Of a stretch of 64,000 bases of DNA, positions 1 through 64,000 are shown piece by piece. Source of the stretch: Alphaproteobacteria bacterium (GTDB lineage Bacteria; Pseudomonadota; Alphaproteobacteria; Rhizobiales; Xanthobacteraceae); the NCBI GenBank assembly GCA_037200445.1, contig JBBCGH010000001.1:1-64000 (forward strand). Reading direction: 5' to 3'. Every line of letters begins with the position of its first letter. Positions within the stretch are counted from its first letter, which is position 1. The notes below the pieces were generated by a model. The model saw only the letters and a program-made list of their open reading frames with translations, was not told the DNA's origin and made no database searches. Both the position numbers and the translations under genes were made by a program.

Positions 1-1425
1 ATGACGCTGAGCGACAAAGAACAATGGGCGCGCGTCCAGGCCCGTTTGCGCGCCGCGGTCGGCGACGAGAACTTCAAGAGCTGGTTCGGCGCGCTCGAGC
101 ATGACGCCATCAACGGCGACGTCGTGCGGCTTTCGTTGCCGACGCGCTTTCTCAAGAGCTGGGTGCAGTCGCACTATGCCGACAAGCTGCTCGCCTGCTG
201 GAAGGCCGAATTGCCCTCGATCCGGCGGGTCGATCTGGTGCATCGCTCGGCGGTGTTGCGCGACGCGACCGCCAAGGTAAAGCCGATCGAGCAAGTGGAA
301 GCGGTACGTGACATCAAGAGTGGGGCCGAACGCGAGCTACGCGCCATGCACCAGCCCGCGCAGGCGGCGCACGAGGCGCTCGGCGGCTCGCCGCTCGATC
401 CGCGGCTCGCGTTCGATACCTTCGTGGTCGGCCGCTCCAACACGCTCGCCCATGCGGCCGCCAAGCAGGTCGCCCTCGCCCGGCGCGGCGAGCCGGTGAT
501 GTTCAACCCGCTCTACGTCCATGCCGGTGTGGGACTGGGCAAGACGCATCTTTTGCAGGCGATCGCCTGGGCCGGCAATGGCATCGCGGACCGCAAGGTG
601 CTCTACCTCACCGCCGAGAAGTTCATGTACGGCTTCGTGGCCGCGCTGAAATCACAGACCGCCCTCGCCTTCAAGGAAGCGCTGCGCGGCATCGATGTGC
701 TGGTCATCGACGACCTGCAGTTCCTGCAGGGGAAATCGACGCAGGTCGAGTTCTGCCACACGCTCAATGCACTGATTGATGCGGGCCGTCAGGTGGTGAT
801 CGCGGCGGATCGCCCGCCGAGCGATCTGGAAAGCCTCGACGACCGGGTGCGCTCGCGGCTCGCCGGCGGGCTCGTCGTCGAGATGGGCTCGCTCGAGGAA
901 GAGCTGCGGCTGGAGATCCTCAAAAGCCGCGCCGCGGCGGCCCGCGCGCATCATCCGGGCTTCGACGTGCCGTCGCCGGTGCTTGCCTTCGTCGCGAAGA
1001 GCATCACCCATAACGGCCGCGATCTCGACGGCGCGCTCAACCGGCTGCTCGCGAGCAACAAGCTCACCGGCCTGCCCATCACCATGGACATGGCCGAGCG
1101 CGCGGTGCGCGACCTGATCCGCCCCCAGGAGCCCAAGCGCGTCAAGATCGAGGACATCCAGCGCATCGTGGCACGGCAATACAACGTGAGCCGCGCCGAC
1201 CTTCTGTCCTCGCGCCGCACCGCCAATGTGGTACGCCCGCGCCAGATCGCGATGTATCTGGCGAAGACCCTCACCCTTCGTTCGCTGCCCGAGATCGGGC
1301 GGCGCTTCGGCGGGCGCGACCACACCACCGTGCTGCACGCGGTGCGCAAGATCGAGAACCTGGTCGGCAACGACAACGTGCTGGCCGAGGAGATCGAGCT
1401 GCTGAAGCGGCTGTTGCAGGAGTAG
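1..1425 (+). CDS. dnaA: Chromosomal replication initiator protein DnaA
   Basis: DnaA binds the origin, oligomerises with ATP and melts DNA to start replication. The 474-residue product has the family layout. An N-terminal oligomerisation domain covers about residues 1-75, with the typical [14 protein letters not shown] stretch. A short variable linker follows. The AAA+ core carries a Walker A loop at 176-182 (GVGLGKT) and a Walker B strand (VLVIDDLQ). The C-terminal DNA-binding domain has the DnaA signature [12 protein letters not shown]. The ATG is base 1 of the window, so the promoter and any origin upstream are not visible. dnaN, recF and gyrB follow on the same strand, the usual order. 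Length and motifs leave no doubt. Confidence 0.98.
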
Positions 1426-1439
1426 CGGCCCCCTCTCTG

Positions 1440-1577
1440 CTGTCATCCCGGGCGAGGTTCGCGAAGCGGGCCGAGACCCGGGACCCATCGAGCCTCAGGC
1501 GCGGGGGGCCCGGCTCCCGCGGAGCCTGTGCTCGGACGGCGCGAAGCGCCGATCCCAGTGCTCGGCCGGGATAACAG
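1440..1577. repeat. Dispersed palindromic repeat between dnaA and dnaN
   Basis: The element ends in near-perfect inverted termini: ctgtcatcccgg at 1440..1451 and ccgggataacag at 1566..1577, matching 11 of 12 when one is reverse-complemented. The interior is very GC-rich, with further short stems such as cggcgcgaagcgccg. Sequences of this type recur in Bradyrhizobium-like genomes. It fills half of the 265-base gap and may fold in the leader of dnaN. That it is dispersed is inferred from general knowledge of the group. Confidence 0.7.
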
Positions 1578-1690
1578 CTGAATTCTCTTGGGAAACTCGG
1601 TCGGAATGGCCTTCCGGCCTTGCCGAAACCCTTGTGACACGCCAACTTCGGTGCCCGGCGCTTGCCGGCAGGCTTCCCTTGGGGTCGGAC

Positions 1691-2809
1691 ATGAAAGTGA
1701 CCGTCGAGCGCGCCGCGCTCCTGAAATCGATCGGACACGTGCACCGCGTCGTCGAGCGGCGCAATACGATTCCGATCCTGGCGAACCTCTTGATCCGCGC
1801 CGAGAAGGGCAAGCTCGGACTGAAAGCGACCGACCTCGATCTCGAGGTGGTCGAAAGCATTCCGGCCGAGGTATCGCCCGGCGGCGCCACCACGGTGCCG
1901 GCGCACATGATCTACGACATCGTGCGCAAGCTGCCCGAGGGCGCGCAGATCGTGCTCGATTCCTCCGGCGATCGCGCCTCGCTGACCATCCGCGCCGGCA
2001 AGTCTCGTTTCTCGCTGCAGACCTTGCCGGAAAGCGATTTTCCCGACCTCGCGGCCGGTGAGATGACGCATAAATTCTCGCTTCCCGCAAAAGAGCTGAA
2101 GCGGCTGATCGACAAGACCCAGTTCGCGATCTCGACCGAGGAGACGCGTTACTATCTCAACGGCATCTATCTGCATGTTGCCGGCCCTGCGAAGGCGCAC
2201 AGGCTGCGCGCGGTCGCAACCGACGGGCATCGGCTCGCGCAGGCCGAGCTCGACGCGCCGAACGGCGCCGAGGGGATGCCGGGCATCATCGTGCCGCGCA
2301 AGACCGTCGGCGAGGTGCAGCGCCTGATCGAGGATCTCGATGCCGAGGTCGGAATCGAGCTCTCGCAGACGAAAATCCGTTTCACGATCGGCGATGTCGT
2401 GCTCACCTCGAAGCTGATCGACGGCACCTTCCCGGACTACGGGCGCGTGATCCCGGCGGGGAACGACAAGACCCTGATGGTGGACAAGCCGGAGTTCGCC
2501 GCCGCCGTCGACCGGGTCTCGACGGTGTCGAGCGAGCGCGGACGCGCCGTGAAGCTCGCCGTATCGGCGGGCAAGCTCATCCTCACCGTCACCAATCCGG
2601 ACTCGGGCAGCGCAACGGAAGAACTGGAGGTCGAATACGACTCCGACCCGCTCGATATCGGATTCAACTCGCGCTATCTGCTCGATATCGCGGCGCAGAT
2701 CGAAGGCGACGTCGCGGTGCTAAAGCTCGCCGATCCGGGTTCGCCGACGCTCATCCAGGAGAAGGGCTCGGCGAACGCGCTGTATGTGCTCATGCCGATG
2801 CGGGTTTAG
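1691..2809 (+). CDS. dnaN: DNA polymerase III beta sliding clamp
   Basis: DnaN forms the ring-shaped dimer that tethers DNA polymerase III to DNA. The product is 372 residues, close to the usual 366-372 of proteobacterial clamps. It begins MKVTVERAALLKSIGHVHRVV and ends with the clamp C-terminus NALYVLMPMRV, whose last residues complete the third clamp domain. An open frame runs upstream to 1634, but the family N-terminus starts at the ATG at 1691, so that start was chosen. It is separated from dnaA by a repeat-rich gap and is followed by recF about 400 bases on. The last 20 bases overlap a small opposite-strand gene. Confidence 0.97.
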   Translation: MKVTVERAALLKSIGHVHRVVERRNTIPILANLLIRAEKGKLGLKATDLDLEVVESIPAEVSPGGATTVPAHMIYDIVRKLPEGAQIVLDSSGDRASLTIRAGKSRFSLQTLPESDFPDLAAGEMTHKFSLPAKELKRLIDKTQFAISTEETRYYLNGIYLHVAGPAKAHRLRAVATDGHRLAQAELDAPNGAEGMPGIIVPRKTVGEVQRLIEDLDAEVGIELSQTKIRFTIGDVVLTSKLIDGTFPDYGRVIPAGNDKTLMVDKPEFAAAVDRVSTVSSERGRAVKLAVSAGKLILTVTNPDSGSATEELEVEYDSDPLDIGFNSRYLLDIAAQIEGDVAVLKLADPGSPTLIQEKGSANALYVLMPMRV

Positions 2810-3044
2810 TTTCGTCGGGCCGGTCGTTCTGGTTGGCAGCACGCCGGCGGCGGCGCTTTCGTGCCGAGTGCCCGGGCTTGAGGTAACGCGCGACTTTCGT
2901 CGCTTCGGGTTCGTAGTCGGGAACCGGAGCCGCAAGGCCGGTCATGGCGGAGGCCCAGAATTCCACTGTCTCGACGTGCTTGTGCAACCGCTCGACGGAG
3001 TCGGACAGTCGCTCTGCCAGATTTTCCTGCAGGGTCTTGGGCAT
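2790..3044 (-). CDS. Small conserved-looking hypothetical protein
   Basis: An 84-residue product that I do not recognise. The first half (residues about 4-35) looks helical and charged, with leucine/valine spacing compatible with a short coiled coil. The second half is basic, with a run of six arginines near residue 64-69, so nucleic-acid binding is possible but unproven. The ATG at 3044 is preceded by a good Shine-Dalgarno sequence (gcgggagagcgag), which favours a real gene. It converges on dnaN and overlaps its last 20 bases. It occupies most of the dnaN-recF gap. There is no signal peptide or membrane segment. Confidence 0.5.
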   Translation of the reverse strand: MPKTLQENLAERLSDSVERLHKHVETVEFWASAMTGLAAPVPDYEPEATKVARYLKPGHSARKRRRRRAANQNDRPDETKPASA

Positions 3045-3210
3045 CTCGCTCTCCCGCCTGCTGTGTCATTTCTGACTTGATTCTCATGACGGCAATCGTT
3101 TCTTGCCACATTCGTTCCCCCGGCGGCGCCAAGGCGGCGCTGATTTCCCATATTTCTTCAATACTTTACGGAACCATGCCGGCACTGCGGCGCATCGCTG
3201 CGGGAACCTG

Positions 3211-4353
3211 ATGACCGCGGCACGCATTCACAAACTGAATCTCACGAATTTCCGCAGCTACCATGCGGCTGCGCTGCGCGTTAACGCGCAGCTTGCGGTG
3301 CTGGTCGGGCCGAACGGCGCGGGCAAGACCAACCTGATCGAGGCGATTTCATTTCTCGCGCCGGGCCGCGGGTTGCGCCGCGCAACGCTCGATGAAGTCG
3401 CATTCTCCGAAGGCGATGGCTCATGGGCGGTCGCGGCCGAACTCGAGGGCGCGCTCGGCCTCGCGACGCTTGGCACGGGAATCGAGCCGCAACGCGCCGA
3501 AGAGGAATCAAGCCCCCGCAAATGCCGCATCGACGGCGAGCCGGTCCCCTCCGCGTCCGCGTTCACGGATCACGTGAGCGTCGTCTGGATGACGCCCGCG
3601 ATGGACGGGCTGTTCGGCGGCCCCGCCTCGGAGCGTCGGCGCTTCCTCGATCGGCTGGTGCTCGCCGTCGACGGCACCCATTCGAGCCGCGTCAACGCGC
3701 TGGAGCGTTCGCTGCGCTCGCGCAACCGCCTGCTCGAGCGGGGCGGCGCCGATCCGCATTGGCTCGAGGCGATCGAGCATGAGACCGCCGAGGTCGCCGT
3801 CGCGGTCGCGGCCGCGCGCGCCGAAACGGTGCGGCGTCTCGCGGCTGCGCTTGCACGCAACCGCGACCCGGCTTCGCCGTTCCCGTGGGCGGGCGTCGCC
3901 CTCGACGGCTGGATCGAGAATGCCGTGATGGAGCTGCCGGCAACCGAGGTGGAGGACCGCTACCGTGCGAGCTTGCGCGACAACCGCGCGCGCGATACGG
4001 CGGCCGGGCGCACCACCGATGGCCCGCATCTGACCGACCTCGAAGTGCTGTACGGCCCGAAAGGGATTGCGGCCCCACTCGCCTCGACCGGCGAGCAGAA
4101 GGCCCTGCTGATCGGGCTCGTGCTCGCGCATGCCGGCCTCGTCGCCGAGATGACGCAGCACGCGCCGCTGCTGCTGCTCGACGAGGTGGTCGCCCACCTC
4201 GATCCCGGGCGCCGCGCCGCGCTCTACGATGCGCTGACCACACTCGACGCGCAGGTCTTTATGACCGGTGCGGATCCTGCGCCGTTCGCGGCGGTCGCCT
4301 CGCGCGCGCAGATATTCGATGTAAGCCCGGGACGCGTGACGCCGACACCCTGA
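3211..4353 (+). CDS. recF: DNA replication and repair protein RecF
   Basis: RecF is an SMC-like ATPase that helps load RecA at single-strand gaps with RecO and RecR. The 380-residue product opens with a RecF-type N-terminus (IHKLNLTNFRSY) and a Walker A loop at residues 33-40 (GPNGAGKT). Near the C-terminus it has the ABC signature-like STGEQKALLIG and the Walker B strand LLLLDEVVAHLD. The frame is open upstream to 3103, but the ATG at 3211 gives the family N-terminus. It follows dnaN in the normal order. Its stop is 161 bases from a convergent gene, with hairpins between them. Confidence 0.97.
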   Translation: MTAARIHKLNLTNFRSYHAAALRVNAQLAVLVGPNGAGKTNLIEAISFLAPGRGLRRATLDEVAFSEGDGSWAVAAELEGALGLATLGTGIEPQRAEEESSPRKCRIDGEPVPSASAFTDHVSVVWMTPAMDGLFGGPASERRRFLDRLVLAVDGTHSSRVNALERSLRSRNRLLERGGADPHWLEAIEHETAEVAVAVAAARAETVRRLAAALARNRDPASPFPWAGVALDGWIENAVMELPATEVEDRYRASLRDNRARDTAAGRTTDGPHLTDLEVLYGPKGIAAPLASTGEQKALLIGLVLAHAGLVAEMTQHAPLLLLDEVVAHLDPGRRAALYDALTTLDAQVFMTGADPAPFAAVASRAQIFDVSPGRVTPTP

Positions 4354-4386
4354 CGTCTCCCCAAAACCGGGTACGCGTTCATCCTA

Positions 4387-4413
4387 ATACCGCGGCGACA
4401 CGACCCGCGGTAT
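4387..4413. other. Short palindrome after recF
   Basis: A perfect 9-base inverted repeat (ataccgcgg / ccgcggtat) with a 9-base loop lies 34 bases after the recF stop. Outer bases ttcat and gaa can extend the pairing. With no T-run it is weak as an intrinsic terminator, but it may protect the recF mRNA 3' end. Confidence 0.45.
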
Positions 4414-4458
4414 GAAGGTGCCGTCTCCTCCGACGTGGGGCTTCTGGGGGGTTGCGGG

Positions 4459-4491
4459 TCCCGGCCTTGAGCGAAAGCTCGGCCGGGATTT
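4459..4491. terminator. Hairpin between convergent recF and 2H phosphoesterase genes
   Basis: A 12-base stem (tcccggcc..gagc with gctcggccggga) closes on a gaaa tetraloop and is followed on the plus strand by atttcgttt. It lies between two convergent stop codons and could end transcription from either side. The tcccggcc/ggccggga core resembles the GC-rich dispersed palindromes elsewhere in the window. Confidence 0.5.
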
Positions 4492-4514
4492 CGTTTCGGC
4501 GACGCGTGCCCGCC

Positions 4515-5285
4515 TCAGGGCGTCAGCGGCAACGCCTTCAGCTCCTTCCTGGCTGTGCCAAAGGTGCCGAGCTGATAGACCGACGCGCCAGCAGGCGAGA
4601 ACGTGAACGAGCCGAATGGCTCCGCCAACATCTCCTTCAAATAGGTTTCCATGGCGACGCCGATCGTCACGTGCGGATTGAATCGCTCGCCGGCTGCGAT
4701 CTTGGTGAAATTGGCGACATACTCGATCAGGTCTTCTTGAATGTCGCGTCCGCCGTCTTCACTGAAGAACGCGGCCGGGGTGCCGGTCTTCACGGTGTAG
4801 GGCTCGACGGCCTTGATGAGTGCATCCTGCAGCCGATGCAGGTCGGCCGTCGGCTCAACGACGATCCCCGCGAGGCCAAATGGCGGAGACGGGATGTAGT
4901 AATACTTGAACGCCTTCAGCGTCCATGCCTTGGGCTTCTCTTTGGCAAAAACCGCGTTCGCCGCCGCAAAGACCTTGTCGAGGTCTTCCGTGCGGACGAA
5001 TTGCTGCAACATCGTCACATGCGGATGGTGCGTCGCATCCAGAGCAAAGCCCTTCGGGAAAGATTTGCGCAGACGAGCGTTGGCGTCCATCGCGTGCTGA
5101 ATCATCGTCGCGTCGGGTTCGAGCGCGATGTCGATCGCTGTCACGGAATTTTGCTGCGCGGCCGCCGCTTGAGCGAAGCCAAGCACCAAGGCGAGCCCGA
5201 GGCCGATGGCTGTAAAGACTGGCGCGCATGGACGACCCGGGTCATCCGGAGGAGCGGGAGTCCTTGCCAGGACGGCCGTCTTCAT
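4515..5285 (-). CDS. Exported 2H phosphoesterase-superfamily protein
   Basis: A 256-residue protein with two H-x-T motifs, HVT at residues 89-91 and 205-207, about 116 residues apart. That is the hallmark of the 2H phosphoesterase fold (LigT, 2'-5' RNA ligase-like and cyclic phosphodiesterases). Such enzymes act on 2',3'-cyclic or 2'-5' phosphodiester bonds; the substrate here is unknown. Residues about 22-44 form a hydrophobic stretch ending AQAAAAQQ, a likely signal peptide, so the enzyme would work in the periplasm, which is unusual for the family. The ATG at 5285 has an AGGGAG ribosome site; the frame is open further upstream without a better start. It lies 40 bases downstream of a DUF4344 gene on the same strand, probably one operon. 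Confidence 0.8.
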   Translation of the reverse strand: MKTAVLARTPAPPDDPGRPCAPVFTAIGLGLALVLGFAQAAAAQQNSVTAIDIALEPDATMIQHAMDANARLRKSFPKGFALDATHHPHVTMLQQFVRTEDLDKVFAAANAVFAKEKPKAWTLKAFKYYYIPSPPFGLAGIVVEPTADLHRLQDALIKAVEPYTVKTGTPAAFFSEDGGRDIQEDLIEYVANFTKIAAGERFNPHVTIGVAMETYLKEMLAEPFGSFTFSPAGASVYQLGTFGTARKELKALPLTP

Positions 5286-5325
5286 CGCTTTGCTCCCTGA
5301 ATGTTTGGAAGAAAGGTTTGCGCTC

Positions 5326-6282
5326 TCATGGCTTCTCCTTCGCCTTGGCGCCGTAGCCGCGATAGAGGTTCCCGAAATCCGCGGCAAGCTCGTAGCAGAC
5401 GGTGAGCGAGTGAGTTGCCACATCGTAATGCGCATTGGGCGTCCCACAAGACAGCACGACGAAATCGATGGGCCGGCGCCAGACGTATCGGTCAGTGAGG
5501 TGGTTCGCCAAAGTCTCCAGGATTCTGACCTGGCGGAAAGCACGGCCGAGCGCCTGGTATTTATCACTGTCGAGGTAGCGGACATTGAATTTGGTCTTCG
5601 GCTGATCCGGCGTGCGGATGTGCGGCGCCAAAGTCTTTTCCCATGACCACGAGGCGTTACTGTAGTCGCCCTGACAATCGCCCTGACGGTCCGCCGGCAT
5701 CTTCGACATGTCGGCGAGCTTCCCGAACCGGTCGGGATCGCCTCCGACCATCAGGCAAATGATGTTGTAGGCACGCTGCTTGTCGAGGCCATGCGCGTCG
5801 TAGAAAGGTGTGCTGTAATTTTCCGCCCGGTCGCGCTGGTCGCTGAGAAACCAGCCCCAGGCCGAATTGGTCAGGACGCGATCGGAAAACGTATCGACAT
5901 GCCGCAGCCCGGTCAGCGTCGCATAGGCATCAACCGCATCCTCTTCTCGCCCCAGGACCGGCAAACCCAATTCGCGGACCAGCATGTGGCCCACTTCGTG
6001 GGCGGTCGCGAACATCACATTGCCGGCAACGAACTCGATGTACTCGCGCCGTTCCTGCTCGGACAGGCCTTCGAGGCCTGGGGCATTCTCGAGTTCGCGG
6101 ATGGCACCCGCCATCCCCGCCTCGAAATCGGCGAGCGTCACTCCCGCGGGCAGTGGCGGGGCAGTTTGTGCGTGGGCAAATGCGGCGCTGAGGCTCAGAG
6201 CGGCGAGGCTTCCGCACACAGCCTTGGCGACACGGTGCGTGTGCTGCCTGATGACAGATCTGAGCGCGTGCTGGAGCGGCAT
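5326..6282 (-). CDS. Exported DUF4344-type putative metallopeptidase
   Basis: A 318-residue protein with the zinc-peptidase motif HEVGH inside the helix FATAHEVGHMLV. A downstream acidic stretch (GREEDAVDAYA) could supply a third ligand as in gluzincins. This pattern fits the DUF4344 putative metallopeptidase family. The chosen ATG at 6282 begins a signal peptide that ends near AFAHAQ. The frame is open to 6468 but the added residues look non-coding, and no strong ribosome site is visible. Four cysteines in the mature part could form disulfides. It is upstream of, and likely co-transcribed with, the exported 2H phosphoesterase. Function is not known. Confidence 0.75.
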   Translation of the reverse strand: MPLQHALRSVIRQHTHRVAKAVCGSLAALSLSAAFAHAQTAPPLPAGVTLADFEAGMAGAIRELENAPGLEGLSEQERREYIEFVAGNVMFATAHEVGHMLVRELGLPVLGREEDAVDAYATLTGLRHVDTFSDRVLTNSAWGWFLSDQRDRAENYSTPFYDAHGLDKQRAYNIICLMVGGDPDRFGKLADMSKMPADRQGDCQGDYSNASWSWEKTLAPHIRTPDQPKTKFNVRYLDSDKYQALGRAFRQVRILETLANHLTDRYVWRRPIDFVVLSCGTPNAHYDVATHSLTVCYELAADFGNLYRGYGAKAKEKP

Positions 6283-6631
6283 GGCGGGCACGTCCAATCC
6301 TGTCTCGCGCCGAGATGGCTCGCGAAGCCTGAGCCCGATGCCGGCATCTCTTGCCAACTGCTCAAGCGTATTGTCGGCCAGCGAGGCCGCGCGAACCATT
6401 CCGAGGAATGCGTGCTGCGCTAGGTGGAAACACCTGCATGCAAGTCGCGAAGCGGTATTGTCGTACAAGCAATTTCATCGCGCCCAGCGGGACAATGCCC
6501 GTTACGCGTCACAGGCTGCATTTTGCCACTCGGACCGAATGCCCGCTTTAGATCATGAGCCTGGCGACCTTCGGGAGCTCTGGTTCCGCGAATTGCGGTA
6601 GTCTCTGCGACCCTGCTCTCAAGGAGGAGTC
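6283..6631. other. Divergent intergenic region, no gene seen
   Basis: This 349-base gap separates the minus-strand DUF4344 gene from the plus-strand dehydrogenase. It should hold both promoters. I see no convincing gene, RNA or repeat in it. Confidence 0.5.
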
Positions 6632-7540
6632 ATGGCCACGCAGCGTGAACGGATAGGCTTCATCGGACTTGGCAGCATGGGCCGGCCGATGGCGACGTCG
6701 CTGGTCCGCAAGGGATTCTCGCTGTCGGCTTTCGACACCGCTGCCGCGCACACCGCAGTGCTGGTCGAGCGCGGAGCCAGGAGCGCCGACGATCTCGCGG
6801 CGCTGGTTTCCGCCGCCGACGTCGTCATCACCATGCTGCCGAACACGCCCGACGTCGCGGGCGTGGTCAGCGGCCCGGGCGGGCTCACCGAGACCGGCCG
6901 GCCGGGAATGCTGATGATCGACATGAGCACGATCGATCCCGCCGCGAGCCGGTCCTTCGGCGCGGCCCTCGCCGGGCGCGGCATGCATTTCATCGATGCC
7001 GCGGTCGGGCGCTCCCCGGCCCATGCCGAGCGCGGCGAAAGCCTTTTCATGGTCGGCGCGGAGCAGGACGACCTCGCACGCGCCCGCCCGATCCTCGAGG
7101 CCATGGGCAACAAGATCATTCATTGCGGGCCGCCGGGCAGCGGCATCTCGATGAAGATCGTCAACAACTTCCTTGCCATGGCGACGTGCCAAATCTCCGC
7201 CGAAGCGCTGACGCTCGGCGCCAGGCTCGGCCTGTCCACCGCGACGATGTTCGACGTGATCACGAATTCGCTGGCGAGCAACGACCACCTCAAGACCTAC
7301 TGGCCGACAAAGGTGCTCAAGGGCGACGTGGCTCCTGGCTTTGCCATCGATCTCGCCTACAAGGATCTCTCGATCGCGGTCGGCGCGGCGGCGGCGGCCG
7401 GCGTCCCGGTGTTCACCGGCGCGGCGGCGCGGGAAGCGCTGGGCCAGGCGCGCGCCGGCCAGGGGCTCGGCGCCAAGGACATCACGGCGGTCCTGCTCGC
7501 CACTGCGGCGAATGCCGGCATCACGCCGCCGAGGTTCTAG
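6632..7540 (+). CDS. NAD(P)-dependent beta-hydroxyacid dehydrogenase (HIBADH family)
   Basis: A 302-residue oxidoreductase of the 3-hydroxyisobutyrate dehydrogenase / tartronate semialdehyde reductase family. The Rossmann motif GFIGLGSMGRPMA is at residues 9-21. The substrate motif IDAAVGRSPAHAE matches the DAPVSGG region of the family in altered form. The catalytic lysine lies in KIVNNFL, and the C-terminal helical domain contains the conserved YKDLSIA. A strong ribosome site (aaggaggagtc) precedes the ATG at 6632. It stands alone with no pathway neighbours, so the substrate (hydroxyisobutyrate, glycerate or sulfolactaldehyde type) cannot be assigned. Confidence 0.88.
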   Translation: MATQRERIGFIGLGSMGRPMATSLVRKGFSLSAFDTAAAHTAVLVERGARSADDLAALVSAADVVITMLPNTPDVAGVVSGPGGLTETGRPGMLMIDMSTIDPAASRSFGAALAGRGMHFIDAAVGRSPAHAERGESLFMVGAEQDDLARARPILEAMGNKIIHCGPPGSGISMKIVNNFLAMATCQISAEALTLGARLGLSTATMFDVITNSLASNDHLKTYWPTKVLKGDVAPGFAIDLAYKDLSIAVGAAAAAGVPVFTGAAAREALGQARAGQGLGAKDITAVLLATAANAGITPPRF

Positions 7541-7656
7541 AGCTTTTTTGTAGCGCGACTGTTCGGTCCGCTAAGGGGTCGAAGCCGGATGGAAAGCCCG
7601 GCCGGCGCTTCGTTTTGGGCTCTCGTCATTGCAAGGAGCCAAGCGACGAAGACTCC

Positions 7657-7734
7657 CTAGTGTGGCGGTTCAGAAGTCCGCATCATTCTTGCAGCGCGTC
7701 CAACATGCGGACTTCTGAACCAAAGCCACACTAG
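7657..7734. repeat. CTAG-ended palindromic element, copy 1
   Basis: A 78-base inverted repeat that begins ctagtgtgg and ends ccacactag. The inner arms ggttcagaagtccgcat and atgcggacttctgaacc pair perfectly around a loop of about 20 bases. It shares its ends, overall length and the internal motif gcatcatt/aatgatgc with the next element, so the two are one family. Confidence 0.8.
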
Positions 7735-7746
7735 ATCAATACGTTG

Positions 7747-7821
7747 CTAGTGTCCTTCGATTCCGAAGTTCGCAACCCAGGGTGTCGCGTAATGATGCGA
7801 ACTTCGGAATCGGGACACTAG
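7747..7821. repeat. CTAG-ended palindromic element, copy 2
   Basis: A 75-base inverted repeat starting ctagtgtcc and ending ggacactag, with inner arms gattccgaagttcgca and tgcgaacttcggaatc. It lies 12 bases from copy 1. Where arm bases differ from copy 1, both strands of the stem change together. Its terminal CTAG contains the stop codon (TAG on the minus strand, 7818..7820) of the DUF3551 gene. Confidence 0.8.
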
Positions 7822-8069
7822 TAAGTGCGCTGTTTCTTGCGCTTCTGGCTCGCGCGCGGCTGCGCGACCGGCGGCGGCATCGGGTTCTCGTAGCAGATCC
7901 CTCCCATACCGCTGATGTTTGCCTGGCATTGGGCCCATGTCACGAAACCGCAGTTGTAGGCGTAGGCATCGTAACGCGCGCACCATGGGTAATAGGTCCC
8001 TTGTGCGCTGGCCTCATGGGTGAGGCCAGTCGTTGCCGCGACAACCGCAAGCGCCATCAGCGTGCGCAT
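7818..8069 (-). CDS. Small secreted DUF3551-family protein
   Basis: An 83-residue exported protein. The signal peptide runs to about residue 22 (THEASAQG). The mature part has four cysteines with tryptophan and tyrosine around them (YPWCARY, YNCGF, WAQCQAN, GICYENP), the pattern of DUF3551, a family common in Bradyrhizobium-like bacteria with unknown role. The tail is basic (QKRKKQRTY). The ATG at 8069 follows a clear ribosome site (ggagagag); the open frame upstream to 8180 is not needed. The stop codon is formed by the end of an adjacent palindromic element, so the original C-terminus may have differed. Confidence 0.8.
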   Translation of the reverse strand: MRTLMALAVVAATTGLTHEASAQGTYYPWCARYDAYAYNCGFVTWAQCQANISGMGGICYENPMPPPVAQPRASQKRKKQRTY

Positions 8070-10830
<2,761 letters not shown>

Positions 10831-10934
10831 GCGCGCGATAACGTTCGGGCGCTTGAACCTCCAATAGGATTCGCCCTGGAATTGTGGCATCGTGCTGCGC
10901 CGCGATCGCGTTTCCGCGTGATGGAGAACTCGCA

Positions 10935-12029
10935 GTGGCGCCCGTTGCAAATCTGCCGACGCCGGACTTCACGTTCGATCCGAACGCGCCCGGGGCCTGC
11001 ATCGCGGGCGTCAGACCCTGGCGGAAGACCGCTTATCGGCTCGAGGGCAAGGCGGATTCGGGCCGGTTCGTGGTGCACAACTACGGCCACGGCGGCGCTG
11101 GCATCACGCTGAGCTGGGGCTGCGCTGCGAAAGTGCGCGACATCGTCGCCCTGCACCTCGGCACGCCTGCCGGCAAACCCGTTGCGGTACTCGGCGCGGG
11201 CGTCATGGGCCTCACGGCGGCAACGCTGCTGCGCGAGATCGGCTGCGTCGTGACGATCTATTCCGACCGCAAACCGGTCGAGACCACGTCGCACAAGGCG
11301 GGCGGCCAGTGGGCTGTGTCGGTCGTGGAATTTCAGAGCAAAGAGGCAGAACTCAAGGATATCCTGAAGTTCGCCTACAAGCGGTTCAAGGACAGCATCG
11401 GTCAGGGCTTCGGCGTCTCGGAGCGCTCGAACTACACCGCGACCGAGTCGCACAACCTCGATGTCGTCGAGCAACTCGTCCCCGGCCTGCTTCCGCCCCG
11501 CGCGCTCTTGCCCCGCCTGCCGTTCGAGGGACACACCAAGCCCGGCTTTGAATACAAGACACTGCTGATCGAGCCGCCGATCTTCCTGCCCAAGCTGGAG
11601 GCCGACCTGAATGCAAGCGGCGCCACATTCAAATTCCTGCCGCAGAAATTCGCCAGCAAGGCGGAGATCCTCGCCAAGGTGCCCGACAACACAATCGTCA
11701 ACTGCACCGGCTTCGGCGCGAAGGCGCTGTGGGGCGACAACAATCTGGTTCCGATTCAGGGCCAGCTTGCGATGCTGAAGCCCGGCCAGCCGGGGCTGGA
11801 ATATCTCTATGGCCAGGATGGCTACATGTTTCCGCGCGCGGACGCGGTGGTGATCGGCGGCACGTTCGACGAAGGCGTGAACAGCGAAGTGCCGAACAAG
11901 GCCAAGTGCAACAGCCTGGTCGATCACATCAAGTCGCTCTTCGGCCAAGCGCCGGTCAAGCCGCTGATCGCCTCGCACATCCACCATCCGCAGCACGCCG
12001 AGAAGGTGAATCCGGCGATTCCCGCCTGA
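10935..12029 (+). CDS. D-amino-acid-oxidase-like FAD oxidoreductase with permuted domain order
   Basis: A 364-residue flavoprotein of the DAO family. A Rossmann FAD-binding motif is present (VAVLGAGVMGLTAA) but starts only near residue 83. Before it lie GVRPWRKTAYRLE (about 25-37) and HNYGHGGAGITLSWGCA (48-64). In ordinary D-amino-acid oxidases these two blocks come at the C-terminus and hold the substrate arginine and FAD contacts. The protein then ends soon after IGGTFDEG, where the usual enzyme would continue into those blocks. The order is therefore circularly permuted. A GTG start at 10935 with a ggaga site 7 bases upstream was preferred; 10884 is an alternative. The substrate is unknown and there are no partner genes. 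Confidence 0.8.
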   Translation: MAPVANLPTPDFTFDPNAPGACIAGVRPWRKTAYRLEGKADSGRFVVHNYGHGGAGITLSWGCAAKVRDIVALHLGTPAGKPVAVLGAGVMGLTAATLLREIGCVVTIYSDRKPVETTSHKAGGQWAVSVVEFQSKEAELKDILKFAYKRFKDSIGQGFGVSERSNYTATESHNLDVVEQLVPGLLPPRALLPRLPFEGHTKPGFEYKTLLIEPPIFLPKLEADLNASGATFKFLPQKFASKAEILAKVPDNTIVNCTGFGAKALWGDNNLVPIQGQLAMLKPGQPGLEYLYGQDGYMFPRADAVVIGGTFDEGVNSEVPNKAKCNSLVDHIKSLFGQAPVKPLIASHIHHPQHAEKVNPAIPA

Positions 12030-12048
12030 CACGCGCCGCCCACGCGCC

Positions 12049-15000
12049 TTACGCGACATCTCCCGTATCATCACGGCTCAACGCCGTGCGCAGTTCCGCG
12101 ATCACGCTCTCGTCGAGCGCACTGACGACGTTGGCGAGCTTGGTCGGCGCAGGCTTGAGCGCGACCTCGGCCTTGCGCACCAGTTCGCTATCGAGCGCCC
12201 TGATCAGGTCGCACAGGTTTCCGCGTGCCGGTGCGGGGCTCAGAATGCCGGCGTCGGCAATCGTGTCGACGTTCTCGGCGGCATTCTTCAGCACGCCGTC
12301 CATGATCTCGAAACCGAGCGTCCGGTAGCTCTCGAACTGCGACTCCGAGAAGAACTGGTCCGCCGTCGTTTCATGCGGAAAGGCGGCGTTGGCAGTCGCA
12401 TAGGCGACGACGCCGGCACTCTCGGTGCCGTGATAACCCGGCTTGACGTAGAGGATGGTGCCGTTCCTGGCGCGGGCGCCATAGTCGTCCGCGGCGGATT
12501 TCCATTCGGGCGCGGTTTTATAGTCGATCTCGCCGACCGCGTAATACGCGCCCTTGATCACACTGCCGTCCTTCGCGCGCCCCTTCAGCTCATGCAGCCT
12601 GCCGAAGCGAATCTCCACGCCGAGATCGATCGCGATCTTGCGCACCGCGTTGCCGAGGTCCTCGAACCCGTAGTTTGGATCACATCCGGCATCGCTCACC
12701 ACGATGCAGCGGCATCGCCGCCGGATCATCTCGTAGAGGCCGAGATTCTCGAAATGCCCGCCGTCGGAGAGATAGACGTAGTGGCGGTCATCCGTCGTGA
12801 GCCCGAACATTTCCGCAATGAACGGGAAGATCGCGACCTTCGGCCCGTCCGATTGATAGTAGTGCGGCGCTCCCTTTGGCCCCGGATTGCCCAGCCACCA
12901 CCCGAGCCGCACGTTGAACAGCGCAAGCAGCAACGAGACGATCGGCGACGAGTGATAGCCCATGCTGGGACTGGCGGCCGCGCCGGAGATCGCGAACGCG
13001 GTGCCGAGCGACATGCCGCCGCGCTCCTTGTCGCCATAGTCGTGGCTCGAGCGGTAGCCCAGCTCCGCGGTCCCGCAGTGGAGCGGCGTCGCGGTGAACG
13101 ATTCGGCCTTGCGCTCCTGCCATGCGAGCCGCTTCGAATTGACCACGTTGAGCGCGATGTTGACGACATGGAACGGTTGCCACTCGCCGGGACGCCATAG
13201 CAGCGGCATCCTGATGTTGTCGCTCGAATCGAAGCCCGTGAAAGGGTTCGGCCGCCGCTCCGGATTGGACGCGCCGAGATAGCCGCGGATCAGCCGGTTG
13301 CGATAGAGCGCATGGATCGAGAAGCGGTTGATGTTGACGCGCAGCCACGCGACGGCAGCGACGAAACCCGTGATCAGGAAACCGAGCACCAGCCAGCCCA
13401 CGTCCTCGGAGATCTTCGAGGCGGCGCCTGCGCCGAGCAGCGAGCTGTAGACAAGGCCCACGTCGAACAGCAGGTAATCGATCAGGCAACTGATCGCCAG
13501 CACCAGCATGGTGAGGAAGACGATCGCGCCCGCGGGCAGCGCGAGCCGCATGAAAAGGCCCGACTTGTCCTTCTGCTCGGTCGGAGAGGATTTGCCGCTC
13601 TTGCCGAGCAACGTGCTGAACAGCGCCGACCCCGCGGCCACGACCGTGCTCAGGTATTTTGCCCAATCGCCCTTTTTCAGAAACGCAAGCGCGAGCTCGC
13701 CCGCGATGAGCACCAGGAACATGGTGATGAGCCACATCAGTGCGACGACGGTGAAGTAGCCGGTGGAGCGGCCGAACCACTCGCGGTCGGCGTCCGAATG
13801 GGACTGCCAGTTGGTCAGCCCGACGAAAATCATTTCGGCGGTGAGCTGCGCCCAGATGATCCACGGCACGCCGTAGATCAGCGCGATCAGGAAATATCCG
13901 GTATCCGAGGAAATCGAGGGCTGGTCGCTGCCCCCGGTTGCCGAAGGCCAATTGATGTTGCCGATGACGAACCAGAGATCGTAGTGCGCGAGAATATAGA
14001 CGCCGGTCCCGATCAGGGCGCCATAGACGCCGCCGGCGACGATCCACGCATTGAGGTCGCGCAGCCAATCGAGGCGCGTTCGCCTGGCATTTGGAGGTGC
14101 GTGGTCGTTCCCCGGCGGCCAAGCCCAAAGCCAGGCCGCGGCGTAAATCACCGCTCCCACCGCCAGCGACAGAAGCACCAGTTTTGCCAGCGGCCATGCG
14201 GTGAGCTTGGGACCGCGGATGACGAGGTAGAGCGCGAGCAGCAGGGCCGAAGCCAGCGCCGGCATGAGGCAGCGCTTGACGAAAGCCCGCTCGTTTCCGC
14301 CATCGCCGACCCGCGCATACTCGTTGCGATGCGCATCCTTGCCGCGCGGGGCGCTGCCGCCGCCCTGCTGTTTTTCCGTCTCCGCCCGGGCAAAGGCGCT
14401 GGGGCGGTTGAGCAGGGCGAACCGCAGCGCCACCATCAGCAGGATCACGCCGAACGTGACGAAGCCGACCACGGCGGCGCGGCCGAAATTGACATAGAGA
14501 CCGCCCACGATCCCATAGCTCCCGACCGCGAACGCCTTGATGGCAAGCAGCGCAAGCACCACGGCCGGCAGAATAACCAGCCAGTTGAGGATGAGGTTGC
14601 GCATGTAGAGCGCGACCGCGGTCCAGGTGTCGGCCGAGAACAGCCCGAGCCGCGGCGTCAGGTAATTGCTGTAGGCGCGCAGCCAGGAGGTTTCGCCCGG
14701 CTCCTGGTCCGGGTGATCGCGGCGCCCGATGAGTTTCGGCCAGACCTGCTCGTATCCGGCCCGCGCGATCCAGGCGGACAGCCAGCTGCCGATATAGCCG
14801 CCGCCCGACACGGTGGAGAGATAGTTGAACTGGCGCAGGATCGATTCGCCCGCCGAAGCGCAGGGCTTCTCGCCTTCGTCTTTGCTGCTCGCCTGCCGCG
14901 GATGGGCGGCGAGCGCTTCGATCACGCCGAGCCCGAACGTGGCGCTGCGGATTCCGCCGCCCGAGAGACAGAGCGCGGAGCCGTTCAGCCCATTGAGGCG

Positions 15001-15132
15001 CTGGTAAAGGGCGTCGCCCTTGAGCCCCTTGCCCTGCTCGTCGGTCAGATCGACCCCGAAGATCGCCTGAACTTCCTGGCGCAGCACCTCATCGCTGTTT
15101 AGTTCGCGGTCGAGCGCGCTTGACTCCGGCAT
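12049..15132 (-). CDS. Large membrane protein with a split patatin-like phospholipase domain
   Basis: A 1027-residue protein. The N-terminal patatin motifs are the oxyanion loop SGGGIRSATFGLG (about residue 57) and the nucleophile elbow STVSGGGYIGSW (about 103). The dyad aspartate motif SDGGHFENLG is at about 788. Between them the sequence holds roughly nine to eleven hydrophobic segments, so a membrane region appears to be inserted into the hydrolase domain. The canonical GxSxG is altered to TVSGG but keeps the serine. The likely activity is lipid acyl hydrolysis at the membrane. The ATG at 15132 has a gggagg site; the frame is open to 15273. It is divergent from the DUF1993 gene and monocistronic. 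Confidence 0.8.
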   Translation of the reverse strand: MPESSALDRELNSDEVLRQEVQAIFGVDLTDEQGKGLKGDALYQRLNGLNGSALCLSGGGIRSATFGLGVIEALAAHPRQASSKDEGEKPCASAGESILRQFNYLSTVSGGGYIGSWLSAWIARAGYEQVWPKLIGRRDHPDQEPGETSWLRAYSNYLTPRLGLFSADTWTAVALYMRNLILNWLVILPAVVLALLAIKAFAVGSYGIVGGLYVNFGRAAVVGFVTFGVILLMVALRFALLNRPSAFARAETEKQQGGGSAPRGKDAHRNEYARVGDGGNERAFVKRCLMPALASALLLALYLVIRGPKLTAWPLAKLVLLSLAVGAVIYAAAWLWAWPPGNDHAPPNARRTRLDWLRDLNAWIVAGGVYGALIGTGVYILAHYDLWFVIGNINWPSATGGSDQPSISSDTGYFLIALIYGVPWIIWAQLTAEMIFVGLTNWQSHSDADREWFGRSTGYFTVVALMWLITMFLVLIAGELALAFLKKGDWAKYLSTVVAAGSALFSTLLGKSGKSSPTEQKDKSGLFMRLALPAGAIVFLTMLVLAISCLIDYLLFDVGLVYSSLLGAGAASKISEDVGWLVLGFLITGFVAAVAWLRVNINRFSIHALYRNRLIRGYLGASNPERRPNPFTGFDSSDNIRMPLLWRPGEWQPFHVVNIALNVVNSKRLAWQERKAESFTATPLHCGTAELGYRSSHDYGDKERGGMSLGTAFAISGAAASPSMGYHSSPIVSLLLALFNVRLGWWLGNPGPKGAPHYYQSDGPKVAIFPFIAEMFGLTTDDRHYVYLSDGGHFENLGLYEMIRRRCRCIVVSDAGCDPNYGFEDLGNAVRKIAIDLGVEIRFGRLHELKGRAKDGSVIKGAYYAVGEIDYKTAPEWKSAADDYGARARNGTILYVKPGYHGTESAGVVAYATANAAFPHETTADQFFSESQFESYRTLGFEIMDGVLKNAAENVDTIADAGILSPAPARGNLCDLIRALDSELVRKAEVALKPAPTKLANVVSALDESVIAELRTALSRDDTGDVA

Positions 15133-15297
15133 GGGTGGCCTCCCGAAGCGGGAATTATCGAACCAAAACCGGGCCCGTTCAACCAGAGCGACAGGCTCCG
15201 AATCGGCGCGAGACCCGCGCCAGAAAGGCTCGCCAAATGCGGCCCGATGTGGTGGTCTCCCCGGCCCGGCCATTCATACGTTTGAAGGAAGCCCTCA

Positions 15298-15804
15298 ATG
15301 CCGCTCTCGATGTCCACCGTTGCCACGCAGTCGTTTCTCCAGACCCTGACCGCGCTCGCCAAAATTCTCGACAAGGCCGCAGCGCACTGCGCGGCCAGGA
15401 AGATCGATCAGGCCGTGCTCTTACAGACGCGGCTCACGCCCGACATGTTTCCGCTCGTGAAGCAGGTGCAGCTTGTCTGCGACTTCGCCAAGAACACGAT
15501 GGGGCGCCTCACCGGCGAGCCGCCGAAGTATCCCGACGACGAGAAATCGCTCGACGACCTCAAGTCGCGCATCGCCAAGACCATTGACTACGTGAAGAGC
15601 TTCAAGGATGCCGACATCGACGCAACGGCGCAAAAGGACGTGACCTTCCCGGTCGGCCCGCAGAACACCATGACGCTCAAGGGCGACCAGTATGTGCTCG
15701 CCTTCGCGCTCCCGAACTTCTATTTCCACGCCACTACGGCCTACGACATCCTGCGCCAGTGCGGCGTCGAGATCGGCAAGCGGGATTTTCTCGGGAGGAC
15801 GTGA
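15298..15804 (+). CDS. DUF1993 family protein
   Basis: A 168-residue soluble protein matching the DUF1993 pattern, whose members resemble the DinB four-helix fold. Features are an N-terminal helix with VATQSFLQTLTALAKIL, a central ARLTPDMFPL-like segment (here TRLTPDMFPLVKQV), and the C-terminal motif FALPNFYFHATTAYDILR. The role is unknown. No metal-binding triad is certain, although HATTAYDILR holds the usual histidine. The ATG at 15298 has a gaagga site. It is divergent from the large patatin gene and is followed by a palindromic repeat. Confidence 0.82.
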   Translation: MPLSMSTVATQSFLQTLTALAKILDKAAAHCAARKIDQAVLLQTRLTPDMFPLVKQVQLVCDFAKNTMGRLTGEPPKYPDDEKSLDDLKSRIAKTIDYVKSFKDADIDATAQKDVTFPVGPQNTMTLKGDQYVLAFALPNFYFHATTAYDILRQCGVEIGKRDFLGRT

Positions 15805-15900
15805 GGGGTTACCGTCCTTCTCGTGTCTGGGCGCGCTTCTTCTCAAAACTCGGACGCTGAAACGCGCCGCGAGAGCGGGATCGGCTGACTTGATCCTTGC

Positions 15901-15977
15901 AGGGCGGGCAAAGCGAAGCGTGCCCGCCGCACTGCGGCAAGATGGCGGGCACGTCGCTTCGCTCCTTTGCCCGCCCT
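15901..15977. repeat. Long inverted repeat (agggcgggcaaagcgaagcg type)
   Basis: The left arm at 15901..15928 (agggcgggcaaagcgaagcg followed by tgcccgcc) pairs with 15944..15977 around a loop of about 15 bases, with a few unpaired bases in the right arm. It lies in the 255-base gap before the enoyl-CoA hydratase. A shorter relative, gcgggcaaggc/gcctttgcccgc, is at 60739..60763. Confidence 0.75.
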
Positions 15978-16059
15978 ACGGCTCAGCGGCGCGCCACCCG
16001 TTTGCCTCTCCCTCCCCGCTCCGCTACGCAATCGGACAAATTCACCCGGGACAAGCGCC

Positions 16060-16833
16060 ATGGCTTACGAAACCATCATCGTCGAAACCAAGGGCCGGGT
16101 CGGGATCATCCGCCTCAACCGGCCGCAGGCGCTCAACGCCCTCAATGCGCAGCTCAATACCGACCTCGCCGCCGCGATCGACGCGTTCGAGGCGGACGAC
16201 GCGATCGGCTGCGTGATCCTCACCGGCTCCGAGAAGGCGTTCGCGGCCGGCGCCGACATCAAGGAGATGTCGGGCAAGAGCCACATGGACGTCTACGGCC
16301 AGGACTTCCCCGGAAGCTGGGACCGCGTCGCACGCATGCGCAAGCCGGCAATTGCTGCGGTCTCGGGGTTTGCGCTGGGTGGCGGCTGCGAGCTCGCGAT
16401 GCAATGCGACATCATCATCGCGGCCGACACGGCGAAATTCGGCCAGCCCGAGATCAAGCTCGGTGTCATCCCGGGCATCGGCGGCACGCAGCGCCTGACG
16501 CGCGCCGTCGGCAAGGCGAAGGCGATGGACTTGAATTTGACCGGCCGCATGATGGACGCCGCCGAAGCGGAGCGCTCCGGGCTTGTGGCGCGCGTGGTGC
16601 CGGCCGCGAGCCTGATGGACGAGGCGATGAAATGCGCGGAGACCATCGCCTCCATGTCGCTCGTCGCCGTGATGACCGCGAAGGAGGCGGTGAACCGCGC
16701 CTTCGAGACCACGCTCGCCGAGGGCATCCGCTTCGAGCGGCGCACCTTCCAGGCGCTGTTCGCCACCCACGATCAGAAGGAAGGCATGGCGGCCTTCATC
16801 GAGAAGCGGCCGGCGAAGTTCGAGAACAGGTAA
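16060..16833 (+). CDS. Enoyl-CoA hydratase
   Basis: A 257-residue crotonase-family enzyme that hydrates 2-enoyl-CoA in beta-oxidation. The oxyanion-hole motifs are [11 protein letters not shown] and [13 protein letters not shown]. Both catalytic glutamates are present, one in GGGCELAM and one in [12 protein letters not shown], which separates true hydratases from other crotonases. The N-terminus [20 protein letters not shown] fits the family, so the ATG at 16060 was taken, although the frame is open to 15967. No other fatty-acid-degradation genes are adjacent. The stop codon is followed one base later by a palindromic element. Confidence 0.93.
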
Positions 16834-17262
16834 CTGTGTCCCGGACGCGATGCATCGCAGATCCGGGGCCGCATACACTCAGGCCGGCACGAAGTGATCT
16901 TCCATCAAATCCCGCCATTCGGGGTTGGATTCGTCAACGAGCGCAAGCTTCCACGCGCGGCGCCATCGCTTCAAACTATGCTCGCGCGCACGCGCCTCGG
17001 TGATCGAGGCATATTCCTCAAAATAGACCAATCGAATGACGCCATGCTCTCGTGTGAAGCCGGGTACCGCCTTCGATCGATGCTGAAACATCCTGCGATG
17101 CAGATCGTTCGTCACGCCGACATACAACACGCCATAGCGGCGGTTTGTCAGGATGTAGACTTAGTAACGACGCATCGAACAAGCCCCACGGCCTGCAATT
17201 TGTACGGTCCCGGGTCTGCACTGCAGCACTGCGTGCCGCAGTGCGCCCGGGACATAAGTTCA
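16834..17262. mobile_element. Composite palindromic element carrying a GIY-YIG gene
   Basis: The left hairpin at 16834..16873 reads tgtgtcccgga, then the perfect palindrome gcgatgcatcgc, then agatccgggg. The right hairpin at 17204..17256 pairs gtcccggg..tgcactgc with gcagtgc..cccgggac. Between them lies only a minus-strand GIY-YIG nuclease gene. Two other loci (19468..19610 and 62546..62678) have the same two hairpins without the gene. The element starts one base after the hydratase stop and ends inside the stop codon of the opposite gene. Calling it mobile is an inference from this loaded/empty comparison. Confidence 0.65.
16879..17175 (-). pseudogene. GIY-YIG nuclease family protein with in-frame stop at codon 5
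   Basis: Reading from the ATG at 17175 gives MRRY, then TAA (17161..17163), then VYILTNRRYGVLYVGVTNDL. In the common small single-domain GIY-YIG proteins (98 codons here), codon 5 would be a tyrosine or similar residue. VYI and YVG are the GIY and YIG halves. The catalytic arginine region (LHRRMFQHR) and the conserved tail (LKRWRRAWKLALVDESNPEW) are intact. A GTG at 17130 could restart translation, but without the GIY strand. The stop can arise from a tyrosine codon by one base change. It sits inside a palindromic element. Confidence 0.75.
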
Positions 17263-18612
17263 TTTCCTCACACAGATCACGCGCACGATCGAGGCCTTCG
17301 CGGCCTCGACGCCGGCCGCAGCGCCACTCGCCGGCGCCACATTCTGCGCATCGAGGAAGTTGCGCACGGTCTCGACCGGGGTGAGCGCGGCGCTGGTGAC
17401 CGGCGTTGGCGCGGCGCCCGCGACCATCGGCACTTTCAGCGACGCGATGCCGGCGAGCCGGCCTTGCGCATCGAGCGCGGCGGCGCCATCGAAGCCGACG
17501 GCTGGCGCAGGATCGAGCGCGAGCGCCTCGGTCACGCGCGCCCTTGCGGCGCTCACCGCGCCACCACCGCCCTGCGCCTGCGGGTCCGCGACGCCGAGCA
17601 GCGTGACGTCGCCTTTCGGGTTCTCACCCGCGAGCGCGATCGCCTTGAGCGGCGCGCCGTAGACGCGCAGCAGCGCCAGCCCCTTGTCCTTGTCTTCCGC
17701 CGCGCGATCCGCGCCGCCGATCCCCGCGACCGTGACGACGTTACACCCGTCGAGCGCCTCGCGGCTCGTCAGGATGTGGCCGGGGCTGACCGCGACGCCG
17801 CTCGCGTATTCGACCTTGCGCCGCGACGGCGGCGCGGTGCCGGTGGGGAACGCCGCGTACGCGCTCGACATCGCGACCACCACCGGCTCCATGATGCCGG
17901 CCATCGCCTGGTCGTAGAGCACCGTGAAGCCGCGCACCTCGTCGCCGCGCAACTGTGCGCGCAGATAGAACTTCTTCAGGTTCTGCAGGCCGGAGATGAC
18001 AAAGAAGTCCGGGCGCAGCACGCTGTACTCGGTCTGCCGCCCGGCCGGCTCCTTCTTCATGCGCTCGAAGATGGGCGCCAGGGCGCCGGCCTGCGCGATG
18101 CGGAAGGTTTCGGCCTGCGCTTCGCCGCGCGAGGACGACCATTTGCTGATGCCGCCGGAGACCTGCGTGTTCGGCATCAGCTTGGCGGGAATCCCGAGCC
18201 GCGCGCCGGTGACGAGGTCTTGCACGATGCGCCAGCCGACCGCCTCCTGCTTCGGCTTGGCGGCGGCGGCAAGGGCCGCGCGCTCCGGCTGGTTGAGCAC
18301 GCCGGTTTCTTTCCCGCCGTTGCGCTTCTGGAACGCCTTGACGGCCGCGATCGCGCGCTCGCCGAAATCGCCGTTGATCAGGCCGTTGTAGTCCCCGGTC
18401 CAGACCAGGTCGTTCTGGATCGCGATGCGTTCGGTCAGCGGAATCGCCGTGTAGGAGGCGGCGGTCGCGTCGAGCGCGGCCTTCTGCTCGGCCTTGGGGG
18501 CTTTCGCCTTCTGCTTGGCGGGCGCTGCCTTCGCGGCGTCCTGCTTGGCGGGCTCCGCGGCCGCGAAGCTTAACGCCACAAAACAGGACAGCAGGGCTCC
18601 GGCGAGCCTCAT
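17260..18612 (-). CDS. Exported peptidoglycan-binding protein with degenerate trypsin-like domain
   Basis: A 450-residue exported protein. The signal peptide (RLAGALLSCFVALSFAAAEP) is followed by a lysine/alanine-rich linker. A peptidoglycan_binding_1-type domain lies at about residues 60-120 (NDLVWTGDYNGLINGDFGER). The C-terminal half resembles a trypsin-like serine protease, but all three catalytic positions are changed. ILTSREAL replaces LTNAHVV (His lost), GLALLRV replaces DLALLRV (Asp lost), and GFDGAAALD replaces GDSGGPLLD (Ser lost). It should bind rather than cleave. The ATG at 18612 has a gagg site; 18624 is an alternative. Its stop codon lies in the end of the neighbouring repeat. 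Divergent from the ThiF/MoeB gene. Confidence 0.75.
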   Translation of the reverse strand: MRLAGALLSCFVALSFAAAEPAKQDAAKAAPAKQKAKAPKAEQKAALDATAASYTAIPLTERIAIQNDLVWTGDYNGLINGDFGERAIAAVKAFQKRNGGKETGVLNQPERAALAAAAKPKQEAVGWRIVQDLVTGARLGIPAKLMPNTQVSGGISKWSSSRGEAQAETFRIAQAGALAPIFERMKKEPAGRQTEYSVLRPDFFVISGLQNLKKFYLRAQLRGDEVRGFTVLYDQAMAGIMEPVVVAMSSAYAAFPTGTAPPSRRKVEYASGVAVSPGHILTSREALDGCNVVTVAGIGGADRAAEDKDKGLALLRVYGAPLKAIALAGENPKGDVTLLGVADPQAQGGGGAVSAARARVTEALALDPAPAVGFDGAAALDAQGRLAGIASLKVPMVAGAAPTPVTSAALTPVETVRNFLDAQNVAPASGAAAGVEAAKASIVRVICVRK

Positions 18613-18665
18613 CGCGCACCTCATGCTATAGGCCAAGCGTAACGGATCGAGACGATGGTGCAACC

Positions 18666-19466
18666 GTGCTGAGCCCGGAGGAGCTGGAGCGTTACGCGCG
18701 CCACATCGTGCTGCGCGAGGTCGGCGGCCCCGGTCAGGCGGCGCTTAAAGATGCGCGCGTGCTGGTGATCGGCGCGGGCGGGCTCGGCGCGCCGGCGCTG
18801 ATGTATCTGGCCGCCGCCGGGGTCGGGACCCTCGGCGTGGTCGACGACGACGTGGTGTCACTGTCGAATTTGCAGCGGCAGATCATCCACGCGACGCCCG
18901 ATATCGGCGCGCCCAAGGTCGAAAGCGCCGCGGCTGAGATCGCGCGGCTCAATCCGCATGTGGCCGTCGAGAAACACGCGATGCGGCTGACGGCCGCCAA
19001 TGCGCTCGACCTCATGTCTCGCTATGACATCGTCGCCGACGGCTCGGACAATTTCGACACGCGCTATCTGGTGTCCGACGCGTGCTATTTCGCCAGGAAA
19101 CCGCTGGTGACGGCGACACTCGGCGTGTTCGACGGCACGCTCACCACGATTCGCGCGCACGAGCGCGGACCCGACGGCACGCCGAACCCGACCTATCGCT
19201 GCCTGTTTCCGGTCGCGCCGCCACCGGGATCGATTCCCGCCTGCGCGGAAGCGGGCATTCTCGGCGCGCTGACCGGTGTTCTCGGCTCGATGATGGCGCT
19301 GGAGGTGATCCGCGAGATCGTCGGGTTCGGCACCGGGCTCGTCGGCCGCTACGTCATGTTCGACGCGCGCGACCTGCGCGTCGAGACGATCGGATACGGA
19401 TGGGACCCGAACAATCCGCTGTCAGGCGACACGCCGACGATCCGGGATTTGTCGGGGCATCTCTGA
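18666..19466 (+). CDS. ThiF/MoeB-family E1-like adenylyltransferase
   Basis: A 266-residue E1-like enzyme that would adenylate the C-terminal glycine of a ubiquitin-like sulfur carrier (MoaD or ThiS) for molybdopterin or thiamine synthesis. It has the ATP loop GAGGLGAPALMYLA, the DDDVVSLSNLQRQ arginine-finger segment, the aspartate motif DGSDNFDTRYLV, and the Cys region PACAEAGILG. The usual pair of CxxC zinc motifs is incomplete: TYRC replaces CxxC, and no C-terminal CxxC is seen. The start is a GTG at 18666. It is divergent from the preceding gene by 53 bases. No moa or thi genes are nearby, so MoeB versus ThiF cannot be decided. Confidence 0.87.
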   Translation: MLSPEELERYARHIVLREVGGPGQAALKDARVLVIGAGGLGAPALMYLAAAGVGTLGVVDDDVVSLSNLQRQIIHATPDIGAPKVESAAAEIARLNPHVAVEKHAMRLTAANALDLMSRYDIVADGSDNFDTRYLVSDACYFARKPLVTATLGVFDGTLTTIRAHERGPDGTPNPTYRCLFPVAPPPGSIPACAEAGILGALTGVLGSMMALEVIREIVGFGTGLVGRYVMFDARDLRVETIGYGWDPNNPLSGDTPTIRDLSGHL

Positions 19467-19467
19467 T

Positions 19468-19610
19468 CTGTGTCCCGCACGCGATGCAGCGCCCCCTTGC
19501 GGTGCATCGCAGATGCGGGACCGCCCGAAACTCCGGAGTTTATGGCGATCCCGGGTCTGCGTCGCGTCACTCCATGCCGCGCCGCGCCCGGGATGACGCC
19601 TTCGGCGTCA
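19468..19610. repeat. Composite palindromic element, empty form
   Basis: Left hairpin: tgtgtcccgcacgcgatgc, a short loop, then gcatcgcagatgcggga. The middle hairpin uses the palindrome aaactccggagttt. Right hairpin: gatcccggg.. with ..cccgggatgac, followed by gacgccttcggcgtc. It has the same plan as 16834..17262 but no gene inside. It starts two bases after the ThiF/MoeB stop and ends in the stop codon of the convergent gene (19608..19610). Confidence 0.75.
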
Positions 19611-19967
19611 CTTACTCCACACCGCGACGGTCGCGGCCCCCTTCACCACCGACCACTTGTTCTTGTCGACATTGACGATGGTGTAGCAGTTCGACGCGCT
19701 GCCCTTCCATTGGGTGCAGAAGCCTTCCTTCGTCAGCTTCCAGGTCCCCTCGCCTTTCTGCCCGGCCTTGTCCTGCGGCTCGCGCGTGACTTTCCCATCG
19801 GCCGAGAATGTCAGCTTGAATTTCGTGCCGGATGTGGTGGCGGCGGTGAACGGCTTGCCGTCGAAGAATTCGCTCGCAATTTCCTTCGGCGTGAGCTTCG
19901 AGGCTGCGAGCGCCGCAGTGCTCAGGACAGCGGCAACCGCAACGCCCACCAGAACGGCACGCATCAT
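19608..19967 (-). CDS. Small exported protein of unknown function
   Basis: A 119-residue protein with a clear signal peptide (MMRAVLVGVAVAAVLSTAALAAS). The mature domain is about 97 residues with alternating strand-like segments (FKLTFSADGKVTREP, GEGTWKLTKEGFCTQWKG) and two cysteines likely to form a disulfide. The pattern is that of a small beta-barrel-like periplasmic protein; I do not recognise the family with certainty. ATG codons at 19967 and 19964 both follow a GGGGGA site. It is 88 bases downstream of another small exported gene on the same strand. Its stop codon is the last three bases of a palindromic element. Confidence 0.7.
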   Translation of the reverse strand: MMRAVLVGVAVAAVLSTAALAASKLTPKEIASEFFDGKPFTAATTSGTKFKLTFSADGKVTREPQDKAGQKGEGTWKLTKEGFCTQWKGSASNCYTIVNVDKNKWSVVKGAATVAVWSK

Positions 19968-20055
19968 CAAATCCCCCGCGTGATTCCTTAGCGCGCGATG
20001 ATACGCCAGGATGGCGCTTCTAGCCGAGTCCCTCGGCCAAATCGCCGCAGGCGTG

Positions 20056-20445
20056 CTACTGCTTGTCGTCCTCGCAGGGGCCGAGGCAGAAGCCGACGCC
20101 GTCGCTGTTGCGATAGTGGCTGCGGTCGACCCGCTCGTAGGTCACGCAGCGCCGCTTGTCGGCCGGATCGTGGGCATTGCGGCGGCAGATCTTGCCTCCG
20201 TCCGCCTCCCAGACGCCGTAGACCACGAGGCCGGCGCCGGCGAGGATCGCGGTTCCGTCCGGCAGATGGACAGTGCAGAGCGATTTGCCGGCGAGCGGGC
20301 CACTCTCTGGCGTGCCGCAGAGCGGGACGCCGACCAGCTCGCGGCGGAATTCGTCCACCGTCATCGCTTGCGCGGATGCCGGGACAATCGAGGCGGCGAG
20401 CGCCGCCAGAACGAAACTGATGAGAAAGAAACGAGCCGCATTCAT
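20056..20445 (-). CDS. Small exported cysteine-rich protein
   Basis: A 129-residue protein, not recognised. It has a signal peptide (FFLISFVLAALAASIVPASAQA). The mature part is about 100 residues with six cysteines (PLCG, SLCTV, KICRR, RRCVT, GFCLGPC), which suggests disulfides in the periplasm or outside the cell. The ATG at 20445 begins the signal peptide; the longer frame to 20484 is less likely, and the ribosome site is weak. It lies 17 bases downstream of the 2-hydroxyacid dehydrogenase stop on the same strand and may be read from its transcript. Confidence 0.65.
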   Translation of the reverse strand: MNAARFFLISFVLAALAASIVPASAQAMTVDEFRRELVGVPLCGTPESGPLAGKSLCTVHLPDGTAILAGAGLVVYGVWEADGGKICRRNAHDPADKRRCVTYERVDRSHYRNSDGVGFCLGPCEDDKQ

Positions 20446-20461
20446 GAGGACGACCAAACTC

Positions 20462-21463
20462 CTAGAGCATTGATGGTAGCACACGGTCCGGCGGCCGATG
20501 GCCGTCCATGAAGGTCCGGATGTTGATGATCACCTTGTCGCCCATGTCGATGCGGCCTTCGACAGTCGCCGAGCCCATGTGGGGCAGGATCACCACCTTG
20601 CCGCCGCGTGCGAGCTTGACCAGCTTCGGATTGACCGCAGGCTCGTGCTCGTACACGTCGAGGCCCGCGCCCGCGATCTCGCCCGCCTCGATCATCCGGG
20701 TCAGCGCGTTTTCGTCGATCACCTCGCCGCGCGCCGTGTTGACCACATAGGCCTCGGACCGGATCAGCTTCAGCCGCCGTGCCGACAGCAGGTGATAGGT
20801 CGCAGGCGTGTGCGGGCAGTTGATCGAGATGATGTCCATGCGGGCGAGCATCTGATCGAGGCTCTCCCAGTACGTCGCCTCGAGGTCCTCCTCGATCTGC
20901 GGCGCGACTTTTTTCCGGTTGTGATAGTGAATCTGCAGGCCGAAGGCGCGGGCGCGGCGCGCAACCGCCTGCCCGATGCGTCCCATGCCGATGATGCCGA
21001 GTCGCTTGCCCCAGATGCGGTGGCCGAGCATCCAGGTCGGCGTCCAGCCGGTCCATTCGGTATCGCCGGTCAGCACCACCGAGCCTTCCGCGAGCCGGCG
21101 CGGCACTGCGAGGATCAGCGCCATGGTCATATCGGCCGTGTCCTCGGTGAGCACACCGGGCGTGTTCGTGACCGTGATGCCGCGCTGGAGCGCAGTTGCG
21201 ACGTCGATATTGTCGACACCATTTCCGAAATTCGCGATCAGCCGCAGATTCTGGCCCGACTTGCCGAGCAGCGCCGAATCAATGCGGTCCGTCACGGTCG
21301 GCACCAGCACGTCGGCGACCTTGATGGCCTCGGCGAGTTCCGCCTGGCTCATCGGCTTGTCGTCGAGATTGAGGCGCGCGTCGAACAATTCGCGCATCCG
21401 CGTTTCCACGGTGTCCGGCAGCTTGCGCGTAACCACGACCAGCGGCTTCTTGCCTTTTGCCAT
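20462..21463 (-). CDS. D-isomer-specific 2-hydroxyacid dehydrogenase
   Basis: A 333-residue NAD(P)-dependent enzyme of the glyoxylate/hydroxypyruvate reductase group. The cofactor motif GMGRIGQAVARRA is in the central Rossmann domain. The catalytic residues are visible in order: arginine in NTARGEVID, glutamate in YEHEPAV, and histidine in LPHMGSAT. The N-terminal catalytic lobe shows NFGNGVDNIDV. It probably reduces glyoxylate or a related 2-oxoacid; exact substrate is not resolved. The ATG at 21463 is the first in frame. It is divergent from the SH3 gene and followed by two small exported-protein genes. Confidence 0.9.
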   Translation of the reverse strand: MAKGKKPLVVVTRKLPDTVETRMRELFDARLNLDDKPMSQAELAEAIKVADVLVPTVTDRIDSALLGKSGQNLRLIANFGNGVDNIDVATALQRGITVTNTPGVLTEDTADMTMALILAVPRRLAEGSVVLTGDTEWTGWTPTWMLGHRIWGKRLGIIGMGRIGQAVARRARAFGLQIHYHNRKKVAPQIEEDLEATYWESLDQMLARMDIISINCPHTPATYHLLSARRLKLIRSEAYVVNTARGEVIDENALTRMIEAGEIAGAGLDVYEHEPAVNPKLVKLARGGKVVILPHMGSATVEGRIDMGDKVIINIRTFMDGHRPPDRVLPSML

Positions 21464-21690
21464 TTCCCCGCCTTTTGGCGCTCCGCCGGGCCTGCGGGCC
21501 GCACTCCGGACGTTCAGGCCTCTTTAACCGCACCAGCGGAAACTCCGAAAGCTTCCGGCGAGGCGCAACGGCCACTCTCTATCAGATGGTCCGGGTCAAG
21601 ACAAAGCGGTGGCGAACGCTCGCTTCCGTGGCCCGCAGATGCGCAAACGGCCGGATTGGCGGGGCTTTCGGGCGTCTGGCGGACAGGGAC

Positions 21691-22209
21691 ATGAGGGCAA
21701 ACGTGCGGGTCTGGATTGCGGTCTCGATGCTGCTGGCGGCATGCGGAAGCGCCGGCGCCGTGGAGCCCAACAGTACCAGCGGTTTGCCGATTCCGCGCTT
21801 CGTCAGCCTCAAGTCCGACAAGGTCAACGTGCGCGCCGGCCCCACCAAGGATCACGACGTCGCCTGGGTCTATAACCGCGCGGCGCTGCCCGTCGAGGTG
21901 ACGGCCGAGTTCGAGAACTGGCGGCGCATTCGCGACTGGGAAGGCGCAGAGGGCTGGGTCTACCATTCGCTGCTGTCGGGCAAGCGCACCGCGCTGGTCG
22001 CTCCGCAATCGAAGAAAAAGGACGAACTGCTCGAGCTTCGCGACAAGCCCGACGCGGCAAGCGCGGTCACCGCCAGGTTACAGCACGGCGTGCTCGCGAC
22101 CGTGAAACGCTGCAAGGACGGGTGGTGCCGCCTCGCCGGGGATGGCTTTGACGGCTGGATGGAGGAAGCGCGCCTGTGGGGCGTCTATCCGGGCGAGAAG
22201 GTCGAGTAG
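21691..22209 (+). CDS. Exported bacterial SH3-domain protein, possible lipoprotein
   Basis: A 172-residue exported protein. The N-terminus MRANVRVWIAVSMLLAAC contains a possible lipobox (LAAC, Cys18), so it may be lipid-anchored; normal cleavage later is also possible. The mature part has an SH3b-type domain (VSLKSDKVNVRAGPTKDHDVAWVY, quoted in part, through GAEGWVYHSLLSG) and a second weaker SH3-like copy (LELRDKPDAAS to GWCRLAGDGFDGWM). Such domains bind peptidoglycan or cell-wall partners. The ATG at 21691 starts the signal sequence; the upstream open frame to 21457 looks non-coding. Divergent from the dehydrogenase. Confidence 0.8.
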   Translation: MRANVRVWIAVSMLLAACGSAGAVEPNSTSGLPIPRFVSLKSDKVNVRAGPTKDHDVAWVYNRAALPVEVTAEFENWRRIRDWEGAEGWVYHSLLSGKRTALVAPQSKKKDELLELRDKPDAASAVTARLQHGVLATVKRCKDGWCRLAGDGFDGWMEEARLWGVYPGEKVE

Positions 22210-22303
22210 CCGGCCCATTGCGAGCGTCATAGCCTCGGTGGAACAATCGCCGCGACGTCGCTATTCTCTCATGAGCGATTCCCTTGCCCATGAGAGGCGC
22301 ATC

Positions 22304-22696
22304 ATGATCTCCCGTCGCACCGTTTCCATCAGCCTCGCAACGCTTGCGGCGTTTCGTGTGGTCCCGGCCTGGGCGGCGCCCAAGTCCGTCATGTTCGATA
22401 CCGACAATGACGGGACGGTCGATCTCGCGGAGGCCAAGAAAGCGGCATCCGCCCTGTTCGACCAGATCGACAGAGACAAGGACGGCACGCTCGACAAGCG
22501 CGAATTGCGTGGGCGGCTGAGCGCGAAGGAGTTGGCCGCTGCCGATCCCGACAAGGACGGCACGCTCACCAAAGAAGAATATCTCGCGGTCGTCGAGCAG
22601 CGCTTCAAGGCCGCCGATCCGGACAATGACGGCACGCTCGACGCGAAGGAATTGCGCAGCCGTGCTGGCCGCGCGCTTGTCCGTCTTCTGAAGTAG
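22304..22696 (+). CDS. Exported EF-hand calcium-binding protein
   Basis: A 130-residue protein with a signal peptide (ISLATLAAFRVVPAWAA) whose start region RRTVS could also be read as a weak Tat-like motif. The mature part holds four EF-hand-like loops of the D-x-D-x-DG type: DTDNDGTVDLAE, DRDKDGTLDKRE, DPDKDGTLTKEE and DPDNDGTLDAKE. All four keep the acidic ligands, so calcium binding is likely. The function is unknown; calmodulin-like periplasmic proteins occur in Rhizobiales. The ATG at 22304 has a gagagg site. It converges on irr, with two repeat elements in the gap. Confidence 0.85.
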   Translation: MISRRTVSISLATLAAFRVVPAWAAPKSVMFDTDNDGTVDLAEAKKAASALFDQIDRDKDGTLDKRELRGRLSAKELAAADPDKDGTLTKEEYLAVVEQRFKAADPDNDGTLDAKELRSRAGRALVRLLK

Positions 22697-22708
22697 AAGC
22701 AGGCTAGT

Positions 22709-22753
22709 GCATGATCCCGAAAAGTGGGAACCGGTTTTCGGAAAAGATCATGC
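22709..22753. repeat. gcatgatc...gatcatgc dispersed repeat, copy 1
   Basis: A 45-base element bounded by gcatgatc and gatcatgc, with core cgaaaagtgggaaccggttt. Two further copies are at 31215..31259 and 31319..31363 in the opposite orientation. This sequence is very frequent in Rhizobiales intergenic regions (general knowledge). Confidence 0.8.
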
Positions 22754-22765
22754 GCAAACAAAAGG

Positions 22766-22808
22766 CTAGAGCGCGACTCCGATTCAACCAAGAACGATAG
22801 CGCTCTAG
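22766..22808. repeat. CTAGAGCG-ended palindromic element next to irr
   Basis: A 43-base segment with perfect 8-base terminal inverted repeats, ctagagcg and cgctctag. The terminal CTAG contains the TAG stop codon of irr (22805..22807). It lies 12 bases from the preceding repeat. Confidence 0.65.
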
Positions 22809-23299
22809 CCGCTCTTTTTCAGCCGCACCACGACATCGATCCGCGCCACCTCGTAACCGGGCGGCGCCATCGGGAGCCGGTCAAGCATGACTTCGGCGTT
22901 CGGAATGTCGACCAGCGCGTTCTCGCCTTCGACGAAGAAGTGATGGTGATCCGACACGTTCGTGTCGAAATAGGTCTTCGAGCCGTCGACCGCGACCTGG
23001 CGCAGCAATCCGACCTCGGTGAACTGATGCAGCGTGTTGTAGACGGTGGCGAGCGACACCGGCACCTTGGCCTTGGAGGCCTCCTCATAAAGCATTTCGG
23101 CCGTGAGATGCCGGTCGCCTTTGGCGAACAAAATCCAGCCGAGCGCCATGCGCTGCCGCGTCGGCCGCAGGCCGACCTGCCGCAGCATCGTCCGCACGTC
23201 GTGCCAGGGGCACCCGTTCAGCCCGGTCCGCGCCCGGAGAGCAGGGTCTCCGGCATCCAGCCTCGGGTCTGAGAAAATAGTCGTCCGCACCGCAGCCAT
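22805..23299 (-). CDS. irr: Iron response regulator Irr (Fur family)
   Basis: Irr is a Fur-family regulator that controls heme and iron genes in Rhizobiales and responds to heme rather than iron. The 164-residue product has an N-terminal heme-regulatory motif G-C-P-W-H-D (Cys30-Pro31), as in the Bradyrhizobium protein that is degraded on heme binding. A Fur-type winged helix follows (LRPTRQRMALGWIL through SLATVYNTLHQF). The histidine triplet HHH at 118-120 binds a second heme in Irr. It is divergent from fabA across 233 bases, a conserved pairing. Its stop codon lies in a repeat end. Irr rather than Fur, Zur or PerR is well supported by the CP and HHH motifs. Confidence 0.92.
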   Translation of the reverse strand: MAAVRTTIFSDPRLDAGDPALRARTGLNGCPWHDVRTMLRQVGLRPTRQRMALGWILFAKGDRHLTAEMLYEEASKAKVPVSLATVYNTLHQFTEVGLLRQVAVDGSKTYFDTNVSDHHHFFVEGENALVDIPNAEVMLDRLPMAPPGYEVARIDVVVRLKKSG

Positions 23300-23532
23300 G
23301 AGATCGAACTTCCTCGCCTGGCCCCGTTACTCGGGGCCAAGATGCATTGTGTTCAATGGGATCATAGGCAGCGGCGTCCTTAGATGCAACTCCTTCGCAA
23401 CACGATGCGCCTCTGCGTGCCACGCGGTGCTGCGGCGAAAAAGCGCGCAATTGCAGCAACCTGCCGGAGGCAGCTTTGCCCTGTCGGACCCCTGTGTTAG
23501 TGAATTCCCGACTCCGGGGCAAAAGAGAACTG

Positions 23533-24060
23533 ATGGAAACTCGCCGTTCGAGCTTTGAGTACGAAGACCTCCTCGCCTGCGGCCGGAAAGAACTTTTCCG
23601 CGAGGGGCCGCAGCTGCCGCTGCCGCCGATGCTGATGTTCGACCGGATCACCGAGATTGCGGAAGCCGGTGGCGAATACGGCAAGGGCCTGATGCGCGCG
23701 GTGCTGAACGTGAAGCCCGACCTCTGGTTTTTTCCCTGTCATTTCAAGGGTGATCCAGTGATGCCGGGGTGCCTTGGGCTTGATGCGCTCTGGCAGATGG
23801 TCGGCTTTTTCCTTGGCTGGCTCGGCGCTTCGGGCAGCGGACGCGCGATCGGTGTCGGCGAGGTCAAGCTTGCCGGCCAGATCCGCCCGGACACCAAGGA
23901 GATCGTTTACGGCGTCGAGATCAAGCGGGTGATGCGGTCCAAGCTTGTGCTCGGCATTGCGGACGGCTGGCTGAAGGCCGACGGCGAGCTGGTCTACCAG
24001 GCGGCCGACCTCAAGGTTGCGTTGTTCAAGGACAACGCGCCCCAGCCGGCCGGGGCCTGA
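23533..24060 (+). CDS. fabA: 3-hydroxydecanoyl-ACP dehydratase/isomerase FabA
   Basis: FabA dehydrates 3-hydroxydecanoyl-ACP and isomerises the product to cis-3-decenoyl-ACP, the branch point for unsaturated fatty acids. The 175-residue product has the hot-dog active site with His70 ([13 protein letters not shown]) and Asp84 (CLGLDALWQ), at the same numbers as in E. coli. The ATG at 23533 begins [17 protein letters not shown], the family N-terminus. It is the first gene of fabA-fabB-DUF3303-fabI and is divergent from irr. Confidence 0.96.
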
Positions 24061-24132
24061 CAAGCGGCGGCGGAAGCTCCACATTAGTGCGGCGCGCCGG
24101 ACCCCTGCGCGCAAAATGCGGACGAGGCAAGC

Positions 24133-25350
24133 ATGAGACGGGTCGTCGTCACCGGGATGGGCATTGTCTCCTCCATCGGCAACACCACCCAGGAAGTCCT
24201 GGCCAACCTGCACGAGGCAAAATCGGGCATCTCGCGCGCCGACAAGTACGCCGAGCTTGGATTCCGCTGCCAGGTGCATGGCGCACCATCGCTCGATCCC
24301 TCAGAGGTGGTCGATCGCCGGGCGATGCGTTTCCTCGGCGGCGGCGCGGCGTGGAATCACGTCGCCATGGAGCAGGCGATCCGCGACGCAGGGCTGCAGG
24401 AGAACGAGATTTCCAACGAGCGCACCGGCATCATCATGGGCTCGGGCGGACCGTCGACACGCACCATCGTGGAGGCCGCCGACACCACCCGGACCAAGGG
24501 ACCGAAGCGCGTCGGCCCGTTCGCGGTGCCGAAGGCGATGTCCTCGACGGCCTCGGCGACGCTTGCCACCTGGTTCAAGATAAGGGGCGTGAACTACTCG
24601 ATCTCATCGGCCTGTGCGACGTCGAACCATTGCATCGGCAACGCCGCCGAGATGATCCAGTGGGGCAAGCAGGACGTGATGTTCGCAGGCGGCTGCGAGG
24701 ACCTCGACTGGACGATGTCGGTGCTGTTCGACGCGATGGGCGCGATGTCGTCAGGCTATAACCAGACGCCCGACAGGGCCTCGCGCGCCTACGACAAGGA
24801 CCGCGACGGCTTCGTCATCGCAGGCGGGGCGGGCGTGCTCATCCTCGAGGAGCTCGAGCGTGCCAAGGCGCGCGGCGCGAAGATCTATGCCGAGATCGCC
24901 GGCTACGGCGCCACGTCCGATGGCGAGGACATGGTGGCTCCGTCCGGCGAAGGCGCAATGCGCTGCATGCGCCAGGCGCTCGAGAGCGTGAAGACGCCGA
25001 TCGATTACATCAACCCGCATGCGACCTCGACGCCCATCGGCGACGTCAAGGAAATCGAGGCCATTCGCGAGGTGTTCGGGACCAAGATCCCGCCGATCTC
25101 GGCGACGAAGTCGTTGACCGGCCATTCGCTCGGCGCCGCCGGCGTGCAGGAAGCGATCTACGCGCTGCTGATGATGAACAACGGTTTCATCTGCGAAAGC
25201 GCCAATATCGAAACCCTCGATCCCGCCTTCGAGGACATCCCGATCGTGCGCGAGCGCCGCGACAATGTGCAGCTCGGCTGCGTGCTGTCGAATTCCTTCG
25301 GCTTCGGCGGCACCAACGCCTCGATCGTGCTCAAGCGGCTGGAAGCTTGA
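24133..25350 (+). CDS. fabB: 3-oxoacyl-ACP synthase I (KAS I, FabB)
   Basis: FabB condenses malonyl-ACP with acyl-ACP and elongates the unsaturated intermediates made by FabA. The 405-residue product has the thiolase-fold catalytic triad: Cys161 ([10 protein letters not shown]), His296 ([11 protein letters not shown]) and His331 ([11 protein letters not shown]), two positions earlier than in E. coli FabB. The N-terminus [16 protein letters not shown] is typical. It is 72 bases after fabA. Its TGA overlaps the ATG of the DUF3303 gene by one base, so the two are translationally coupled. Confidence 0.96.
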
Positions 25351-25622
25351 TGCTGTTCATGGTGGTCGAGCGGTTTCGCGACCGGAACGCGAAGGCGGTC
25401 TATCGCCGATTCCGCGACCAAGGCCGCATGATGCCGGATGGTCTCAAATACGTCGGCAGCTGGATCGAGGCGAATCTCGACCGCTGCTTCCAGCTGATGG
25501 AATGCGACGATGCGCGCCTGTTGCAGGACTGGGTCCTCAACTGGAGCGACCTGATGGAATGCGAGATCGTGCCGGTGGTGCCGTCCGACCAGACCCGCGA
25601 GCTGGTGCAGTCGCGTTTATGA
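25350..25622 (+). CDS. DUF3303-family small protein
   Basis: A 90-residue soluble protein fitting DUF3303. It starts [21 protein letters not shown] and has the conserved middle GLKYVGSWIEANLDRCFQLME (quoted in part) and the tail VPVVPSDQTRELV. Members have a ferredoxin-like alpha/beta appearance; the function is unknown. The ATG at 25350 overlaps the fabB stop (TGATG), and fabI starts 10 bases after its stop. Expression is thus tied to fatty-acid synthesis genes, though that alone does not show a role in the pathway. Confidence 0.82.
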   Translation: MLFMVVERFRDRNAKAVYRRFRDQGRMMPDGLKYVGSWIEANLDRCFQLMECDDARLLQDWVLNWSDLMECEIVPVVPSDQTRELVQSRL

Positions 25623-25632
25623 GTGGGGTGAC

Positions 25633-26451
25633 ATGACCGCGTTGATGCAGGGGAAGCGCGGGCTGATCATGGGGGTCGCCAACGACCACTCGATCGCCTG
25701 GGGGATCGCCAAGACGCTGGCCGAGCACGGCGCGCAGCTTGCCTTCACGTATCAAGGCGAGGCGCTGGGGCGGCGTGTCAAGCCGCTCGCCGAATCGATC
25801 GGGTCAAGTTTCGTGATGCCCTGCGACGTCGAGGACATCGCGTCGGTGGATGCGGTGTTCGGCGAGATCGAGAAACAGTGGGGCACGATGGACTTCTACG
25901 TCCACGCCATCGGCTACTCGGACAAGAACGAGTTGAAAGGCCGCTACGCGGACACCTCACGCGAGAACTTCAGCCGTACCATGGTGATCTCCTGCTTCTC
26001 CTTCACCGAGGCCGCGCGGCGCGCAGGCCGCCTGATGCCGAACGGGGGCTCGATGCTCACCCTCACGTTCAACGGCGGCGAGCGCACCATGCCGAACTAC
26101 AACGTGATGGGCCTCGCGAAGGCGGCGCTCGAGTCTTCGGTGCGCTATCTGGCGGTCGATTTCGGCCGCGACCGCATCCGGGTCAACGCCATCTCGGCAG
26201 GCCCCATTCGCACGCTCGCGGGCGCCGGCATCGGCGATGCGCGTGCGATGTTCGCGTTCCAGCAGAAGCACTCGCCGCTCGGGCGCGGCGTCACGCTGGA
26301 CGAGCTGGGCGGTGCCGGTCTCTATCTGCTTTCGGATCTATCCACCGGCGTGACCGGCGAAGTTCATTTCGTCGACAGCGGCTACAACGTGATTTCGATG
26401 CCGCATCCGGACACCTTCAAGAACCAGGCCTCCGACTCCGGTCCCGCCTGA
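25633..26451 (+). CDS. fabI: Enoyl-ACP reductase FabI
   Basis: FabI reduces trans-2-enoyl-ACP with NAD(P)H in the last step of each fatty-acid elongation cycle. The 272-residue product has the FabI-type cofactor motif GVANDHSIAWGIA and the catalytic pair Tyr156/Lys163 (PNYNVMGLAK) with six residues between. The position equal to Tyr146 of E. coli FabI is phenylalanine here (TLTFNGGERT); that tyrosine is not the essential one. It closes the fabA-fabB-DUF3303-fabI cluster. Triclosan-type inhibitors act on this family; sensitivity cannot be read from the sequence alone. Confidence 0.95.
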   Translation: MTALMQGKRGLIMGVANDHSIAWGIAKTLAEHGAQLAFTYQGEALGRRVKPLAESIGSSFVMPCDVEDIASVDAVFGEIEKQWGTMDFYVHAIGYSDKNELKGRYADTSRENFSRTMVISCFSFTEAARRAGRLMPNGGSMLTLTFNGGERTMPNYNVMGLAKAALESSVRYLAVDFGRDRIRVNAISAGPIRTLAGAGIGDARAMFAFQQKHSPLGRGVTLDELGGAGLYLLSDLSTGVTGEVHFVDSGYNVISMPHPDTFKNQASDSGPA

Positions 26452-26553
26452 TACGCACAGGCGGCGCGCACCCTGTTGCCCTCCGCGTCGACCTGGTGAA
26501 CCATGCGATTCGTCCCCGGCCCCGCCGGAAGCAACGGATTCATGGGGGATTTC

Positions 26554-27228
26554 ATGTCGTCACCACGCGAACTCGGCGCCGAGTTCATCGGCACCTTCAC
26601 GCTCGTGACCGCGGTCTGCGGCGCGGCACTGTTCTCCGCACCAACGGCCGGGCTTGTCGCGGTCGCGTTCGCGGTCGGCCTCTCGGTTCTGGCGATGGCC
26701 TACGCGGTCGGCCATATCTCGGGCGGTCACTTCAATCCCGCGGTGACGGTCGGCCTCGTGGTCGGCGGCCGCTTCGAGGCGAGCCGGGCCGTCGCCTACA
26801 TCGTCGCGCAGGTCCTCGGCGGCGCGGCGGCGGCCTGCGTGTTCTATGTGATCCTGAGCGGAGCTGTCGGCGCCAAGTGGAACAGCTTCACGGATATCTC
26901 GAACCTGTATGGCGGCACGCACTCATCGCTTCTCTCCGTCGCCCTGATCGAGATCGTCATCACGGCGCTGTTCCTGATCGTTATCCTCGGCGTGACCCAC
27001 AAGAACTGTCCGGCCGGTTTCGCGCCGATCGCGATCGGGCTTGCGCTGACGCTGTTCCACCTCGTCTCGATCCCGGTGTCGAACGCATCGCTCAATCCGG
27101 CGCGCTCGACCGCAACCGCCCTCTTCGGCGGCGCGGAGGCCTGGGGCTCGCTCTGGCTGTTCTGGGTCGCGCCGATCGTGGGCGGCGCGATCGGCGGCGT
27201 CGTGTCGAAGTGGCTCTACGAGGAGTGA
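26554..27228 (+). CDS. aqpZ: Aquaporin Z
   Basis: A 224-residue water channel of the MIP family. Six hydrophobic segments and the two half-helix NPA motifs are present: GGHFNPAVTVG in the first half and ASLNPARSTA in the second. The conserved pore arginine follows the second NPA, as in water-selective channels. The ATG at 26554 was chosen because a GGGGGA site lies just upstream; 26503 and 26542 are upstream alternatives. Its stop overlaps the remnant of a regulator on the other strand. E. coli AqpZ is 231 residues. Confidence 0.92.
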   Translation: MSSPRELGAEFIGTFTLVTAVCGAALFSAPTAGLVAVAFAVGLSVLAMAYAVGHISGGHFNPAVTVGLVVGGRFEASRAVAYIVAQVLGGAAAACVFYVILSGAVGAKWNSFTDISNLYGGTHSSLLSVALIEIVITALFLIVILGVTHKNCPAGFAPIAIGLALTLFHLVSIPVSNASLNPARSTATALFGGAEAWGSLWLFWVAPIVGGAIGGVVSKWLYEE

Positions 27229-27238
27229 GCGCCATCGC

Positions 27239-27367
27239 GGCTTCGCGTTCAAGCGCGCCGCGGTCTTCCAGGCAGTAATACCCGGCGAGCCGGCTCAGGA
27301 GCTTCTGCCGCATCCAGTCATTGAGGATGCGGCTGACGTTTTCGCGTGCAATCCCGGCCATGGCCGC
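27239..27367 (-). pseudogene. C-terminal remnant of a Crp/Fnr-type regulator
   Basis: On the minus strand the frame encodes AMAGIARENVSRILNDWMRQ and then KLLSRLAGYYCLEDRGALER. This matches the recognition helix and wing of Crp/Fnr-family DNA-binding domains (the RENVSRILNDW signature). No cyclic-nucleotide-type sensor domain or helix-turn-helix start precedes it: the match stops upstream at about 27367, and the next residues (GIGKAAIPAS) do not fit. It lies in the gap between aqpZ and the solute-binding protein and is best read as a decayed regulator fragment. Confidence 0.6.
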
Positions 27368-27455
27368 TGACGCGGGTATCGCTGCCTTTCCAATTCCCCT
27401 AGCATCGGAGAATTCAGGCCTTCTTCGACCACAAGAATCCATTCGGGAGGACATC

Positions 27456-28757
27456 ATGCGGCGCATCGACCGCCGGAGGTTTCTGCAATCGGGTGCCGGA
27501 GGACTTGCCGGCATTCTGGCGAGCGGACGCGCACCGGCGTTCGCGCAAGGCACGACGGTGCATTGGCTGCGGCTGGGCGACTTCGTTCCCGCCTCGGATA
27601 TACTGCTGCGCCGCGAGCTGTTGCCCGAAGCCGAAAAAGCGCTCGGCATCAAGATCACGCTCGAGACCATCAACGGCAACGAGCTGCAGGCGCGCATCGC
27701 CTCGTCGATCCAGTCGGGCAGCGGCGCGGACCTGATCCACGCGATGCATAACTGGCCGCAGCTCTATGCCGAGAGCGTGGTGGACGTGAGCGATGTCGCC
27801 GAGGAGATCGCCAGGGAGCAGGGCGGCTACTACGACATCTTCGCGTCGGTCGCGAAAAGTCCAAGAGGCTGGCTGGCGGCGCCTTGGGCCGCGCTCGGCA
27901 TCCTGCTCTGCTATCGCAAATCCTGGTTCGACGAGATCGGCTTCACCAAATTCCCCGACACGTGGGAGTCCTACCGGGCCGCCGGCAAGCTGCTCAAGGC
28001 GAAGGGCCGCCCGATCGGCCAGACGCTCGGCCACGCCTACAACGACGCGCCGGCTTTCACCTACCCGTACCTCTGGTCGTTCGGCGGCAAGGAGATCGAA
28101 GCGGACGGCAAGACCGTGGCGATCAACAGCAAGGAGACGCTCGAGTCGGTCAAGTTCATCTCGGGCTTCTGGAAGGATGCCCACGACGAGGGCGGGCTCG
28201 CCTGGGACGACAGCAACAACAACCGCGCGTTCCTCGGCGGTACGATTTCATCGACCAGCAACGCGGCTTCGATCTACATCGAAGCGCTGCGCAAGCCCGA
28301 GCAGTATCTCACCGAGAAGGGCACGCCCCTGAAGGACGATATCCTGCACGCGCCCTATCCCAAGGGCAGCGCCGGCGCTGCCGCCCTGCATCCTCCGCAA
28401 ACCCATATGCTGATGGGTTACTCGAAAAATCAGAAGGCCGCGAAGGACCTGCTGCGCTGGGCGAGCTCGCGCAAGAACTTCGAGCGATGGTTCGTGTCGC
28501 AAAAGGGCTTCTCGATTCCGGCGACACAGGAATGGTCGAAGCATCCGGTGTGGAACGAGGACCCGGTGATGGCGCCGTTCCGCGATGTGATCCACGCCTC
28601 GCGCGCGCCCGGCTGGCCCGGAACATCGGACCGCAGGGCGGCCGAGGTCGTGTCGAAGTACATCGTCACCGACATGTACGCCAAAGCCGTGCAGGGCATG
28701 GCGCCCGCGGACGCGGTGAAATGGGCGGAGAGCGAATTGAAGAAGGTCTACGGGTGA
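27456..28757 (+). CDS. Tat-exported extracellular solute-binding protein (ABC sugar type)
   Basis: A 433-residue periplasmic binding protein of the family-1 extracellular solute-binding type that feeds sugar ABC transporters. The N-terminus has a twin-arginine motif (DRRRFLQSGAGG) and a cleavage region near APAFAQG, so export is probably via Tat. Recognisable parts are the LPEAEKALGIKITLE segment, the APWAALGILLCYRKSWFDE hinge region and the late GMAPADAVKWAESELKKVYG. A strong gggagg site precedes the ATG at 27456. No permease or ATPase genes are adjacent, so it is an orphan component and the ligand is unknown. Confidence 0.85.
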   Translation: MRRIDRRRFLQSGAGGLAGILASGRAPAFAQGTTVHWLRLGDFVPASDILLRRELLPEAEKALGIKITLETINGNELQARIASSIQSGSGADLIHAMHNWPQLYAESVVDVSDVAEEIAREQGGYYDIFASVAKSPRGWLAAPWAALGILLCYRKSWFDEIGFTKFPDTWESYRAAGKLLKAKGRPIGQTLGHAYNDAPAFTYPYLWSFGGKEIEADGKTVAINSKETLESVKFISGFWKDAHDEGGLAWDDSNNNRAFLGGTISSTSNAASIYIEALRKPEQYLTEKGTPLKDDILHAPYPKGSAGAAALHPPQTHMLMGYSKNQKAAKDLLRWASSRKNFERWFVSQKGFSIPATQEWSKHPVWNEDPVMAPFRDVIHASRAPGWPGTSDRRAAEVVSKYIVTDMYAKAVQGMAPADAVKWAESELKKVYG

Positions 28758-28776
28758 CGTCCCGTGGCCGATAGAA

Positions 28777-28804
28777 AAAAGGGCGGCCACGAGGCCGCCC
28801 TTTT
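28777..28804. terminator. Bidirectional intrinsic terminator
   Basis: A perfect 12-base stem, aaaagggcggcc and ggccgccctttt, around the loop acga. It has A- and T-runs on either side, so it works in both directions. It sits between the convergent solute-binding protein gene (stop 28757) and pnp (stop 28826). Confidence 0.92.
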
Positions 28805-28825
28805 GCATTTCTGATGTGACGCGGA

Positions 28826-30997
<2,172 letters not shown>

Positions 30998-31214
30998 TTC
31001 GGTTTTCTCTCATCGGTTATCCGGAAGAGGGAAAGCCATGAGCAAGACGGCGAGACGCTGCCGCGCGAAATCCTCGCGCGCACCCAGCCAGCGTCCGGCG
31101 ATCCTGCCATGGCTTTGCGGTCTTCCTTCTCGGTTAGCGCGGGCGGACCTTTCCATCCCGGCTTTACTCGGCAGCTCTTGAGAGCTGGCCAGACAACGGC
31201 GGATTTTTCGTTGA

Positions 31215-31259
31215 GCATGATCTTTTCCGAAAACCGGTTCCCACTTTTCGGGATCATGC
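31215..31259. repeat. gcatgatc...gatcatgc dispersed repeat, copy 2
   Basis: Starts gcatgatcttttccgaaaac, continues cggttcccacttttcgg and ends gatcatgc. It is the reverse complement of the copy at 22709..22753 apart from a single-base indel or substitution in the arms. It is 60 bases from copy 3. Confidence 0.85.
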
Positions 31260-31318
31260 TCACGCCCGCCTTCAGCGCGCGCGGAAACTCAATGCCGCGC
31301 GCGAAGACTCTTAGTTTC

Positions 31319-31363
31319 GCATGATCTTGTCCGAAAACCGGTTCCCACTTTTCGGGATCATGC
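31319..31363. repeat. gcatgatc...gatcatgc dispersed repeat, copy 3
   Basis: Starts gcatgatcttgtccgaaaac and ends gatcatgc. It has the same orientation as copy 2, differing by one base in the first arm. It ends two bases before the rpsO stop codon (31365..31367), so it forms the immediate 3' flank of that gene. Confidence 0.85.
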
Positions 31364-31364
31364 G

Positions 31365-31634
31365 CTAGCGGCGAATGCCAAGCTTATCGATCAGCGTCTT
31401 GTAACGCCCCTCGTTGGTGCGCTTGAGATAATCGAGCAGCTGGCGGCGCTGCGAGACCATCTTGAGAAGGCCGCGCCGCGAATGGTTGTCTTTCACATGG
31501 GTCTTGAAGTGGTCGGTGAGAGTGTTGATCCGCTCAGAGAGGATCGCGACCTGCACCTCGGGCGACCCGGTGTCGCCCTTCGTGGTTGCATACGACTTGA
31601 TGATTTCGGCCTTGCGGCCGGCTTCCAGCGACAT
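31365..31634 (-). CDS. rpsO: 30S ribosomal protein S15
   Basis: S15 is an 89-residue primary 16S rRNA-binding protein. The product has the standard motifs [35 protein letters not shown] and the end LIDKLGIRR. The ATG at 31634 gives exactly 89 residues; the TTG at 31640 is an unneeded extension. An aaggt site precedes it. truB ends two bases upstream, so truB and rpsO are probably one transcript. pnp follows. Confidence 0.97.
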
Positions 31635-31636
31635 CG

Positions 31637-32653
31637 TCAATGACCTTGTCGTTTGCCGGCACTGCCCTTCAGGCCGGCGAGGTTGAACACGCGCTTGGGG
31701 ATGATTTCGCCGCGGTCTACTTCGGACAGAGCGATGAGCTCGCCCGAAGTCGTCACATAAACTAACCCACGGAAAATGGGGGCATCCCGTCCGCGCAACA
31801 AAACGGCCTGGCCCCGCTGGAGCCTTGCCGCATCTGCACTGCTGACGGCCAGCGCCGGGATGTCGTCCAGCGCGGTCTCAACGGGCAGTAGCGCGTCGGC
31901 GAGGCTTCCCTCGCCGGCGGCGGCTTTCTGGCACAAACCTTCCAGTTCCGCCAGAGAAATCATGTCGTTTTCGTCGAATGGGCCGACCTGGGTGCGGCGG
32001 AGCGCGCTCACGTGCCCGAGGCAGCCCAGAACGCGGCCGATATCGCGCGCGAGCGCCCTTACGTAAGTTCCCTTGCCGCATTCGGCCTCAAAAACGGCCG
32101 TGTCGGCGTCGGGTATCTCGATCAGCGCGAAATCGTGGATGTCGACCGGCCGGGCGTCGAGCACGACCTCCTGGCCGTCGCGCGCAAGGTCGTAGGCCCG
32201 CTCGCCGTCGACCTTGATGGCGGAGAATTTCGGCGGCACCTGCGCGATGGTGCCGGTAAAGGCCGGGAGAGCGCCGCGGATCGCCTCGGCGGTCGGGCGC
32301 GCGTCGGAAGTGGCCACCACACGGCCTTCGGCATCGTCGGTATCGCGCTCCTCGCCCCAGCGCACCGTGAAGCGATAGCGCTTGCGGCCATCCATCACGA
32401 ACGGAACGGTTTTGGTCGCCTCGCCGAGCGCAAGCGGCAGGATGCCCGATGCGAGCGGATCGAGCGTGCCGGCGTGTCCGGCGCGTTTGGCGGTGAACAG
32501 GCGCTTGACGACGGAAACCGCGTGGGTCGACGTCATGCCGACCGGCTTGTCGAGTACGATCCAGCCGTGCACGTCGCGCTTCTCGCGGCGGCGCTGACCG
32601 CCCTCACGCGCTGCCTGCAGCGCCGGATTGGGAAACGGATTCGGCGCGCTCAT
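31637..32653 (-). CDS. truB: tRNA pseudouridine(55) synthase TruB
   Basis: TruB converts U55 to pseudouridine in the T-loop of tRNAs. The 338-residue product has the conserved [13 protein letters not shown], the catalytic aspartate loop [14 protein letters not shown], and the [17 protein letters not shown] and [12 protein letters not shown] segments. A PUA-like C-terminal part follows. The ATG at 32653 overlaps the rbfA stop by four bases (ATGA), a sign of translational coupling. The N-terminal 30 residues are basic and variable. Confidence 0.96.
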
Positions 32654-33072
32654 GATTCGTCGTCGTCCGGCTTTGATTCGAGATCGCGCCGGACCTCGGG
32701 TGTTCGCAAAATCTTCTCGATGCGTTCTGCTTCGTCGAATCGTTCGTCGACGCGAAACCGGATCTCAGGTGCAAATTTCAGGTTAACGCGATGCGCGATC
32801 TCGCCGCGCAGGAATTTCTTGTTGCGCTCGAGCGCCGCGATAACGTCCTGCGCATCCTTGCCGCCGAGCGGCATCACGTAGATCGTCGCGAGCCGCAGGT
32901 CCGCGGTCATCGCAACTTCCGGCACCGTGATCATGTGGCCTTCGATGACGGGATCGTGGATGTCGCCGCGCGAGAGCATCTCGGCCATCGCATGGCGAAC
33001 GAGTTCGCCGACCCGCAACTGCCGCTGCGAGGAGCCTGCGGAGGGACGATCGCGATGATGGTGTCGAGGCAT
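32650..33072 (-). CDS. rbfA: 30S ribosome-binding factor RbfA
   Basis: RbfA helps 16S rRNA 5'-end maturation and cold adaptation. The 140-residue product has the KH-like core: [35 protein letters not shown] and [20 protein letters not shown]. The ATG at 33072 was preferred to a GTG at 33084 because [11 protein letters not shown] resembles other Rhizobiales N-termini. A repeat-bearing 168-base gap separates it from infB, whereas truB overlaps its stop by four bases. Confidence 0.94.
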
Positions 33073-33088
33073 TAGCAATCTCACTCAA

Positions 33089-33210
33089 CGTCATCACCCG
33101 CGAAAGCGGGTGATCCAGTAAACATCCAATCTCGCGGTCTGCGATTACTGGTGCCCGACGGAGCCTGTCATCGGGCCGGCCTTTGGCCGGACCCGTTGGC
33201 GGGCATGACA
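33089..33210. repeat. Palindromic repeat inside the infB-rbfA gap
   Basis: The element starts cgtcatcacccgcgaaagcg and ends cgggcatgac. Internal stems are tcacccgc/gcgggtga with a gaaa loop at 33094..33113, ccagtaa../..ttactgg, and gggccggcc/ggccggaccc. Sequences of the form tcacccgcgaaagcgggtga recur in Bradyrhizobium-like genomes (general knowledge). In the transcript it would fold between infB and rbfA. Confidence 0.7.
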
Positions 33211-33240
33211 AATTGGTGCGGGTCGGCCTGAGACTTGGAC

Positions 33241-35853
33241 TCAGAGCGACCGCTGCACCGTCTCCACGCGATAGCACTCGATCACGTCGCCCGCCCGCAT
33301 GTCCTGGTAGCCCTCGAAGGCCATGCCGCATTCCTGGCCCGCCAGCACCTCGCGCGCATCGTCCTTGAAGCGCTTGAGCTGGGAGAGCTTGCCCTCGTGG
33401 ATCACGACGTTGTCGCGGATCAGGCGCACATTCGCGCCGCGCTCCACGCGCCCGTCGGTGACGCGGCAGCCGGCGATCTTGCCGACTTTGGAGACGACGA
33501 AGATTTCCAGGATCTGCGCATTGCCGAGCATGGTTTCGCGCAGCTCCGGCGTGAGCAGGCCGGACATCGCCTTCTTCACGTCATCCACGAGATTGTAGAT
33601 GATGTTGTAGTAGCGGATTTCCGTGCCGGTGCGCTCGGCTGCTTCGCGCGCTTCCTTGTGGGCGCGCACGTTGAAGCCGATGATCGCAGCACCGGAAGAC
33701 TCCGCGAGCGTGACGTCGGACTCGGTGACGCCACCGACGCCCGAATGGATGATGCGCGCCGCAACTTCGTCGTTGCCGGCTTTCTCGAGCGCGCCGGCGA
33801 TCGCCTCGACCGAGCCCTGCACATCGCCCTTGATGATGAGCGGAAATTCCTTGCGGCCCGCGGTCTTCACCTGCGCCATCATCTGCTCGAGCGAACCGCG
33901 CATGCCGGTCTGGCGGGCGGCGGACAATTCGCGCTTCTGACGCGCGCGATAGTCCGTCACTTCGCGGGCGCGAGCCTCGCTCTCGACCACCGCAAGCCGA
34001 TCGCCCGCATCGGGCGTGCCGTTGAAGCCGAGCACCTCGACTGGTGTCGAGGGACCGGCTTCGGTCACAGCCGCTCCCGTGTCGGAGAGAAGCGCGCGCA
34101 CGCGCCCCCACTCGGCGCCGGCCACGACGATATCGCCGCCGTGCAGCGTGCCGCGCTGCACCAGCACGGTGGCGACAGGCCCACGGCCACGGTCGAGCTT
34201 TGCCTCGATCACAGTGCCTTCGGCGGCGCGGTCCGGATTAGCCTTGAGGTCGAGGATTTCGGCTTGCAGCCCGATGGTCTCGAGCAGCTTGTCGAGATTC
34301 GTCTTCTTGGTCGCCGACACCTCGACGTCAAGCACCTCGCCACCGAGTGCCTCGACCTGCACCTCGTACTGCAACAGTTCGGTGCGCACGCGCTCCGGCT
34401 TTGCGTCCGCCTTGTCGATCTTGTTGATCGCCACGATCATCGGCACCTTGGCGGCCTTCGCGTGATTGATCGCCTCGACGGTCTGCGGCATTACGCCGTC
34501 GTCGGCCGCGACCACCAGGATCACCAGATCGGTGACCTTCGCGCCGCGCGCACGCATCGCCGTGAAGGCGGCGTGGCCGGGCGTGTCGATGAAGGTGATC
34601 TTGCCGCCCTTCGGCGAGGTCACCTGATAGGCGCCGATGTGCTGCGTGATGCCGCCCGCTTCGCCGCTCACCACGTTGGTTTCGCGGATGGCGTCGAGCA
34701 GCGAGGTCTTGCCGTGGTCGACGTGGCCCATGATGGTCACGACCGGTGGACGCGGCTGCAGGGTCGCGGCATCGTCGGCCGCATCGAACAGGCCTTCCTC
34801 CACGTCCGATTCGGCGACACGGCGCACCGTGTGGCCCAGCTCTTCGGCGATGAGCTGGGCGGTGTCGGCGTCGATCGTGTCGGTGATCTTCGCCATGTGA
34901 CCCTGCTTCATCAGGATCTTGATGACGTCGACACCGCGCTCCGACATGCGGTTCGCGAGTTCCTGGATCGTGATCGTTTCCGGGATCGTGACCTCGCGCT
35001 GCAGCTTTTCCTTGTTCTCGCTGTCGCGATGGCCGGTCATGCGCTGGGTGCGGCGGCGGAACGATGCGACCGAACGCTCGCGCACCTCGTCGGCGGACAG
35101 CGCGGTGACAAGCGTCAGGCGGCCACGCTGCTTCGGCGCGCCAGCGCGCGGCGCCTTGGGCGCCGCAGCCGGACGGGCCGCGGGGGCGCCGGCTCCGCGG
35201 CGGGCGGGGCGGCGATCCTCGTCCTCGGCTTCGGGTGTCAGCTTGCGGGCGCCCGCCGTACCGGCGGATTTCAACCGCGCTTCTTCCTCGCCGCCGAAGC
35301 GCTTCTTCGCGACCTCGTCGGCCTTGCGCTTGGTCTCCTCGTCGTGGCGGCGGCGTTCATCCTCGGTGCGCTTGCGCGCCTCGGCCGCCTCGCGCTCGGT
35401 GCGCTCGATCGCCTCGCGCTGCGTGCGGATCTTCGCCTCTTCCTCGGCGATCTTGCGCTCTTCGGCCTCGCGTACCTTCGCATCACCAAGCGCATGGGCG
35501 CGGCGGCTTTGCTCCTCCTCGGTCAGCGTGCGCAACACGACACCGGACGCCTTGGGCACCGGTGCGGGCGGTGCGGCGGGCGTAGCCGGAGCCTGAGCCG
35601 GCGCGGGGACGCCGCGCGCGACCACGCCGACGCGGCGCGGCGTGCTGACGGGAGGCGCAGGCGCCGCCTCGGCCGGCTTTGCTTCGCCCGGCCCGAGCGT
35701 GCGCTTGCGCACCTTCTCGACCACCACCGCCTTCGAGCGGCCATGGCTGAAGCTTTGACGCACAACGCCGGTCTCGGCGCGCGGCTTGAGCGTCAGCGTC
35801 GTCTTCGATGTGACGCTCAGCTTCTCGCCGGGACTTTTCGTATCAGTTGACAT
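33241..35853 (-). CDS. infB: Translation initiation factor IF-2
   Basis: IF-2 is the GTPase that brings initiator tRNA to the 30S subunit. The 870-residue product has a long low-complexity N-terminal region rich in Ala, Pro, Arg and Glu, with a charged coiled-coil part ([17 protein letters not shown]). An IF2_N domain follows ([20 protein letters not shown]). The GTP-binding domain has G1 [11 protein letters not shown]3 DTPGHAAF and G4 NKID, with later beta-barrel domains containing [20 protein letters not shown]. The ATG at 35853 begins [14 protein letters not shown]. It lies in the nusA-ylxR-infB-rbfA order. Confidence 0.97.
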
Positions 35854-35890
35854 TCACCAATCCTGAACCTGCGAACACAAAACCGACGCG

Positions 35891-36556
35891 CTATCCCGTG
35901 CCCCGTCCGCCCGGATCGATCCGGAAGCGTTCGAGGCTGCGGTAGCGCTCAAGGAACCCGTTGCTCGCTGGGCCGGCGAGCAGCGCAGCATGTACCACAT
36001 TTGGGCGCCCCAATGCCAAATCCAATTGCGCCGACGTGAACGCCCCCACGACCGGCATTTCGCCAGTGTTTTCGTTGGTTTGCCGCCGGGCGAGGGCGGC
36101 CGCGATCTTGCGTGTCCCGTCGGCCGCCCCATCCGCCGCATTCAGGACGGCCACGACCGGTCCATCCGCGAGCGCGGCTTCGGTCCGGGTAAAGCCGATC
36201 GCGACACGTCCGGCCTTGTGGGCCATGGCGAGCGCGGCGAGCGCGGCCGCCTCGAGCTGGCGCTCGACCGTGGCGCCAAGGTCTGCTGCCGCACGCACCT
36301 CGCGCTTGAGGCTGCGTGCGAAGACGTTGCGCCTGACCGCTTCATCGACCGCGGCGCGGCGCGCCGACACCCAGACGCCCCGGCCGGGAAGCCGGCGCTT
36401 GGTGTCGGGCACGACCGCACCATCGGGCGCGGCAACAAACCGGATCAGTTCAGCAAGGGGCTTCGTCTCGCGGGTCAGCGCGCACAAACGCTCCACGCCG
36501 CGCCGGCCTTCGGCCGGACCGCGGTCAGTCTCGTGAGTGTCGGCGCGCGCGAGCAA
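35891..36556 (-). CDS. YlxR (DUF448) and L7Ae-like fusion, RNA-binding protein
   Basis: A 221-residue protein. The N-terminal YlxR/DUF448 domain has ERLCALTRETKPLAELIRFV and the signature LPGRGVWVSARRAAVDEAV. It is fused to a C-terminal ribosomal L7Ae/L30e-like half (LAALAMAHKAGRVAIGFTRT and later VPVVGAFTSAQLDLALGRP-like segments). Both parts suggest RNA binding, as expected between nusA and infB. A TTG start at 36556, 20 bases after the nusA stop, with a ggaga site gives MLARADTHETD; an ATG at 36628 overlapping nusA is the alternative. The fused form is common in alphaproteobacteria. Confidence 0.85.
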   Translation of the reverse strand: MLARADTHETDRGPAEGRRGVERLCALTRETKPLAELIRFVAAPDGAVVPDTKRRLPGRGVWVSARRAAVDEAVRRNVFARSLKREVRAAADLGATVERQLEAAALAALAMAHKAGRVAIGFTRTEAALADGPVVAVLNAADGAADGTRKIAAALARRQTNENTGEMPVVGAFTSAQLDLALGRPNVVHAALLAGPASNGFLERYRSLERFRIDPGGRGTG

Positions 36557-36575
36557 CCGTATCGTCTCCGCCTGC

Positions 36576-38180
36576 TCACTGCGCCGGCGCGGCTGTTTCC
36601 GCCGCCGGCTCTTCGGCAGGCGGGGCAAGGTCGGCTTCGGTGACCCAGCCGGCCTTGAGGCGCGCCTGCATGATCATCGCCTCGCACTCCTCGCGCGACA
36701 GCTCGAAGCCGTCGAGGAAGCCCGGCTCGTGCTTGGTCTCGCCATTCTGGCGCTCCGTGTAACCGGCAAGATCGTCGGTCGCACAACCGGCGAGATCCTC
36801 GATCGTCTTCACGCCGTTCTCGCCGAGCTTGACCATGATCGCGGTGGTTACGCCGGGCACCTCGTGCAGCGCGTCATCGACGCCCAGCTCCTTGCGCTTG
36901 TTGTCGAGCTCGGCCTCGATCTGCGCCAGATAGTCCCGGGCGCGCGCCTGCAGCTCGTTCGCCGTATCCTCGTCGAACCCCTCGATGCCGGCGAGTTCCT
37001 TGGGTTCGACGTAGGCAAGCTCCTCCACCGAGGTGAACCCCTCGGAGGCGAGCAGCTGGCCGACGACCTCGTCGACATTGAGCGCATCCATGAACACCTT
37101 GGTACGCTTCTCGAACTCGGCCTGGCGGCGCTCGGACTCTTCCTGCTCGGTGAGGATGTCGATGTCCCAGCCGGTGAGCTGCGAGGCAAGGCGCACGTTC
37201 TGGCCGCGCCGGCCGATGGCGAGCGACAGCTGCTGATCGGGCACCACCACCTCGATGCGTTCGCGGTCCTCGTCGAGCACCACCTTGGCGACTTCGGCGG
37301 GCGCGAGTGCATTCACCACGAAGGTCGCGATATCCTGCGACCACGGAATGATGTCGATCTTCTCGCCCTGCAGTTCGTTTACCACCGCCTGCACGCGCGA
37401 GCCGCGCATGCCGACGCAGGCGCCGACCGGATCGACCGAGGAGTCGCGGGAAATCACCGCGATCTTGGCGCGCGAACCGGGATCGCGCGCCACCGCCTTC
37501 ACCTCGACGATGCCGTCGTAAATCTCCGGAACCTCCTGCGCGAACAGCTTCGCCATGAACTGGGGATGCGTGCGCGAGAGGAAGATCTGCGGCCCGCGCG
37601 CCTCGCGGCGCACGTCGTAGATGAAGGCACGGATGCGGTCGCCGTTGCGCATGGTCTCGCGCGGCAGCATCTCGTCGCGCCGCACGATCGCCTCGCCGCG
37701 GCCGAGATCGACCACCACGTTGCCGTATTCGACGCGCTTGACGATGCCGTTGACGATATCGCTGATCCGATCCTTGTATTCCTCGTACTGGCGGTCGCGC
37801 TCTGCCTCGCGCACCTTCTGCACGATCACCTGCTTGGCCGACTGCGCCGCGATGCGCCCGTATTCGAGCGGCGGCAGCGTGTCCGCGATGGTGTCGCCGA
37901 TCTGCGCGGCCGGATGGCGCTTGCGCGCGTCTTCCAGGCTGATCTGGTTCGACGGGTTTTCCACCGCGTCCACCACCAGCATGTGCCGCGCGAGACGAAG
38001 CTCGCCGGTCTTCGGATCGATCTCGGCGTGAACTTCCGTTTCGCTGCCGTAGCGCGAGCGCGCGGCCTTCGCGATCGCATCCTCCATGGCGGTGATGACG
38101 ATGCGCCGGTCGATCGACTTCTCGCGCGCGACCGCGTCGGCGATCTGCAACAGTTCGAGCCGGTTTGCACTGACGGCCAT
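36576..38180 (-). CDS. nusA: Transcription termination/antitermination factor NusA
   Basis: NusA binds RNA polymerase and controls pausing, termination and antitermination. The 534-residue product starts [20 protein letters not shown] (N-terminal domain). An S1 domain and two KH domains follow ([20 protein letters not shown], quoted in part, and later [19 protein letters not shown]). Two C-terminal helix-hairpin-helix repeats ([11 protein letters not shown] and [14 protein letters not shown]) and an acidic tail complete it. The start is 3 bases after the rimP stop. The operon leader contains a terminator-like hairpin through which NusA could control its own operon. Confidence 0.97.
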
Positions 38181-38183
38181 CGT

Positions 38184-38825
38184 TTAGTCTCCTTCGTTTC
38201 CACTCGCGTGCGCGGTTTCCGGCACACGATTGTCGTTATCGGCGGGGCGCTCGCTGTCGCGCGCCTGCGATTTTCCCTTCCGCAAGGACTCGCGGACCAA
38301 TTCATCGGTGAGCACGAGCCGTGCCTCGGCCATGTCGGCGATCCGGAGAGCCACATCCGTGGGCTCGCCTTCGGCCGCATCCCTGCGGCGCAGCTTTGCG
38401 GTGTCGCCCTCGACACCGGTCAGGACGCCGCGGAAGCGCTTGCGCCCGTCCTGGGCGATTTCCATCTCGATCTTCGCCTCGTGGCCGGCATGGCGCTCGA
38501 AGTCGGAGCGCCGCACCAGCGGCCGGTCGATGCCGGGCGACGAGACCTCCAGCCGGTACTCGCGGTCGATCGGGTCTTCCACGTCGAACACCGGCGAAAG
38601 CGCCCGCGAAGCGGCCTCGCAGTCCTCGATCAGCATGGAGCCGTCCGGCCGCTCGGCCATGATCTGCACCGTGCAGCCCTGCGCGGCGGAGACGCGCACC
38701 CGCACCAGCCGGTAGCCGAGGCCGGCCAGCACCGGTGCGGCGATCGCCGCGACGCGCGCAGCGATACCCTGCTCGATGATGAGCCGTGGCTCCGCCATAT
38801 CTCGTGTGTCGAACGCTTCTGTCAT
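38184..38825 (-). CDS. rimP: Ribosome maturation factor RimP
   Basis: RimP is needed for 30S subunit maturation. The 213-residue product has the two-domain layout: the N-terminal alpha/beta domain ends in [19 protein letters not shown] and [14 protein letters not shown], followed by an Sm-like C-terminal domain ([15 protein letters not shown]). A charged tail follows. The ATG at 38825 was chosen; an ATG at 38798 ([10 protein letters not shown]) is possible. It is the first gene of rimP-nusA-ylxR-infB-rbfA-truB-rpsO. The terminator-like hairpin ends only about 30 bases upstream of this start. Confidence 0.94.
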
Positions 38826-38856
38826 GGTCCGGCAGCGCCGGGTTGTCTCAGGTAAC

Positions 38857-38887
38857 AAAAAAGAGCGGGTCCCGGGGGAACCCACTC
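38857..38887 (-). terminator. Terminator-like hairpin (attenuator) in the rimP leader
   Basis: On the minus strand the RNA would read GAGUGGGU, a C-rich loop, ACCCGCUC, then UUUUUU: an 8-pair stem with one G-U pair followed by a U-run. It lies 32 bases before the rimP ATG and downstream of a good promoter, so it probably stops part of the transcription into the nusA operon. Smaller hairpins (tcggat/atccga and gtcc/ggac) lie just upstream. Confidence 0.75.
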
Positions 38888-38944
38888 TCAAAAATCGATC
38901 GGATCATCCGACCGTTATGAGATGTCCTTGATCAGGACCCCGCC

Positions 38945-38972
38945 GATATAGCGGTTTGGCCGGGAAATGCAA
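38945..38972 (-). promoter_or_regulatory. Sigma-70-type promoter for the rimP-nusA operon
   Basis: Reading the minus strand, TTGCAT (38967..38972) and TATATC (38945..38950) are separated by 16 bases. They match the -35 consensus at 4 of 6 and the -10 at 5 of 6. Transcription would start near 38938, giving a leader of about 110 bases that contains the attenuator hairpin. Confidence 0.6.
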
Positions 38973-39183
38973 TGGGGGCAGCGCTTTAGGGCGCGGATAG
39001 CGGCCCCGCGGGTTCCGTTTAACCCTCTGTTAATGATTAGGAAAAAGTTTCTCCGTTCGATCGCTGCCGCGGCGGACGCGGTTAATTCAATCTAGACCGC
39101 GCCTCCTTACCGTTTGCCGAAAGGGCGACCGCGAACGGGGGCGGCTGCCGATCGGCAATTTGAAAAAACGCCAGGAGGCGGCA

Positions 39184-41082
39184 GTGGACGCGGGGCATTC
39201 CACCGGTTCGGTTCTCGATGCGGGGCGCACATGCGGGCGCATCCTTTCGGTCAGCGGCTCGCAGGCGAGCGTCGGCTTGCCGCTGGAGAGCATCGATCCG
39301 GTCCGCGAAGCGTCCATCACCGTCGGCAAGTTCCTGCGCATCCAGCGCGCCAAGACGCTGTTGGTCGGAATGGTCACCGAGGTGACGCAGGACATCACAG
39401 CGGCCGCGCGCGAACAGGGTTACCGCGCCGCCGCGCGCCTCGACATGATGGGCGAGATCAAGCAGCGCGATGACGGCAAGGCCTATTTCCAGCGCGGCGT
39501 CACCGACTATCCGGCGATCGGCGACCCGGCCGCGCTGATCACGCGCGACGAGCTGCGGCTGATCTACGATATCTCGAGCGGCGACACGATCGACATCGGC
39601 TACCTGCAGCAGGACACCTCGATCGGCGCCTACGTCAACGTCGACGACATGCTGAACAAGCATTTCGCGATTCTCGGCACCACCGGCGTCGGCAAGTCGA
39701 GCGGCGTCGCGCTGATCCTGCAGCAGATCCTCGAGGCACGGCCGAACCTGCGGCTCTTCCTGCTCGACGGCCACAACGAGTATGGCCGCTGCTTCGGCGA
39801 GCGCGCACTGGTACTCAATCCGCGCAACCTGAAACTGCCGTTCTGGCTCTTCAACTTCGAAGAGGTCGTGGATGTGTTCTTCGCCGGCCGGCCCGGCGTG
39901 GACGAAGAGGTCGCAGTCCTCGCCGAAACCATCCCGCAGGCCAAGAGCAATTACACCCAGCAGTATCGCTCGGGCGATCGCGTCACGCTCAAGCGCAATG
40001 ATCCAAAGACCACCGGCTATACGGTCGATACCCCCGTTCCGTACCGGTTGGCCGACCTCGTCGCGCTGATCGACGAGCGCATGGGCAAGCTCGAAAACCG
40101 TTCCTCGCGCATGGTCTATCACAAGCTGATCACGCGCATCGAAACGGTGCGCAACGACCCGCGCTACGCCTTCATGTTCGACAATGCCAACGTCGGCGGC
40201 GACACGATGGGCGAGACGCTGCGCCAGCTCTTCCGCCTGCCGCCGGACGGCAAGCCGATGACCATCATGCAGCTCGCAGGCTTCCCGGCGGAAGTCGTCG
40301 ACTCGGTCGTGTCGGTGCTGTGCCGGATGGCGTTCGACTTCGGCATGTGGAGCGACGGCGCGTTTCCGCTGCTGTTCGTGTGCGAAGAAGCGCACCGGTA
40401 TGCGTCAGCCGACCGCAGCATCGGTTTCGGCCCGACCCGCAAGGCGCTCTCGCGCATCGCCAAGGAAGGCCGCAAATACGGCGTGTTCCTCGGGCTCGTG
40501 ACGCAGCGGCCGGCAGAGCTCGATTCCACGATCATCTCGCAGTGCTCGACCCTTTTCGCGATGCGGATGGCGAACGAACGCGATCAGGCGATCGTGCGCT
40601 CCGCGGTGTCGGATGCGGCCGCGAACCTCTTGGCCTTCGTGCCGTCGCTCGGGACCCGCGAGGTGCTCGCGTTCGGCGAAGGCGTGGCATTGCCGACGCG
40701 GCTCAAGTTCAAGCAGCTGCCCGAACATCTGATCCCGCACAGCCAGGCGGTCATCAATGCGAGCACCGACAACACGGCTGCCCCCACGGAAGACTTCATC
40801 GACACGATCATCGACCGCTGGCGCGGCGCCACGATGAGCCACAAACAGTCCGGGCTCGACAGCGGGGCGGACTTCGAGTCGCTCGCGCGCGACGAGTTCT
40901 CGTCGCTGTCGGTCGCGCCGCAGGCGCCGAGCGTTCCCCAGCAGCCAAGCGCGCCAGCGCCGCCGGCCGCACCGCCCCGGCTCGATCCGGATCGGTTCAA
41001 GCTGTTGAAGCGGCCGATCGAGGGGCGCAGCGACGTGTTCGGCCGCGGCGAGCCGGCAAGCCCGCCGAGCTGGCGGAAGTAG
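39184..41082 (+). CDS. HerA-like (DUF87) hexameric ATPase
   Basis: A 632-residue HerA/FtsK-superfamily ATPase. The N-terminal HAS-barrel-like domain (CGRILSVSGSQASVGLPLE) is followed by the P-loop GTTGVGKS at about 165-172, the LFLLDGHNEYGR strand, and Walker B LLFVCEEAHRY. The arginine-finger region is FGPTRKALSRIAKEGRKYGV, ending with GLVTQRPAELD. The tail is proline-rich. HerA proteins translocate on DNA and often work with the NurA nuclease in end resection; no nurA is adjacent. The GTG at 39184 with aggagg five bases upstream was preferred to a TTG at 39160. It is divergent from the rimP operon. Confidence 0.88.
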   Translation: MDAGHSTGSVLDAGRTCGRILSVSGSQASVGLPLESIDPVREASITVGKFLRIQRAKTLLVGMVTEVTQDITAAAREQGYRAAARLDMMGEIKQRDDGKAYFQRGVTDYPAIGDPAALITRDELRLIYDISSGDTIDIGYLQQDTSIGAYVNVDDMLNKHFAILGTTGVGKSSGVALILQQILEARPNLRLFLLDGHNEYGRCFGERALVLNPRNLKLPFWLFNFEEVVDVFFAGRPGVDEEVAVLAETIPQAKSNYTQQYRSGDRVTLKRNDPKTTGYTVDTPVPYRLADLVALIDERMGKLENRSSRMVYHKLITRIETVRNDPRYAFMFDNANVGGDTMGETLRQLFRLPPDGKPMTIMQLAGFPAEVVDSVVSVLCRMAFDFGMWSDGAFPLLFVCEEAHRYASADRSIGFGPTRKALSRIAKEGRKYGVFLGLVTQRPAELDSTIISQCSTLFAMRMANERDQAIVRSAVSDAAANLLAFVPSLGTREVLAFGEGVALPTRLKFKQLPEHLIPHSQAVINASTDNTAAPTEDFIDTIIDRWRGATMSHKQSGLDSGADFESLARDEFSSLSVAPQAPSVPQQPSAPAPPAAPPRLDPDRFKLLKRPIEGRSDVFGRGEPASPPSWRK

Positions 41083-41766
41083 TCAGGTTCTCTTGAAGAC
41101 CAGATAGGTCGGCGCACGCCCTTCGCGCAGTGCCTTCGCCTCGTAGCGCGTGCCGGAGAATCCGGCCCACGGTTTGCGCCAGTCATCGGTAGATTCGGCA
41201 GTCCAGGCGAAATCGCGCGAACGCAAGAGCCGCAGCAGCGTCCACTCGGCGTAGTTCGCCCAATCGGTCGCAAAGCGAAACTCGCCGCCTGCCCGCAGCA
41301 CGCGTGCGAGTGCAGCAACATTCGCCTCGGACACAAATCGGCGCTTCCAATGCCGCCGCTTCGGCCAGGGATCGGGATAGAGCAGATCGACGCGGGTGAG
41401 CGAATGCGCCGGCAGCCAGGCGAGCAGATCGACCGCGTCGCCATGATGCAGCCGGATGTTTGCGAGGCCGAGGTCATCGATCGCGACCAGCGCCTTGGCC
41501 ATGCCGTTGACGAACGGCTCGCATCCGATGAAGCCGGTACGCGGATGAGCCTGCGCTTGCGCGATCAGGTGCTCGGCGCCGCCGAAGCCGATTTCGAGCC
41601 GCACATCATCGACCGTCGGAGGAAACAGAGCCGCAAGATCGTCCGGCGCGGGCGCGCTCAGATCGAGTGCGAGGCGCGGGAGCAGCGAACCGAACAGATC
41701 GACCTGCCGCGCGCGCAACGGATGGCCCTTGCGGCGGCCGAAGAAACCACGCTGCTCGTTCGCCAT
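41083..41766 (-). CDS. trmB: tRNA (guanine-N7)-methyltransferase TrmB
   Basis: TrmB methylates G46 at N7 in the tRNA variable loop, using S-adenosylmethionine. The 227-residue product has the SAM motif LEIGFGGAEHL, the GCEPFVNGMAKAL segment and the family signature LYPDPWPKRRHWKRRF. It ends with the substrate-binding GTRYEAKALREGRAPTYLVF. The ATG at 41766 starts MANEQRGFFGRRKGHPL, matching the family; the longer frame to 41922 is rejected. It is downstream of metK, whose product supplies its methyl donor; a hairpin lies between them. Confidence 0.95.
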   Translation of the reverse strand: MANEQRGFFGRRKGHPLRARQVDLFGSLLPRLALDLSAPAPDDLAALFPPTVDDVRLEIGFGGAEHLIAQAQAHPRTGFIGCEPFVNGMAKALVAIDDLGLANIRLHHGDAVDLLAWLPAHSLTRVDLLYPDPWPKRRHWKRRFVSEANVAALARVLRAGGEFRFATDWANYAEWTLLRLLRSRDFAWTAESTDDWRKPWAGFSGTRYEAKALREGRAPTYLVFKRT

Positions 41767-41798
41767 GTGGATGCTCAAGCATGAGCACGCGCAGAAAT

Positions 41799-41827
41799 GC
41801 AAATGGCCGGCAGCGCCGGCCATTTGC
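41799..41827. terminator. Perfect hairpin between metK and trmB
   Basis: A 13-base perfect stem, gcaaatggccggc and gccggccatttgc, around the loop agc. There is no long T-run, so termination may be partial. It lies 19 bases beyond the metK stop and 32 bases before the trmB start on the minus strand. Confidence 0.55.
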
Positions 41828-41845
41828 GCGGATTGAGATCGGGTC

Positions 41846-43120
41846 TTAGCCGAACGCCTTGCGCAGGCTCGGCGCCAGGTCGGTCTTCTCCCAGGAGAAG
41901 CCGCCGTCCTTGTCGGGCGCACGGCCGAAGTGGCCGTAGGCGGCGGTGCGCCGGTAGATCGGCCGGTTGAGCTTCAGCGTGCGGCGGATGTTGGTCGGCG
42001 TAAGGCGGAACATCTCGGGCAGGATCTTTTCAAGCTTGCGCTCGTCGACCTTGCCGGTGCCGTGCGTGTCGACGAGGAGCGACATCGGGTCGGCCACGCC
42101 GATCGCGTAAGCGACCTGGATGGTGCACTTGTCGGCGAGTCCCGCCGCCACGACGTTCTTGGCGAGATAACGCGCCGCGTAGGCGGCCGAGCGATCCACC
42201 TTGGTCGGGTCCTTGCCGGAGAAGGCGCCGCCGCCGTGCGGCGCATAGCCGCCGTAGGTGTCGACGATGATCTTGCGCCCGGTGAGGCCGCAGTCGCCGT
42301 CCGGGCCGCCGACCACGAAATTGCCGGTCGGATTGACGAGGAAGTCCGAAGGCTTCTTGGGCATCCAGCCCTTGGGCAGCGACGACGTCACGGCGTTCTC
42401 GATCAGGTCGCGCACCATGCCGGGCGTGTACTTCTTCTTGTTGCGATTCGCGGCATTGTGCTGCGTCGACACGACGACCTTGGTGCAGCCGACCGCCTTG
42501 CCGTCGACGTACTGAACCGTGACCTGGCTCTTCGCGTCGGGCTGCAGGTCGAACAGCTTGCCGGAGCGGCGCTGCTCGGAGAGTGTGCGCAGGATCTTGT
42601 GCGCAAAGAAAATCGGCGCCGGCATGTACGAGCCCTTCTCGTACACTTCGCTTTCGGTGCAGGCGAAGCCGAACATCATGCCCTGATCGCCCGCGCCTTC
42701 TTCCTCACCGCCCTTTTTCTTCTTGGCATTGACGCCCATCGCGATGTCGGGCGACTGGCCGTGCAGCAGCACGTCGACGTCGGCGCCATGCCAGGAGAAG
42801 CCGTCCTGGTCGTAGCCGATGTCCTTGACGACGCCGCGCGCGATCTCGGTGATCAGCTCGCGATTCATGATCGTGTGGCCGTTGTATTTCTTCATCAGCG
42901 GCTCTTGGCCGCGGCACTCACCGGCGACGACGATCTTGTTGGTGGTGGTCAGCGTCTCGCAGCCGAGCCGCGTGTTGATCTGGCTGTCGTCCTCGATGCC
43001 GAGCTTGACGTCGTTCGCCAGAAACGCGTCGAGAATCGCGTCGGAAATCTGGTCGCAGACCTTGTCGGGATGGCCCTCGGAAACCGACTCACTCGTAAAC
43101 AGGTAGTTCTTGCGGGACAC
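41846..43120 (-). CDS. metK: S-adenosylmethionine synthetase MetK
   Basis: MetK makes S-adenosylmethionine from ATP and methionine. The 424-residue product starts [20 protein letters not shown] (quoted after the initiator) and has the signatures [12 protein letters not shown] and [19 protein letters not shown]. The family length is about 384-420; an insertion of lysines and glutamates ([12 protein letters not shown]) precedes GAGDQG, as in other Rhizobiales. The start is a GTG at 43120 with an aggag site. No SAM riboswitch was recognised in the 118-base leader. The XRE regulator gene is directly upstream and trmB downstream. Confidence 0.96.
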
Positions 43121-43238
43121 TGATTGGCTCCTGGAAAAGGCCGATCCCGGCCTCGGGTGTCGGCGCGCCCCCGGCGCGACGGACGCGTTTCTTGCAGCGT
43201 CAAGGCATGCGGTCAAGGTGTGGGCAGTGTTGGGCGCC

Positions 43239-43646
43239 TTACGTCGCGCTTGGTCCGGCCATTTCCTCTATCAGATCAACGATCCGGCGGCGCAGCTTCG
43301 GGTTCTTCACCTGCGAGAACGCCTTGACCAGCGCAAGGCCGTCCGAGGTCGAGAGCGTTGCCTGCAAGTATTCGGGCGAGGCGTCTTCGGCCAATCCGCC
43401 GGGCTTGCCGGGCGGCGCCGGCACCCCCTCGAAGAAAAACGAGACCGGCACTTGCAGGATGATCGAGATCTGCTGCAGCCGGCTCGCGCCGATTCGATTT
43501 GTCCCCTTCTCGTATTTCTGCACCTGCTGGAAGGTAAGGCCGAGCGAGTCGCCGAGCTTTTCCTGGCTCATGCTCAACATCATGCGGCGCATGCGGACGC
43601 GGCTGCCGACATGCTTGTCGATCGGATTCGGCGTCTTCTTGGTCAT
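43239..43646 (-). CDS. XRE-family transcriptional regulator (PhrR-like)
   Basis: A 135-residue protein with a Cro/CI-type helix-turn-helix at about residues 15-70 ([19 protein letters not shown], then [20 protein letters not shown]). A hydrophobic segment follows ([18 protein letters not shown]) and then a C-terminal helical tail. It resembles the PhrR-type regulators of Rhizobiales, which often sit next to metK. The ATG at 43646 has a gggagga site about nine bases upstream; an ATG at 43655 abuts that site and is unlikely. It lies between lnt and metK on the same strand. Targets are not known from sequence. Confidence 0.88.
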
Positions 43647-43797
43647 AGACCACATCCTCCCGTGCCCGCGTACAACCTGTTGCACGCCGTGCGAGAAAGC
43701 AATGGTGGAGTGCCCCAACGGAAGACAGGCCTGCCCCCAAGCCTGCGCAGACCTATCCTATTGAGCCGCCGGGTCGCTTGCCACCGGTATATTGCCG

Positions 43798-45405
43798 CTA
43801 AGCCGCGCGGCGGCGGCGCCACAGGACGAGCGCGAGCGCCGCGAGCATCACAAGGGCGGCAGGGCCGTCACGAAACCGCACATAGGGCGTCGGCCCGACG
43901 GGTTGCGGCAAGGCCGAATCGAGCACGCCCTCGGTCCCGAGCGGCAAGGTGCGGACGAAACGACCCAGCGGGTCGATCACCGCCGACACGCCGGTGTTGG
44001 CGGCGCGCACCAGGGGCAGGCCTTCCTCGATCGCGCGCACGCGCGCCTGCTGCAGATGCTGGTACGGCCCGGAGCTTTGGCCGAACCAGCCGTCATTGGT
44101 GAGATTGACGAGCCAGGCAGGGCGTTCGCCCGCGGGCACGGCCTCGCCCGGGAACACGATCTCGTAGCAGATCAGCGGCAGAAACGCAGGCGCGCGCGGA
44201 ACCGCGATCGGCTTGCGTACCGTGCCCGGGACGTAGCCGCCCTTCACCTTGGTGAGCTGCATCAAGCCGAGGCGCTCGAGGAAATCCTGGAACGGCAGAT
44301 ATTCGCCGAACGGCACCAGATGCAGCTTGTCGTAGACCGACAGGACCGCGCCGTCGTGATCGATCACATAGACCGAGTTATAGGCATGGATCACACCGGG
44401 CGTCGGCGCAGCGGATGCGGGCCGCGCCGCGCCGACGATCAGCACGGTCCCGGGCGGCAGGAGATCGGCGATCTGTGCCATCGCCTCCGGCTCGCGTTGC
44501 AGAAAGAACGGGAACGCCGACTCGGGCCAGATCAGGTGCGTGACGTCCCGCACGCCGTTTGCGCCGGGACCGGTCGCGCGATCCGACAGCGCAAGGTAGC
44601 GCGCCATGACCTCTCGCCGGGCGCCGTAATTGAATTTCTCGTCCTGCGAAAGATTGGGCTGCATGATGCGCAGCTTCACGCCGGGCACGTATTGCGTCGG
44701 CGACTGCGCGAGGCGGATGGCCCCGTAGGCCGCAAGGATCGCGAGCAGCGTGACGGGGATCAGCACAGTGCGCCACGGGCGCGGCGTGTCGGTGCGCTCG
44801 TCCGCCAGAACCGCGGGAGCGGCGAACAGCCAGACCGCAAAGAACGTCAGCCCCCACAGCCCGATCAGCGCGGAGGCTTGCGCGAGCACGAGCGGGCCGG
44901 TGAGCGCATAGCCGATCGTGTTCCAGGGAAAGCCGGTGAGCACATGGCCGCGCAGCCACTCGACGGCCGTCAGTGCCAGCGCGAGGACAAGAATGCGCAA
45001 GGGTCCGCGCATCCAGATGAGCCGCGCCACGCCGAACGCCGCCGCCATGAAGAACGCGAGCGCCGCCGGAAGCCCGATCACCGCGAACGGCAACAGCCAC
45101 GCAAAGGTCTTGGCATCGACCAGAAAGGCAAAACCCATCCAATAGAGACCGGCGACGAAATAGCCGAAGCCGAACCACCAGCCGCTCAGCGCAGCCGTCA
45201 TCACGCCGCCGAGCCGGCCTGCCGACGCGCCGTCGATCAGCCACACCAGCACCGGAAACGTCACGAACAGCACGGGCCAGGCATTCACCGGCGCGAGCGC
45301 CAGCACCGAGACGGCGCCCGCCGCGAACGCGATCGCGGCACGCCGCCATCCGTAGGAGAGCACCACCGCATGCGACGCTCGCGTGAGCCACGCGAGTGCC
45401 CTCAC
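43798..45405 (-). CDS. lnt: Apolipoprotein N-acyltransferase Lnt
   Basis: Lnt adds the third acyl chain to the N-terminal cysteine of lipoproteins in the inner membrane. The 535-residue product has about six hydrophobic segments in the first 220 residues, then a nitrilase-type periplasmic domain. The catalytic triad is visible: Glu in IWPESAFPFF, Lys in YDKLHLVPFGEYLPF, and Cys in LICYEIVFP. A last membrane segment and an arginine-rich end (WRRRRAA) follow. Its ATG overlaps the corC-type gene stop by four bases. The phoH-ybeY-corC-lnt order is widely conserved. Confidence 0.95.
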   Translation of the reverse strand: MRALAWLTRASHAVVLSYGWRRAAIAFAAGAVSVLALAPVNAWPVLFVTFPVLVWLIDGASAGRLGGVMTAALSGWWFGFGYFVAGLYWMGFAFLVDAKTFAWLLPFAVIGLPAALAFFMAAAFGVARLIWMRGPLRILVLALALTAVEWLRGHVLTGFPWNTIGYALTGPLVLAQASALIGLWGLTFFAVWLFAAPAVLADERTDTPRPWRTVLIPVTLLAILAAYGAIRLAQSPTQYVPGVKLRIMQPNLSQDEKFNYGARREVMARYLALSDRATGPGANGVRDVTHLIWPESAFPFFLQREPEAMAQIADLLPPGTVLIVGAARPASAAPTPGVIHAYNSVYVIDHDGAVLSVYDKLHLVPFGEYLPFQDFLERLGLMQLTKVKGGYVPGTVRKPIAVPRAPAFLPLICYEIVFPGEAVPAGERPAWLVNLTNDGWFGQSSGPYQHLQQARVRAIEEGLPLVRAANTGVSAVIDPLGRFVRTLPLGTEGVLDSALPQPVGPTPYVRFRDGPAALVMLAALALVLWRRRRAA

Positions 45406-46505
45406 GGCAATCCCTTGCCGGATGGCGCTTCAGGGTCGGGCGGCACGATGGTGGGGGCCGTGTCGCGCCGCCGGGCGTTGCGTTCGCTCCGCGCGGAAGC
45501 GCCGCGCGTGATGCGGACCTTCTTCAGCCGGCGCGGATCGGAATCGAGCACCTCGATCTCGAAGTCGCCCGGGCCCGGCACGACCTGGCCGCGCGTCGGA
45601 AGGCGGCCTGCGCGCGTCATCACGTAGCCGCCGAGGGTATCGACCTCGTCGCCGATGTCGCCGATGTCGAATTCGGGCCCGACCGTGGCCACGACGTCCT
45701 CGAGCGGCGCGCGCGCGTCGGCCAGGAACGAGCCGTCGGGCTGGCGCACGATCGCCGGCATTTCGTCTTCGTCGTGCTCGTCCTCGATCTCGCCAAAAAC
45801 TTCCTCGACCACGTCCTCGATCGATACGATGCCGTCGGTGCCGCCGTATTCGTCGATCACCAGCGCAAGATGAATGCGGGTCGCCTGCATCTTGGCAAGC
45901 AGGTCGAGCGCCGGCATCGAGGGCGGAACGAACAGGATCTCGCGGACGATTTTCGCGTCCAGGAGCGATACCGAAAGGTCGATGGCCTTGAGATCGAGGT
46001 CGGCGGGGAACGGCTTCTTGCGCTTGCTCTTCGCGGCGCCCTGCTGCGCGCGGCGCACCATATAGCCGATCACATCGCGGATGTGCACCATGCCGACCGG
46101 GTCGTCGAGGGTGTCGTTATGTACCACGAGCCGCGAGTGGCCGGCGCCCTCGAACACCTTGATCAGTTCGCCGAGCGAAATCTCCTGCTGCACCGTGATG
46201 ATGTCGGCACGCGGCACCATCACGTCATCCACCCGGCGCCCGCGCAGCGCCAGGATGTTGGTGAGCATGATGCGCTCTTGCGGCGAGAAGCCGCCCTCGC
46301 CCACCGAACCGTTGGCCAGCACGGTCTGCAGGTCGGAACGCGCCGAGCTGGATTTCCAGTTGAACACCGCGCGCATCAGCCGCGAGAGCCAGCTCTCTCC
46401 GCGTTCGGGCGCGGGCTGCGGCACCACGGCAGGGAGATTCACGCGTTCCGGGAAAGAATCGCTGCGGCTTGAATCGATACGACTTGGCGCGTCGGAATCG
46501 GGCAT
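45402..46505 (-). CDS. CorC/HlyC-type CBS-domain protein
   Basis: A 367-residue cytoplasmic-type protein of the hemolysin C / CorC family. After a disordered N-terminus comes a paired CBS module (VPRADIITVQQEISLGELIK and FVPPSMPALDLLAKMQATRI) with the conserved VIDEYGGTDGIVSIEDVVEE. A C-terminal CorC_HlyC transporter-associated domain follows (DIGDEVDTLGGYVMTRAGRLP, quoted in part). CorC proteins are linked to Mg/Co efflux control. It overlaps lnt by four bases and is 9 bases after ybeY, so it is in one operon with them. Confidence 0.92.
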   Translation of the reverse strand: MPDSDAPSRIDSSRSDSFPERVNLPAVVPQPAPERGESWLSRLMRAVFNWKSSSARSDLQTVLANGSVGEGGFSPQERIMLTNILALRGRRVDDVMVPRADIITVQQEISLGELIKVFEGAGHSRLVVHNDTLDDPVGMVHIRDVIGYMVRRAQQGAAKSKRKKPFPADLDLKAIDLSVSLLDAKIVREILFVPPSMPALDLLAKMQATRIHLALVIDEYGGTDGIVSIEDVVEEVFGEIEDEHDEDEMPAIVRQPDGSFLADARAPLEDVVATVGPEFDIGDIGDEVDTLGGYVMTRAGRLPTRGQVVPGPGDFEIEVLDSDPRRLKKVRITRGASARSERNARRRDTAPTIVPPDPEAPSGKGLP

Positions 46506-46514
46506 GGCGGTCGG

Positions 46515-47030
46515 TCAGCCCCGAATCTGCTGAGGCAGCGCCTCGCGCGCAAGCGTCTCGTGGGTGCGATACGGGTCGGGCACCCCAAGCCGCGCCAAAA
46601 TGACACGCTCGAGATGTTCCATGTCTTCGGCGGCCGCATCGGTCTCGTGATCATGGCCGAGCAAATGGAGAAATCCGTGCACCGCGAGATGCGCCAGATG
46701 ATCCGCGAAAGACTTGCTTTCCTCCCGCGCCTCGCGCGCAGTCGTCTCGTAGGCGATCGCAATATCGCCCAGCGACGTCACCGGTCCCTGCTGATGGGCA
46801 GGAGGCGGAAACGACAGCACGTTGGTCGGCTTGTCGATATGGCGCCATTGCGCGTTGAGGCGGCGGATCGAGGCATCGTCGGTCAACAGCACCGCGAGCG
46901 CGCGGTCCTTGAAGTCGCCCCCGGTCGCGATCGCGGCTTCGGTCAACGCGCGCCGCACGACCGCCTCTGCGCCCGGATCCCAGGCGCCCTCTTCGACGAT
47001 CACGTCGATCAGCGGCACTGGCTCGATCAT
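46515..47030 (-). CDS. ybeY: rRNA maturation endoribonuclease YbeY
   Basis: YbeY is a zinc-dependent RNase needed for 16S rRNA 3'-end processing and 70S quality control. The 171-residue product has the metal motif HGFLHLLGHDHETD (three histidines in the HGxLHLxGxDH pattern) and the family segments NAQWRHIDKPTNVLSFP and LGDIAIAYE. The ATG at 47030 overlaps the phoH stop by four bases. Upstream and downstream partners phoH and corC are in the standard order. Confidence 0.95.
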   Translation of the reverse strand: MIEPVPLIDVIVEEGAWDPGAEAVVRRALTEAAIATGGDFKDRALAVLLTDDASIRRLNAQWRHIDKPTNVLSFPPPAHQQGPVTSLGDIAIAYETTAREAREESKSFADHLAHLAVHGFLHLLGHDHETDAAAEDMEHLERVILARLGVPDPYRTHETLAREALPQQIRG

Positions 47031-48067
47031 TTTCCGGCCTCGCGTTTCGCCGCCGCCGTATCGTAGGCATCGACGATGCGGGCGACGAGCTCGTGGCGCA
47101 CCACGTCGTCCTTGGTGAATGTCACATGGCCGACGCCCTCGACGTCGGCGAGCAGGCGGATCGCTTCCGCGAGCCCGGATGTCTGCCCGGATGGAAGATC
47201 GATCTGGCTCGGATCGCCATTCACGATCATGCGGCTGTTCTCGCCAAGCCGCGTCAAAAACATCTTCATCTGCATCGAGGTGGTGTTCTGTGCCTCGTCC
47301 AGGATCACCGCCGCGTTCGCCAGCGTGCGTCCGCGCATGAAGGCGAGCGGCGCGATCTCGATCTCGCCAGATTGCATGGCGCGCTCCACGATGCGCGCAT
47401 CCATCAGGTCGAACAGCGCATCGTAGACCGGCCGCAAATACGGATCGATCTTCTCGCGCATGTCGCCGGGCAGGAAGCCGAGCCGCTCGCCCGCTTCGAC
47501 CGCCGGGCGCGACACGATGATGCGATCCACTTGCTTGCGCTCGAACAGCGCGACCGCATGGGCGACCGCGAGCCAGGTCTTGCCGGTGCCGGCGGGGCCG
47601 GTCCCGAACACGAGCTCGTGGCGCTTGAGAGCACGCATGTAGGCATTCTGGCCGGCGGTGCGGGCACGGACCGGGCGCTTGCGCAGATTGATCTCCTCGA
47701 ACGAGGAGCGCGAGGACGCGGGGTCGAAATCGAACAGCGATCCTTGTGCAATCGCCAGCCGAATGGCGCCTTCGACGTCGCCCTGCGACAGGTCGTGCCC
47801 GCGCTTGATCTGCTCGTAGAGGCCCTCCAGCACGCGGCGCGCGCGCTCCACGCCATCGCGCGAGCCCTCGATCGTGACCTGGTTGCCGCGCGAGTCCGCA
47901 ACCACGCCGAGGCGGCGCTCGATCAGCGCGAGGTTCTGGCCGTATTGCCCGAACAGCGTCGACGCACGGCGATTGTCGTCGAAGGTGAGCACGGTCTGCG
48001 TTGTGGCGGTGTCGTTCGCCTCGCTGGCGGCAGGAACGATCCCATTGTCGGTCGGCAGATTGCGCAA
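47027..48067 (-). CDS. PhoH-like ATPase (YbeZ)
   Basis: A 346-residue PhoH-family ATPase, the usual partner of YbeY. A KH-like N-terminal part (VTIEGSRDGVERARRVLEGL) is followed by the P-loop FGTGPAGTGKTWLAVAHAV, RIIVSRPAVEAGERLGFLPG, and the Walker B strand AAVILDEAQNTTSMQMKMFL (quoted to 20). It ends with NGDPSQIDLPSGQTSGL. There is no suitable ATG near the family start; a TTG at 48067, 4 bases after the miaB stop, with a ggag site fits best. The ATG at 48160 lies inside miaB. It overlaps ybeY by four bases. Confidence 0.92.
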   Translation of the reverse strand: MRNLPTDNGIVPAASEANDTATTQTVLTFDDNRRASTLFGQYGQNLALIERRLGVVADSRGNQVTIEGSRDGVERARRVLEGLYEQIKRGHDLSQGDVEGAIRLAIAQGSLFDFDPASSRSSFEEINLRKRPVRARTAGQNAYMRALKRHELVFGTGPAGTGKTWLAVAHAVALFERKQVDRIIVSRPAVEAGERLGFLPGDMREKIDPYLRPVYDALFDLMDARIVERAMQSGEIEIAPLAFMRGRTLANAAVILDEAQNTTSMQMKMFLTRLGENSRMIVNGDPSQIDLPSGQTSGLAEAIRLLADVEGVGHVTFTKDDVVRHELVARIVDAYDTAAAKREAGK

Positions 48068-48071
48068 TGCC

Positions 48072-49457
48072 TCAGGCTCCAAGCGCTTCCAGCGGATGCA
48101 CGGATTCTGACCCGATTCGAGGCGATTCCGCGAGCGCCCCGAACAGGCTGTTTGTTCCAATATCCGTGATCGTTACCGGTACCATCGTGCCGATCAGATG
48201 CGACGGCGCCATGACCTGCACCGGCTGAAGATAGGGCGAGCGGCCGGTGAGCTGGCCAGGCAGGCGGCCTGGCTTTTCCAGGAGCACGTCGAAGGTGACG
48301 CCGCGGCATCCGGCATTGAAGGCGGCGGCATTGCGGTTGATCGCCGCCTGAAGCCGCGCGAGGCGTTCAGCTTTCACCTCCTCGGGAACCTGCTCGCTCA
48401 TGTTCGCACCCGGCGTGCCGGGCCGGGGCGAATACTTGAACGAGAACGCGCCCGCGTAGCCGACCTCATCGACAATGCGCAGCGTGTCGGCGAAATCACC
48501 TTCCGTCTCCGCCGGAAAGCCGACGATGAAATCGGAGGTGAGCGCAAGATCGGGGCGCGCGGCGCGCAGCCGCTCGATGGTGCGCAAATAATCCGCGCGG
48601 GTATGGCGGCGATTCATCGCACCGAGAATCCGGTCCGAGCCCGACTGCACCGGCAGGTGTAGCTGGGGGCTAAGCTGCGGCAGATCGCGATGCACGGCGA
48701 TGAGATCGTTATCGACGTCACGCGGATGGCTCGTCGTGTAGCGCAGCCGCGCGATACCGGGGATTTCGGCGACGCGGCGCAAGAGTTGCCCGAGAGTCCA
48801 GGCGCGGCCCTTCTGATCCTCGCCGTGATACGCGTTGACGTTCTGGCCGATCAGCGTCACCTCGCGCACGCCGGCGTCGGCGAGATTGCGCACCTCGTCG
48901 AGGATCTTCTCGACCGGCCGTGAGATCTCCGCGCCCCGCGTATAGGGCACGACGCAGAACGTGCAGAACTTGTCGCAGCCTTCCTGCACCGTAACGAAGG
49001 CCGTTACACCGCGCGCGCGCGTTGCGGCCTTGCTCGGCGCCGGGAGAAAATCGAATTTGTCCTCGACGGGAAATTCCGTCTCGACCGCCCGGTCCTTGCG
49101 GGCGAGCAAATCGGGCAACCGATGATAGCTCTGCGGCCCGACCACCAGATCGACCACCGGCGCACGGCGGATGATCTCCGCACCCTCCGCCTGTGCGACG
49201 CAGCCCGCCACCGCCACGGTGACGCGCCGCCCTTCGCGCGCTGCCCCCTCCTTGAGCTGCCGCACCCGGCCAAGCTCGGAGTAGACTTTCTCGGCGGCTT
49301 TCTCGCGGATGTGGCAAGTATTGAGGATGATCAGGTCGGCGTCGTCGGGCGCCGCGGTCTCCACGTAACCCTCGGGCGCGAGCAGGTCCGCCATACGATT
49401 GGAATCGTAGGCGTTCATCTGGCAGCCGTAGGATTTGACGTAGAGCTTGCGCGTCAT
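48072..49457 (-). CDS. miaB: tRNA-2-methylthio-N6-dimethylallyladenosine synthase MiaB
   Basis: MiaB is a radical-SAM enzyme that adds a methylthio group to i6A37 of tRNAs. The 461-residue product has the N-terminal UPF0004 cluster cysteines ([28 protein letters not shown]). The radical-SAM motif is [15 protein letters not shown] (CxxxCxxC), and a C-terminal TRAM domain is present. The ATG at 49457 matches the family start; an in-frame extension with a glutamine run lies upstream but is not expected to be translated. phoH follows after 4 bases and plsC precedes. Confidence 0.96.
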
Positions 49458-49560
49458 GCGGTTGGGGCTCGCCCCGCTAACCCGTTCCAGGTCTTGATAA
49501 AATTGCTGCTGCTGCTGCGGTTGCCGCTGTCTTAGCGCCTTTTGCCGCCAAATGAAACGC

Positions 49561-50349
49561 CTATGCGGCGGCGGCGTCCCGCAGCGCCGCGATGGTGTTG
49601 CGCCGCACCGCCGATTCCAGCTGACGCGCCAAGACCTTGCGGTCGATCGCCCCGTCGTAGGGGATCGGCTCACCCCAGGTGACCGTCACGTCGACCGCCC
49701 CGGTGCGCACGATCCTCCCGATATGGTCGGTGAGCTTCATCTTTCCATACCAGGCGGCGCGCGGACGCAGGTGCCGGCCGAGCGCAATCCCCTGCTGGCT
49801 CACATAAGCAATCGAGAGCGGTTGGATCCAAACTCTGTCGTTCCCAGCCGCCGCGATCGCGTCCCGCGCGGCCCCAATCAGCGCGGTGCGGAACGGGAGC
49901 ACGCGGTTGCCGTCGCCCGCTGTCCCCTCGCCGAACAGGAGCACGGGGTCGCCCTCGGCAAGGCGCTGGGCGATCTGCGCATTCACCTCGCCGGTCTTCT
50001 GGCGCCGATCGCGCTCGACAAACACGGTGCGCTGAAGCTTGGCGAGCAGGCCGAAGAACGGCCAGCGTGCGATCTCGCTCTTCGCCACGAACACGACCGG
50101 TGCGCGTGAGGTGATGATCGAGATGTCGAGCCACGACGAGTGATTGGCGACGATCAGCAGCGGACGGTCGTCGACCGGCGAGCCGGTCGTCCGCACGCGC
50201 ACCCCGACCAGGCGGCACACAAAGCGGTGATAGAACACCGGGATGCGGCGGCGCAGGGGACGCTTGAGCGCGACCGCGAGCCATTGCACCGGCATCAGCA
50301 CAGCGGTGACCAGCGCAAAGACTGTCAGAACAAGGGCCGTCCGCAGCAT
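49561..50349 (-). CDS. 1-acyl-sn-glycerol-3-phosphate acyltransferase (PlsC family)
   Basis: A 262-residue membrane-associated acyltransferase. An N-terminal hydrophobic segment ([20 protein letters not shown]) precedes the catalytic NHx4D motif (NHSSWLD) and the substrate-binding [15 protein letters not shown] (EGT motif). It should transfer acyl chains to lysophosphatidic acid or, as in OlsA, to a lyso-ornithine lipid; the sequence alone does not decide. Its ATG overlaps the fur stop by one base (TGATG), and miaB follows. Confidence 0.9.
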
Positions 50350-50807
50350 CAGCGTCCGGACTTCTCGTCGTCGAGCGGAACGGCGTAAAGCTCGAGCCGG
50401 TGGTCGACCAGCTTGTAGCCGAGCTTGCGGGCGACCTCGCGCTGCAGGCGCTCGATCTCTTCCGACTGGAACTCGATGACCTTGCCGTTGCGAAGATTGA
50501 TCAGATGATCGTGATGCGACTCAGGGATCTGCTCGTAGCGCGCACGCCCCTCGCGAAAATCATGGCGCGTGATAATGCCGGAGTCCTCGAACAGCTTGAC
50601 GGTGCGATAGACGGTCGAAATCGAAATGTGCTCGTCAATCCCGGCGCAGCGGCGATAGAGCTCCTCGACGTCGGGATGGTCGCCCGAATCGGCGAGCACG
50701 CGCGCGATGACGCGACGCTGCTCCGTCATGCGCATGCCCTTGGCCACGCACTGGGCCTCGATGAAATTGGGCTTGCCTTCTGTCACGGTTGTTGGTCCGT
50801 CGATCAT
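50349..50807 (-). CDS. fur: Fur-family metalloregulator (Fur/Mur)
   Basis: A 152-residue Fur-family repressor. The winged helix is GMRMTEQRRVIARVLADSGD through ISISTVYRTVKLFEDSGI, followed by the dimer and metal domain with the ESHHDHLINL metal motif. It lacks the CxxC pairs of zinc-binding Fur proteins, as is common in alphaproteobacteria, where this orthologue often acts as a manganese regulator (Mur). It differs clearly from Irr at 22.8 kb, so the genome carries at least two Fur-type regulators. It overlaps plsC by one base; rimI is 15 bases upstream. Confidence 0.93.
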   Translation of the reverse strand: MIDGPTTVTEGKPNFIEAQCVAKGMRMTEQRRVIARVLADSGDHPDVEELYRRCAGIDEHISISTVYRTVKLFEDSGIITRHDFREGRARYEQIPESHHDHLINLRNGKVIEFQSEEIERLQREVARKLGYKLVDHRLELYAVPLDDEKSGR

Positions 50808-50822
50808 GCGGGCGCTTTTCGT

Positions 50823-51293
50823 CTACACAAGGTCCCGGCGCAGCACCAGTGCGCTTTTTCCGCCCGAATAATAGCCCGGACGGCGGCCGACTTCACGAAA
50901 TCCCGCACGCGCGTAAAGCCCTCGTGCCGGCGCGTTGTCCTCGTCCACTTCCAGAAACACAGCGCGCAGCCGCAAGCCCGCGAGGCGGCGCAGATGCAGA
51001 TCGAGCAGCCGTCGTGCAAGCCCCCGCCCCTGCCAGGTGCGTGCGACTGCGACCGAGAGAATCTCTGCTTCGTCGGCGGCGCGGCGCGAGACGATGAAGC
51101 CGACATTGCGGCGCCCGCTCGTAGCACGGTCGGTGATCACGCCGCGGTCGGTGAGGAGTTGCTCGAACTCGGTCTCGCTCCAGCCGCGGCTGAACGACGC
51201 CGCATGGAGCGCCGCAAGCGAGGCTGCATCACGCGAGCCTGCTGGCGACAGCGTCGGTTCTGCGCGCGCAAACAAACGGGCGAGCCAGCTCAT
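50823..51293 (-). CDS. rimI: Ribosomal-protein-alanine N-acetyltransferase RimI-like (GNAT)
   Basis: A 156-residue GNAT acetyltransferase. The acetyl-CoA loop is VARTWQGRGLARRLLDLHL (R-x-x-G-x-G/A pattern). The following strand-helix ends VFLEVDEDNAPARGLYARAGF, quoted in part, as in RimI, which acetylates the N-terminus of S18. It is located directly downstream of tsaB and overlaps it by four bases, the usual pairing. The first 15 residues are variable. Confidence 0.9.
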   Translation of the reverse strand: MSWLARLFARAEPTLSPAGSRDAASLAALHAASFSRGWSETEFEQLLTDRGVITDRATSGRRNVGFIVSRRAADEAEILSVAVARTWQGRGLARRLLDLHLRRLAGLRLRAVFLEVDEDNAPARGLYARAGFREVGRRPGYYSGGKSALVLRRDLV

Positions 51294-51970
51294 CGGCGCG
51301 GCAGCCGGCCGGCATCCTGCGGGCGCGCGTCGGGCCGGCGCAGATAAAGCGGTTTCGGCGCGGTGCCCTCATCCTGCGCGGCAGCGCCGAGGCGCGCGAC
51401 CCAGCCGATATCCGGTGCCACATTCGCCTCGACATGGGGTGCAGGCGATGCGCTCGGCCAATGCGCCGCGACCAGCGCTGCGCCGGAGCCCGTGATGATC
51501 GCCGGACCGACCGGCACGGCACGCACCGCGGCGCGCACGCGATCGAGCCGTGGCGCAACGATCGTTTTTCCGTTCGCCGCGAAGACGTGGAAATAGACCT
51601 GCTCGTTGCGCGCATCGATCGCCGCGATGATGGTCTGGTCGGAGCGGGCGGCCACGTGGGGCGCCGCGAGCGCCGCGAGCGTCGACAATCCGATGGCAGG
51701 CTTGCCGGCCGCCAGCGCAATGCCGCGCGCGGCCGAGATGCCGACGCGCAGCCCGGTGAAGCTGCCGGGCCCAACCGTGACGGCAATGCGGTCAAGTTCG
51801 GTGAACTCGCAGCGCGCCGCGTCCATCACGCGCGCGATGAGCGGCATGATGGCTTCGGCATGGCCGCGCAACATGCCGAGCGACTCGCTTGCGAGGATCG
51901 CGCCCGCGGCGGAATCCAGAACGGCCGCCGCGCAGGCGCCGAGCGCGGTATCGATGGCGAGAACACGCAT
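51290..51970 (-). CDS. tsaB: tRNA threonylcarbamoyladenosine biosynthesis protein TsaB
   Basis: TsaB is a partner of TsaD in making t6A37 of ANN-decoding tRNAs. The 226-residue product has the ASKHA-fold start RVLAIDTALGACAAAVLD and the conserved VGPGSFTGLRVGISAARGIA. The C-terminal half is shortened and variable, as in other TsaB proteins. The ATG at 51970 was chosen over a TTG at 51979. It overlaps rimI by four bases; nfu lies 36 bases upstream. Confidence 0.93.
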   Translation of the reverse strand: MRVLAIDTALGACAAAVLDSAAGAILASESLGMLRGHAEAIMPLIARVMDAARCEFTELDRIAVTVGPGSFTGLRVGISAARGIALAAGKPAIGLSTLAALAAPHVAARSDQTIIAAIDARNEQVYFHVFAANGKTIVAPRLDRVRAAVRAVPVGPAIITGSGAALVAAHWPSASPAPHVEANVAPDIGWVARLGAAAQDEGTAPKPLYLRRPDARPQDAGRLPRR

Positions 51971-52006
51971 GAGTGACAACGCCGCCAGATCGCGGCGCGC
52001 GAAAAG

Positions 52007-52567
52007 CTAGACCGGCCGGACCTCGGTCACGTCCGGGACGAAATGGCGCAGCAGGTTCTGGATGCCGTGCTTCAGCGTCGCCGTCGAAGACGGGCAGCCC
52101 GAGCATGAGCCCTTCATCGCCAGATAGACCACGCCCTCCTTGTAGCCGCGGAACGTGATGTCGCCTCCGTCGTTCGCGACCGCCGGACGCACGCGCGTCT
52201 CGATCAGCTCCTTGATGGTCGCAACCGTGTCGGCGTCGGCAGCCTCGAAGAACTCGGCCGCTTCGTTCGTCTCCGCACCGGCGCCTTCAGCGACGACCGG
52301 CGCGCCGGACATGAAATGCTCCATGATGACGCCGAGGATCGCGGGCTTGAGCTGCGGCCATTCGCCTTCGGATTTGGTCACGGTGATGAAGTCCGAACCG
52401 AAGAACACGCCGTTAACGCCGTTGATGTCGAACAGGCGTTCCGCAAGCGGCGACTGCGCAGCCTCCGTGCGGTCGCGCATTTCGAGCGTGCCGGTTTCGA
52501 GCACGGTACGGCCGGGCAGAAATTTCAATGTCGCCGGGTTGGGCGTGGCTTCGGTCTGAATGAACAT
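52007..52567 (-). CDS. NifU/Nfu-type Fe-S cluster scaffold protein
   Basis: A 186-residue Fe-S carrier. The N-terminal Nfu_N domain starts MFIQTEATPNPATLKFLPG and contains the LFDINGVNGVFFGSDFITV core. The C-terminal NifU domain has RVRPAVANDGGDITF and the cluster-binding CxxC in GSCSGCPSSTATLKHGI. It would deliver 4Fe-4S clusters to client enzymes; MiaB in the same cluster is a typical one. A ggaga site precedes the ATG at 52567. usp is upstream and tsaB downstream. Confidence 0.94.
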   Translation of the reverse strand: MFIQTEATPNPATLKFLPGRTVLETGTLEMRDRTEAAQSPLAERLFDINGVNGVFFGSDFITVTKSEGEWPQLKPAILGVIMEHFMSGAPVVAEGAGAETNEAAEFFEAADADTVATIKELIETRVRPAVANDGGDITFRGYKEGVVYLAMKGSCSGCPSSTATLKHGIQNLLRHFVPDVTEVRPV

Positions 52568-52648
52568 GGTCGTCTCCGGGCGCTTCGGTCAGCGCGGCAT
52601 GCCCAATAGATGGGCTTTTGCGCCCGCAAGGTCAATGACGCCAATTGC

Positions 52649-53143
52649 TTAAGACAATGCGTCGAGATCCTCGTCGCCGAGGTGTCCGGGCACGATCGCC
52701 ACCGGTATCGGATAGGCCGAAATCGTCTTACCGAGGCTGGTGACCAGCGGACCGGGTCCCTCCTTGCCGGTTCCCGCCGCAAGCACCAGCGTCGCAATGT
52801 CTTCGTCCTCATCGATCAGCTTGAGAATTTCCTCGGCCTTCTCGCCGTCGCGGATCACGCGCTCGGGCGTGATGCCGGCGACCCCGTTGGCGCGGCCCGC
52901 GAACTCGTCGAGCTTCTGGCTTGCGGCCTCGTGCGCCTCGGCCTTCATGATGTCGGCGACGCCGAGCCATTGCTGGTGGCGGTCGTGCGGCTCGATCACG
53001 AGAAGCATCACGACGCTTGCGCCGGTGCGCGCGGCGCGGCGGCTCGCGTAATAGACGGCGCGATCGCACTCGGGAGATTCATCGATGACAACGAGGTATT
53101 TGGGCTTGTGCCCCGCCTCGTAGCTGCGGCGCTTAAGGCTCAT
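52649..53143 (-). CDS. Universal stress protein family protein
   Basis: A 164-residue single UspA domain. After a basic N-terminus comes KYLVVIDESPECDRAVYYAS, the VVMLLVIEPHD strand, and the C-terminal region LVLAAGTGKEGPGPLVTSL. The usual ATP-binding GxxGxxxxxxxGS is altered to GTGKEGPGPL, so nucleotide binding is uncertain. It ends with VAIVPGHLGDEDLDALS. It lies between trpS and nfu on the minus strand, a common Rhizobiales order. Confidence 0.88.
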   Translation of the reverse strand: MSLKRRSYEAGHKPKYLVVIDESPECDRAVYYASRRAARTGASVVMLLVIEPHDRHQQWLGVADIMKAEAHEAASQKLDEFAGRANGVAGITPERVIRDGEKAEEILKLIDEDEDIATLVLAAGTGKEGPGPLVTSLGKTISAYPIPVAIVPGHLGDEDLDALS

Positions 53144-53258
53144 CGGTACTTCCGGGGTTTCCGCCTGACTCCGGTCGTCGCATGGAGCTCATGGTGCCAT
53201 GGCAAGTGGCGCAGCGACAAGTCGCAGCGGTGCCCGAAATAGCGCCATCCGGCGCCGG

Positions 53259-54305
<1,047 letters not shown>

Positions 54306-54380
54306 GGGTGTCTCCGATTGCGGCGCGTCCCATGCCACGGCCCGGCGCGGCGGCGCAAGGGCGCCCCCGTCGCTCGGGGG

Positions 54381-55106
54381 CTAAACCGCAACCTCCGCGA
54401 CCAGGATATCCTCGCTGAAAGGCCTGGCCGACTGAAGAACGCGCCCGTCGGTGGCGACGATTGCCGAAGAACCGAACGATACGCGACCTGCCGAACGGCC
54501 CGCAACATCCGCGCGCACGATCATCAGCCGGTTCGCGGTGGCGCGCGCGACGTCGACCGCGCGGGTCAATGCGAGTACGTCAGCGCGATCCGGCGGCAGC
54601 GCATTGTTGGTCGGGACGAAGGCAACGGTCGCGCCTCTGGCAGCAATATCCCCCGCAAGCTCCGGGTGGTTCGTATCGTTACAGATCATGATGCCGAACG
54701 TGAGCGGCCCGATCGTAAAGAGCGGGCTCGCATCACCGGCGGAATAGACCGACTTTCTGATCGCCGGAAAGCGCTTGCGATAAAGGCCAGCGACGGCGCC
54801 ATGCCGAAGGACTGCGGCCGTGTTGTAGAGCCTTCCGGTTTCGTCACCCTCGGTAAATCCCACAATCGTCGTGACCGACCTGCTCGCAAGCGGCGCCAAC
54901 AATGCCTCCAGTCGGCCGTTCGCGGCGCTGATTGCGATGGCAGCGGGATCAACCGCACCGTCCGCAAGCCCACCCAGGATCGCTTCCGGACAGCACAGGA
55001 TCTCCACGCCTTCACGCTCGCACCACCGCAGGCGCTCGGCAATGAGGCCGAGCGCCTCCATTGAGCCCGAAGGCAGCAGCGGAGCCTGATAAGCCGCAAC
55101 CTTCAT
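54381..55106 (-). CDS. Nitrilase-superfamily carbon-nitrogen hydrolase
   Basis: A 241-residue amidase-type enzyme. The Glu-Lys-Cys triad is visible: Glu in LCCPEAILGG, Lys in YRKRFPAIR, and Cys in MICNDTNHPE. The N-terminus MKVAAYQAPLLPSG is typical of the superfamily. It hydrolyses a C-N bond in an amide, carbamoyl or nitrile substrate; the substrate is not identifiable. The ATG at 55106 has an agga site. It is divergent from the PfkB kinase across 113 bases and upstream of trpS. Confidence 0.86.
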   Translation of the reverse strand: MKVAAYQAPLLPSGSMEALGLIAERLRWCEREGVEILCCPEAILGGLADGAVDPAAIAISAANGRLEALLAPLASRSVTTIVGFTEGDETGRLYNTAAVLRHGAVAGLYRKRFPAIRKSVYSAGDASPLFTIGPLTFGIMICNDTNHPELAGDIAARGATVAFVPTNNALPPDRADVLALTRAVDVARATANRLMIVRADVAGRSAGRVSFGSSAIVATDGRVLQSARPFSEDILVAEVAV

Positions 55107-55219
55107 GCCTTTCGTCCTGCGAATCGCCGCGTGAGCGCCGATGTTGCCCCGGAAAACGTGCCGACTATAGTGCGCGCCGCCCGCCCGGCGCGTCCGCGCC
55201 ATGTTTCCAAGGAGAGCCG

Positions 55220-56221
55220 ATGCCTTCCACCCAGTTCGATGTTCTCGGCATCGGCAACGCGATCGTCGACGTAATCGCGCGTACCGAGGACGACTTCCTC
55301 GTCAAGCACGGCATGAGCAAGGGCGCGATGACCCTGATCGACGAGCCGCGCGCGGAAGCGATCTATGCCTCGATGGGGCCCGCGGTTGAAATTTCCGGCG
55401 GCTCGGCGGCCAATACCATTGCGGGTGTTGCGAGCTTCGGCGCGCGCGCGGTCTTCGTCGGCAAGGTCAAGAACGACACGCTCGGCAAGGCCTTCGCGCA
55501 CGACATCCGCGCAACGGGCGTGACCTTTGCGACGCCGCCTGCCGCCGACGGGCCCTCGACGGCGCGCAGCTACATCCTGGTGACGCCGGACGGCGAGCGC
55601 ACCATGAACACCTATCTCGGCGCCGCGCAGAACCTCACCCCGGCCGACCTCGACGAGCAGCAGATCGCGGCGGCGCGCTGGACTTATCTTGAAGGCTATC
55701 TGTGGGACCCGCCGCACGCCAAGGAAGCCTTCCGCAAGGCCGCAGCGATCGCCCACGGCGCAGGCCGCAAGGTTGCGCTGACGCTGTCGGATGCATTCTG
55801 CGTCGACCGCTATCGCGACGAGTTCCGAACACTCATGAAAACGGGCGCGGTCGATCTCATCTTTGCCAACGAGGCGGAGCTCAAAAGCCTTTACCAGACC
55901 GCCGACTTCGACACAGCCGTGACGGCACTGCGCGACGAGGTGAAGCTTGCCGCCGTGACGCGCAGCGAGAAAGGCTGTGTGGTGATCTCGCGCGAAAGCC
56001 ATGAGTCGGTCTCCGCAGCCCCGATCGACAAGTTCGTCGATGCGACCGGCGCGGGCGATCTCTTCGCTGCGGGCTTCCTGACCGGTTTGGCGCGCGATCA
56101 GGACCACCGCAATTGTGCGCGCCTCGGCGCGATCGCGGCTGCCGAAGTGATCCAGCACCTGGGCGCACGACCGGAAACCTCGCTGAAAGCCCTCGCGGAA
56201 GACTGCGGCTTCACTATATGA
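55220..56221 (+). CDS. PfkB-family sugar/adenosine kinase
   Basis: A 333-residue ribokinase-family enzyme. The N-terminal pattern VLGIGNAIVDVIARTEDDFL, the GGSAANTIAGVASFGARAVF segment (PfkB signature 1) and the catalytic DATGAGDLFAAGFLTG (anion hole and base aspartate) are clear. The closest family by layout is adenosine kinase of alphaproteobacteria, phosphorylating a nucleoside with ATP, but other sugars are possible. An aaggag site precedes the ATG at 55220. An MBL-fold gene follows after 30 bases, probably one transcript. Confidence 0.92.
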   Translation: MPSTQFDVLGIGNAIVDVIARTEDDFLVKHGMSKGAMTLIDEPRAEAIYASMGPAVEISGGSAANTIAGVASFGARAVFVGKVKNDTLGKAFAHDIRATGVTFATPPAADGPSTARSYILVTPDGERTMNTYLGAAQNLTPADLDEQQIAAARWTYLEGYLWDPPHAKEAFRKAAAIAHGAGRKVALTLSDAFCVDRYRDEFRTLMKTGAVDLIFANEAELKSLYQTADFDTAVTALRDEVKLAAVTRSEKGCVVISRESHESVSAAPIDKFVDATGAGDLFAAGFLTGLARDQDHRNCARLGAIAAAEVIQHLGARPETSLKALAEDCGFTI

Positions 56222-56251
56222 GCCAGTCCGTTCCTCTTGCCTGAAACCTCC

Positions 56252-56890
56252 ATGCAACCGCTCAAAGTCACCATCATTCCGGTCACGCCGTTCGCGCAGA
56301 ACTGCTCGATCGTCGCATGTACGGCGACCAATCGTGCCGCGATCGTCGATCCGGGCGGCGACGTTCCGCGCATCCGCGAAGCGATCGAACAGCTCAAGGT
56401 CACCCCTGAAAAGATCCTGCTGACGCATGGCCACCTCGATCATGCGGGCGGCGCAGCCGAGCTTGCCGAAGCATTGAAGCTGCCGATCGAGGGCCCGGAC
56501 GAGCGCGATGGCTTCCTGCTTGCGAACCTCGAGCAGCAGGGCGGGCGCTTCGGCATCACCGACATGCGCAACGTCACGCCGACGCGCTGGCTGGTGGAAG
56601 GCGAGACGGTGAGCATCGGCGACCTCACGTTCAATGTGCTGCATGTTCCCGGTCACACGCCCGGACATCTGGTGTTCGTGAATACGCCGTCGCGCCTTGC
56701 GCTGGTCGGCGACACGCTGTTTCAGGGCTCGGTCGGGCGCACCGACTTTCCCTATGGCAGCCACGATGAGCTGATCACCGGCATCAAGACTAAGCTCTTG
56801 CCGCTCGGCGATGACGTGACCATCCTGCCCGGCCACGGGCCCGCCTCGACCATCGGTGCCGAGCGCAGAGGTAACGGATTCCTGCAATAA
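56252..56890 (+). CDS. Metallo-beta-lactamase-fold hydrolase (glyoxalase II-like)
   Basis: A 212-residue MBL-fold enzyme with the metal motif THGHLDHAGG (HxHxDH), VPGHTPGHLVF, LVGDTLFQGSVGRTD and LPGHGPASTIG. These give all ligands for a two-metal site. It resembles YcbL-type hydroxyacylglutathione hydrolase-like proteins, which cleave thioesters; the exact substrate is unknown. The ATG at 56252 starts MQPLKVTIIPVTPF. It follows the PfkB kinase closely. Confidence 0.9.
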   Translation: MQPLKVTIIPVTPFAQNCSIVACTATNRAAIVDPGGDVPRIREAIEQLKVTPEKILLTHGHLDHAGGAAELAEALKLPIEGPDERDGFLLANLEQQGGRFGITDMRNVTPTRWLVEGETVSIGDLTFNVLHVPGHTPGHLVFVNTPSRLALVGDTLFQGSVGRTDFPYGSHDELITGIKTKLLPLGDDVTILPGHGPASTIGAERRGNGFLQ

Positions 56891-56989
56891 AACCGCGAAA
56901 GCGCCCTTGCGCGGCAACAATCCGTTAACGGCCCGGTAAGAACTGAAAGTTACCAATGGATGAATTTTCACCCATTGGGAATCGCACCC

Positions 56990-57913
56990 ATGTCCAGCGA
57001 TGAGACGCCCAAGATCGAGCCGACGCTGACGGACGCGCCATCGATCGCGCCAGAGATCAAGCCCGAACCAGCGAAGATCGAGGCCATCGAAAAGGCCGAG
57101 CCCCCGAAGGTCGAAGCGGCGCCCGAGATCAAGATCGAGGCTCCCGCGGAGCCGCCCAAGATCGAGCCAAAGAGCGAAAAGGCCGAGGCACCGACGCTAC
57201 CGCCAGCTCCACAAATCGAGCCGCCGAAGGCGATCATCCTGCGCCGGGTCGAGCCGAGAGCCGAAAAGCTTGATCCACAGCCGCGTGCGCGATTCGCCCT
57301 CCTTGCTGCCAGTATTGCAATCGCGGCGAGCTTCGGGGCGATCGGCGGCTCGCTTGGCTACGCGAAATTCGGTTCGATGATCGCGCCACATGCGGAGCAC
57401 GTTGCGGTCGTCAAGGAACCCGCTGCGGACGAGATCAAGGGCTTGAAAGATTCCATCGCGCAGCTTCGTACATTCACCAAATCGCTGAGCGACAACGTCG
57501 CGGCGCTGAAAACCACGATGAACACCACCACGGCCGCAGCGAGCCAGCAGAGCGGCAAGATCACAGAAGCACTCGAGCGCATCGAGAAGGCGCAGGCCGA
57601 GCAGAAAAAGTTCGCCGCGCAGGTGGCGCCTGAAACGACCGGCTCGATCTCGAACCAGAAACAGGCAGCCGCGGCCACGACACCCGTCCCGATGGTGCTC
57701 GGCGATCCGCCGACCACGCTGAAGCCGCCGATCCTGCAGGACTATGTGCTCCGCCGTGTCTATGACGGCGCCGCGCTGATCGAGGGCCGCCAGGGCATCA
57801 TCGAGGTCGAGCCCGGGATCGTGGCGCCCGGCATCGGCCGTATCGAGGCGATCAAGCGCCAGGACGGCCGCTGGGTCGTGGTCACGGCGCGCGGGCTGAT
57901 CGTCCAGCGCTAA
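56990..57913 (+). CDS. Single-pass membrane protein with P/K/E-rich tail and coiled coil
   Basis: A 307-residue protein of unknown function. The N-terminal 90 residues are rich in Pro, Lys, Glu and Ile, with repeated EPPK/IE-type units. One membrane segment follows (LLAASIAIAASFGAIGGSLG), then a coiled-coil stretch (LRTFTKSLSDNVAALKTTMN and EALERIEKAQAEQKKFAAQ). A compact C-terminal domain follows (LQDYVLRRVYDGAALIEGRQ ... RWVVVTARGLIVQR) that looks conserved. Topology suggests the N-terminus is cytoplasmic and the domain periplasmic. The ATG at 56990 is preferred; 56960 is in frame. A strong terminator follows. Confidence 0.75.
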   Translation: MSSDETPKIEPTLTDAPSIAPEIKPEPAKIEAIEKAEPPKVEAAPEIKIEAPAEPPKIEPKSEKAEAPTLPPAPQIEPPKAIILRRVEPRAEKLDPQPRARFALLAASIAIAASFGAIGGSLGYAKFGSMIAPHAEHVAVVKEPAADEIKGLKDSIAQLRTFTKSLSDNVAALKTTMNTTTAAASQQSGKITEALERIEKAQAEQKKFAAQVAPETTGSISNQKQAAAATTPVPMVLGDPPTTLKPPILQDYVLRRVYDGAALIEGRQGIIEVEPGIVAPGIGRIEAIKRQDGRWVVVTARGLIVQR

Positions 57914-57937
57914 TTCGCCTCACGGGCGGAGGCGCCA

Positions 57938-57966
57938 AACCCTCTCCCGCCGGGAGAGGGTTTTTT
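57938..57966 (+). terminator. Intrinsic terminator
   Basis: Stem aaccctctccc and gggagagggtt around the loop gcc, running directly into tttttt. It lies 24 bases after the stop of the coiled-coil membrane protein gene and 37 bases before the next gene. Confidence 0.92.
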
Positions 57967-58002
57967 GCTATTCATGAGCCTGCCGGGCTCATGGAGCGAC
58001 CG

Positions 58003-58824
58003 ATGCGCTTGTCCCTGATCGCGTTGCTATCCCTCCTGCCGCTGACCGCGTTCGCGCAGGGTGCAGCACCCGTGAAACCCGAGATGAACGAGTCCTGCCC
58101 CGGGCTTGTCGCGCGAGAGCGCCCGCCGTTCATCCCGGCCGCGCTGCGCTTCGCGGCGCTGAAGGACGGCGAGGTGCGCATCACCTACGCGGGCCATTCG
58201 ACCTTCCTGATCGAGAGCCCGAAGCTTGTCCGCATCGCGACCGACTACAACGACTATGTGAAGCCCTCGGTGGTGCCCGACATCGTGACGATGAACCGGG
58301 CGCACTCGACGCACTACACCGACCGTCCCGAGCCCGGCATCCGGTTCGTGTTGCGCGGCTGGAAGGACGACGGCGGGCCGACCGACTGGGACGTGCAGTT
58401 CCAGGACGTGCGGGTGCGCTCGGTCGCGACCAACATCCGCGACTATGCGGGCGGCACGCAGCGCCACGGCAACTCGATCTTCATCTTCGAGGTCGCGAAC
58501 CTCTGCATCGCGCATCTCGGCCATCTGCATCACACGCTGACCCAGCAGCAGTTGAACGAGATCGGCCGCGTCGACGTGGTGCTGGTGCCGGTCGACGGCT
58601 CCTACACGCTCGACCTGGAAGGCATGATCGAGGTGCTGGTGTCGCTGAAAGCCCCGCTGATGATCCCGATGCACTTCTTTTCGAGCTACACGCTCAATCG
58701 CTTCATCGCGCGCATCAGCAAGGACTGGGACGTCGAATACGGCGAAGTTCCCTCCGTCGTCTTGTCGAAACATGCGTTGCCTACAAAGCCGAAGCTGCTC
58801 GTGCTGCCCGGTCGCTCGTTCTAA
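58003..58824 (+). CDS. Exported MBL-fold (UlaG-like) hydrolase
   Basis: A 273-residue exported protein. The signal peptide (LSLIALLSLLPLTAFAQG) is followed by an MBL-type fold with ITYAGHSTFLIES, the NRAHSTHYTDR metal region, CIAHLGHLHHTLTQ and IPMHFFSSYT. The histidines match UlaG-type metal ligands, although HxHxDH is replaced by HSTHYTD. A signal peptide on this subfamily is less common and implies a periplasmic substrate. The ATG at 58003 has a ggag site; 57991 is in frame. The alpha/beta hydrolase gene follows 10 bases later. Confidence 0.82.
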   Translation: MRLSLIALLSLLPLTAFAQGAAPVKPEMNESCPGLVARERPPFIPAALRFAALKDGEVRITYAGHSTFLIESPKLVRIATDYNDYVKPSVVPDIVTMNRAHSTHYTDRPEPGIRFVLRGWKDDGGPTDWDVQFQDVRVRSVATNIRDYAGGTQRHGNSIFIFEVANLCIAHLGHLHHTLTQQQLNEIGRVDVVLVPVDGSYTLDLEGMIEVLVSLKAPLMIPMHFFSSYTLNRFIARISKDWDVEYGEVPSVVLSKHALPTKPKLLVLPGRSF

Positions 58825-58834
58825 GCCGGTTTCG

Positions 58835-59797
58835 ATGGAAATAACCCACCGCCACCTCCCGGTGAACGGGATCGAGATGCATGTCGCCGAATGCGGCGAA
58901 GGTCCGCTGGTGCTGATGTGCCACGGCTGGCCGGAGCTCTGGTATTCATGGCGGCATCAGTTGACCGCGCTGGCCGAGGCCGGTTTTCGCGCGGTCGCGC
59001 CCGACATGCGCGGCTTCGGCCGAACAACTGCGCCGGACGACGTCACCGCCTACAGCATCCTGCATACCGCCGGCGACATGATCGCGCTGGTCACGGCGCT
59101 CGGCGAACCGCGTGCGCTGATTGTCGGGCACGACTGGGGCGCGCCGGTCGCCTGGCATGCGGCGCTGTGGCGGCCGGACATTTTCCCGGCGGTCGCCGCG
59201 ATGAGCGTGCCGCACCGACGGCGCGGGCGCGAGGGGCCGCTCGAGGTCCTGCGCAAAGCCGGCAAGGCGGACTATTACTACCTCTATTTCCAGGAGCAGG
59301 CGGCCGAAGACGAATTCGCGCGCGATCCGCGTTACACGATCCGCCGCGTTCTCACCATCGGCTCGGGCGACACGCCGCGCGACGACAAGATGAGCCTGTA
59401 TGTGGATCGCCAGAAGGGCTTTCTCGGTGCGGCGCACAAAGTTGTTCCGCTGCCGCCATGGCTTTCCGAGTCCGATCTCGACGTGTTCGCCACCGAATAC
59501 CAGCGCACCGGCTTTCGCGGCGGCCTCAACTGGTATCGCAACATCGATCGCAACTGGGCGCTGACCGCGCCGTGGCAAAACGCGAAGATCATGCAGCCCG
59601 CGCTGTTCATCGCAGGCTCGAACGACGCAGTGATCACCGGCTCGCTCGGCAAGCGCGCGCTCGACGAACTCGAAACGGTCGTACCGAATTTGCAGCACAA
59701 GATCATCCTCGATGGCGCCGGCCACTGGATCCAGCAGGAGCGGCCTACGCAAGTGAACGCCGCGCTGATCAGCTTTGCGCGCAAGCATCTTGCGTAA
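58835..59797 (+). CDS. Alpha/beta hydrolase, epoxide-hydrolase-like
   Basis: A 320-residue alpha/beta hydrolase. The oxyanion motif HGWPELWYSWRHQL and the nucleophile aspartate in VGHDWGAPVAWHAA are those of soluble epoxide hydrolases and haloalkane dehalogenases. The catalytic histidine is in GAGHWIQQERP. The HGWPE and GHDWGA pair makes an epoxide hydrolase most likely; the natural substrate is unknown. The ATG at 58835 is 10 bases after the preceding stop. A second alpha/beta hydrolase follows 48 bases later. Confidence 0.88.
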   Translation: MEITHRHLPVNGIEMHVAECGEGPLVLMCHGWPELWYSWRHQLTALAEAGFRAVAPDMRGFGRTTAPDDVTAYSILHTAGDMIALVTALGEPRALIVGHDWGAPVAWHAALWRPDIFPAVAAMSVPHRRRGREGPLEVLRKAGKADYYYLYFQEQAAEDEFARDPRYTIRRVLTIGSGDTPRDDKMSLYVDRQKGFLGAAHKVVPLPPWLSESDLDVFATEYQRTGFRGGLNWYRNIDRNWALTAPWQNAKIMQPALFIAGSNDAVITGSLGKRALDELETVVPNLQHKIILDGAGHWIQQERPTQVNAALISFARKHLA

Positions 59798-59845
59798 CCC
59801 CCGCGAATTCCGGACGCTCGCCGCATAACAATCCGGAGGACGCCC

Positions 59846-60718
59846 ATGCCTTTCGCCACGGCCCGCGACAACGTGCGCCTGCACTACGAAGAGGCCGGCA
59901 GCGGCACGCCGCTTGTCTTCGTGCACGAGTTCGCCGGCGACTGGCGCGCCTGGGAGCCGCAGATGCGCTACTTTTCGCGCCGCTACCGCTGCGTGACGTT
60001 TTCGTTCCGCGGCTATCATCCCTCCGACGTGCCTTCCGATCCCGCCGCGTACTCCTACGAGCACTTCCGCGACGACGTGATCGCCGTGATGGATCACCTG
60101 AAGATCGAGAAGGCGCACATCTGCGGCCTCTCGCAGGGCGGCTACGCGACGCTGAACGTTGGGATGAAATATCCGCAGCGCTGCCTGTCGCTCACCATGG
60201 CGGGGACGGGCTCCGGCTCGGAGCGCGGCGTGCTCGCTGAATTCCGCGACGCCGCCCGCGCGACCGCCGCCGAATACGACAAGGCCGGTTCCGACGGCGT
60301 GGCGAAGACCTACGGCATGGGACCCTCGCGCATCCCCTTCGAGGTGAAAGACCCGCGTGGCTACAAAGAATTCTACGATCAGTTCGCGAGCCACTCGGCG
60401 AAGGGCGCGGCGAACACGTTGCGCGGCTACCAGGCAGGCCGCCCGCCGATCACCGAATTCGAGGAGCAGATCAAGACGATCACGATCCCGACGCTGATCG
60501 TCTGCGGCGACGAGGACGACGCCTGCATCGAACCAAACATCTATCTCAAACGGCACATCGCGACCTCCGGCCTCGCGATCTTCCCGAAGAGCGGCCACAC
60601 CGTGAACATCGAGGAGCCCGCGCTGTTCAACCAGACACTCGGCGATTTCCTGACGCAGGTTGATTGCGGGCGCTGGAGCAAGCGCGATCCAAGATCGGTC
60701 AGACCGACGAAGAAGTGA
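59846..60718 (+). CDS. Alpha/beta hydrolase, serine type
   Basis: A 290-residue alpha/beta hydrolase with the nucleophile elbow GLSQGGYATL (serine), the oxyanion strand VFVHEFAGDWRAWEPQM, and the catalytic histidine in PKSGHTVNIEEP. The acid is likely the aspartate in CGDEDDACIEP. It belongs to the broad esterase/lactonase/C-C hydrolase group and differs from its neighbour, which has an Asp nucleophile. The ATG at 59846 has a strong ggagga site. No pathway can be assigned. Confidence 0.87.
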   Translation: MPFATARDNVRLHYEEAGSGTPLVFVHEFAGDWRAWEPQMRYFSRRYRCVTFSFRGYHPSDVPSDPAAYSYEHFRDDVIAVMDHLKIEKAHICGLSQGGYATLNVGMKYPQRCLSLTMAGTGSGSERGVLAEFRDAARATAAEYDKAGSDGVAKTYGMGPSRIPFEVKDPRGYKEFYDQFASHSAKGAANTLRGYQAGRPPITEFEEQIKTITIPTLIVCGDEDDACIEPNIYLKRHIATSGLAIFPKSGHTVNIEEPALFNQTLGDFLTQVDCGRWSKRDPRSVRPTKK

Positions 60719-60736
60719 CGCGCCGATAGCACTGTA

Positions 60737-60766
60737 GCGCGGGCAAGGCGGCGCCTTTGCCCGCCC
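60737..60766. repeat. Short inverted repeat of the gcgggcaa type
   Basis: gcgggcaaggc and gcctttgcccgc pair around a 2-base spacer, with flanking agggcggg-like bases. It resembles a shortened form of the element at 15901..15977. It lies just after the serine-type hydrolase stop. Confidence 0.5.
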
Positions 60767-60828
60767 TGCGGTTTGGTGTTATCGGCACCCGCCAGCCCGA
60801 AACATCACCCGAAATCGAGGTGCTCTCT

Positions 60829-62544
60829 TTGCGTATCTTGGCGATCCATGCCGGCATGCACGACTCGTCCGCAGCCGTGTTCGACGATTACGAGCTCGTC
60901 GCCGCGGTGTCCGAAGAGCGGATGACGCGCGTGAAGGGCTCGGGCGAGAAGGTGCCCTGGCTCTCGATCGACGAGGTGCTGCGCATCGCCGGCTGGCGGC
61001 GCAACGACGTCGATGCGATCGCGACGACGCGCGGCTGGTTTCCGACCTATCACGACCGCTTCTCGCTGCCGCGCGAGCTCTGGTACACGCTCAAACGCTG
61101 GCAGGGGAAAGAGCGCACGCATCGTGAGCTCGCGGTGCTCTGCCATCGCTTCGGGATCGCCGATACGCAGGAGCTTTTTCGCGCCGAGCGCTTCCTGAAG
61201 GACGGTTCGTTCCGTCCTGACACGCAGATCTATTTCGCCAACCACCATGCGGCGCATGCGTTGGCCGCGCTGTTCTACACGGACTGGAACGAGGCGCTGG
61301 TCTATACGTCGGACGGCATCGGCGACAATGTCAGCTACTCGATGCGCGGCCTCAAAGACGGCGCGCTCGAATGTTTTTATGGCGACGACCGCTGGCTGAC
61401 GAAGACGCTGAAGGAAACCGGGCTCGCGAGCGCCTACGGCTATGCGACGGTCGCGTGCGGCTTCCGTATGCTGCGTCACGAAGGAAAACTCACCGGGCTT
61501 GCCGCTTATGGCGAGCCCAAGCTCGCCGGCGAGATGGCGGCGCAGTTCCGCTTCAACGGCACTTCCGGCCTGATCGAAACGGACTTCCGCAACTGGTCCG
61601 CGATGCGCGAGAAATTCCTCGGCCTCTGCAAGGGCCATGACCGCGAAACCATCGCGGCCTCGATCCAGAAGGTGGCAGAGGATTTCACCCTGCAGTCCGT
61701 GCGCCATTGGCTCGAACGCACCGGCGCGCGCAGGCTCGCGATGGCCGGCGGGCTGTTCGCCAACGTGCGGCTCAACCGGCTCATCGCCGAGACGCTGCCG
61801 CTGGATGAAGTGTTCGTGTTTCCCGCGATGGGAGATGAAGGCCTCTCGGTCGGCGCGGCGCTCACCTTCCTGCACGAGCGCGACGGCACCGAGACCTGGC
61901 TGCGCCACCGCCACCGGCTCGACAACGTCTATCTCGGACAGAACTACGACGGCCGCATCGACGACACGCTGAGCAGCGCCGGGATGCGGCGGCTCGCCGG
62001 CCGCCCGGTCGAGACCGCGGTCGACCTCATTCGCGCCGGCAAGGCGGGCGCGATCTACACCGGCCGCATGGAGTTCGGCCCGCGTGCGCTCGGTGCGCGC
62101 TCGATCATCGCCTCCCCGCACGATCACGCGATCAACGATCTCCTCAACAAGCGCCTCGACCGCTCCGAGTTCATGCCGTTCGCGCCCTACGTGCTGGAGG
62201 AGGACGCGGCGCGCGTGTTCGAGATCACCGAGGTGAACCGCTACGCGGCGCACTTCATGACCATCACATGCGGCGTGAAGCCGGAGTGGCGCGCGCGGAT
62301 TCCGGCCGTGGTGCATGTTGACGGCACGGCGCGGCCGCAGATCGTGCGCGGCGACGAGAACCCGTTGTTTGCCGCGATCCTGCGCCGCTTCCGCGATCAG
62401 ACGGAACTGCCGGTGCTGATCAATACCTCATTCAACGTGCACGAGGAGCCGATCGTGAACCGGCCACAGGAGTGCCTGCAGGCGCTCTCCGACGGGCGCG
62501 TGGATTTCGTGGTCACGCAGCAGGCGGTGTATGTGAAGGGATAG
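60829..62544 (+). CDS. Carbamoyltransferase (NodU/TobZ/CmcH family)
   Basis: A 571-residue O-carbamoyltransferase. The N-terminal ASKHA-like start is RILAIHAGMHDSSAAVFDD with VAAVSEERMTRVKG. The metal/active-site motif NHHAAHALAALF carries the histidines of the Kae1-like half. The C-terminal carbamoyltransferase part has GRMEFGPRALGARSIIA and INTSFNVHEEPIV. These enzymes use carbamoyl phosphate and ATP to carbamoylate sugars, antibiotics or Nod factors. No glycosyltransferase or biosynthetic cluster surrounds it. A TTG at 60829 with a gagg site matches the family start. Its stop is followed within two bases by a palindromic element. Confidence 0.9.
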   Translation: MRILAIHAGMHDSSAAVFDDYELVAAVSEERMTRVKGSGEKVPWLSIDEVLRIAGWRRNDVDAIATTRGWFPTYHDRFSLPRELWYTLKRWQGKERTHRELAVLCHRFGIADTQELFRAERFLKDGSFRPDTQIYFANHHAAHALAALFYTDWNEALVYTSDGIGDNVSYSMRGLKDGALECFYGDDRWLTKTLKETGLASAYGYATVACGFRMLRHEGKLTGLAAYGEPKLAGEMAAQFRFNGTSGLIETDFRNWSAMREKFLGLCKGHDRETIAASIQKVAEDFTLQSVRHWLERTGARRLAMAGGLFANVRLNRLIAETLPLDEVFVFPAMGDEGLSVGAALTFLHERDGTETWLRHRHRLDNVYLGQNYDGRIDDTLSSAGMRRLAGRPVETAVDLIRAGKAGAIYTGRMEFGPRALGARSIIASPHDHAINDLLNKRLDRSEFMPFAPYVLEEDAARVFEITEVNRYAAHFMTITCGVKPEWRARIPAVVHVDGTARPQIVRGDENPLFAAILRRFRDQTELPVLINTSFNVHEEPIVNRPQECLQALSDGRVDFVVTQQAVYVKG

Positions 62545-62545
62545 C

Positions 62546-62678
62546 CTGTGTCCCGCACGCGATGCCGCGCGTCTTCGCGGTGCATCGCAGATGCGGGACC
62601 GCCCCAAGCTGAGCTCTTGGCGGTCCCGGTTCAGCAGCGCATCATTTCATGCTGCGCTGCGCCCGGGACACGAGTTCA
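62546..62678. repeat. Composite palindromic element, empty form, second copy
   Basis: Left hairpin: tgtgtcccgcacgcgatgc with gcatcgcagatgcggga. Middle hairpin: gaccgcc..caag with cttg..gcggtc. Right hairpin: tcccgg..cagcagcgca with tgctgcgctgcgcccggga. It begins two bases after the carbamoyltransferase stop and ends in the mutM stop codon (62676..62678). It has the same design as 19468..19610 and as the gene-bearing element at 16834..17262. Confidence 0.75.
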
Positions 62679-63557
62679 TTTCTGGCACACCGGACAAAAA
62701 AACGTGCTCCGCGTCCCCTGCACGATACGCTTGATCATGCCCTTGCACTTCGGCGTCGGGCACTTCTCGCCTTCGCGGTCGTAAACGCGGAAATTGTGCT
62801 GGAAATCGCCGAGCTCGCCGTCGGTGCGGCGATGGTCGCGCAGCGACGAGCCGCCGGCGCGGATCGCATCGTTGAGCACTCCGCGGATCGCGTCGGCGAG
62901 CGCATGCGCGCGCGCGTTCGGCTTGCCCTGCCTGTCCGCGATCGTCGAGGCGATGCGCTTTGGCGACAGATGCGCCCGGTGCAACGCCTCGCACACATAG
63001 ATGTTGCCGAGCCCCGCGACGACGCGCTGGTCGGAGAGCGCGGCTTTCAATGACGTCTTCTTGCCCGCGCAGGCCTCAGCCAGCATCGCGCCGTCGAACG
63101 CATTGCCGAGCGGCTCCGGCCCGAGCAGCTCGATCATCGGGTCGCGCGCGAGTTCATCGCGCACGATCAGCTTCATGTAACCGAAGCGGCGCGGATCGTT
63201 AAAGGTGACGATCGCGCCGTTCGACATGTGAAACACCACATGGTCGTGCGCTGAAAGCTTGCCGCGCGCATGATGGAATTTGCCGGGTCCCTTCTCGTCG
63301 CTGCCGTGCAGAACGCGAAACGAGCCCGACATGCCGAGGTGCATCAGCAGCACCTCGCCGGAGGAGAGGTCCGCGAGCAGATATTTCGCCCGCCGGCCCA
63401 AGCTCTCGACGCTCGCGCCCTCGAGCCGCTTGTTGAAATTCTTCGGGAAGGGGAAGCGCAGGTCCGGCCGGCGCTGCTCGACGCGCACGAAGCGCGCACC
63501 CTCCATCACGGGCTGCAGGCCACGACGCACGGTCTCGACTTCGGGAAGTTCGGGCAT
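62676..63557 (-). CDS. mutM: Formamidopyrimidine-DNA glycosylase (Fpg/MutM)
   Basis: MutM removes 8-oxoguanine and other oxidised purines from DNA and cuts the abasic site. The 293-residue product begins [14 protein letters not shown], so Pro2 and Glu3 of the catalytic start are present. Lys is in the [11 protein letters not shown] region, the H2TH segment is [18 protein letters not shown], and the zinc finger uses CPTPKC and CPVC at the C-terminus. The ATG at 63557 was chosen over the longer frame to 63677. It is divergent from ubiE, and its stop lies in a repeat. Confidence 0.97.
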
Positions 63558-63570
63558 GGTTAATTCTGCA

Positions 63571-63723
63571 CCTCGTCCTGATGAGGAGCGTTGCCATAGC
63601 GCGTCGAAGACGCGCGTAAACGCGCTTATGGCAACGCGTCTCGAAGGATGGCGGCAAACGCCGGCGTATGTGGCCATGGTTCGAGACGCCGCCTTTGGCG
63701 GCTCCTCACCATGAGGACTGAGG
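63571..63723. repeat. Palindromic repeat in the mutM-ubiE promoter gap
   Basis: The outer ends pair: cctcgtcctgatgaggagc with gctcctcaccatgaggac followed by tgagg. Inside are gttgccata../..tatggcaac, cgagac and gacgccgcctttggcggc stems. The motif tcatggtgaggagc with gtctcgaacc is a frequent intergenic repeat in Bradyrhizobium-like genomes (general knowledge). It fills most of the 206-base divergent gap and so must overlap or abut both promoters. Confidence 0.7.
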
Positions 63724-63763
63724 TTATGTAGCGTCCAAACACCGCCCGCGCTATGGTCGCCGC

Positions 63764-64000
63764 ATGCCCGACCATACCCATTTCGGCTACCGCGACGTGC
63801 CGCTTTCCGACAAGCAGGCGCTGGTCGACGATGCGTTTCACAAGGTGGCGCGGCGCTACGATCTGATGAACGACCTGATGTCGGGCGGGCTGCATCGCGC
63901 CTGGAAGGACGCGCTCGTCACGGCGATCAATCCGCCGACAAAAGGCCGCCCCGGCCGTCTTGACGAAAAACCGGACAGAGATTTTGCGCTGCTCGATGTC
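63764..64000 (+). CDS. ubiE: Ubiquinone/menaquinone biosynthesis C-methyltransferase UbiE (partial)
   Basis: The first 79 codons of a SAM-dependent methyltransferase gene that runs off the window end. The N-terminus [18 protein letters not shown], then [20 protein letters not shown] and [11 protein letters not shown], is the clear UbiE signature (FxxVAxxYDxMNDxMSxGxHRxWK). The frame stops at LLDV, just before the SAM-binding glycine motif. UbiE methylates demethylmenaquinone or the 2-polyprenyl-benzoquinol precursor of ubiquinone. The divergent mutM neighbour is typical of Rhizobiales, where both usually lie near dnaA. Confidence 0.93.

Follow-up and report, generated by a model that had tools for sequence, protein, structure and literature searches.

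In the window, by which we mean the whole 64,000-nucleotide stretch analysed here, two convergent open reading frames (15967-16833 and 17260-18663) are separated by a gap that is nearly filled by a single element of 418 bp (16837-17254; outer ends TGTC...GACA). It consists of a small GIY-YIG nuclease gene on the minus strand (16879-17175; PF01541, E = 8.8e-15) enclosed by two hairpins, an arrangement proposed in the initial annotation and borne out here by the Pfam match and by both folds. The right hairpin (17207-17253) folds with a z of -5.14 (0 of 200 shuffles as good), and matches to it of approximately 50 bp are present elsewhere in the host genome and in relatives. The left hairpin (16838-16869), of the TGTCCCGG type, is recognized by its fold together with a 17-mer at 16837-16853; taken alone, the fold is weak (z -1.9, matched or bettered by 12 of 200 shuffles). 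The translated gene contains one in-frame TAA (17161-17163), directly 5' of the first motif strand and absent from the initial annotation, so this copy of the nuclease is probably dead. Are the hairpins there by chance? They could be terminators or common intergenic repeats that hitchhike beside small genes, and the position of the element between convergent genes fits such a view, since REPs in general are common there according to the available sections of one study (PMC3733652).

The same hairpins are also found as pairs with a short spacer in place of the gene. Two gene-free copies had been suggested within the window, at 19468-19610 and 62546-62678. We recover both, at 19471-19597 (outer end ATGAC) and at 62549-62670 (identified by fold, 17-mer match and right end); their fold z values are -7.3 and -7.1, respectively, with 0 of 200 shuffles as good in each case. 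These gene-free elements are approximately 125 bp long. Across the 5.84 Mb host genome (one contig), the left-hairpin 17-mer, which has one position that is G or C, occurs at 16 places exactly and at 35 with no more than one mismatch; at two mismatches there are 57 places, and the reversed control gives 7. A few of the matches represent both hairpins of a single element. Among the 30 places that we fetched, the right end lies 110-171 bp away in 20 and has a doubtful match (73 bp) in one, while our search pattern did not find it in eight; the window copy, with 417 bp between its ends, contains the nuclease gene. Hairpins of the window type have a TGTC foot and longer, bulged stems. An A-T step is present in the right hairpin of 19471-19597 and absent from the other window hairpins. 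In several hairpins of this type (L203, L212, L222, L224 and L226 in the host; L262 in a relative) the tip holds a second palindrome of approximately 50 bp (CCATAAGGCCGC...GCGTCGGCTATGG or its complement), as if the loop had been targeted by another repeat. The window also carries another family of dispersed repeats, whose ends are inverted (GCATGATCTT...GGGATCATGC, 58-65 nt) and whose three copies (22699-22767, 31202-31269 and 31305-31369) are about 90% alike.

The host genome has eight PF01541 matches, and five of these genes belong to the subfamily of the window gene (motifs VYIL, YIGVTN and EH). All five lie among inverted hairpins, which are of three sequence types. The expectation that other GIY-YIG genes of the host would be associated with the hairpins therefore holds for the four further members of the subfamily, but their hairpins are of other sequence families than the one in the window. 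The window gene and three genes with a short hairpin type (GTCATYGCCCGC-loop-GCGGGCRAYCCAG and close variants) are each enclosed by two head-out hairpins. The fifth gene (L005) has a complete pair of a long hairpin type (GTCATCCCGG...) on each side and thus lies beside pairs, not inside one. At least three of the five copies are disrupted (TAA, TAG, split frame). One host locus with a long GIY-YIG ORF (L006) has a short pair on a single side.

Using a covariance model, we find at least 143 hairpins of the short type in the host genome, a lower bound given that 150 of 6618 candidates were scored. Neighbors less than 600 bp apart make up 53 pairs, all but one of which are head-out. The spacers of these 52 head-out pairs fall into two groups, 9-57 bp (49 pairs) and 343-357 bp (3 pairs), and each of the three long-spacer pairs contains one short-type GIY-YIG gene, a bimodality that speaks against chance proximity of hairpins and gene. 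By eye, the dimers L168-L197 have near-identical hairpins and unrelated spacers, often with two different hairpins in a pair. Short-type pairs with and without the gene have in common their hairpins and the inner CCAGTAA/TTACTGG tails. GIY-YIG homing endonucleases are a known class, and the shared hairpins and tails would suit a selfish endonuclease of this kind, at home in a REP pair, that would cleave pairs lacking the gene and be copied into these via hairpin homology, the hairpins themselves having arisen otherwise. We regard this homing scenario as the main rival to the interpretation given below, albeit an unlikely one.

Does the association extend beyond this genome? We searched with the protein only, allowing one genome per species, and examined the best 80 of 570 confirmed loci. 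Judging from the record titles, these 80 span many phyla, including Patescibacteria, Planctomycetes, Ignavibacteria, Omnitrophota and Bacteroidetes; ten of them are orthologous Bradyrhizobium loci, so the number of independent cases is smaller. In the 250-bp bins that flank the gene on its two sides, strict hairpins (GTC, stem, CCA) reach densities of 3.3 and 4.1 per kb, compared to a mean of approximately 0.1 per kb over the remaining bins up to 5 kb away. Such a hairpin is present upstream in 54 loci, downstream in 60, and on both sides in 47. The nearest one points head-out in 44 of 54 cases upstream and 51 of 60 downstream (the remaining 10 and 9 do not). When any tail is accepted (stem 7 or more, loop 9 or less), GTC-headed hairpins flank both sides of 54 of the 80 loci and of none of 393 shifted positions; among single control windows, 53 of 1317 have such a hairpin. 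With loops up to 45 allowed, the corresponding counts are 60 of 80 and 4 of 393. Both the head-out orientation and the two-sided flanking run counter to the notion that the hairpins merely happen to lie beside small genes, which we consider very improbable.

The foot of these hairpins is specific. In a scan of all 64 trinucleotides, GTC gives the most two-sided loci (54 of 80) while the median is 0; the next feet (TCA, 49; TGT, 24; CAT, 14; CGT, 9) are shifted reads of YGTCAT. GTAG-headed hairpins flank none of the 80 loci on either side. In our alignment of short hairpins, the first pair is A-T in 44 of 45 and most stems are 8-9 bp. The rows were chosen by GTC, stem and CCA, so that foot, pairing and tail are partly built into this alignment; the trinucleotide scan supports the GTC foot without this bias. 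Within a locus, left and right stems agree in 6.85 of 8 bases, compared to 5.66 when shuffled (0 of 2000 shuffles as high; n = 33, nine Bradyrhizobium rows dropped). Of the 13 loci with no strict hit, 12 were inspected by eye, together with L044; 12 of the 13 loci inspected have, on one side or both, a hairpin with a GTC foot whose loop is long or whose tail differs, and L105 has only a degraded one. A separate case is found on plasmid p1 of Planktothrix agardhii (L229), where a GIY-YIG gene lies between a type IIL restriction enzyme gene and drmA. It is surrounded by GTCATTCTGAG.../...CAGGATGAC repeats, which suggests that repeats of this type may be part of the same GIY-YIG/hairpin system.

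Other GIY-YIG subfamilies do not show this pattern. In 12 alphaproteobacterial genomes with at least 10 hairpins and without the window subfamily, none of 19 other GIY-YIG loci is hairpin-flanked, neither the 12 with long UvrC-like ORFs nor the 7 small ones (UPF0213 membership unassigned), again in conflict with chance. The nuclease gene is present in 72 of 240 Alphaproteobacteria. At least five model hairpins are found in 50 of these 72 genomes, compared to 17 of the 168 gene-negative ones (odds ratio 20, p-value 5E-20, in a test that, like the one below, ignores phylogeny); the initial annotation had raised the prospect that the hairpins might be equally common without the gene, and they are not. 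Counting genomes with any model hairpin, 58 of the 72 gene-positive genomes qualify, while 128 of the 168 gene-negative ones have zero, as if the hairpins need the gene, which speaks against homing into hairpins of other origin. On the other hand, hairpins do persist in genomes without the gene, as homing would have it. The exceptions are 14 of the 72 gene-positive genomes that lack model hairpins and 12 of the 168 gene-negative genomes that have 10 or more. In a sample of 200 Pseudomonadota, five or more hairpins are present in 28 of 43 gene-positive and 20 of 157 gene-negative genomes (p-value 3E-11). Gene-positive genomes outside the Alphaproteobacteria in this sample have at least five hairpins in 15 of 16 cases, and 14 gene-negative genomes have at least 10. 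The hairpin-rich, gene-negative genomes may represent relics, incomplete assemblies or more distant enzymes.

The nuclease is approximately 95 amino acids long and has PF01541 (GIY-YIG; 1E-13, over the cut-off) as its sole Pfam family; we take the subfamily to be COG2827. Five residues (G22, R30, H34, E55 and N86) are invariant in 36 sequences, and the catalytic roles presumably attach to the conserved R, H, E and N of the GIY-YIG fold. AlphaFold2 predicts a GIY-YIG fold (pLDDT 94). The structures matched by this model are GIY-YIG nucleases; the nearest solved folds include Slx1, and I-TevI is among the matches, a point in favor of homing. Slx1 is a eukaryotic branched-DNA nuclease with the partner Slx4, and we know of no repeat association for it. 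Among 10 Bradyrhizobium orthologs (45 pairs), the median dN/dS is 0.033 and the maximum is 0.076, so the protein is kept there by strong purifying selection. The gene is inherited vertically in Bradyrhizobium. Of 72,556 plasmid records, 33 carry it, many of these being as large as a megaplasmid or a chromosome, and a search of 50,697 phage records did not find it; in these respects it is unlike a freely jumping transposon. The resemblance to Slx1, the selection and the vertical inheritance would all suit a service to the host, in which the nuclease resolves or trims repeat cruciforms and so protects replication, the adjacency serves regulation and the repeats spread otherwise. A housekeeping gene, however, would have no need to lie between the repeats, to exist in several copies, to decay where it stands, or to be confined to 72 of 240 genomes, and we find such a role distinctly unlikely, less likely than homing and more likely than chance.

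Hairpin type goes with nuclease clade. A hairpin of the window type (GTCCCGG, on either side) accompanies 18 of 23 genes whose products share 60% identity or more with the protein of the window (the window gene included), 4 of 49 at 50-60% identity, and none of 70 below 50%. A tree of the proteins has 21 changes of hairpin class, compared to 44.1 with shuffled labels (0 of 500 shuffles as low). Shared host ancestry may account for part of this agreement. Within the host genome, sequence-divergent nuclease genes carry different hairpin types; host ancestry is no confounder there, but this is a single case.

We are also interested in how the sites change over time. The initial annotation had proposed a search for empty orthologous sites in sister strains: in two relatives of the same genus the nuclease gene is indeed absent from the window site, but other repeats are present there. 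No movement was seen, and no base-exact insertion could be read at the window site, at the sites of four host dimers compared with two sister species, in 10-kb windows of Bradyrhizobium, or in Sphingobium and Rhizobium replicons, since intergenic divergence obscures the exact junctions. The compared sites vary in content and hold a cassette, a lone hairpin, another repeat, or nothing. Among the host dimers, L173 is common to the sister species G241, L169 is common to G241 and degraded in the sister species G240, and L171 is absent from both; in the two that are common to a sister species, the hairpins are conserved and the spacers have diverged. The L170 site has a different repeat pair in G240. 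At L170, L139 and L140, the intergenic sites of sister species have different repeats (CATCCTGAG type) or none; sites therefore turn over between repeat families.

Two loci are informative about the relation of full and gene-free elements. A replicon of Sinorhizobium meliloti has a full cassette and, 124 bp away, a 159-bp pair (L239, 1160-1318) that is a copy of this cassette with an internal deletion: the middle of the gene is gone, while its 3' part, the inner tails and the hairpins are kept. Judging from the sequence, hairpin, gene and hairpin were evidently duplicated as a unit and the gene-free pair then arose by deletion. This derivation of a gene-free pair from a full one speaks against homing. 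In Sphingobium, the site between fnrL and a response-regulator gene has the cassette in 7 replicons and lacks it in 4. In an alignment of four of the seven with the cassette and all four without, two of those without it keep one hairpin and both outer ends. Such a site could be read as a homing target, but a deletion between direct arm repeats explains the lone hairpin equally well, and the presence/absence polymorphism carries no direction of change.

The computations show an association that is general, clade-specific and two-sided, with bimodal spacing and co-occurrence across genomes. They strongly support linking this GIY-YIG subfamily to the GTC-footed hairpin repeats. The idea that nuclease and palindrome form a REP-like unit based on a different enzyme gains strong support well beyond the window; the tie, however, is to hairpins that share an architecture and not to the one palindrome seen there. 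We infer that the nuclease cleaves and mobilizes the hairpins and think it fairly likely that the subfamily is their dedicated enzyme, which cuts and spreads them. Counting against this reading are the sites at which no movement was seen, the gene L005 beside its pairs, the nearest hairpins that do not point head-out, the exceptions to co-occurrence, the vertical inheritance and the rarity on plasmids, and the disrupted host copies. The full element would be hairpin, GIY-YIG gene and hairpin with outer GTC feet; in the short element, a few tens of bases would separate the two hairpins in place of the gene. In the proposed mechanism, the nuclease would recognize an extruded hairpin with its GTC foot and make a structure-specific nick or cut at the hairpin or foot; recombination or replication repair could then copy short and full elements to new places. 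Gene-free elements would rely on a nuclease encoded elsewhere in the genome. The subfamily would thus serve the CGTC-tagged REPs and their longer-stem relatives, as RAYT transposases serve the GTAG REPs, and the window element is best explained as a decayed copy of such a two-part REP system. It is tempting to go further and to hypothesize a class of bacterial mobile elements that ranges from Alphaproteobacteria as far as Patescibacteria, Planctomycetes and Ignavibacteria. Its sole mobilizing enzyme would be a single-domain GIY-YIG nuclease that cuts GTC-footed hairpins, and much of the CGTC-type repeat content of bacterial genomes would be its non-autonomous offspring; on this broader proposal we find ourselves evenly divided.

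The GIY-YIG subfamily is a strong candidate for the enzyme missing from a class of repeats that is widespread in bacteria. The CGTC-tagged REPs were set apart in 2013 as the large REP superfamily without a dedicated enzyme, as the available sections of that study put it (PMC3733652), and a small, foldable candidate protein makes the question of their enzyme directly testable. If the proposal is true, unrelated enzymes have become the basis of REP-like systems on at least two occasions. This would be a notable convergence, and a transposase-like role would be added to those of GIY-YIG nucleases.

How does the system compare to known ones? The sharing of the fold with Slx1 is no proof of a shared function. 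The small UPF0213 GIY-YIG proteins (1zg2, 1ywl) have the same single-domain fold and length (approximately 95 amino acids), but the sequence similarity is weak (E-values of 0.006 and 0.1). The Sinorhizobium locus, with an internally deleted copy beside a full one, resembles MITEs and their autonomous transposons; the elements described here differ in having hairpin ends and no transposase.

A closer likeness is to the CGTC-tagged REPs themselves. In the available sections of Di Nocera et al. (2013; PMC3733652), these have a CGTC/TGTC foot, a stem of 8-9 bp that starts with A-T, a loop of 4-5 and a CCA tail; they form head-to-head pairs, occur mostly in Alphaproteobacteria including Bradyrhizobium, and have no associated transposase genes, so that they are apparently without a dedicated transposase, for which early loss of the enzyme or the use of borrowed enzymes was proposed. 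Our short-stem hairpins match this description in foot, stem, loop and tail. They also match in the predominance of head-to-head pairs (52 of 53 close pairs in the host are head-out, taking head-out as the HH of that paper). The differences, as far as those sections go, are the GIY-YIG gene found inside pairs here and the window type, with longer stems that are often without the A-T step. Our full-text searches of open-access papers turned up no link of CGTC-tagged REPs to GIY-YIG genes and no later naming of a dedicated enzyme.

The overall architecture is that of the REPIN-RAYT (TnpA-REP) system. The two have several features in common: inverted palindromes on both sides of a nuclease gene, inverted pairs without the gene scattered across the genome, an unpaired foot at the base of the palindrome, and an enzyme clade tied to a repeat type. 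The enzyme, however, is a Y1 HUH transposase there and a GIY-YIG nuclease here, and the foot is GTAG there and CGTC/TGTC here. Because both enzyme and foot differ, the GIY-YIG/hairpin system is REPIN-RAYT-like in its architecture and not a member of that group.
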